A stretch of 27,899 nt of DNA from a virus. The stretch is taken from the IMG/VR virus record IMGVR_UViG_3300025168_000499, positions 1-27,899 of that record; one strand, written 5' to 3'. Positions 1 to 27,899 of the stretch are shown in pieces (positions within the stretch are counted from its first letter, which is position 1; each line of letters starts with the position of its first letter). Under the pieces are notes generated by a model that saw only the letters and a program-made list of their open reading frames with translations, was not told where the DNA came from and did not search any database. A program made the translations under genes and the position numbers.

Positions 1-66
1 TTACTAAAACAATGTTATCTTAACCTAAAAACACAAGATGGCTTTACTGATGCAGTTGATGCTTAG
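1..66 (+). CDS. C-terminal end of an upstream gene (partial)
   Basis: Frame 1 is open from the first base to a TAG at 64-66 and encodes 21 residues ending DGFTDAVDA. The start lies outside the window. The gene runs in the same direction as the tail module, 34 bases before the next start. In this virus type the upstream region usually holds capsid genes, but 21 residues are too few to assign a function. The call rests only on an uninterrupted frame and normal-looking composition. Confidence 0.45.
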   Translation, partial: LLKQCYLNLKTQDGFTDAVDA

Positions 67-100
67 ATATATCTATACGACACTACGTTAAGTTAGTATC

Positions 101-445
101 ATGCGTGATGGTGCAGATGGTGTGTTAGTAGGTATAATAATTTTAAGTTTATTATTGGCGACCACAGGAACACCCTCAATACAAGATTTTGAAAGAGACG
201 GTACTATAACTTGCAGGAGTGTAAGTGGTGAAGTAATACAAAAAGAATCGCCGGTTACTTTAATTGTAAAAGTAAACGATGAAGTTTCAAATGAGATTAA
301 AACATATAGTGTATATGTTTCTTTAGATGCTTATTCTAATTATAGTGTAGGAGACACTCATAAAGAACAAATATGTACTCTTATTGATTACGAATACTAT
401 AAAGAAATAATTGATGCGTTGTTAGAAAGCGGCATACTAGGTTAG
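101..445 (+). CDS. Small protein with N-terminal membrane/signal segment, unknown function
   Basis: Encodes 114 residues. Residues about 8-22 (VLVGIIILSLLLATT) form a hydrophobic segment after a short charged start, so this could be a signal peptide or an N-terminal anchor. The remaining 90 residues are polar and look soluble, with a beta-rich centre (SPVTLIVKVNDEV) and a helical end (YYKEIIDALLES). There are two cysteines, around residues 38 and 92, in the part that would face outside. It opens a run of small genes leading into the connector gene. I do not recognise the family. A cell-envelope or lysis-related role is possible from its neighbours but is inference only. Confidence 0.6.
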   Translation: MRDGADGVLVGIIILSLLLATTGTPSIQDFERDGTITCRSVSGEVIQKESPVTLIVKVNDEVSNEIKTYSVYVSLDAYSNYSVGDTHKEQICTLIDYEYYKEIIDALLESGILG

Positions 446-480
446 TAACTTTTTATAAGAGACACGCATAATGTGTAAAC

Positions 481-669
481 ATGGCTGACGGCGAAAGGGT
501 AAAAAGACTAGGTAAAATTGTCTACATTCCACCCGATAAAGCATATACTAACATAAACATTGAAGAGACACCCTTTGGCTTCAAGTTATATCGAGAGGGC
601 GCAACTAGGCACTTTACAGTAATACCTACTTCCGCAGTCAAACAAATAATATACGATAGAGGCGAATAA
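481..669 (+). CDS. Small hypothetical protein
   Basis: Encodes 62 residues, mixed charged, with no membrane span and no cysteine. The sequence alternates short beta-like stretches (KIVYIPP, GFKLYREG, HFTVIPTSA) and ends in a short helix (VKQIIYDRGE), suggesting a small beta-rich fold. It lies 35 bases after the previous gene and one base before the ATG of the SAP/membrane protein gene, so it is very probably co-translated with that gene. No clear Shine-Dalgarno sequence precedes its ATG. The family is not recognised. The tight packing and continuous frame favour a real gene over chance. Confidence 0.55.
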   Translation: MADGERVKRLGKIVYIPPDKAYTNINIEETPFGFKLYREGATRHFTVIPTSAVKQIIYDRGE

Positions 670-670
670 A

Positions 671-1045
671 ATGACAGAGAATAACACAACCATAGAAGAA
701 TGTATAACAGACTGTATAGAGGCGGCTTCGTCATCAATCTTTGATGATATAGAAATTGTACTTGTAGCAGTTGTCGCTTTACTAGGTATTGGGGCTTGGG
801 CTTACAAAAAATACCAAGTATTAAATGCAGACGGAAAAATATCTCTCGATGAGATTATAGATTCCATTGACGAGGTAAAAGAAAAAGCCGAAGAAGCAAA
901 AGAAGAGATTGAGAAAATAGAAAAAACTCTTGATTCTCACAATGTTGCTGAATTGAAAGCAAAACTAAAAGAAGCAGGGCTTTCAGTAAAAGGCAAAAAA
1001 GCAGACCTTGTGGCTCGATTAGAAGCACACATGGGTGAGGCTTAG
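671..1045 (+). CDS. Membrane-anchored coiled-coil protein with C-terminal SAP domain
   Basis: Encodes 124 residues in three parts. Residues about 27-46 (VLVAVVALLGIGAWAYKKY region) are a single membrane span. Residues about 52-88 begin with NADGKISLDE, an EF-hand-like stretch often seen in small phage holins, and continue as a highly charged Glu/Lys coiled coil. Residues about 90-119 fit a SAP motif (VAELKAKLKEAGLSVKGKK then ADLVARLE), a known helix-turn-helix-like DNA-binding module. Its stop overlaps the GTG start of the next gene by one base (TAGTG). The holin-like half suggests a role at the membrane; the SAP end suggests nucleic-acid binding. The combination is unusual and the exact function is not known to me. 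Confidence 0.7.
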   Translation: MTENNTTIEECITDCIEAASSSIFDDIEIVLVAVVALLGIGAWAYKKYQVLNADGKISLDEIIDSIDEVKEKAEEAKEEIEKIEKTLDSHNVAELKAKLKEAGLSVKGKKADLVARLEAHMGEA

Positions 1046-1290
1046 TGGCCGCATCAGATGTTTTTTCAATAAGATTAGACAATTTAGAAGAGACTACTAA
1101 AAGACATGAAAGATTGATTGAGCAACTTGTTCAATCTCAAGTAAGTATGCAGACAGGTCTTGCTAAAGTGGCTACCGAGTTAGAAATAACTAATGGACTA
1201 ATAGGTACATACATGGGTAATATGCAAAAGATTATTTTTACCCTAATAGCAATTGTAGCAGGCGCTATGGGTATTTCAACACAGATGTGA
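1045..1290 (+). CDS. XhlA-like small membrane protein (holin-associated)
   Basis: Encodes 81 residues from a GTG start that overlaps the previous stop by one base. Residues about 8-50 are a predicted coiled coil with heptad-like hydrophobics (LDNLEETTKRHERLIEQL). Residues about 62-78 (KIIFTLIAIVAGAMGI) form a C-terminal membrane span. A charged coil followed by one C-terminal span in about 80 residues is the architecture of the haemolysin XhlA family, which works with holins in phage lysis. The assignment rests on architecture, not on a diagnostic motif. The next gene repeats the same design. Confidence 0.6.
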   Translation: MAASDVFSIRLDNLEETTKRHERLIEQLVQSQVSMQTGLAKVATELEITNGLIGTYMGNMQKIIFTLIAIVAGAMGISTQM

Positions 1291-1294
1291 TATT

Positions 1295-1459
1295 ATGAAT
1301 CAAGAAGAGTGGCATAGTTGGTGCAACGGGGTTACTGATAAACTCACAAACCTTGAAATGACACTTAACTCCTGTCATAAAACACAGAAGCGTATGCTTT
1401 TTAGTATTATATTAATTTTAACAGGTGGATTAGGGTATGGTTTATTATTGCAGTTCTAG
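1295..1459 (+). CDS. Tiny C-terminally anchored membrane protein
   Basis: Encodes 54 residues starting MNQEEWHSWCNGVTDKLTNL. The polar N-terminal half looks helical and has two cysteines (10 and 27). Residues about 34-52 (MLFSIILILTGGLGYGLLL) form a membrane span close to the C-terminus. It starts four bases after the XhlA-like stop and its last 23 bases overlap the start of the connector gene in another frame. That overlap is large for this genome, but the connector start has its own ribosome site inside this gene (AGGTGGA, about 1422-1428). The protein resembles a second XhlA-like or holin-like protein. It is short, so it is called mainly on architecture and placement. Confidence 0.5.
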   Translation: MNQEEWHSWCNGVTDKLTNLEMTLNSCHKTQKRMLFSIILILTGGLGYGLLLQF

Positions 1460-1970
1460 CGACGTTGGTATGCGTTTAGGTTTAAATAGCGCACAACGTA
1501 CACAAGCGGCATCTAAACTTATTCTTGCTATACGCAGGTCTACCATAGATATAGACCAAGTGTTTAAAGATTACGGTAGAAACGTACCTAGTAAATCAAT
1601 AGCAGAAACTACTGCTAATGGTGCGGTAAGTGCGGGCGCTACTACTATGACACTAACAAGCGCCGCTTCCTTTACTACAACAGGTAATGGTAATATAGAT
1701 GGAGATTCTTTTGTATGGACAGGTAAAGATGCTAGTAACTCTAACATACTAACAGGCGTTAGTGGTATTAGCGCAGACCATGCAACAGGGGTTACTATTC
1801 AATCGGGCGAGTTTGCTCACGTTCTTAGAGAAATATGTGCTGATATAGCCGCCGCTTATTACATGGAAGATGAAGGTACATTTCAAGAAAACTCTTTGCG
1901 TGGTGGAGTTTTAAGAGAAAGAGGTACATTTAACCTAACTAGGCTAGCCCATTTGGGTAGTGTAGATTAG
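1437..1970 (+). CDS. Head-tail connector (adaptor) protein with inserted beta module
   Basis: Encodes 177 residues. The N-terminus (YCSSSDVGMRLGL) and the helical end (REICADIAAAYYMEDE) are typical of the gp6/gp15-type head-tail adaptors that bind the portal ring in HK97-like phages. Between these helices, residues about 54-121 are a Gly/Thr/Ser-rich insertion (GATTMTLTSAASF ... FVWTGK ... LTGVSG ... DHATGV) that looks like a small beta domain. The same pattern recurs in the tail tube and giant tail proteins of this window. The ATG is supported by AGGTGGA 8 bases upstream. Its position at the head of the neck and tail genes agrees with the role. Confidence 0.65.
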   Translation: MVYYCSSSDVGMRLGLNSAQRTQAASKLILAIRRSTIDIDQVFKDYGRNVPSKSIAETTANGAVSAGATTMTLTSAASFTTTGNGNIDGDSFVWTGKDASNSNILTGVSGISADHATGVTIQSGEFAHVLREICADIAAAYYMEDEGTFQENSLRGGVLRERGTFNLTRLAHLGSVD

Positions 1971-1978
1971 GTGAGGGT

Positions 1979-2647
1979 ATGAAAGGATATACAAAAGTAC
2001 CTTACGACCATGCCGGTTTTCCTAAAATTGATGCCGTAGGTAAGTTTAGGGCTAATGTTGTAAAACAGTTAGACAAACAACAAACGACACTAGACCGTGA
2101 AGTTAAAAAAATGCCTACTTATATCGGACCAAAAAGTAGTAAAAATCTAAAAAATAGATTATCAACAACAAGGAAAAGCGAAAATAGCAATATAAAAATA
2201 GATGCTTATTTTGACAAAAGTGCTTACGATAAAATGCTTAAACACATAAATAAAGAAATAGAAAAGAAAATGGCTAAGGCTATGGATGATGCGCTTGTTC
2301 ACGCTACTTCAAATACACAAAGTGAAATTGAAAGTATGCCTAGAGAGTTTAAAGGTGTTTACTCAAAAAATACCGCAGTCGATGGTGATTTGTACGACAA
2401 AATAGCCAACTCTTTATTTTTTGGTCTTAAACAATCTAACAGTAAAAATCAATTTTCTTCTTTTACGGCAGGGTCTTATAATGATTCTCAGTCATTAGAG
2501 GGAGAGCCTGAGGGTGTGGAAGGTAGTAGGGGTGCTAATCTTACTCTATTAACGGCAGACGGTATGAGTCCTTTTAAAATAGATTCTCACCCTTTAGGTG
2601 GAACAAAAAGATTAGTTAATCACTTAAAGAATGCAAGAGGTGGTTAG
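1979..2647 (+). CDS. Putative head-tail/tail completion protein (HK97 gp10-like by position)
   Basis: Encodes 222 residues, lysine-rich, with a long helical central region (about 60-115: YDKMLKHINKEIEKKMAKA) and a glycine-rich C-terminal part ending NHLKNARGG. The start follows a strong GGTGAGGG ribosome site and lies 8 bases after the connector stop. Its place between connector and tail terminator is where HK97-like phages encode the gp10-type completion protein. The amphipathic helix with basic residues followed by a domain with Asp/Gly loops is compatible, but I see no diagnostic motif. The function is therefore mostly positional inference. A minor capsid or neck protein is the main alternative. 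Confidence 0.45.
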   Translation: MKGYTKVPYDHAGFPKIDAVGKFRANVVKQLDKQQTTLDREVKKMPTYIGPKSSKNLKNRLSTTRKSENSNIKIDAYFDKSAYDKMLKHINKEIEKKMAKAMDDALVHATSNTQSEIESMPREFKGVYSKNTAVDGDLYDKIANSLFFGLKQSNSKNQFSSFTAGSYNDSQSLEGEPEGVEGSRGANLTLLTADGMSPFKIDSHPLGGTKRLVNHLKNARGG

Positions 2648-2648
2648 T

Positions 2649-3710
2649 ATGAGTATAGCAACAAAAACACAATATTGGAATAGTAGGATGACGGGTTTAG
2701 ACCCTACTGCTTTAACAGGTACATTTAATGATAGTTGGTCGGCTAGTGGTAGTGGTTCAGCATCCGGTAATGATTGGTTAATTACTAACGGAACATACAC
2801 AATTACTCCCGAAGCAGGCGGCTCTTACACATTAGTTGCCGCCTTTGAATATACTACTGCGCCAAACTCCGGCACTGTTCTTATGACTTTAGATAATGGT
2901 ACACATAAAGTTGAAGTAAAATCCACAGGTAATAACTCATCACTAAGTTTAGTAGGTGCTAGTACAGTTACCATTACTGATTTGGACATCAAAAAAGAAG
3001 AAGAAAGCCCCGTTACTTTAATCTTAAGATTAACTTTAGAAGCAGGAGGGGCGGCAAAACTTTACACTCACGAAATAGTCAACGACTTTAGTGGGACAAT
3101 AGCCTATTATAGTGTTACAGGCGCTTCAGGAAGCAGTCCGGCAGTCAAATGGGGTAACAGTAGCGGTAGCGTAAAATGGGCGGCTATACACTACTCTAAG
3201 TTCGGTGCGTTTTCTCCCGAAGAATTATTAATATCTGACTTTGCACAAGATACTTTGGCAAGAATGGGTCTTGGAATAGTTCAACAACTAAAAAGTAGTA
3301 ATAGAATGTATCTAAAAACACAAGTACCGGACTCATCAATAGTATATGGTTACGACATATCTTCACAAATGCTTAACAGAATACCTGTACCAAGCATACA
3401 CGTTTTAATATCTGAATTAAACTCACCTAATTTTGAGTCATTAGGCGGGGCTAAAATAACACAAGAGTATGATGTTAGGGTGTTTATTACTGTTAGAGGT
3501 ACTAATTATGAAGATGCTTACCGAGCAGGTCTTAATATTATGGGAGAAGTATTTGATGAGTTATATACAAATACAGGTGTTTCAGGAACAACAGACAGTA
3601 TTATTTCTTATGATGCTAAATTAGACTCAAAAATGGATGATGACGAGACTGTTTGTGTTCATGTTCTCACACTTACTTATATGAGAAGAATAGATATGAG
3701 ACACAGATAA
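2649..3710 (+). CDS. Tail terminator protein with N-terminal LamG/concanavalin-like domain
   Basis: Encodes 353 residues. The start at 2649 is preferred over an in-frame ATG at 2631 because GAGGTGG lies 7-12 bases upstream and the gene then begins one base after the previous stop. Residues 1 to about 185 are beta-rich with Gly/Ser/Thr turns (GTVLMTLDNGTHKVEVK, LILRLTLEAGGAAKLYTHE), resembling a LamG/concanavalin-type sandwich. Residues about 186-353 look like a tail terminator: a helix (EELLISDFAQDTLARMG), then IHVLISELNS, ITQEYDVRVFITVRG, a helix and LTLTYMRRIDMR. Terminators in lambda-like phages cap the tube and are usually 130-200 residues long, so the extra domain is notable. The order (completion protein, terminator, tube) supports the call. 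Confidence 0.55.
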   Translation: MSIATKTQYWNSRMTGLDPTALTGTFNDSWSASGSGSASGNDWLITNGTYTITPEAGGSYTLVAAFEYTTAPNSGTVLMTLDNGTHKVEVKSTGNNSSLSLVGASTVTITDLDIKKEEESPVTLILRLTLEAGGAAKLYTHEIVNDFSGTIAYYSVTGASGSSPAVKWGNSSGSVKWAAIHYSKFGAFSPEELLISDFAQDTLARMGLGIVQQLKSSNRMYLKTQVPDSSIVYGYDISSQMLNRIPVPSIHVLISELNSPNFESLGGAKITQEYDVRVFITVRGTNYEDAYRAGLNIMGEVFDELYTNTGVSGTTDSIISYDAKLDSKMDDDETVCVHVLTLTYMRRIDMRHR

Positions 3711-3719
3711 TAATATTGA

Positions 3720-3733
3720 TAAGGCAGTCCTTA
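3720..3733 (+). other. Small hairpin upstream of tail tube gene
   Basis: TAAGG, loop CAGT, then CCTTA forms a perfect 5-bp stem. It lies in the 52-base gap before the major tail tube gene, one of the two longest gaps in the window. There is no U-run right after it, so a classical terminator is doubtful. A transcript-processing or stability element is possible. A similar hairpin lies after the tail tube cassette at 5203-5216. Confidence 0.3.
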
Positions 3734-3762
3734 CCTCATCGTACTATACTAGAGGCATTTAT

Positions 3763-4980
3763 ATGGTAGAGTTCTTAAATAGATATGTTGGAATAAAGAA
3801 AGAAGCGACGTATGGCACAGTAGCAGTAGGTGCTATAACTACGTTTAAACACGGAGAAGTTGATGATGAATCATTTGCTACACGAATGGATATGTTGACA
3901 AGACAAGACATGAGTAGAGCGATTGTTAGTAAATCAGTAACAGGTACAGAATATTCAGAAGGCGGCCTTAATATGGCTATGCAAATTGATGACTTTACAG
4001 GAAATGTTTTAGCGGCATTTTTCCCTGCTACAAGTTACGCATCTAGTGGTACAATACATACTTTTGAAGAGCCAAGCACAACTTCACACTCTTACAATTC
4101 ATACAGTTTTACAGTAGGTAGAGAAGATAGAGAGATAACTTACAAAGGAATGGTAGCAAACTCATTATCAGTAACAGCAAACGTAGGAGAATACGTTATG
4201 ATGAGTGCTGATTTCGTAGGCCAAAGAGAAGTAGTTAGGACACTAGGTTCTGCTTATTCTAGTGGCGCTACATCTTTAGTGTTATCAGCAGGACAAGGTG
4301 CAGGATTACACACAACAGGAACAGGTTTTGCAGGCGGTGTTGCTTTTACTTGGAGTAACTTAATCACAGACACACTAACAGTAGCAGACTTAGGTGCAAG
4401 CGTAGTAGCAGGTGCAGTAGTGGAAATTAACCCACAATCAGTTACTTTTGCAGGAGATGCAGTAGACGCTCTTTACTTTTCTAACGGTTCAGTAAACTTT
4501 GACGATGTAACAGGTAATGCACCGGCGGCATCAGCAAGCGTTAAATCAGTTGATTTCCAAATTAGCCTAAACCCCGATACAGACAATACATACGCAATAG
4601 GAGACAGCACATACAGCAGTAGACCAAAAATGCAGAGAAGAGAAATTACAGGAACAGTTGAGTTTAACAAAGTTATGTACCTAGACCAAACACTTGACGA
4701 ACCGGATTATTCAGCATTAGTTTCAGCAGACGGATTAGATTATTCAACTGTTGATGATGCACCAACAATGGTATTAAAGTTTGCTGATGAAGCAGGCACA
4801 AACCATATTACTTTTAACTTCTATCACATTAGATGGGAAACACCTACTGCTAACGTAAGCGGAAGAGATACAAATACAATGAGTGTTGGTTTCATAGCAC
4901 TATATGACGCAACAACAAGTGGTGCATCTAAGGCTATGAACGTAAAAATGGTTGGCTCTACAAGCACAACAGCATACTAA
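3763..4980 (+). CDS. Major tail tube protein
   Basis: Encodes 405 residues. The N-terminal part (KKEATYGTVAVGAITTFKHG, then RQDMSRAIVSKSVTGTEYSEGGLNM) is characteristic of phage tail tube proteins of siphoviruses, as is the alternating beta-strand pattern later (EITGTVEFNKVMYLD; GRDTNTMSVGFIALYDA). Residues about 160-225 carry a Gly/Thr-rich insertion (GATSLVLSAGQG ... FTWSNL) resembling the beta module seen in the connector. At 405 residues it is longer than the usual 150-300, probably because of this insertion and surface domains. It lies after the tail terminator and before the chaperones, as expected. AGAGG 7 bases before the ATG serves as ribosome site. Many copies per virion are expected. 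Confidence 0.75.
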   Translation: MVEFLNRYVGIKKEATYGTVAVGAITTFKHGEVDDESFATRMDMLTRQDMSRAIVSKSVTGTEYSEGGLNMAMQIDDFTGNVLAAFFPATSYASSGTIHTFEEPSTTSHSYNSYSFTVGREDREITYKGMVANSLSVTANVGEYVMMSADFVGQREVVRTLGSAYSSGATSLVLSAGQGAGLHTTGTGFAGGVAFTWSNLITDTLTVADLGASVVAGAVVEINPQSVTFAGDAVDALYFSNGSVNFDDVTGNAPAASASVKSVDFQISLNPDTDNTYAIGDSTYSSRPKMQRREITGTVEFNKVMYLDQTLDEPDYSALVSADGLDYSTVDDAPTMVLKFADEAGTNHITFNFYHIRWETPTANVSGRDTNTMSVGFIALYDATTSGASKAMNVKMVGSTSTTAY

Positions 4981-4989
4981 GGTGATTAA

Positions 4990-5193
4990 ATGAAAGATTT
5001 TATAGATTCATTAAAAAGAGATATACCGGAACACATGATGGAAACACTTTTGTCTATGACTGATAAAAGAAAAGTTATGAAGTATTGTAAGCAATACCCA
5101 ATGTTAAAAGTAGAACCTAAAGTTGTTAAAAAGGTAGAAGAAAAACCTAAAACTAAAGTTGTTTTACCCGTAAAAGAAAAGAAAGAAGAGTAA
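4990..5193 (+). CDS. Small lysine-rich protein downstream of tail tube
   Basis: Encodes 67 residues. The first 40 look helical (FIDSLKRDIPEHMMETLLSM, then KRKVMKYCKQYPML). The last 27 are a low-complexity tail of Lys, Val, Glu and Pro (VVKKVEEKPKTKVV) that is probably disordered. A strong GGTGAT ribosome site sits just before the ATG, a close match to the archaeal anti-Shine-Dalgarno complement, and the gene starts 9 bases after the tail tube stop, so the two are probably expressed together. The function is unknown. A tube-associated minor protein or assembly factor is possible. Confidence 0.6.
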   Translation: MKDFIDSLKRDIPEHMMETLLSMTDKRKVMKYCKQYPMLKVEPKVVKKVEEKPKTKVVLPVKEKKEE

Positions 5194-5202
5194 TTCTTTA
5201 TT

Positions 5203-5216
5203 AAAGGAATACCTTT
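5203..5216 (+). other. Small hairpin downstream of tail tube cassette
   Basis: AAAGG, loop AATA, then CCTTT forms a perfect 5-bp stem followed by TT. It lies in the 57-base gap after the small Lys-rich gene, the longest gap in the window. It has the same AAGG-N4-CCTT core as the hairpin at 3720-3733. A weak terminator, a processing site or chance are all possible. Confidence 0.3.
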
Positions 5217-5250
5217 TACAATGTATTAGCGAGAGCGAGAGTGTGGTATT

Positions 5251-5592
5251 ATGCCTGTAATGAAGAAAGAGATAGAGTTAGAAGATGGAACAAAGATTTG
5301 GGTTAGACAAGCCTCCGGTATGGAAAAGTTAGCAGTAACTAATGTTCAAGGAAGGGCATTTAGAAAAATGCGCCACGCAGGTGAGCCGGAAAAATGGACA
5401 GAAGAACAAGAGCAAGAGTTTACTAGTCTTATAGAAGATGGCGGCGGAAGCATACAAGACCAAATTACTACTTGGATTCCTCCTTGTATAATAGATGAAG
5501 ATTTTGATATTAATTCTTTAACAACAGAAGAGTTAATGGAAATTTTGTTTTTCGTAAGAGGGGATGACAAGGATGGCGCTATCCCTTTGTAG
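5251..5592 (+). CDS. Tail assembly chaperone, short form (gpG-like)
   Basis: Encodes 113 residues, acidic overall, with a beta-hairpin start (KKEIELEDGTKIWVRQ), a helical middle (REF-type segment with many Glu residues) and IDFDINSLTTEE-like acidic motifs before ELMEILFFVRG. The size, the pre-tape-measure position and the frameshift signal at the 3' end fit the lambda gpG family, which binds the tape measure protein and recruits tube subunits. The stop codon TAG at 5590-5592 directly follows the heptamer CCCTTTG. The family diverges strongly in sequence, so the assignment rests on context and on the frameshift arrangement. Confidence 0.65.
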   Translation: MPVMKKEIELEDGTKIWVRQASGMEKLAVTNVQGRAFRKMRHAGEPEKWTEEQEQEFTSLIEDGGGSIQDQITTWIPPCIIDEDFDINSLTTEELMEILFFVRGDDKDGAIPL

Positions 5593-5897
5593 ACTTTATT
5601 AGAGTAGCCCCCTCTCTATGTATGGCCTTTAAGGGGGTTTTACCCTCTGACCTATGGTTAAAATATAACGTAAAAGGTGGCGCACATTTAATGGATTTAG
5701 ACCTTATTGTAGCGGCTAATATTAATGATAGTATAGGTGAAGCAACTACTAAAGCGAAGAAAACAGATGCAAAGGGCGCAGTTGCTAGACGCGACCAAAG
5801 AAGGGAAAAACGCAAACTATTAAACAACAACAATAGTCTACTCGATATATTGAGAGATAGCGGAGTGCCTGTCGAGGGCAAGAGTAGTGATAATTAA
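5251..5897 (+). CDS. Tail assembly chaperone, -1 frameshift product (gpG-T-like)
   Basis: The -1 frame is open from 5568 to the stop at 5895-5897. Slippage at CCCTTTG (5583-5589) would join the 113-residue short form to 102 more residues, giving a 215-residue fusion with the junction GAIPL-VDFIRVAPSLCMAF. The stretch VDFIRVAPSLCMAFKG lies before the first ATG of this frame (5622), yet looks like ordinary protein and links naturally to the preceding domain. The extension is basic near its end (ARRDQRREKRKLL) and ends 2 bases before the tape measure ATG. In lambda the T domain binds the tape measure. The alternative is independent initiation at 5622, giving a 91-residue protein (5622-5897). Confidence 0.65.
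5583..5589 (+). promoter_or_regulatory. Candidate -1 ribosomal frameshift slippery site CCCTTTG
   Basis: In the zero frame the bases read C CCT TTG then TAG. This fits the X XXY YYZ rule exactly (X=C, Y=T, Z=G) and sits immediately before the zero-frame stop, inside the 25-base window in which both frames are open. Slippage by one base gives V-D-F-I-R in the -1 frame. Confidence 0.6.
5606..5639 (+). promoter_or_regulatory. Candidate frameshift-stimulating hairpin
   Basis: AGCCCCCT (5606-5613) can pair with AGGGGGTT (5632-5639) to give an 8-bp stem with five G-C pairs and one G-U, around an 18-base loop. Runs of five C and five G are rare in this AT-rich DNA. The spacer from the slippery site is 16 bases, longer than the usual 5-9, so its role as a stimulator is uncertain. 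The loop contains the alternative ATG at 5622. Confidence 0.4.
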
Positions 5898-5899
5898 AT

Positions 5900-8800
5900 A
5901 TGATAGAGACAATTTATATGGACTCATACTTAGAGTTTGTTATTCCTTTTGTTTTTATCGTAAATGCTGTTACTCTATTAGTATTACGTTCCGGTGCTTC
6001 TAAAGTTTTCTTCGACATTGTAGGTACGTTTCAAGCACAAAGATTAATCAAAGATGCAAAAGCATCACAAACCGTATTCGAGGCTTTATACCTAGATTCT
6101 CTATCGGGAATACAGGAAGGCGCACAAGAATTAAGTGATATATTTACTGAAATGACTGATAGAGTAATACCTATCGTAAAAGAAATAGAAGAAGCAAGAA
6201 TTGAATTAGAGAAATTTATGACTGTTACGGGTGTTGAGGCAAGAATAGCGGCAAATGAAATAACAGAAATAGGTTTGGCGTTTGGTTTTAGTGCCGACCA
6301 ATCAATGTTAGCCGGTGCAAAAATGGCTCAGTTGTCTGGTGTTTTAGGAGCAGGCAGTCTAGCGACGGGTACAGAAGTGGGTATGGCTTTTGGTCTTATA
6401 TCCGGCATGGAAACAGATGCGGCTATGCAACGTATGATTAACTTGCAGGCACAAACTAAGTTTATGACTAAGGGCATAGAAGATGAAATGTCCGTTAGAG
6501 AAAAAAATGATAGAATTAGAATGAACAGCCTACGTATTCTTAATCAACTAAATACTGTTGAGAATAGGTCGGTTGCTACAATGGAACAGATTACTTTCGT
6601 TATGAATCAATTCGCATCACAGGCTGAGTTGACTAATGAAAGTATAGCAAGTATGGCGGCTTTATCCGCTACACTTATTGAAGCCGGTGAAGAACAAGGT
6701 AAAGGTGGTCGTGCTTTACGTATGATGTACGCTAGACTTGGTGCTGACATTAACGGCTCAAGAAAAGCAGTTGAAGATTTAGGTATTGCTGTCGCCGATA
6801 ACGAGGGAAACATGAGAGCGTTTTCAGATGTATTACAAGACTTAGCAGTTGAGTATAACAAAATGAGTGGTGAAAGAAAAACTGAATTGGCTCAAACAGT
6901 AGCCGGTAACAGACATTATACTCGTCTTATTAAATTACTTGAAAACGTAGATAGGGTAAAGGAGTTGGAGTTTGAAGCAACAATTGCTATGTTCCCTGCT
7001 ATGGATGAAATAGAAAGAAGAAGAGGAACGGAAATATTTGCTTTGCAGAAAGCAGAAATGGCTTATAAAAATTATAGTGCTTTATTGGGAGAAGAATTAG
7101 TTCCTGCTATGACTGATGTTACTAACAAACAAGCACTTATAATAAAAGATTTTGCCGGAATGGTAAACAGTCTTGGTGGTGTTGGTGATGCTATGATAGG
7201 CGTTACTCAAGGTATGAAAACAATGATTGGCCCGACTTTTAATATGTTGTTAAACATACAAAACATGACTGTTGCTATGGACACTAATAGAATAATTAGT
7301 AGGGCTTTAGCCGGAGAAGGGATAGCAGGATTAGATAATGCTTATTCTCAATTAAGCCAAAGTTTAAGTTTACATTTAACTCATCAAGAGAATAAACAAC
7401 GGGCAGACGAAACTGAACACGAAGCGACTTTAAGAAAAAATAATGCGTTAAAATTATTAATACAAACCCAACAAGAATATAACGATGCTGTAAGTGCGGG
7501 TAATATGTACGATTTAGCAAAGTCTGATATTGACTTTAACACTTATCTTTCGAATGATGTTGATGCAACAGGTGAAAGAATAAGAGTACTAAAAAGATAC
7601 GAAGATTTTCAATTAAAAATGTTTCAAGGTAAAGCAGATAGGCGAAGAAGAGATGCGGCGGCAGAAAGAAAAACAGCAGGTGAGTTTAGTGCTATGGCTA
7701 GGGTACAAATAGACGTAGCAGATAGAGCATTAATGGCTACTCAGCAAAGTGGTACTCAAGAAGTAAATGGAATAAAAACTACCGCACAAACAAGACATGA
7801 CGCACACGTGCAAGCAGTTGACCTTAAAGAAGAGTTTTTGCGATTGAAAAAAGAACACAATGAAGCGGCAAGGGCTTTAGATGAGGAAGCAAATCAGTTT
7901 GAAAAGAGAATACGTGGCGAAAAAAAGGCTAGGCATAAAGATGATATAAGCGAATCTAAGGTTGAGAATGATTTAGTCTTAAATAAAGCGCAGATGTATA
8001 ATGGACTTACTTCAACCATGTTAGGTGTAGGAAGTGCTATGATGTTGGTTTCTAATAATCAACGTATAGTAAGGGGTGGTATGTTAGCAAATGCGGCGGC
8101 TATGACTTTACATACAGTAAAAATGCTTGCATCAATTGGTGCTTTTAAAGGATTTAATATGGTACAAGCAGAAACAATTTATAATATGGGAGTAGCACGT
8201 TATAAAAGTATGCAAGAAATATACACAAACGCACAAAAAACTGTATCACAAAACGCATACACTATGTCTATTGTTGGTTCTTCTAAAGCCATGCAAGGTT
8301 TAGCCGCATCTGCTGTTGTGGCCACAGCCGCTACTAAAAGTTTAATCGCTATGTCCGGCCCACTTATTCTTTTAGCATTAGCAAGTGTGGCGTTAATGGA
8401 AATAGCAGAAAAATTCGGTTTGTTTGAAACACCCGATTTAGAATCAAGTATGGCGGGAATTAGTTCTGCTAGTTTAGATACGGCGGCAACAATTGATATA
8501 TTAAACGAAAAACTTACTGCGGGGGAAATAGACGCACGAATAACAAAACAAAAAGATTTAGTAGATAGCCTAAAAGATGCTACCGGCGCTTTACAAGTTG
8601 CCGCTAGAGAAGCGGCGACACAAGAGTTACTTAATTTAAATACTGCTAAAAATGTAACAGTGTTTCCTAGTTTAGATACTTCACAAGCAGAAGGTTACTT
8701 TACTTTACTAGGTCGATTAGATAAGGCAAGAGATATGTATAGAAATAAATACTCAATGGGTCATTTTGATGGTAAGGAAAAAGAAGCACAAAAGGCTTTA

Positions 8801-9220
8801 GATAATTGGATTGACAGTAATGAAATTTTACACAATAATATTTTACAAAGTGGTGCAGAAGATTATAGGCAATATTCTATTGCGGCTAAACAATACAAAG
8901 AAGATATAGAAAATCAATTTGACTCGGAAATAAACGGCATTGGTATGATGGGTACTGCATACGATGAAGCAAAAGATAAGATGAATGATTTTATGAATGA
9001 AAGAGAAGAAATGTTTTATGGGTTTAGTAAAGATAATTTAACGGGTGATTTAGTTAGGCAAGTTACGCAACAAGGAGTTGATACGTTAATTACTACTACC
9101 GAAGTTATAATGACAAATAATTTTAATGGTATAAGTGTACCACAGATGGTAGATATTATAATAGACGAGATAGAGGGTAGGGGTAGAACGCACGGATTTG
9201 ACTTTTCCAATACTACTTAG
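5900..9220 (+). CDS. Tail tape measure protein
   Basis: Encodes 1106 residues. The N-terminus has a hydrophobic stretch (about 12-29, EFVIPFVFIVNAVTLLVL). Residues about 115-355 match the TP901-type tape measure core: AFGFSADQSMLAGAKMAQLSG, then repeated helices and a region with GGRALRMMYARLGADI and ERKTELAQTVAGNRHY. Long alpha-helical, Glu/Lys/Ala-rich coiled segments follow. Hydrophobic stretches at about 710-755 and 798-840 (SGPLILLALASVALMEIAEKF) are the membrane-like segments tape measures often carry for DNA entry. It starts 2 bases after the chaperone stop. From the usual 1.5 angstrom per residue, a tail near 160 nm would be expected (inference). It sets tail length and is ejected before DNA. 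Confidence 0.85.
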   Translation: MIETIYMDSYLEFVIPFVFIVNAVTLLVLRSGASKVFFDIVGTFQAQRLIKDAKASQTVFEALYLDSLSGIQEGAQELSDIFTEMTDRVIPIVKEIEEARIELEKFMTVTGVEARIAANEITEIGLAFGFSADQSMLAGAKMAQLSGVLGAGSLATGTEVGMAFGLISGMETDAAMQRMINLQAQTKFMTKGIEDEMSVREKNDRIRMNSLRILNQLNTVENRSVATMEQITFVMNQFASQAELTNESIASMAALSATLIEAGEEQGKGGRALRMMYARLGADINGSRKAVEDLGIAVADNEGNMRAFSDVLQDLAVEYNKMSGERKTELAQTVAGNRHYTRLIKLLENVDRVKELEFEATIAMFPAMDEIERRRGTEIFALQKAEMAYKNYSALLGEELVPAMTDVTNKQALIIKDFAGMVNSLGGVGDAMIGVTQGMKTMIGPTFNMLLNIQNMTVAMDTNRIISRALAGEGIAGLDNAYSQLSQSLSLHLTHQENKQRADETEHEATLRKNNALKLLIQTQQEYNDAVSAGNMYDLAKSDIDFNTYLSNDVDATGERIRVLKRYEDFQLKMFQGKADRRRRDAAAERKTAGEFSAMARVQIDVADRALMATQQSGTQEVNGIKTTAQTRHDAHVQAVDLKEEFLRLKKEHNEAARALDEEANQFEKRIRGEKKARHKDDISESKVENDLVLNKAQMYNGLTSTMLGVGSAMMLVSNNQRIVRGGMLANAAAMTLHTVKMLASIGAFKGFNMVQAETIYNMGVARYKSMQEIYTNAQKTVSQNAYTMSIVGSSKAMQGLAASAVVATAATKSLIAMSGPLILLALASVALMEIAEKFGLFETPDLESSMAGISSASLDTAATIDILNEKLTAGEIDARITKQKDLVDSLKDATGALQVAAREAATQELLNLNTAKNVTVFPSLDTSQAEGYFTLLGRLDKARDMYRNKYSMGHFDGKEKEAQKALDNWIDSNEILHNNILQSGAEDYRQYSIAAKQYKEDIENQFDSEINGIGMMGTAYDEAKDKMNDFMNEREEMFYGFSKDNLTGDLVRQVTQQGVDTLITTTEVIMTNNFNGISVPQMVDIIIDEIEGRGRTHGFDFSNTT

Positions 9221-9231
9221 AGTGTGATAAT

Positions 9232-12200
9232 ATGGTAAGAACAGTAGAAAAAAAATATCAAGTATGGCTTGCAGGCTACTACGATGATTTTAACGGTGCA
9301 AGAGCAATACCGGATTATTTACAATTACCTTCTGATACATTATACTCATCAACACTAAGTCATTTTGGAAATCCTATAAACGGTGAGGCTTCTCTCAATC
9401 CAAGATACAGATTTAGTATAGCAGATAGAGATTTAATAGGCTCTATTCAAATTAGTGGGGTAAGTAATGCTAATGATAATCATTATCTTAGTAACAACGG
9501 TATATTTGAGTGGTTATCTAATGATGTAACAAGACAAAGTTATAACAAATGGGAAGGTAGAATACAACTACAATATCCTGATGGACACGTTGCTAACAGA
9601 TACAGATTTGGCGGCAGTACAGCACAAGGAAATATAGGTTATCAAAGATTTGTTAACGGACACGACAGTAGTGGTACTTATATTGTTCCTGTTGGAGATA
9701 ATGATGCTACTTTTGGTAGGGCAGGTATGAAAAGATTTGACATGGAAACTACTAATAAAACAAACTACGTAGCCGGAGATGCCGGATTAATTTCAACCAC
9801 AGGAGATTTCGTACAAAGAGCGCATCTTACAGGCTCTTGGATGGGAGAAAAAATGCGTACCACTACAACAGATACACCGGCTCAAGTGTTTGCAGAAGTT
9901 ACTTCTCCCTCAAAACAACCTTTTCTTTGTGTTCAGAGTAGTAGAAAATCAATAGCAAACAATGGTACTACTAATTATGCACCAACTATAATATATGACG
10001 GTGCGTTAAATACTAAATTAGATAGAGATGTTTTTACCGCAAGAGTAGCCTTAAGAAGTTATTTGTCTACCGCAGACAATTGGGATGATGTAGCAATACG
10101 TTTTGAAATAGGATTTCCTTCAACGCAAGCGGGTTTGTTAAACGACACCGGATATACACGAAGTTCAGACGTACCTGCAATAGATTTTAAGTTAAATATG
10201 TCCGAAATAAGTTATAACACTAAGGCTTTAATACATGATGGTAGTAACGCTGTATCTTATACTAATGATAATTCTTGGATTGATGTTGATTTTGTGTTTG
10301 ATTACACTAATAATAAGTTTAAGGTTTATTATAACGGTACGGAATATACAACACAGAATAACATAAATGGGGCAGGTGGTTATGATAATGGGTATAGTAT
10401 GCCTAATGGTACTACCGCAAGCAATTTATATGGTTGGCAAATGACTGTTCAAAGCACAGAAGGTACTGATGGTAATTACGGTTATGTTTCTTATCTAATG
10501 TTAGATAGAGTAGGTTTAGTAAGATACCTTACAGATGATATAACTACTACTGATGAAATACATATAGAAAGTCTTTCCTTAAATCAACCCGTTAACGGTA
10601 TAAGTAATTGTAATATTAAAGTAAGTGATGACCCCGACAGGGCGACCAACGGAAATACAGGATTAGTAGCAACAGATTATGTGGAAAATTTAAAAGATTT
10701 GTTTGTATCTAGCACATCTTTAAATTGGAAATTATTAATTTTTGGAGATATAAATTCAAAAATAGATAGACCAATATGGAGAGGTCATATAGATAAATTT
10801 GATATAAAACAAAGAGGAAGAAGTAGGGAAATATCTTTTTCTGCTCAAGATTCTTTTATTTTGATGGGAAAACAAATACCTTTATGGGAAGTAGGACAAA
10901 AATCATTAGATGATAACTCCCAAGAGATACCTTATTGGTTGTATGACGCACAAGGATTTAAAAATATAATGAATCTAGGTGCGTCTAACCTAGAATTAAA
11001 TGATGAAAATATAGGTTTTGAATCAATTAGTAGTTACAAAGAAACATCAGACCAAAGAACGCAATTACATAGTGGTTTACCTATACAAATGTATAACAAC
11101 GAAGATAGTCTTGGGCCAAATAATATAGAAGATTTTTATGAAGGCGTAAGAATAATAGGTTTTGATGAAGATACTAGTAGTAATACTAGATTTTATTTGA
11201 GTGCAACACCAACATTATTTAGTGCATTAAGCACTAATTTTAATATAGTAAGTACTAGACACACTACTACTTCCGCTATACAATTTAATAGTATTACTAG
11301 TGATAATATAGTAACTGCTAATCCGTTATCATATAATCCTGAAAGTGCAAAAATAATCTATATAGGAAAACAACAGAGTCTACTAACTCTTGATAGTGAT
11401 TGGGTATATCCACCAACCGACCCTGATAATTTTGGTGAAGATGCTTGGAAAGAGATAGTAGACAAACACCCTGCATACGAAGATATAGAGCCGTTTTCTG
11501 GGCCTCATAATATGCACGTTTATTTTGATGCAGACCCTAATTTACAATTAGGAGACACAATATATATAGATAACCAAAATATTAATAATACGGTTAATTT
11601 AAATACCGCTTACTACAAAAAAGAAGGTCATAAAATAATAAAAATAGATAAAATATTAAGTTATTTTGGTAATTTGCCCGCAAAAACATACCGTAATAAT
11701 ACTTTAGCCGGACATCATGATGGTACGGGTAGAATATATATTTGGGTAGTAAAAACAGATACAGAAATTACTAGTAGAAATTGGTCAACACAAAGTATTC
11801 CCGAACACGGTATCTATACGGCTAATAGTTTTAACACAAGTAGTTTTAACAATACACAAACAAGTATTGTTTTAAATAATACACATGGATTTACAGGTAA
11901 CGGTACAGCAAGAATAAAATTACCTTTCCCAATCGCTGTTAGTGGTGTTCTTCATAGATATATAGAGTTTACTTATACCGGAATTATCAACTCACAACAC
12001 ACACTAACGGGTGTAACTAGAGGAAGTGGCTCTTTTAACCAAAACCACCCCACCTTAGCAGGCTATTCTACACATGGTGCGACTGTTTATCAAGTACCTA
12101 ATAGTGGTTCGGTTTATCCTAATTTAAACAATAGTACATTACTTGAGGGTGATAATAGGTTTCAATGGAGTAAAGACACAGGGCGTATAAGAGGTGTATG

Positions 12201-15200
12201 GAGTAATGAGGCAGAAGAAATTAAGAATAGAGCAAACCATGCTTTATGGATGAGAGATTTGCCTATGAGTTTATGGTTTCAATATCACTTTGGTATAGTA
12301 AACGTAAACTACGTAAATAAAACCTTACCTAGCGGCGTAAATGCAAATATTTATAGTGCTATGAATAATGGGTCATCACAAACAATATCTCCTACGACAA
12401 CAGCAATTAAAGTACACCAAAAAACCTACGAAAATTTTCCTAGTCATGGTGTAGTTGAAATATGGAGGGGAGATGCACAAGGTAGTGCGGGTACATACAG
12501 TAGTAATAATTTAGTATATGAAGAAAAGTTTATTTATAGGGGTAAAAAAATAGTAAGTGGTGTGTATTACTTAGTTGGTGTAAAATATATTGCGGGTACT
12601 TATGTTTCTGCGGGTGATGCCAACTCAACATCCCCCCCTTATTATTATATGAGGGTACAAGAAATAAGTAATGACTACAAACATCTTTGGTTGCTTTGGG
12701 CTGATATGAGAAATAATGGTTTGGCCGATGCAGACGGTGGTTTCAGAAAGAAAAACTTTGGTTTACAACACCCTATGTCTGAAAATTACAAATTAGATAT
12801 GTTTTATGCAGACCAAGTTGACGAAAAAGGTAATATTGATAAATTTGGTAGTTTAGATATAGGAGATGATATAAATATATGGAATGTTGATTCCACAAAT
12901 GACACAAGCACAGGGGCGGCATACTCTAAACCTGCTGACTATTCTTCTTCACAAACAGTAAGTAGTATAGCAAACGATGTATCTAGTGGTAAGTTAAAAA
13001 TACTTACATCAGAAACAGGAACAGTAGCAGTTGGAAATTATATTCATCTTATAGGTACTGCCGACCATGACGGAATACACAAAGTTGCTTCCGGTGGCTT
13101 AAGCAACAACGCACATTTTATTACTGAGACTACATTTGTTAGCACTACGGTAAATACAGAAGGGGCAATTTACTGCCCAACAACAGGTAGCGACCAAGAT
13201 TTATCTTACTACCATGATTGGGAAAATAAAGCAGGTGCATTATTAGTAGTAGATGCCTCAAGATTCTTTAACCTTAATACTAATGCTAACAGTGGTAAAA
13301 CAGGGCAGTTAAGTGGTTTAGGTACTGATTTAGGAGATTACGTACAAACAAGGCAAGGATTCCCCGCATTAATAGATAACTATTGGGCAGAAGCATTACC
13401 TTCTTACAGAACAACAGGAGATTTAACGGGAGAACACCCTTCACAATACAAATTATTATCAGACGTTACCTTAACTGATGGTCTTATCTCAGGTTCAAAA
13501 GGAATTGCTATTGATGATGCTACTAAGTTTGGTAGTAGTGGGGTAGGTAGTATAATTTTAAAATATAATAATAATAATGCTTTAAATAGAAAATATTATT
13601 TTGCGTGGGGTAATAAATTAGCAACAGAATATAGTAGTAGTAGTGCTGTCGACGCTAACCCCGTAGTTAATTCTAGTAGTTCTAATTTTAATGGTAATAT
13701 AACAACCACTATAACAAATACCGGCGAGTCTCATGTTACTTCACAATTAAAAGAAGGTATGTTAATAAGAAGAACAGACGTAAGCGCAGGAGAAACTTAC
13801 AATGAAACAATAGTCGATGTTATAAGTAATACACAATTAGAGGTTAGTGGTACTTGGGCAGAAGGTAACACTTATGTTGTGCCTGTTCAATTAGGTAAAG
13901 TTTATATTTGCCATAATGAGTTTGATGAAATAATATCAAGCACACTTGATGGTTTAGAAAGAGCAATTTTCGCTGAATATTCGTTGGCAGGTAGTTGGGG
14001 GGATTACGGCGTAGATATTACTTATGACTCAGCCAATGAGCCTGACAGTTTCCAAGTACATTCAACTGCATATCCGCAATATATGTTAAGACTTTTAATG
14101 CACCTAAATGGTTATATTAAAAACAAAAATAGCGGTACTTTTTATGAAAGTGATAAAGTTAGAACACTTTGGAATGCCGCAATTATGGACACTTGGCTAC
14201 CACCAACAATTTTATACAGTATGTATGATATAAACAATGTTCCTATAACAAATATAATGACAAGTTATAGTGATACAGATAGCAACGATTCCTACGGCTC
14301 TATGGTTGATGCTAGAGGAAGGACTATATTATCTACTATACAGAAAATGAAAAATGCTAGTGGCGTAGGTGAAGATAATAATATAGATATTTCTTTTTCA
14401 TACCTAATAGGTAAAGATAATAGAGTTGAGTTTAGACCTAAATACAAAAGTAATATTAATTTTACTAGAAGTAACATAAAAATAAATAGTTTAAGCACTA
14501 AATTAGATTCACAAGTTACAAATATTAGAGTGTATTATAATAACGGTAAAAGTTTTGTTGATTGGCCGTCTACTACAATATCAAACACAACACGTTGGAA
14601 AGTTTTAGAATACCCTAAAATAAAACAACATTCAGAAGCAACACATATTGCTAAAAAACAATATGCTACATCAGTTAATGCGCCTTTTGAAGTTAGAATA
14701 TCACCTGTAACTACTACTGCTGAAAAATCTAAAATGATAGATACAGGTAGGTATGGTTACATAGCGGATTCTTACGTAGCACTAGAGGGTACGGATGACG
14801 GTTATACAAAAGTATGTAATTGGACTAGGTTAGGTACAGGTGGGGTTTTGTTTAATGGTATGGTAAATGCTTTAGACGGCAACCAAAAAACATCTAGTAA
14901 TTTGTATGCAAGATATGGAATAAGTAAAGACGCTACATCAAGCGGTGATGTAAGTTGGGGAGACAATTATTATTGGTATGGTAGTGGTTCTATATCTAAT
15001 GCGGTACAGATAGTACACATACCTAATGGTACACCGTTTGTTAGCGACAACCATACACACCCTATGCGTATATGGATAGATTTGAAGGCTTCACAAGAAA
15101 GTGATGCTACCATAGATACTGCCGAGTTCACTATAAACGTAGGTGATTATTCATTTGATAATGCTACTAAATCAGCAACTAGTCAAAGTAGTGTTACCGT

Positions 15201-16476
15201 AAATGTAAAACATAGTGGCTTCTATGAAATAGCATTACCTTCCACATACAGCGACACAAGTGTAGGTAACATGGTAGTTAGTTTTAACGCAGAATATTGT
15301 AGGGCTTTACTACGTCATAGATGTGGCGACCCTACACACGCAAACATTCTAAAACAAGTGGCTACTAACACTAACACAATATTCCCTCTAGGTATGAGAG
15401 AATACAGCGAGATGGGTGCTATGGGTACTACTAGAGCAAAATGGTATGCCCCTAAGATTCTAGTAACTAGAGATTTGTCTTACACTCCTGCTACTTTCGT
15501 AAATGTTACAGATGCAGGTTTAGGTGTGTCTAATGAAAATCTAGTTATAACAAATGTTAGGTATGCTTTAAGAGCAGGGGCAAGTGAAGAGTTAACTTTA
15601 ACACTAGAAAGGGATGAATCAATAACTGCTAGTAGGTTAATACAACATCTTTTTGGTACTGATGACGGACAAGATAATGATGGTCAAGATTTTGGAGACG
15701 ACGGTGGAGTTATAAAACCACCTATAAGTAAGCCCGATGAACCAATAGATGATAGACCGCAATTACCGCCGCCCGATACCGACCCCGATGCTGATGAGAA
15801 TAACGAATCGTTTCAGACATCTAGGGGTAAACAAAGACAAAGAAAATTAACTAAAGGTAGTAAAATGAGCCTAAAAAAAGATATGTTTTCGGGGGATGGG
15901 AAGTTTAGCATTTTGGGACAAGAAAAACCTCAATCTATACCCACTATTATGAGAAGTATAGAAGGTATGGATGTAGATATAGTAAACACTAGTGGTACTG
16001 CGGTACTATCTTCCGAAGGATATGTTTTTGCCGGTACAGGATTACAAGGTAGTGATAGTTCTTCTATCTCAAGTCAAGAAGTATCTATCGAAACTACATT
16101 CGTAGTACCCTATGATGTAATGTCAAATAGATTTAGTATTGACTCTATAATATCTCATTCATCATCTCATTCTGTAAGTGATAACGCTACTCTTTATAGC
16201 ACAATAAAATGTATGGAAACAGGAAAAACTCTGAGTCATAATACCACAGTAAGAAGTGGTCTTAATAAAGAAAAAATTACTATATTCCCTAGCACTAGAT
16301 TAACAGGTATGGAAACTAGCGGTAATAATATTAAGGTAACTATAACTAGAAAGCCAAATACTTTAGAGGATGGTTCACACGAAGCAAGTATAGTATTACA
16401 CAACTTACAAATTAAGATGCACAGGGCAGTAGCCCACAGTCCTTCATCATCTAACAATTTTTCGACTATCACTTGA
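9232..16476 (+). CDS. Giant baseplate/tail hub protein with fibre-like modules
   Basis: Encodes 2414 residues. Visible parts, by approximate residue: 1-220 a beta-rich tail-tip domain; 225-435 LamG/concanavalin-like (FKVYYNGTEYTT, ending GYVSYLMLDRVGLVRYL); 440-550 a hub-like segment (WKLLIFGDI ... WRGHIDKFDIKQRGRSREI, FSAQDSF); 862-957, 1041-1140 and about 1412-1480 copies of a small Gly/Thr-rich beta module; 1614-1830 a second hub-like part (GRTILSTIQKMKNASG, VEFRPKYK); about 2083-2130 a closing segment ending LTLTLERDE; 2157-2190 an Asp/Pro-rich linker (PPPDTDPDADENN); then a C-terminal beta domain. Hub segments split by large insertions suggest the distal-tail and hub/fibre proteins of siphoviruses combined in one chain, which would contact the host surface. 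It lies 11 bases after the tape measure and ends the plus-strand unit. Confidence 0.65.
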   Translation: MVRTVEKKYQVWLAGYYDDFNGARAIPDYLQLPSDTLYSSTLSHFGNPINGEASLNPRYRFSIADRDLIGSIQISGVSNANDNHYLSNNGIFEWLSNDVTRQSYNKWEGRIQLQYPDGHVANRYRFGGSTAQGNIGYQRFVNGHDSSGTYIVPVGDNDATFGRAGMKRFDMETTNKTNYVAGDAGLISTTGDFVQRAHLTGSWMGEKMRTTTTDTPAQVFAEVTSPSKQPFLCVQSSRKSIANNGTTNYAPTIIYDGALNTKLDRDVFTARVALRSYLSTADNWDDVAIRFEIGFPSTQAGLLNDTGYTRSSDVPAIDFKLNMSEISYNTKALIHDGSNAVSYTNDNSWIDVDFVFDYTNNKFKVYYNGTEYTTQNNINGAGGYDNGYSMPNGTTASNLYGWQMTVQSTEGTDGNYGYVSYLMLDRVGLVRYLTDDITTTDEIHIESLSLNQPVNGISNCNIKVSDDPDRATNGNTGLVATDYVENLKDLFVSSTSLNWKLLIFGDINSKIDRPIWRGHIDKFDIKQRGRSREISFSAQDSFILMGKQIPLWEVGQKSLDDNSQEIPYWLYDAQGFKNIMNLGASNLELNDENIGFESISSYKETSDQRTQLHSGLPIQMYNNEDSLGPNNIEDFYEGVRIIGFDEDTSSNTRFYLSATPTLFSALSTNFNIVSTRHTTTSAIQFNSITSDNIVTANPLSYNPESAKIIYIGKQQSLLTLDSDWVYPPTDPDNFGEDAWKEIVDKHPAYEDIEPFSGPHNMHVYFDADPNLQLGDTIYIDNQNINNTVNLNTAYYKKEGHKIIKIDKILSYFGNLPAKTYRNNTLAGHHDGTGRIYIWVVKTDTEITSRNWSTQSIPEHGIYTANSFNTSSFNNTQTSIVLNNTHGFTGNGTARIKLPFPIAVSGVLHRYIEFTYTGIINSQHTLTGVTRGSGSFNQNHPTLAGYSTHGATVYQVPNSGSVYPNLNNSTLLEGDNRFQWSKDTGRIRGVWSNEAEEIKNRANHALWMRDLPMSLWFQYHFGIVNVNYVNKTLPSGVNANIYSAMNNGSSQTISPTTTAIKVHQKTYENFPSHGVVEIWRGDAQGSAGTYSSNNLVYEEKFIYRGKKIVSGVYYLVGVKYIAGTYVSAGDANSTSPPYYYMRVQEISNDYKHLWLLWADMRNNGLADADGGFRKKNFGLQHPMSENYKLDMFYADQVDEKGNIDKFGSLDIGDDINIWNVDSTNDTSTGAAYSKPADYSSSQTVSSIANDVSSGKLKILTSETGTVAVGNYIHLIGTADHDGIHKVASGGLSNNAHFITETTFVSTTVNTEGAIYCPTTGSDQDLSYYHDWENKAGALLVVDASRFFNLNTNANSGKTGQLSGLGTDLGDYVQTRQGFPALIDNYWAEALPSYRTTGDLTGEHPSQYKLLSDVTLTDGLISGSKGIAIDDATKFGSSGVGSIILKYNNNNALNRKYYFAWGNKLATEYSSSSAVDANPVVNSSSSNFNGNITTTITNTGESHVTSQLKEGMLIRRTDVSAGETYNETIVDVISNTQLEVSGTWAEGNTYVVPVQLGKVYICHNEFDEIISSTLDGLERAIFAEYSLAGSWGDYGVDITYDSANEPDSFQVHSTAYPQYMLRLLMHLNGYIKNKNSGTFYESDKVRTLWNAAIMDTWLPPTILYSMYDINNVPITNIMTSYSDTDSNDSYGSMVDARGRTILSTIQKMKNASGVGEDNNIDISFSYLIGKDNRVEFRPKYKSNINFTRSNIKINSLSTKLDSQVTNIRVYYNNGKSFVDWPSTTISNTTRWKVLEYPKIKQHSEATHIAKKQYATSVNAPFEVRISPVTTTAEKSKMIDTGRYGYIADSYVALEGTDDGYTKVCNWTRLGTGGVLFNGMVNALDGNQKTSSNLYARYGISKDATSSGDVSWGDNYYWYGSGSISNAVQIVHIPNGTPFVSDNHTHPMRIWIDLKASQESDATIDTAEFTINVGDYSFDNATKSATSQSSVTVNVKHSGFYEIALPSTYSDTSVGNMVVSFNAEYCRALLRHRCGDPTHANILKQVATNTNTIFPLGMREYSEMGAMGTTRAKWYAPKILVTRDLSYTPATFVNVTDAGLGVSNENLVITNVRYALRAGASEELTLTLERDESITASRLIQHLFGTDDGQDNDGQDFGDDGGVIKPPISKPDEPIDDRPQLPPPDTDPDADENNESFQTSRGKQRQRKLTKGSKMSLKKDMFSGDGKFSILGQEKPQSIPTIMRSIEGMDVDIVNTSGTAVLSSEGYVFAGTGLQGSDSSSISSQEVSIETTFVVPYDVMSNRFSIDSIISHSSSHSVSDNATLYSTIKCMETGKTLSHNTTVRSGLNKEKITIFPSTRLTGMETSGNNIKVTITRKPNTLEDGSHEASIVLHNLQIKMHRAVAHSPSSSNNFSTIT

Positions 16477-17176
16477 GTGGTACATCTTCTAAGTTATCTC
16501 TTAGTGCTAGTATATCCTGCGCTCTTTGCCTACCTACACCCTTGACAGCCATAACTGCTTTTTGAGTAGTCCTAAGCCTAAGTAGTTTAGGTATGCTACC
16601 AAACTCTTCTAATAAATCCTGAGCCATAGTAGGGGTTACTCCTTTTACGGAAGAAAGAAATGCGATACGAGGGTCTAACTCCCCCTTTTTTATAGCCTTT
16701 TGTGTATCTGAATCGTGATTAGAGAAAGCCATTCCTAGTTGGGTATGATTTACTACTAACCATTCGACAAACTCATCCATAGTATTCAATTCCATATACT
16801 TAATTTTAGGGAATCTTTGATGAAATGTCATTTTGAATTGTGTATTTACTTTTTTCATACGAGACATTTCGGTAGCAATTTGTTTTGCTGATGGCCTTCC
16901 GGTGGCTACCCAAGGTTTTAACTTTGCACCATAAACTACTAGTACGGGATTGTCGTAGTTATCCTGTAAGTCTCTCAACTGAGAAACGATAGTTCTATTG
17001 CGACCAATACCAAGAATGGAACGAAAAAGGTCGTTAATTTCTTTAGCCTCAACACCCCAAGTACCCATAGCATAATCAGCACTCACCATTCTACATACTT
17101 TTACGTTATTTTCACCCATACGCATTAACAACTTGTTAATTACTTTTGGGTTTTCTCTATCATCTACTAGTAACAT
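16469..17176 (-). CDS. XPF/ERCC4-type structure-specific nuclease with HhH motifs
   Basis: Encodes 235 residues. The start gives VDDRE (residues 4-8), then D34 (SADYAMG) and GVEAKEINDLFRSI (E43, K45, D49). These match the XPF nuclease pattern in which RE, the GDY-type Asp and ERKxxxD form the metal site; the Arg of ERK is Ala here. The C-terminal 60 residues carry two helix-hairpin-helix motifs (SVKGVTPTMAQDLLEEFG and VKGVGRQRAQDILAL). The protein lacks the helicase half of archaeal Hef and is about the size of short archaeal XPF nucleases. Expected substrates are flap or fork structures in replication or recombination. It is last in the minus-strand unit, and its stop overlaps the giant tail gene. 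Confidence 0.75.
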   Translation of the reverse strand: MLLVDDRENPKVINKLLMRMGENNVKVCRMVSADYAMGTWGVEAKEINDLFRSILGIGRNRTIVSQLRDLQDNYDNPVLVVYGAKLKPWVATGRPSAKQIATEMSRMKKVNTQFKMTFHQRFPKIKYMELNTMDEFVEWLVVNHTQLGMAFSNHDSDTQKAIKKGELDPRIAFLSSVKGVTPTMAQDLLEEFGSIPKLLRLRTTQKAVMAVKGVGRQRAQDILALRDNLEDVPLK

Positions 17177-17177
17177 C

Positions 17178-17336
17178 CTACCATCCTAATGTATGGTAAA
17201 CCTCATCCTCTAATATAATGATGTGTGAATTACAATCGCCACAGTACTTTTCTCTTGAAGTTTTTAGTGTCCAAGCGTTATGACATATAGTGCAGGCTTC
17301 CATTTCTTTTTCGGTTAAACTAATTAGGTTCATCAT
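17178..17336 (-). CDS. Zinc-ribbon microprotein
   Basis: Encodes 52 residues (MMNLISLTEKEMEACTICHN at the start). Cysteines at 15, 18, 32 and 35 form C-x2-C (CTIC) and C-x2-C (CGDC) pairs separated by 13 residues, a small zinc-ribbon or treble-clef knuckle. It fills the gap between the primase stop (2 bases away) and the nuclease ATG (1 base away). The continuous frame, four-cysteine pattern and tight packing make it a probable gene. The function is unknown; DNA, RNA or protein contacts within the replication machinery are possible. Confidence 0.6.
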   Translation of the reverse strand: MMNLISLTEKEMEACTICHNAWTLKTSREKYCGDCNSHIIILEDEVYHTLGW

Positions 17337-17338
17337 TT

Positions 17339-18346
17339 TTATACTCTCCTTGTACCGTCATCTCTCCAACAAGAACCTTTGCATCCTACGTTAGCGGATA
17401 GCCAAGAACAAGACGGTGGTTGTTCATGGTCTATGATAGAAAACAATTGCATCCTAGACATACTAGGTTTGAAATCTCTCCAATTTAATTTTTCGATAAA
17501 AGCAACTGCTTCATCAACTATCTTTCTTTTGTCTGCTGTACTCAATGTTTTTGGGTCTGCAAACAACCTAAGATTCTCAACTAGATGATAACCTAAAGCC
17601 AACCTAACAGGGTGTTTAGGGTTCTCATGCGTCATGGCCGAGGCTATACACGGAGGTATAGGTATTTGGCCGGAAGAAGTTATCTCACCGTGAAATACAT
17701 TACTATGTAGGTCTTTAGGTATAGGGTTATTAGAAATCCATTTGACTATATCAAACTCGCTATCCACAGCCCTACCTCTAAATGGGTCATACACATCATA
17801 CTCCCTGTTAGGAGTGGTAGGTATGTCGTAATTCAATGGGTCTTTAACAAAATCTAGCGTAGGTATATTTACAGCCCACTTACTTCTTTTTGTATTATAT
17901 GTGTTGGGTATTCTTGTTAGTTTTTGTGGATGCCCTACGCCGTCTAAAGTAGCCAAATCACTAGCCACACTTCTCTCATACCTGTCTATATGCCTAGCAA
18001 TACTTGTGCCGATTACGGGCCGCTTAAACATCTGATGTATATGAAATCCTCTACCTGTAAAGACAGTCCTTACATCACCGTCTAAACGAGATATGAGCGT
18101 GGCCACATCATTCTTTACATCATCCATAGAACCACCTTCCTCAATATCAAAATCCCACCATGCTCTATCCATAATGACGCTCTCAACGTCATATTTCCAA
18201 GGCCTAATAGGGTCTTTTCTTTGAAAAGCATACAAAGATGTGTAGCAAGATGCTTTACCATTTACTTTATCTATGTAGTCATCAAAAGTTTTACGAGAAA
18301 AGCATTGTGAACGGCGAAGCCCAATCTCTCTCGGAAACAGAAGCAT
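17339..18346 (-). CDS. Archaeo-eukaryotic (AEP) DNA primase with PriL-like Cys region
   Basis: Encodes 335 residues. The ATG at 18346 (MLLFPREIGL) is chosen over one at 18397 because the upstream one would overlap the previous small gene by 46 bases. AEP motifs: I WWDFDIEEGG (D65 and D67), II TGRGFHIH (97-104), III around D134 followed by LTRIPNTYNTKRSKW, which parallels the RLIRVPxSLHxKTG pattern of PriS. The C-terminal third (about 228-326) begins IPPCIASAM and ends PPSCSWL and GCKGSC, giving cysteines 233, 313, 322 and 326, an arrangement like the Fe-S region of PriL. It may thus be a single-chain PriS-PriL fusion that makes primers for the viral polymerase. I saw no linked helicase in the window. 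Confidence 0.75.
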   Translation of the reverse strand: MLLFPREIGLRRSQCFSRKTFDDYIDKVNGKASCYTSLYAFQRKDPIRPWKYDVESVIMDRAWWDFDIEEGGSMDDVKNDVATLISRLDGDVRTVFTGRGFHIHQMFKRPVIGTSIARHIDRYERSVASDLATLDGVGHPQKLTRIPNTYNTKRSKWAVNIPTLDFVKDPLNYDIPTTPNREYDVYDPFRGRAVDSEFDIVKWISNNPIPKDLHSNVFHGEITSSGQIPIPPCIASAMTHENPKHPVRLALGYHLVENLRLFADPKTLSTADKRKIVDEAVAFIEKLNWRDFKPSMSRMQLFSIIDHEQPPSCSWLSANVGCKGSCWRDDGTRRV

Positions 18347-18351
18347 AATAA

Positions 18352-18519
18352 TCACTCTTCTTTTACCGCAAAAGTATAGGTAGCACCACAGGAGCAAGCC
18401 AATAAAGTCATGAGTTCAGGTTTGTGTCCTTCTTCTCCTGTTACTCTCCAAACTTCTTCCTCGCCTTCCCAAGCATCCATTTTACCGCACGTTTGACATA
18501 TAATTTCCGGTTTATTCAT
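18352..18519 (-). CDS. Zinc-binding microprotein
   Basis: Encodes 55 residues. Cysteine pairs are C8-x2-C11 (CQTC) and C42-x-C44 (CSC), spaced by a polar segment rich in Glu; this looks like a small rubredoxin- or zinc-ribbon-like fold with a shortened second knuckle. Its ATG overlaps the end of the Cas4-like gene by 8 bases, and its stop lies 5 bases before the primase ATG. The function is not known. It is one of four cysteine-paired small proteins in this replication unit. Confidence 0.6.
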   Translation of the reverse strand: MNKPEIICQTCGKMDAWEGEEEVWRVTGEEGHKPELMTLLACSCGATYTFAVKEE

Positions 18520-19339
18520 CTATATTCCACTCCTTAATGCCGTTGAGTTCCGCCTCACAATCTAGTGAAAAATCACACCACATTGGACAGAAGTAATCAT
18601 TCCAATTCATAGGCCACTGTTGGGATGTGAGAGACTCAATAGTGTCATATAATGATTCCTCAAATATTTTATACGACCTCTCTCTAAACGGCTCTAAAAG
18701 AGCAAAGCCCTTCTCAGCACCAAGCCACATAGTCTTACCTCTCTTAGCACCCTCTAGTAATAATTTATCTTCCGCGTCGTATTCATAATCAGGGGTGATA
18801 TATAAGAAATGTGATACATCTTCGTAATCTAACTTTCTCAACAACCTAGTATAGTACACTAATTCTTTTCTAGTCCTACCTAGTTTACCCATATTCATTT
18901 TACCTGTCTTTAATTCAACTAAGATTAGTTTACCTGTTTCGGGATGCTTTAGTACACCATCTATAAGACCGACCCATACAATAGGTTGCCCATTCAGTAC
19001 TTCGTAGACTTCATGCTTAACTTCTGCCTCTACTACCTCGAATCCACCCATGTCATGTGCTATCTGATGCAATAGAATATTTAATGAATCAACCCCATCA
19101 TCGTCTGCTACACCTTCTTGTTTCGCCGCTTCCATCAGCACGTCTGCACCGTCTAATAAACCTCTCTCCATAACATTATGTATGGCAACACCACGAATCA
19201 TTTCTTCTGTTGGTGGTATAGTAGGTATATCTGCTATATATCTCCAATAGAATTGTCGTGGACACATCTTGTATGTCATAAACGATGACTTACTAACTCT
19301 TAGTGAGCCTTCATCAGCAGGGTTATAAGAAGAAAGCAT
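18512..19339 (-). CDS. Cas4/RecB-like PD-(D/E)XK nuclease with Fe-S cysteines
   Basis: Encodes 275 residues. SKSSFMTYKMCPRQFYWRY (C26) and RGVAIHNVMERG (H54) are the typical entry motifs of the RecB/Cas4 nuclease family. GLIDGVL (D127) and LVELKTGK (E142, K144) give the catalytic PD-(D/E)XK set, and ELVYYTRLL supplies the following Tyr, although the usual Gln of QxxxY is not present. CPMWCDFSLDC (251, 255, 261) with C26 makes the four cysteines that hold a 4Fe-4S cluster in Cas4 and AddB. It would trim or resect DNA ends in replication-linked recombination. It lies 4 bases after the zinc-ribbon gene. No cas genes are nearby, so a CRISPR adaptation role is not indicated. Confidence 0.8.
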   Translation of the reverse strand: MLSSYNPADEGSLRVSKSSFMTYKMCPRQFYWRYIADIPTIPPTEEMIRGVAIHNVMERGLLDGADVLMEAAKQEGVADDDGVDSLNILLHQIAHDMGGFEVVEAEVKHEVYEVLNGQPIVWVGLIDGVLKHPETGKLILVELKTGKMNMGKLGRTRKELVYYTRLLRKLDYEDVSHFLYITPDYEYDAEDKLLLEGAKRGKTMWLGAEKGFALLEPFRERSYKIFEESLYDTIESLTSQQWPMNWNDYFCPMWCDFSLDCEAELNGIKEWNIDE

Positions 19340-19343
19340 AGTT

Positions 19344-19628
19344 TCACTCTTCTTCTCTTGTTATTCCGTTATCCCAATCATCAATAGACATTTGGTTTGT
19401 GTCAAACAAACCTTCACCGCATGACGGACAAACATCTTCTAGTGGTATGTTAGGTAGTATAGGCCTGATAACTTCTTCGTTACATGACGGACAGACTACT
19501 CTATCCATTTTACCCATGTCGTCTAATAAATTATAGAACATCATCTGTAATTTCATCATATCATTACCCATAAACTGAATAACCTTTACCGTTTCTTTCA
19601 TAAACATCTCTAAATCGTCGTCTTTCAT
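19344..19628 (-). CDS. Zinc-ribbon protein with N-terminal helix
   Basis: Encodes 94 residues. The first 42 are helical and methionine-rich (KVIQFMGNDMMKLQMMFYNL). Residues 46-70 have two CPSC knuckles (C46, C49, C67, C70) around a proline-containing loop, a clear zinc ribbon. The tail is acidic. GGTGA lies 8-12 bases before the ATG. It sits between PolB and the Cas4-like nuclease and so may be part of the replication or repair complex, but the function is unknown. Confidence 0.7.
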   Translation of the reverse strand: MKDDDLEMFMKETVKVIQFMGNDMMKLQMMFYNLLDDMGKMDRVVCPSCNEEVIRPILPNIPLEDVCPSCGEGLFDTNQMSIDDWDNGITREEE

Positions 19629-19651
19629 ATCTCTTTCACCTTTGTATTACC

Positions 19652-19660
19652 GTTATAAAC
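19652..19660 (-). promoter_or_regulatory. TATA-like element after polB
   Basis: On the minus strand GTTTATAAC follows an A-rich stretch (TAAAG), like an archaeal BRE plus TATA box. It lies 24 bases or more before the ATG of the zinc-ribbon gene (19628), so a promoter here would give a very short leader. The same octamer follows the groEL-like and RFC genes. Confidence 0.25.
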
Positions 19661-19661
19661 T

Positions 19662-21899
19662 TTACACCCAACTCATATCTGCTAGTCCATTCCTAGCATT
19701 CTCTATGGGTTGAGTACTCCATCCTGCCAAATCAAAGTATGGCTTTATTTTTTTTATGACAAATCTATCCACCATAACCTTAGTACCTACGGTTTCTATA
19801 CCTTCGACATCCTTTGGGTTATCGAATGCTATATACTTACCATCTTCATTTAAGGTAACTAAAAAGAATGAGCCTTTTCTATATCCTTTACCTAGATATT
19901 CGTTAGCCCAAGCCGCACCTGCTGATGAGCCGGACAGTACTTTGTATTGGCTTATATCTCTCTCTAATTTACCCTTCATACATAGGTCTATTGGGTCTGT
20001 TTCTCCCTTGATTACCGAATCCACCATAGTAGATAATCTATCAGTTACAGCAGTCTCTTGTTCATTAGTTAATATTCCGGTAATAGTATCTAACATAGCG
20101 GCTTTCATAACAGGGGGCATTCTGCTTTGTTTCATCTCAATACCTTTAACGTAAATGTTTGGTTCGTGATACTCACCATCAGTCCAAGTAACCATACCTG
20201 TATATCTATTCTTAGCCACCATTATTATACGAGAACACCACTTTTCAAACTCGGTTACGATAGGGTACATCTTATCATTAATTAACCCTAACTTTTCTAA
20301 CCCTTCTTCGGGAGTAGGTATAACACAGAATACAGAATCAGTATGTCCATAAATGACATCAAACCCTGCCTCTCTAGCATTTTCCATAAGTTGCCCTAGT
20401 GTTTCTCTTGAAGTGTATGTGATAGCCGCCGCTATTTCGGGATGATACATACCGTACTTAGCATCTCCCGCTACACCATACATAGAGGCAACTAGAGTCT
20501 TAGCGGCAAACTGCATACAATCCCATTTCTTTTTCTCATCACCTTCAGTCATAATCATCTTCATTTTAAACTCATTTCTAAACGTAGTCATCAGTTCCAT
20601 TTGTCTAACTAACAAACCTTTCTCACCCTGTTTAAACTTAGAGCCGTTACCGCAGTCCACACCTTCGGGGTCTAAACTATCCCAACTAATATTATACTTA
20701 GCGGCATTAGAGTGGTACATAGCACGTATGTCTAAGATACCTACGTTGTCGTACACCCCTGCTTCCACCTTGAGAATCTCAGCACCTTCATAATCCACCT
20801 TAGAAAATTGTGGTTGAGTAGGTATCTTTCTATCAAAGTCTTTATCTCTTAAAACTAAGTTAGTAAACATCTTAGTTATGAATGGGGTACTCTTAATCTC
20901 ACATTGTACTATGTGTTGTAGAGCCGTATAGTAATCTAAGGCATTTACTGCATCATCTAACTTAGGTAGTAGTCTCACATCTTGTCTACAATAGTGTATG
21001 TATAAATCTCTATCTTCGTACCAAGATTCATCGTGTCCTTTCTCTAATTCTACTTTCTTTTCTCCTAATATTTCTTCTGCTACATCGTTTAGTTTGTAAG
21101 AAGGTAGTTTTCCATTCTTCATTTCCCATAGTTTAGAAACAGCAAGCATCAAGTCTATACAATTCCTACCTACTATTGGTTGTTCCCAATCACCATACTC
21201 GTACCTTAACCTCCTAAGTGGTGATAGGGCGTATGAGGGTAGCCCACACGCTCTAGTACGCTCGACTATCTGTTTTATGTCAGCACCTACTACATACCAC
21301 CCTGTAATAATATCGGGGTCGCAATTCTTTAGTATTCTCATAAAGTGTATGAGCATAGAACGCTCATTAGGAAACGCCATAGCGGGAGTTTCATATTTGT
21401 ATTCACCTAATTCGGAATAAGGTACACCTTCCCCATCCTTCAAACCTCGCTCCGCAAGCGTCGCCTCAACAAACCACACATATTCTTTTCCGGTAAAATT
21501 ATCATAGGCTACAATAACTCTCATGTGTCCTGTCGTTGGCGACCATTCACAATCGAGATACCAAGTTCTATGTTTGTAGTTAGGTATAGGTTCGTTACCA
21601 TCATTAATATAATCACAAAGAACTTTGTTAGTGTAAGGTACGTTAGCCTCCCATGTCGACCCTGCGTAAGACAGTTGTCTTACATCATGAGGGGTAGAAC
21701 AATAAACTTTAGTTAAAGATTCTCCATACAGACCTGTATAACCTGCTTCGGTTCTAACTGCTTCCGCTACGTATGGTACATTTTCATCTTCCATGTAGCA
21801 GTAAGGCCAATAACCTGTAATAGTTTTCTCGTATCTTTTACCGTCTTTATCTCTAGCCCTTATGAGAACATTTCTCCCATTCGTCTTTTCGACTATCAT
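19662..21899 (-). CDS. polB: Family B DNA polymerase with proofreading exonuclease
   Basis: Encodes 745 residues, the usual archaeal PolB size. Exonuclease motifs are intact: Exo I YLDCEWS (D116, E118), Exo II DPDIITGWYVVGAD (to D207), Exo III YCRQDV (Y303, D307). Polymerase motif A is ILDIRAMYHSN (D390), motif B AAKTLVASMYG (467-475), motif C YGHTDS (517-522). The usual forms are DxxSLYPS, KxxxNSxYG and YGDTDS, so the first Asp of motif C is His and the Asn of motif B is Ala. The main catalytic Asp residues (390 and 521) remain. AKNRYTG and VKGIEMKQSRMPPV match the later thumb-side motifs. Its ATG overlaps the preceding zinc microprotein stop (ATGA). It is the presumed replicase of the virus. 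Confidence 0.92.
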   Translation of the reverse strand: MIVEKTNGRNVLIRARDKDGKRYEKTITGYWPYCYMEDENVPYVAEAVRTEAGYTGLYGESLTKVYCSTPHDVRQLSYAGSTWEANVPYTNKVLCDYINDGNEPIPNYKHRTWYLDCEWSPTTGHMRVIVAYDNFTGKEYVWFVEATLAERGLKDGEGVPYSELGEYKYETPAMAFPNERSMLIHFMRILKNCDPDIITGWYVVGADIKQIVERTRACGLPSYALSPLRRLRYEYGDWEQPIVGRNCIDLMLAVSKLWEMKNGKLPSYKLNDVAEEILGEKKVELEKGHDESWYEDRDLYIHYCRQDVRLLPKLDDAVNALDYYTALQHIVQCEIKSTPFITKMFTNLVLRDKDFDRKIPTQPQFSKVDYEGAEILKVEAGVYDNVGILDIRAMYHSNAAKYNISWDSLDPEGVDCGNGSKFKQGEKGLLVRQMELMTTFRNEFKMKMIMTEGDEKKKWDCMQFAAKTLVASMYGVAGDAKYGMYHPEIAAAITYTSRETLGQLMENAREAGFDVIYGHTDSVFCVIPTPEEGLEKLGLINDKMYPIVTEFEKWCSRIIMVAKNRYTGMVTWTDGEYHEPNIYVKGIEMKQSRMPPVMKAAMLDTITGILTNEQETAVTDRLSTMVDSVIKGETDPIDLCMKGKLERDISQYKVLSGSSAGAAWANEYLGKGYRKGSFFLVTLNEDGKYIAFDNPKDVEGIETVGTKVMVDRFVIKKIKPYFDLAGWSTQPIENARNGLADMSWV

Positions 21900-22042
21900 T
21901 CTACATCATGCCTAAACATCTTAAGGTCATTACAATGTTCACACTCATATATTTCTGCGTTGTCTATATGTTCCACGAAAACCCAAGAGAAAGTTGCACC
22001 GCATCTTTCACATGAAGGCCATCGTTGTGTGTAGTTAACCAT
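21896..22042 (-). CDS. Zinc-ribbon microprotein
   Basis: Encodes 48 residues beginning MVNYTQRWPSCERCG. Cysteines 11, 14, 34 and 37 form CERC and CEHC, a minimal zinc ribbon with 19 residues between knuckles. It begins one base after the HTH gene stop, and its TGA overlaps the polB ATG as ATGA, so its translation is probably coupled to polB. GGTGA precedes the ATG. The overlap and four-cysteine pattern make a chance frame unlikely. The role is unknown; a polymerase-associated factor is one idea. Confidence 0.6.
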   Translation of the reverse strand: MVNYTQRWPSCERCGATFSWVFVEHIDNAEIYECEHCNDLKMFRHDVE

Positions 22043-22043
22043 A

Positions 22044-22304
22044 TCAATTCACCTTTCTTGCGCCCCTACTACGGGTATCAATGTTGTGGCGGCGTAGCCA
22101 ATTATTAATACACATTGGCGTAACGCCACATTCAATAGCAATAGTCTGCATATTTTTACCATGCTTTACATATTGTGCATTCAGCCACTCATAATCTCTA
22201 TACAATGGTTCTGCATCACTAGGTAAGATAGTAATAAATACATCATACCCATCAATCATTCTTTTGTTTTTCCCTAATTCTAAATCTGTCATTTCTAAAT
22301 CCAT
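22044..22304 (-). CDS. Small helix-turn-helix protein
   Basis: Encodes 86 residues. Residues about 45-72 (YVKHGKNMQTIAIECGVTPM then INNWLRRHNI) form a typical HTH like those in small DNA-binding or endonuclease-linked proteins, followed by a basic end (DTRSRGARKVN). The N-terminal 40 residues are acidic and lack a known motif. It lies between the clamp gene (4 bases) and the zinc microprotein (1 base). It could be a transcription regulator or an origin-binding protein; the sequence does not decide. Confidence 0.65.
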   Translation of the reverse strand: MDLEMTDLELGKNKRMIDGYDVFITILPSDAEPLYRDYEWLNAQYVKHGKNMQTIAIECGVTPMCINNWLRRHNIDTRSRGARKVN

Positions 22305-22308
22305 TTAA

Positions 22309-23115
22309 TCACCCCAAGTTACTCGCTTGGAAAATAAAGTCGCCATCACCTAATGTAATTAGCATTCTGATACCCTGTCCTTCGGGCCTAAAGTCAAAGA
22401 AGTGTACGCTTGCTGTGCCTGTTAACTCTTTAAAAACATACTCTAAACCACCCATATAAACTGCCTCGAAAACAGCCTGTGGTTGTGGGTCTATTTGAGA
22501 GATAGTTTTACCTTTAAGATTCTTACCTACTTCCACACATAATCCTCTCTCATCAGAAGTTACTGTGTATAGGTTGTATCTTTGGTTGTTCATATTATCA
22601 CACCTAAATGCTTCATACAAAGTGGTAGTGTCTATGTCTAACCAAGAGGCGAAAGGTTTTCTTTTACCTCCACTATTCAATTGATAAGTAATATCTTGTA
22701 GGTCTATCTTAGTAGCCAACCTTACAGACTTGGCCTCCCACTCATTAACATTAGAAGATGTATGAGGAAACGCTAAAGCCTTATCGGATGAAGTCATAGT
22801 AGTTTGTTTGTTAGATGATTTTAAGATAATTTTATCCTCACCAATTTCTAACGTGATAGCATTACCATGATATTTCAAAGCACCTAAGAAAGCATCTATA
22901 TCAGATATAGCAAAATCTCCTGTGCCGGAACAAGGTATAGATAATAATGTCAATGACGACAAGCCATCCTTAACAAGAGAGCAGGCAGTAAGTCTACTAC
23001 CTACTGCTCTCATCATCAAAGAATGAACCTGTGGCATTACTTTACCGGAAACATTTTGTTTCCTTTGAGACAAAGTTAGTAACCACGTTAAGGAGTTACT
23101 ATCAACAGTAATCAT
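22309..23115 (-). CDS. pcn: PCNA-like DNA sliding clamp
   Basis: Encodes 268 residues, close to the usual 245-265 of archaeal PCNA. The clamp pattern of alternating beta strands is seen in two similar halves: ISDIDAFLGALKYHGNAITL then EIGEDKIILKSSNKQTTM in the first, and GLEYVFKELTGTASVHFFDF with RPEGQGIRMLITLG in the second. It ends DFIFQASNLG, in place of the usual YYLAP-type end. Sequence is quite diverged from cellular PCNA. It would form a ring loaded by the RFC encoded upstream and tether PolB. It starts 4 bases after the RecA-like gene, within one transcription unit with polB. Confidence 0.75.
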   Translation of the reverse strand: MITVDSNSLTWLLTLSQRKQNVSGKVMPQVHSLMMRAVGSRLTACSLVKDGLSSLTLLSIPCSGTGDFAISDIDAFLGALKYHGNAITLEIGEDKIILKSSNKQTTMTSSDKALAFPHTSSNVNEWEAKSVRLATKIDLQDITYQLNSGGKRKPFASWLDIDTTTLYEAFRCDNMNNQRYNLYTVTSDERGLCVEVGKNLKGKTISQIDPQPQAVFEAVYMGGLEYVFKELTGTASVHFFDFRPEGQGIRMLITLGDGDFIFQASNLG

Positions 23116-23119
23116 ATAA

Positions 23120-24064
23120 TCACTCCATGAAAGGTAATCCGAACCACTCTACATTACCGTTAGATACTTTGAGTATGTCATGCTTAGTACCGACTCTTTC
23201 TATGTTACTACCTTTCATCTCTTCGACAGTAGCACGTACAACCCACTCACCATCAGCGAGCGTCCTATCACCTTCTACTCCGGCGGCAGGGTCGGCCTTT
23301 TTCATAAACCTAGATAGGAATATCTGCTGAGAAAACTTTCTCATAGTACCTTTCTCCCATTCAGGTCTGAAACCAACAGTCATCAATACTTTCTTACCTG
23401 TACCGTCATCCATGAATTGTGATACGGCCTTTAGGTGGAAGGTGAAGTAAACTTTAGCCACGTTGAGGCTGTGTATTCTAGTTAGTACATTTCTATAAAG
23501 ACGGTTACGCTCTCTCCATTCTTTCTGATTGAATGCACCATCTTCTGTCTCAATGACACCACGACTTAGTAGTGATGCCCTCATAGCGTGTTCACACCAT
23601 TTAAGGAATGTAGAACCACCGTCGAAGATAACTCCACCAACTGATTCAGGGTCATTCTTAACTTTCTCAGCAAGTATATTAACGTACCATGAAGTCTTAT
23701 CTAACAATGCTTTGTAATCTACGTTGTTATCAGAATCAAATATAGAATCATCTGTCTCATCGTGAAGAGGTAAAACTATTATGTTAGGGCAGTCAGGGAA
23801 TACATGGTCTACCGTAGACTTAGCGGAGTTATCTACATCAAAGATATAGACATTCTTACCTGCCTCAATTTCTGTTCTTAAACAAGAAAGTGCCGTACCT
23901 GTCTTAGCAGTATTTTCGTGTCCAATAAATGCACATCTATGAGTAATAGAGTTTGTTCTATTGTTCTCAAACAGGTCTTTGTAATAACCTTCATCGAACC
24001 TATTTACAGGTTCGGCAGTCTGTTTTTTAGTCGTAGGTGTTGCTTGTGTTCCCCATGCGCTCAT
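23120..24064 (-). CDS. RecA/Sak4-like ATPase (recombination)
   Basis: Encodes 314 residues from the ATG at 24064, which has GAGAGG 8-13 bases upstream; an ATG five codons earlier (24079) is less likely because that ribosome site lies within it. The Walker A position reads GHENTAKTGTALS (48-60), keeping Lys-Thr but lacking the usual second Gly. Strand NVYIFDVDNSAKS follows and Walker B is GGVIFDGGSTFL (to D148). RLYRNVLTRIHSLNVAKVYFTFH matches the sensor region of the Sak4/AAA_24 group of phage RecA-like proteins, single-strand annealing or RecA-family ATPases. With the SSB-like protein and nucleases nearby, replication-linked recombination is likely. A DnaB-like or RadA-type role is the alternative. 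Confidence 0.7.
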   Translation of the reverse strand: MSAWGTQATPTTKKQTAEPVNRFDEGYYKDLFENNRTNSITHRCAFIGHENTAKTGTALSCLRTEIEAGKNVYIFDVDNSAKSTVDHVFPDCPNIIVLPLHDETDDSIFDSDNNVDYKALLDKTSWYVNILAEKVKNDPESVGGVIFDGGSTFLKWCEHAMRASLLSRGVIETEDGAFNQKEWRERNRLYRNVLTRIHSLNVAKVYFTFHLKAVSQFMDDGTGKKVLMTVGFRPEWEKGTMRKFSQQIFLSRFMKKADPAAGVEGDRTLADGEWVVRATVEEMKGSNIERVGTKHDILKVSNGNVEWFGLPFME

Positions 24065-24086
24065 ATATATTCCTCTCATTACTAGG

Positions 24087-24095
24087 GTTATAAAC
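24087..24095 (-). promoter_or_regulatory. TATA-like element at the end of groEL
   Basis: On the minus strand the stop region reads GAAAGTTTATAACC, a good fit to an archaeal BRE (GAAA) plus TATA box (TTTATA). It overlaps the groEL stop and lies about 24 bases before the RecA-like ATG. It may start a transcript within the unit, but it overlaps coding sequence, so chance is possible. Confidence 0.25.
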
Positions 24096-25632
24096 TTTCA
24101 GTAAGTATTGCCGCATCAGTCATAAGAAGTAATGCCGCTACACTAACCGCAGATTCTAAACTGTTAATTGTTACCTGTGCGGGGTCAATAACCCCATCAT
24201 CAAATGCGTTTCTAACATCAGTAGTTTTACCGCAAATATATTGACCGTATTTATTTATAGGTATCTCGCCTGTATTATTACCTGCGTTCTCTATTATCGC
24301 AGTTATGGGTGCTTCTAACCCAAGACAAAATAATTTTCCAATGTGTCTTGATACATCTTCGGGGTAGGGGGTTAGGCTCATTTGAGCGAAGTATAATGCT
24401 GAACCTCCACCTGCTACCACACCACCATTCATAGCCAAACGACAAGCATTTACTGCGTCATCCACACGTTCTTTTCTTTCTAGTTGTTCGACCTCAGATT
24501 TACCACCGACATATATCTTAGATATACCATTAGTCAATCTTGATATACGATTGTTATAGTATTGTTGCATCCAATCATTAGTTGCTTCTTCTTCATAAGA
24601 AGCCAAAGAATCTAGGTGTTCGTTTAATTCATCAGACGACTCTCCACTCGCTGTAATTATAGTAGTCAAAGCAGAAGCCTGTATTTTATCACATGAGCCT
24701 ACATCAAATGAAGTTAGTTTAGTGATAGATTCTCCTAGAGAAGTCTTGAACAAATTACTTTTAGTAACTAATGCTATATCTTCCAACCATGCTTGTTGTT
24801 CGTCGGGCATACCCGATGGCTTAACTAATAATGCACTTATTTTACCCTGTGCTATATTGACTAAAAGATTCTGTAACGCTTGATGATTAAAGTCGGTGCA
24901 GAATATAGCAATAGGTTTGTTGTCTTTGACTGCTAACTCTAAAGCAGGTATCAAAGCATTGAACGTCTCAATCCTTTCGGTTGTTACTATAACCATAGGA
25001 TTATCTAAGATGCACCTAGCCTTCGGGCTGTTTATCATAACATTATGTGCGTAGCCCGATAGAACCTCTAACCCCTGCACATCTTCTGTGTATGTTTCAA
25101 AGGTAGGGCTTTTTTCTATGGTAACAGTACCTTTGCTACCTGTCTTAGCAACTACATCTGCTATTAATTTACCCAACGATGGGTCATTGTTAGCGGCGAT
25201 AGTAGCCACATCTTCGATAGAGAAGTCATCAGTCTTAGTCGCATTAAGGAAATGTATTGTTTCTTCTAAGAAGTGAGCCAAAGCATCTCTAATAACAATA
25301 GGACTCACACCTTGTTCTATCAAGGTAAGAGAACCATTACACAAAGCCTGTGCTATAAGCGTAGCAGTAGTAGTACCGTCTCCCGACTTCTCCTGTGCTT
25401 CGCTAGCGACTTCTTTAAGTAAGTCTATACCCATTTGTACGTAAGGGTCTGCATCATTAATAGCCCTAGCAACAGTAACACCATCATTAAGAATGACAGG
25501 CATACCGTTAGGGTTCTGAATGATAACCGTTCTTGCATTCACCCCTAAAGTACCCTTGACTGCGTTAGCAACCTTATTCACACCTTTGAGTAATTTACTC
25601 TTTGCTTCCATTCCTGTTAATATTGTTTCCAT
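24088..25632 (-). CDS. groEL: Group I chaperonin (GroEL-like)
   Basis: Encodes 514 residues, against about 548 in bacterial GroEL. Group I hallmarks are clear: GVNKVANAVKGTLG near the start, NDGVTVARAI (equivalent of Asp52), SGDGTTTATLIAQAL (ATP-binding GDGTTT), RVDDAVNACRLAM with GGVVAGGG (equivalent of Asp398), and DDGVIDPAQVT near the end. The C-terminal Gly-Gly-Met tail of bacterial GroEL is absent. It is not a thermosome. GAGGT lies about 8 bases before the ATG, and a GroES-like gene ends 9 bases upstream. It would form the folding chamber for viral proteins, perhaps capsid or the large tail proteins (inference). Confidence 0.92.
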   Translation of the reverse strand: METILTGMEAKSKLLKGVNKVANAVKGTLGVNARTVIIQNPNGMPVILNDGVTVARAINDADPYVQMGIDLLKEVASEAQEKSGDGTTTATLIAQALCNGSLTLIEQGVSPIVIRDALAHFLEETIHFLNATKTDDFSIEDVATIAANNDPSLGKLIADVVAKTGSKGTVTIEKSPTFETYTEDVQGLEVLSGYAHNVMINSPKARCILDNPMVIVTTERIETFNALIPALELAVKDNKPIAIFCTDFNHQALQNLLVNIAQGKISALLVKPSGMPDEQQAWLEDIALVTKSNLFKTSLGESITKLTSFDVGSCDKIQASALTTIITASGESSDELNEHLDSLASYEEEATNDWMQQYYNNRISRLTNGISKIYVGGKSEVEQLERKERVDDAVNACRLAMNGGVVAGGGSALYFAQMSLTPYPEDVSRHIGKLFCLGLEAPITAIIENAGNNTGEIPINKYGQYICGKTTDVRNAFDDGVIDPAQVTINSLESAVSVAALLLMTDAAILTESL

Positions 25633-25641
25633 AAAAATACC

Positions 25642-25932
25642 TCATATAAAATCGTCATGCACGTCTCGGTCGTAGTATTCTTCTCCACCTATATAGTAAG
25701 GTACTTCCTCACCATCAAATGCTAAGATGTCAGAATAATGCAGACAAACCTTGCCGTCATCCAATGTCATTTCTATTTTATCACCATTGAATAGTACGGT
25801 GTCTCCGCACCCTATTTCTAAGGGTACGAGAGAACCTATACTATCAATAACATATTCTTTTGCGGTAATAAGACCCGATGTACTGATTGTTTCAGCCATC
25901 TTAAGGATAACGTATTCTCCTACTGCCTTCAT
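25642..25932 (-). CDS. groES: GroES-like co-chaperonin
   Basis: Encodes 96 residues from the ATG at 25932, which overlaps the RPA stop as ATGA; an in-frame start farther upstream would lie inside the RPA gene. KAVGEYVILKMAETISTSGL resembles the first strand and mobile-loop region of GroES (V-I-V-K ... GGIVL), and the ending CGDTVLFNGDKIE with LHYSDILAFDGE parallels VGDIVIFN ... ESDILA. The loop is shorter than in bacteria, as in T4 gp31-type proteins of variable sequence. It ends with an acidic tail. The direct neighbour groEL supports the call: it would be the lid of that chaperonin. Confidence 0.8.
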   Translation of the reverse strand: MKAVGEYVILKMAETISTSGLITAKEYVIDSIGSLVPLEIGCGDTVLFNGDKIEMTLDDGKVCLHYSDILAFDGEEVPYYIGGEEYYDRDVHDDFI

Positions 25933-27098
25933 TGTTCCCACCCGTCGTTTTCCACGACAGGCTCGACCATCTGAGGGATGACATCGAAAGCATACCAACC
26001 ATTGACTGATAATCTATCTTCGCCTTCTCTACTTCTCCAAGCCCCACCTAGTAGTAGCATCTTTGTTCCTACTGCAAAGTCAATTTCTTCATCACAATAT
26101 ACATCTACTGTACCTGCCATAGATGTCATGTCTGTATCAGCACAAACTAAGATATACCCACCTTTGTCTCTTGGGTCGATATGTATTACTTCGGTAATAA
26201 CAGCGCAGTTTCTATCCCACCAACCGTCTTTACCATTGTATGTGTCGTAGTATGTACCTAATTCAGATAGTCCGGCTAGAAGATTCTCTTCGCCAATCAG
26301 ACCACCTATGATGTCAGTAGGCGCACCTTGAAATAAGTCGGCCAAAGAAGCATCAACAGTATGTACTGAGACATCTGCGTTTAAGTAGCATCTATCATTT
26401 TTGCCACCCTTCATAGGTATAGTTAATGGAGTGAATGACGGGTATTGTCTGTCAGCCGCCGCACCATTACCACTTACTTTAAGTATTTTTAAGGAATCAT
26501 TAGTACCTTGTTTTCGACCAAAGAATAATGATGTTCTTTCTCTCTCATCTTGAGGTCGAGCCGCACCGTATTTGAAGTTAGCATCACCGGATGGGAATGT
26601 TGGGTTATTCTTATCCCATACTACAAAGAAATGTGTGTTACCATTAAGCATCATCGTGTGCTTTGGTAGAGAACCTACATCACTTTCAGTACCCATACCG
26701 AACATTTCTGCCGCCAATCTTGTGTACGTTCCGTCATTGTTATCTTCAAAGACAACAACCGCACCACTGTCAATCAGTACTTGGCGTACATCATCAGTAG
26801 CAGTCATAAGTTGATTCTTCATCTTATTGTATAGTATTTTACCCCACTCTTTAGGTCTTGGTACAGAAATAAACATACCCTCGAAAACATCCGAGCCTGT
26901 TCTTCGTAGTCTAGCAGATTCAGAAGAGATTTGTCGCCCTGCGACTCTTAGTGCGAGTACCGCACAATCTTCATCAGAACGGCCTGCATTTCTCCATGCA
27001 CCCCCTTGTTCTACAAGGACTTCATCAGCCCTACTTTGCACCACATCGGGTGCTACGTTCAGCGTTTTAGCAATATTTTCTAGCATTTGGTTACTCAT
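25929..27098 (-). CDS. RPA-like single-stranded DNA-binding protein
   Basis: Encodes 389 residues. The N-terminal 100 residues are helical and charged. The rest is beta-rich with OB-fold features: a central domain around MMLNGNTHFFVVWDKNN, and a C-terminal one with CAVITEVIHIDPRDKGGYILVCADTD followed by VGTKMLLLGGAWRSREGEDRLSVNGWYAFDVIP. The last stretch resembles the closing strand pair of RPA/RFA1 OB domains. It ends with an acidic tail (VVENDGWEQ), common in SSBs. No CxxC zinc finger like that of RPA70 is seen. Location between RFC and the chaperonin in a replication unit supports it. The assignment is moderate, as OB folds diverge strongly. TGAGGT lies 8 bases upstream of the ATG. Confidence 0.55.
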   Translation of the reverse strand: MSNQMLENIAKTLNVAPDVVQSRADEVLVEQGGAWRNAGRSDEDCAVLALRVAGRQISSESARLRRTGSDVFEGMFISVPRPKEWGKILYNKMKNQLMTATDDVRQVLIDSGAVVVFEDNNDGTYTRLAAEMFGMGTESDVGSLPKHTMMLNGNTHFFVVWDKNNPTFPSGDANFKYGAARPQDERERTSLFFGRKQGTNDSLKILKVSGNGAAADRQYPSFTPLTIPMKGGKNDRCYLNADVSVHTVDASLADLFQGAPTDIIGGLIGEENLLAGLSELGTYYDTYNGKDGWWDRNCAVITEVIHIDPRDKGGYILVCADTDMTSMAGTVDVYCDEEIDFAVGTKMLLLGGAWRSREGEDRLSVNGWYAFDVIPQMVEPVVENDGWEQ

Positions 27099-27137
27099 TT
27101 TTTGTACCTCAGTTATTCTTGTCTCGTCCCTAATACG

Positions 27138-27146
27138 GTTATAAAG
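27138..27146 (-). promoter_or_regulatory. TATA-like element at the end of rfc
   Basis: The minus strand reads TCTTTATAACC at the stop of the RFC gene, 40 bases before the RPA-like ATG. That spacing would leave a leader of about 10-15 bases, enough to include the TGAGGT ribosome site. It is the best-spaced of the three TTTATAAC copies in this half. Confidence 0.3.
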
Positions 27147-27899
27147 AATGCGGTTGCATCAACATTCTCAAGAAATTACCCTTGACAATATCTTCATCAA
27201 TCCCACTCATCAAATCCCTTTCGGCTGTTATAGCCGCATCAATGACTGTCATTTTGCCGTTGCTAGTAGCATCGGACTCTATTGCGTAATCAAATACGCT
27301 TCTTATGGTCTGCTTTACATCGTTCTTACCGAACAACTTCATAGCATTAGTGAAATCTTTCTCACGAAAACATAGAGTTAATAGAAACTTACTATCAAAC
27401 TCTTTTACCATTAAACTATGTAGGAATGCTTTACCTTTCTGTTCGCCTAATGAGTCGTAAGCCTGCAAAGCATTGATAGCATTCCTTAAGTCGCCATTAT
27501 GTGCTTCACAAATCATACGCAATTCTCCATCAGTTATAGAAACGCTCTCATATACAGCGATATATTGTAATCTCTCGAACATTTCATCTATCTCTATCGG
27601 TCTAAACTCTAATGTCCTACATCTTGAACGTAAGTAAGGACTTACTTTTTCGATATTATTACAAGTAAGAATGAAAAGACCTTGGGCATTCTCTATTACA
27701 CCCTTCAAAGCACCCTGTGCTTCGGGTGTTAATTGGTCTGCTTCGTCTAGTAGTATGTATTGTTTATAGTTGCCGGAACGTGTCAAGGGCAATAACTCTT
27801 CTTCAACAAATGCTATGCCTCTAGTTTTCTTAGATGAAGCATTGAATATATGTAAGGGGTAGCCGAAATGATTAGCGATAACGTGGGCGTAAGTGGTTT
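27139..27899 (-). CDS. rfcS: RFC small subunit, clamp loader (N-terminus outside window)
   Basis: The frame stays open to the window end, so the gene is truncated there, with 252 complete residues visible plus a partial codon. The first visible residues TTYAHVIANHFGY are the end of a Walker A (GKTT). YILLDEADQLTPEAQGAL is Walker B, ILTCNNIEKVSPYLRSRC holds sensor 1 and the SRC arginine finger typical of RFC, and HNGDLRNAINALQAYD is sensor 2. A helical C-terminal collar domain follows. Archaeal RFC small subunits are about 320 residues, so about 50-70 are missing. It would load the PCNA-like clamp encoded downstream in the same unit. It may act alone or with a large subunit encoded elsewhere. 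Confidence 0.9.
   Translation of the reverse strand, partial: TTYAHVIANHFGYPLHIFNASSKKTRGIAFVEEELLPLTRSGNYKQYILLDEADQLTPEAQGALKGVIENAQGLFILTCNNIEKVSPYLRSRCRTLEFRPIEIDEMFERLQYIAVYESVSITDGELRMICEAHNGDLRNAINALQAYDSLGEQKGKAFLHSLMVKEFDSKFLLTLCFREKDFTNAMKLFGKNDVKQTIRSVFDYAIESDATSNGKMTVIDAAITAERDLMSGIDEDIVKGNFLRMLMQPHSL

Follow-up and report, generated by a model that had tools for sequence, protein, structure and literature searches.

The stretch of viral DNA analysed here (27,899 nucleotides, hereafter the window) is a 27.9-kb virus record in which the structural genes run rightward up to position 16476, and the leftward genes include those for PolB, RFC, a GroEL-type chaperonin, an ERCC4-type nuclease and a PD-(D/E)XK nuclease. 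Head and tail modules on one strand, the replication module on the other, and the presence of PolB, RFC and GroEL make up the layout of a magrovirus (order Magrovirales), and the same gene content and layout are described for the Aoguangviridae and Apasviridae, magroviruses of marine Poseidoniales (PMC10768690, PMC12999244). By these features the virus fits a magrovirus-like assignment, and its hosts are thought to be ocean archaea, the marine Poseidoniales. The major capsid protein and portal genes lie outside the window. In tblastn searches of the phage collection, PolB was closest to tailed viruses of haloarchaea, with an identity of about 24.5% across as much as 99% of its length. The chaperonin (24088-25632, minus strand) is of the bacterial GroEL type (NF009487, 390 bits against a cut-off of 352), here in an archaeal virus, and a small ORF adjoining it (25642-25998, minus strand) could, by its position, encode a GroES-like cochaperonin; GroEL and GroES have both been reported for the Aoguangviridae (PMC10768690).

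The gene of interest sits directly upstream of the PF18906 tail tube gene and after the neck genes, which is the position of a tail terminator, and is followed by the tube gene, two small genes, the tape measure gene and the gene for a tip protein of 2414 aa (Table 1). For the 177-aa protein family in the adaptor position no functional family was found, its PHROG hits being weak and scattered; its central conserved, beta-rich stretch (TTxNGAV...GNGNIDGDSFxWTGK...) looks like an inserted module. The head-neck cluster also contains a small SAP-domain protein, putatively nucleic-acid-binding (671-1045, E 3.2e-11).

Table 1. Features of the neck and tail region, in window coordinates
Feature	Position	Strand	Basis
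177-aa protein in head-tail adaptor position	1437..1970	+	Conserved neighbour; role by position only
222-aa protein in neck/tail-completion position, fast-evolving	1979..2647	+	Gene order; role by position only
Predicted lectin-terminator fusion gene	2649..3710	+	Open frame, 353 aa; 52-sequence alignment; AlphaFold2 model
Predicted N-terminal ConA-like/LamG-type beta-sandwich, residues 1-186	2649..3206	+	VIA-align, 6eks, model residues 10-186
LDNGTHKVEV, residues 81-90, most conserved block	2889..2918	+	Entropy per block, 52-sequence alignment
Predicted C-terminal tail-terminator domain, residues 187-353 (fold match 201-350)	3207..3707	+	VIA-align, 8bcp_B (T5 p142) and 9fkb_Pa (HFTV1 gp29)
Major tail tube protein	3763..4980	+	PF18906 Phage_tube_2, E 1.7e-13; phrog_290, E 3.7e-18
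Two small genes (5251-5592, 5622-5897) in tail-assembly-chaperone position	5251..5897	+	Gene order only
Tape measure protein	5900..9220	+	PF10145, E 8e-14; phrog_5448, E 2.7e-16
Candidate lectin-like beta-sandwich in giant tip protein, residues 190-435	9799..10536	+	Weak model, VIA-align; moderate support

An open-frame check of the window places the start of the gene at an ATG at 2649 and the end of its stop codon at 3710. An alternative in-frame ATG at 2631 would add six residues; relatives align from 2649, and the ATG there is the start in 48 of 52 members. Since the frame is kept open across relatives at 41-96% identity, the ORF is not a product of chance. Sequence-family searches with the protein (Pfam, PHROGs, NCBIfam, PDB) returned nothing convincing, nor did searches with its 52-member family and profile against Pfam, PHROGs and PDB. 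The window protein drew from Pfam a single family, DUF4394, below the curated cut-off (E 0.012), and no lectin family was found in Pfam with any of the 52 members at E up to 0.1. At the level of sequence the protein is therefore not a member of the Pfam Laminin_G or lectin families, none of which scored above its curated cut-off. The catalytic motif of GH16-type glucanases, E-x-D-x(1,2)-E, occurs in the first 190 residues of none of the 52 members.

Fold of the two halves

The AlphaFold2 model, built as a single chain on an alignment of 52 homologues, has a mean pLDDT of 82.8 and a pTM of 0.76, with a beta-sandwich up to residue 183 followed by a helix-strands-helix-strands arrangement. VIA-align, run over the 1000 best Foldseek chains, gave matches in two separate families, one per half. 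The closest match to residues 10-186 is a lectin domain, that of the Vibrio cholerae sialidase (6eks; Z 14.5, rmsd 2.3, 153 residues aligned), which we take to be CBM40-type, and further matches are to trypanosomal sialidases (Z about 13), ERGIC-53 (Z 12.3) and GH43 and GH16 sandwiches; the predicted N half thus has the beta-sandwich fold of the ConA-like lectin/glucanase superfamily. Residues 201-350 match T5 p142 (8bcp; Z 14.0, rmsd 2.3, 133 residues aligned), chain 9fkb_Pa of HFTV1 (Z 13.3), phage Chi (8vhx, Z 13.0), P74-26 (9oab, Z 12.6), Milano (Z 12.0) and Bxb1 (Z 11.9), so that the modelled C half has the fold of a tailed-phage tail terminator of the gpU/gp17/p142 type. The HFTV1 chain is gp29, the terminator, annotated as SPP1 gp17-like, and not that virus's 158-aa tube protein of similar length.

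The original prediction had read the first 185 residues as a concanavalin/LamG sandwich and the C-terminal 165 as a tail terminator. Structure prediction splits the protein as claimed, nearly to the residue, and gene order fits the second assignment; at the level of the model, the presence of a ConA-like lectin fold and a tail-terminator fold in one protein is confirmed. Foldseek alone listed mostly lectin-type domains for the fusion protein. Many of its PDB rows were receptor-binding parts of clostridial neurotoxins and their partners, a likeness that we read as reflecting the common sandwich fold only. Among the best 50 of 357 matches in a viral structure library (E <=0.001), none covered the full length of the fusion protein, and the best TM-score by query length was 0.39.

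A second LamG-like region had been proposed in the giant tip protein, and this has weaker support. Residues 190-435 are beta-rich, and their best VIA-align matches are galectin-like, Emp46/47 and other lectin-type sandwiches (Z 9.7-9.0); the model is poor, however, with a pLDDT of 49.4 over the N-terminal 556 residues (ten sequences) and of roughly 50-80 over residues 190-435. A lectin-like domain in the tip is plausible, and the modelled evidence for it gives moderate support.

Distribution and conservation

Relatives were recruited with the whole fusion protein (best 80 of 83 relatives), with the C half alone, starting from a distant member (best 80 of 249), with the adaptor-position gene (best 80 of 215) and in one further relative search (best 80 of 245). 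The whole protein recovered 78 full fusions and 2 cut ones (L080, L081). Recruitment with the C half found the lectin in frame in 80 of 80 loci (best 80 of 249), 78 of them full and 2 cut by contig ends (L125, L127). With the adaptor-position gene (best 80 of 215), 77 loci were fused and in the other three the contig ended too early; 76 were full, one had a partial C match (L207), two had the N half only before the contig ended (L231, L250) and one was too short (L222). In L207, the terminator-half HMM matched positions 1-123 of 167 only. HMMs of the two halves match one reading frame in 188 of 191 loci, and the remaining three are a locus that begins within the tube gene (L083) and two records of haloarchaeal viruses. 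No locus with the C half and without the N half appeared in this two-HMM check among the loci examined. The lowest identity to the window protein, 41%, is that of L088, which was found through the tube gene.

The fusion had been proposed as something to seek in other viruses, and among the relatives examined the two halves share a reading frame wherever the gene is intact. It is universal in the loci examined, which come from overlapping sets that were all seeded by the fusion gene or its neighbours. A tblastn search of 50,697 phage records at E up to 1 found no relative, either with the window protein or with the distant L088. In representative prokaryote genomes 172 stretches matched and none was a relative, and hence that search offers no provirus or host link. 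The simplest reading is that the fusion arose within the magrovirus-like lineage.

Within the 52-sequence alignment the two halves change at similar rates, the lectin half a little faster. For 430 pairs at 45-55% identity, the lectin half is at 49.6% and the terminator half at 53.9%; the corresponding values are 65.8% and 75.1% for 240 pairs at 65-75%, and 89.8% and 90.3% for 36 pairs at 85-95%. Summed over 86 non-independent pairs, dN/dS comes to 0.24 in the lectin half, against 0.18 in the terminator half. It is also in the lectin half that conservation peaks: no other 10-residue block of the protein is as conserved as LDNGTHKVEV (mean entropy 0.37 bits). The lectin half changes slowly, and the purifying selection acting on it resembles that on the terminator half.

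Across the 14 closest loci, identity is 89-98% for the adaptor-position gene, 86-93% for the lectin half and 95-98% for the terminator half; the tube protein is at 54-69% in 12 of the 13 closest loci that reach it, the exception (L015) being at 85-88%. In its pace of change the lectin-terminator gene resembles the slow neck and not the tail, where sequences diverge. A sharp fall in identity at the 3710-3763 junction, from the terminator to the tube, tape measure and tip genes, is seen in most of the closest loci. These patterns of sequence identity suggest tail modules that are exchanged, or evolve fast, beside a stable head and neck module. The 222-aa neighbour is present at the same position in all loci inspected; it has 57-60% identity in 14 of the 14 closest loci, between flanking genes at 86-98%, and in pairwise comparison of eight of them it spans 57-95%, against 90-98% for the terminator. 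In four contigs that carry both genes, the lectin half of the terminator has 92, 66, 67 and 68% identity to the window, and the lectin-like stretch of the tip 55, 58, 58 and 61%, which leaves a modest margin in three of these contigs.

A rate of change as low and as even as this would fit neck stabilisation, or a ligand that is conserved, better than it would fit adhesion that sets host range. The lectins of Thermococcales viruses are reported to vary strongly, in contrast with the conserved lectin half here (PMC12934983).

Possible roles of the lectin half

Terminators sit on the tube as hexamers and provide the surface to which the head attaches (PMC11784142), and for lambda, SPP1 and T5 it is established that a terminator ring of six stops tube growth and presents the head-joining surface. 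In our best reading, this protein is the terminator on the tail of a magrovirus-like virus. As a hexamer, it would carry six N-terminal ConA-like lectin domains as a collar at the head-tail junction, and these, if displayed there, may make weak contact, without determining specificity, with a conserved ligand such as a glycan common to the hosts. Contact of this kind would help a side-on or head-first first encounter before the tip engages. We give this reading a probability of roughly 0.45. It draws support from the model, in which the nearest fold of the N half is a sugar-binding lectin domain (carbohydrate binding by the protein itself being putative), and from the lack of a GH16-type catalytic motif in the N half of all 52 members. 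As for placement, the N-terminal extension should sit at the junction, since helix 1 of the RcGTA terminator is described as touching the head-side stopper (PMC7296036). A precedent for glycan contact from this side of the virion may be HFTV1, where 50-70% of the particles are reported to bind cells by the head (PMC9973310) and a sugar-binding turret has been proposed (PMC12494034). The two fold matches (Z 13-14.5), the gene order and the universality of the fusion in the loci examined also count in favour of this reading, as does the weak host-cell binding reported for isolated carbohydrate-binding modules of phage neck proteins (PMC6669499). A further-reaching version, in which the collar is a virion-integral lectin whose six domains recognise a glycan common to archaeal hosts for a conserved neck-first or head-first contact, leaving host range to a variable tip, seems to us rather unlikely; if true, it would make adhesion part of the tail-capping machine itself.

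The most serious competitor is a collar with a purely structural role, the lectin fold having been co-opted as a brace between the terminator ring and the adaptor or head, or the first tube ring, with no sugar bound. Purifying selection and retention of the lectin half in every examined locus with an intact gene would suit a structural part at least as well as a binding one. So would the near-equal conservation of the two halves, and the observation that the terminator gene of the 14 closest loci is about as well conserved as the adaptor-position gene while tube identity falls. Extra domains with structural roles are described on some larger terminators of contractile tails (PMC11784142). Moreover, since the N-terminus of the T5 terminator is reported to take part in subunit contacts (PMC11784142), the lectin domain could pack against the ring and not be displayed at all. 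Set against a brace are the sialidase sugar-binding domain as nearest fold, the somewhat faster change of the N half than of the C half, as would be expected of an exposed domain, and the terminators of HFTV1, T5, Chi, P74-26 and Bxb1, which work without a lectin domain. We regard the brace as a real contender that falls short of probable; there is little to choose in likelihood between weak glycan contact and a collar that is structural only.

Two further explanations carry much less weight. The lectin-fold domain might be a docking platform for another virion protein, for instance the 222-aa neighbour or a neck fibre, and the neighbour is indeed constant in position and unusually variable between the conserved adaptor-position and terminator genes; however, none of the genes from adaptor to tube could be recognised as coding for a fibre, and the interaction is putative, so that docking is improbable. 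The C half might also be some other protein with the tube fold, for example a stopper or a further tube protein, because terminator, tube and distal tail proteins are described as sharing one fold family (PMC7296036, PMC11784142). Yet the phage matches among the best 50 VIA-align matches listed are terminators or neck entries (T5 p142, HFTV1 gp29, Chi, P74-26, Milano, Bxb1), the HFTV1 match is gp29 and not gp35, the tube protein of the same virus, and the true tube gene comes next downstream; we consider this explanation very improbable indeed.

If a lectin-bearing terminator is what the gene encodes, its interest lies in where the domain would be. Terminators are among the plainest and most constant parts of the tailed virion, and an apparently abundant lineage of ocean archaeal viruses would here always carry a lectin fold on its terminator, placing a sugar-binding-type domain, six times over, at the head-tail junction. 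The fusion is thus a testable candidate for the first contact of uncultured Poseidoniales viruses and, because no sequence library recognises the protein, a conserved two-domain marker for finding such viruses.

Comparison with known neck and terminator proteins

The C-terminal 150 or so residues resemble T5 p142 and HFTV1 gp29 in modelled fold; for lambda gpU and SPP1 gp17, likeness to the terminator fold is taken from the literature only. Placement in the gene order before the tail tube is common to all four and to the fusion gene. The known proteins are single-domain, of about 157-161 aa, whereas here a 186-residue lectin domain precedes the terminator domain. In HFTV1, gp29 (157 aa) is named a tail completion protein, and five genes separate it from the tube gene, gp35. 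Position and size alone make HVTV-1 gp127 (156 aa) and HCTV-2 gp37 (159 aa) single-domain terminator candidates, with a 108-aa gene between gp37 and the tube gene in HCTV-2. HHalign comparison of the N and C profiles with 19 proteins of HVTV-1, HCTV-2 and HFTV1 gave no probability above 1.8%; since it misses a true terminator, HFTV1 gp29, sequence profiles are useless here in either direction. The N half, for its part, resembles the V. cholerae sialidase lectin domain and ConA-like/LamG domains as a beta-sandwich (over 153 residues), but differs from the former in having no sequence match in Pfam or PDB and no enzyme attached.

A carbohydrate-binding-type domain at the neck had been called unexpected, given that adhesion usually occurs at the tip. 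That view holds in part only, for such modules at necks have been published. In 936-group lactococcal phages, carbohydrate-binding modules are found at the neck, where they are optional (73 of 113 phages, seven groups), and isolated modules from neck proteins are reported to bind host cells weakly (PMC6669499). The neck passage structure proteins of 936 phages and TP901-1 resemble the present case in carrying sugar-binding-type modules at the head-tail junction, but do so on separate long collar or fibre proteins, optionally and in several types, and the structure is described as not essential in TP901-1 (PMC6669499, PMC10747895). Here, instead of having a separate carrier, the lectin domain shares the terminator's reading frame and is conserved. 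The Milano collar protein gp13 forms a neck ring whose outward domain is described as structurally like glycan-interacting proteins, but it is a separate, 15-fold collar protein (PMC10491603). Closest in kind of virus is HFTV1, an archaeal tailed virus whose turret head protein gp31, encoded two genes after gp29, has a proposed carbohydrate-binding module on the head side; it differs in that it is a protein of its own, which forms trimeric turrets on the capsid hexamers and carries a deacetylase-like domain (PMC12494034). In the openly licensed literature searched, neither a lectin-type domain fused to the terminator itself nor a magrovirus with a lectin-fused terminator was found. Among the auxiliary metabolic genes that one magrovirus survey lists is that of a Laminin_G_3 protein, present in four groups (PMC10160649); it may be the fusion gene, the tip or another protein, the window protein having no match to a Pfam lectin model. 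What is known, then, is carbohydrate-binding modules on separate neck proteins; what appears to be new is such a fold, as modelled here, fused to the terminator.
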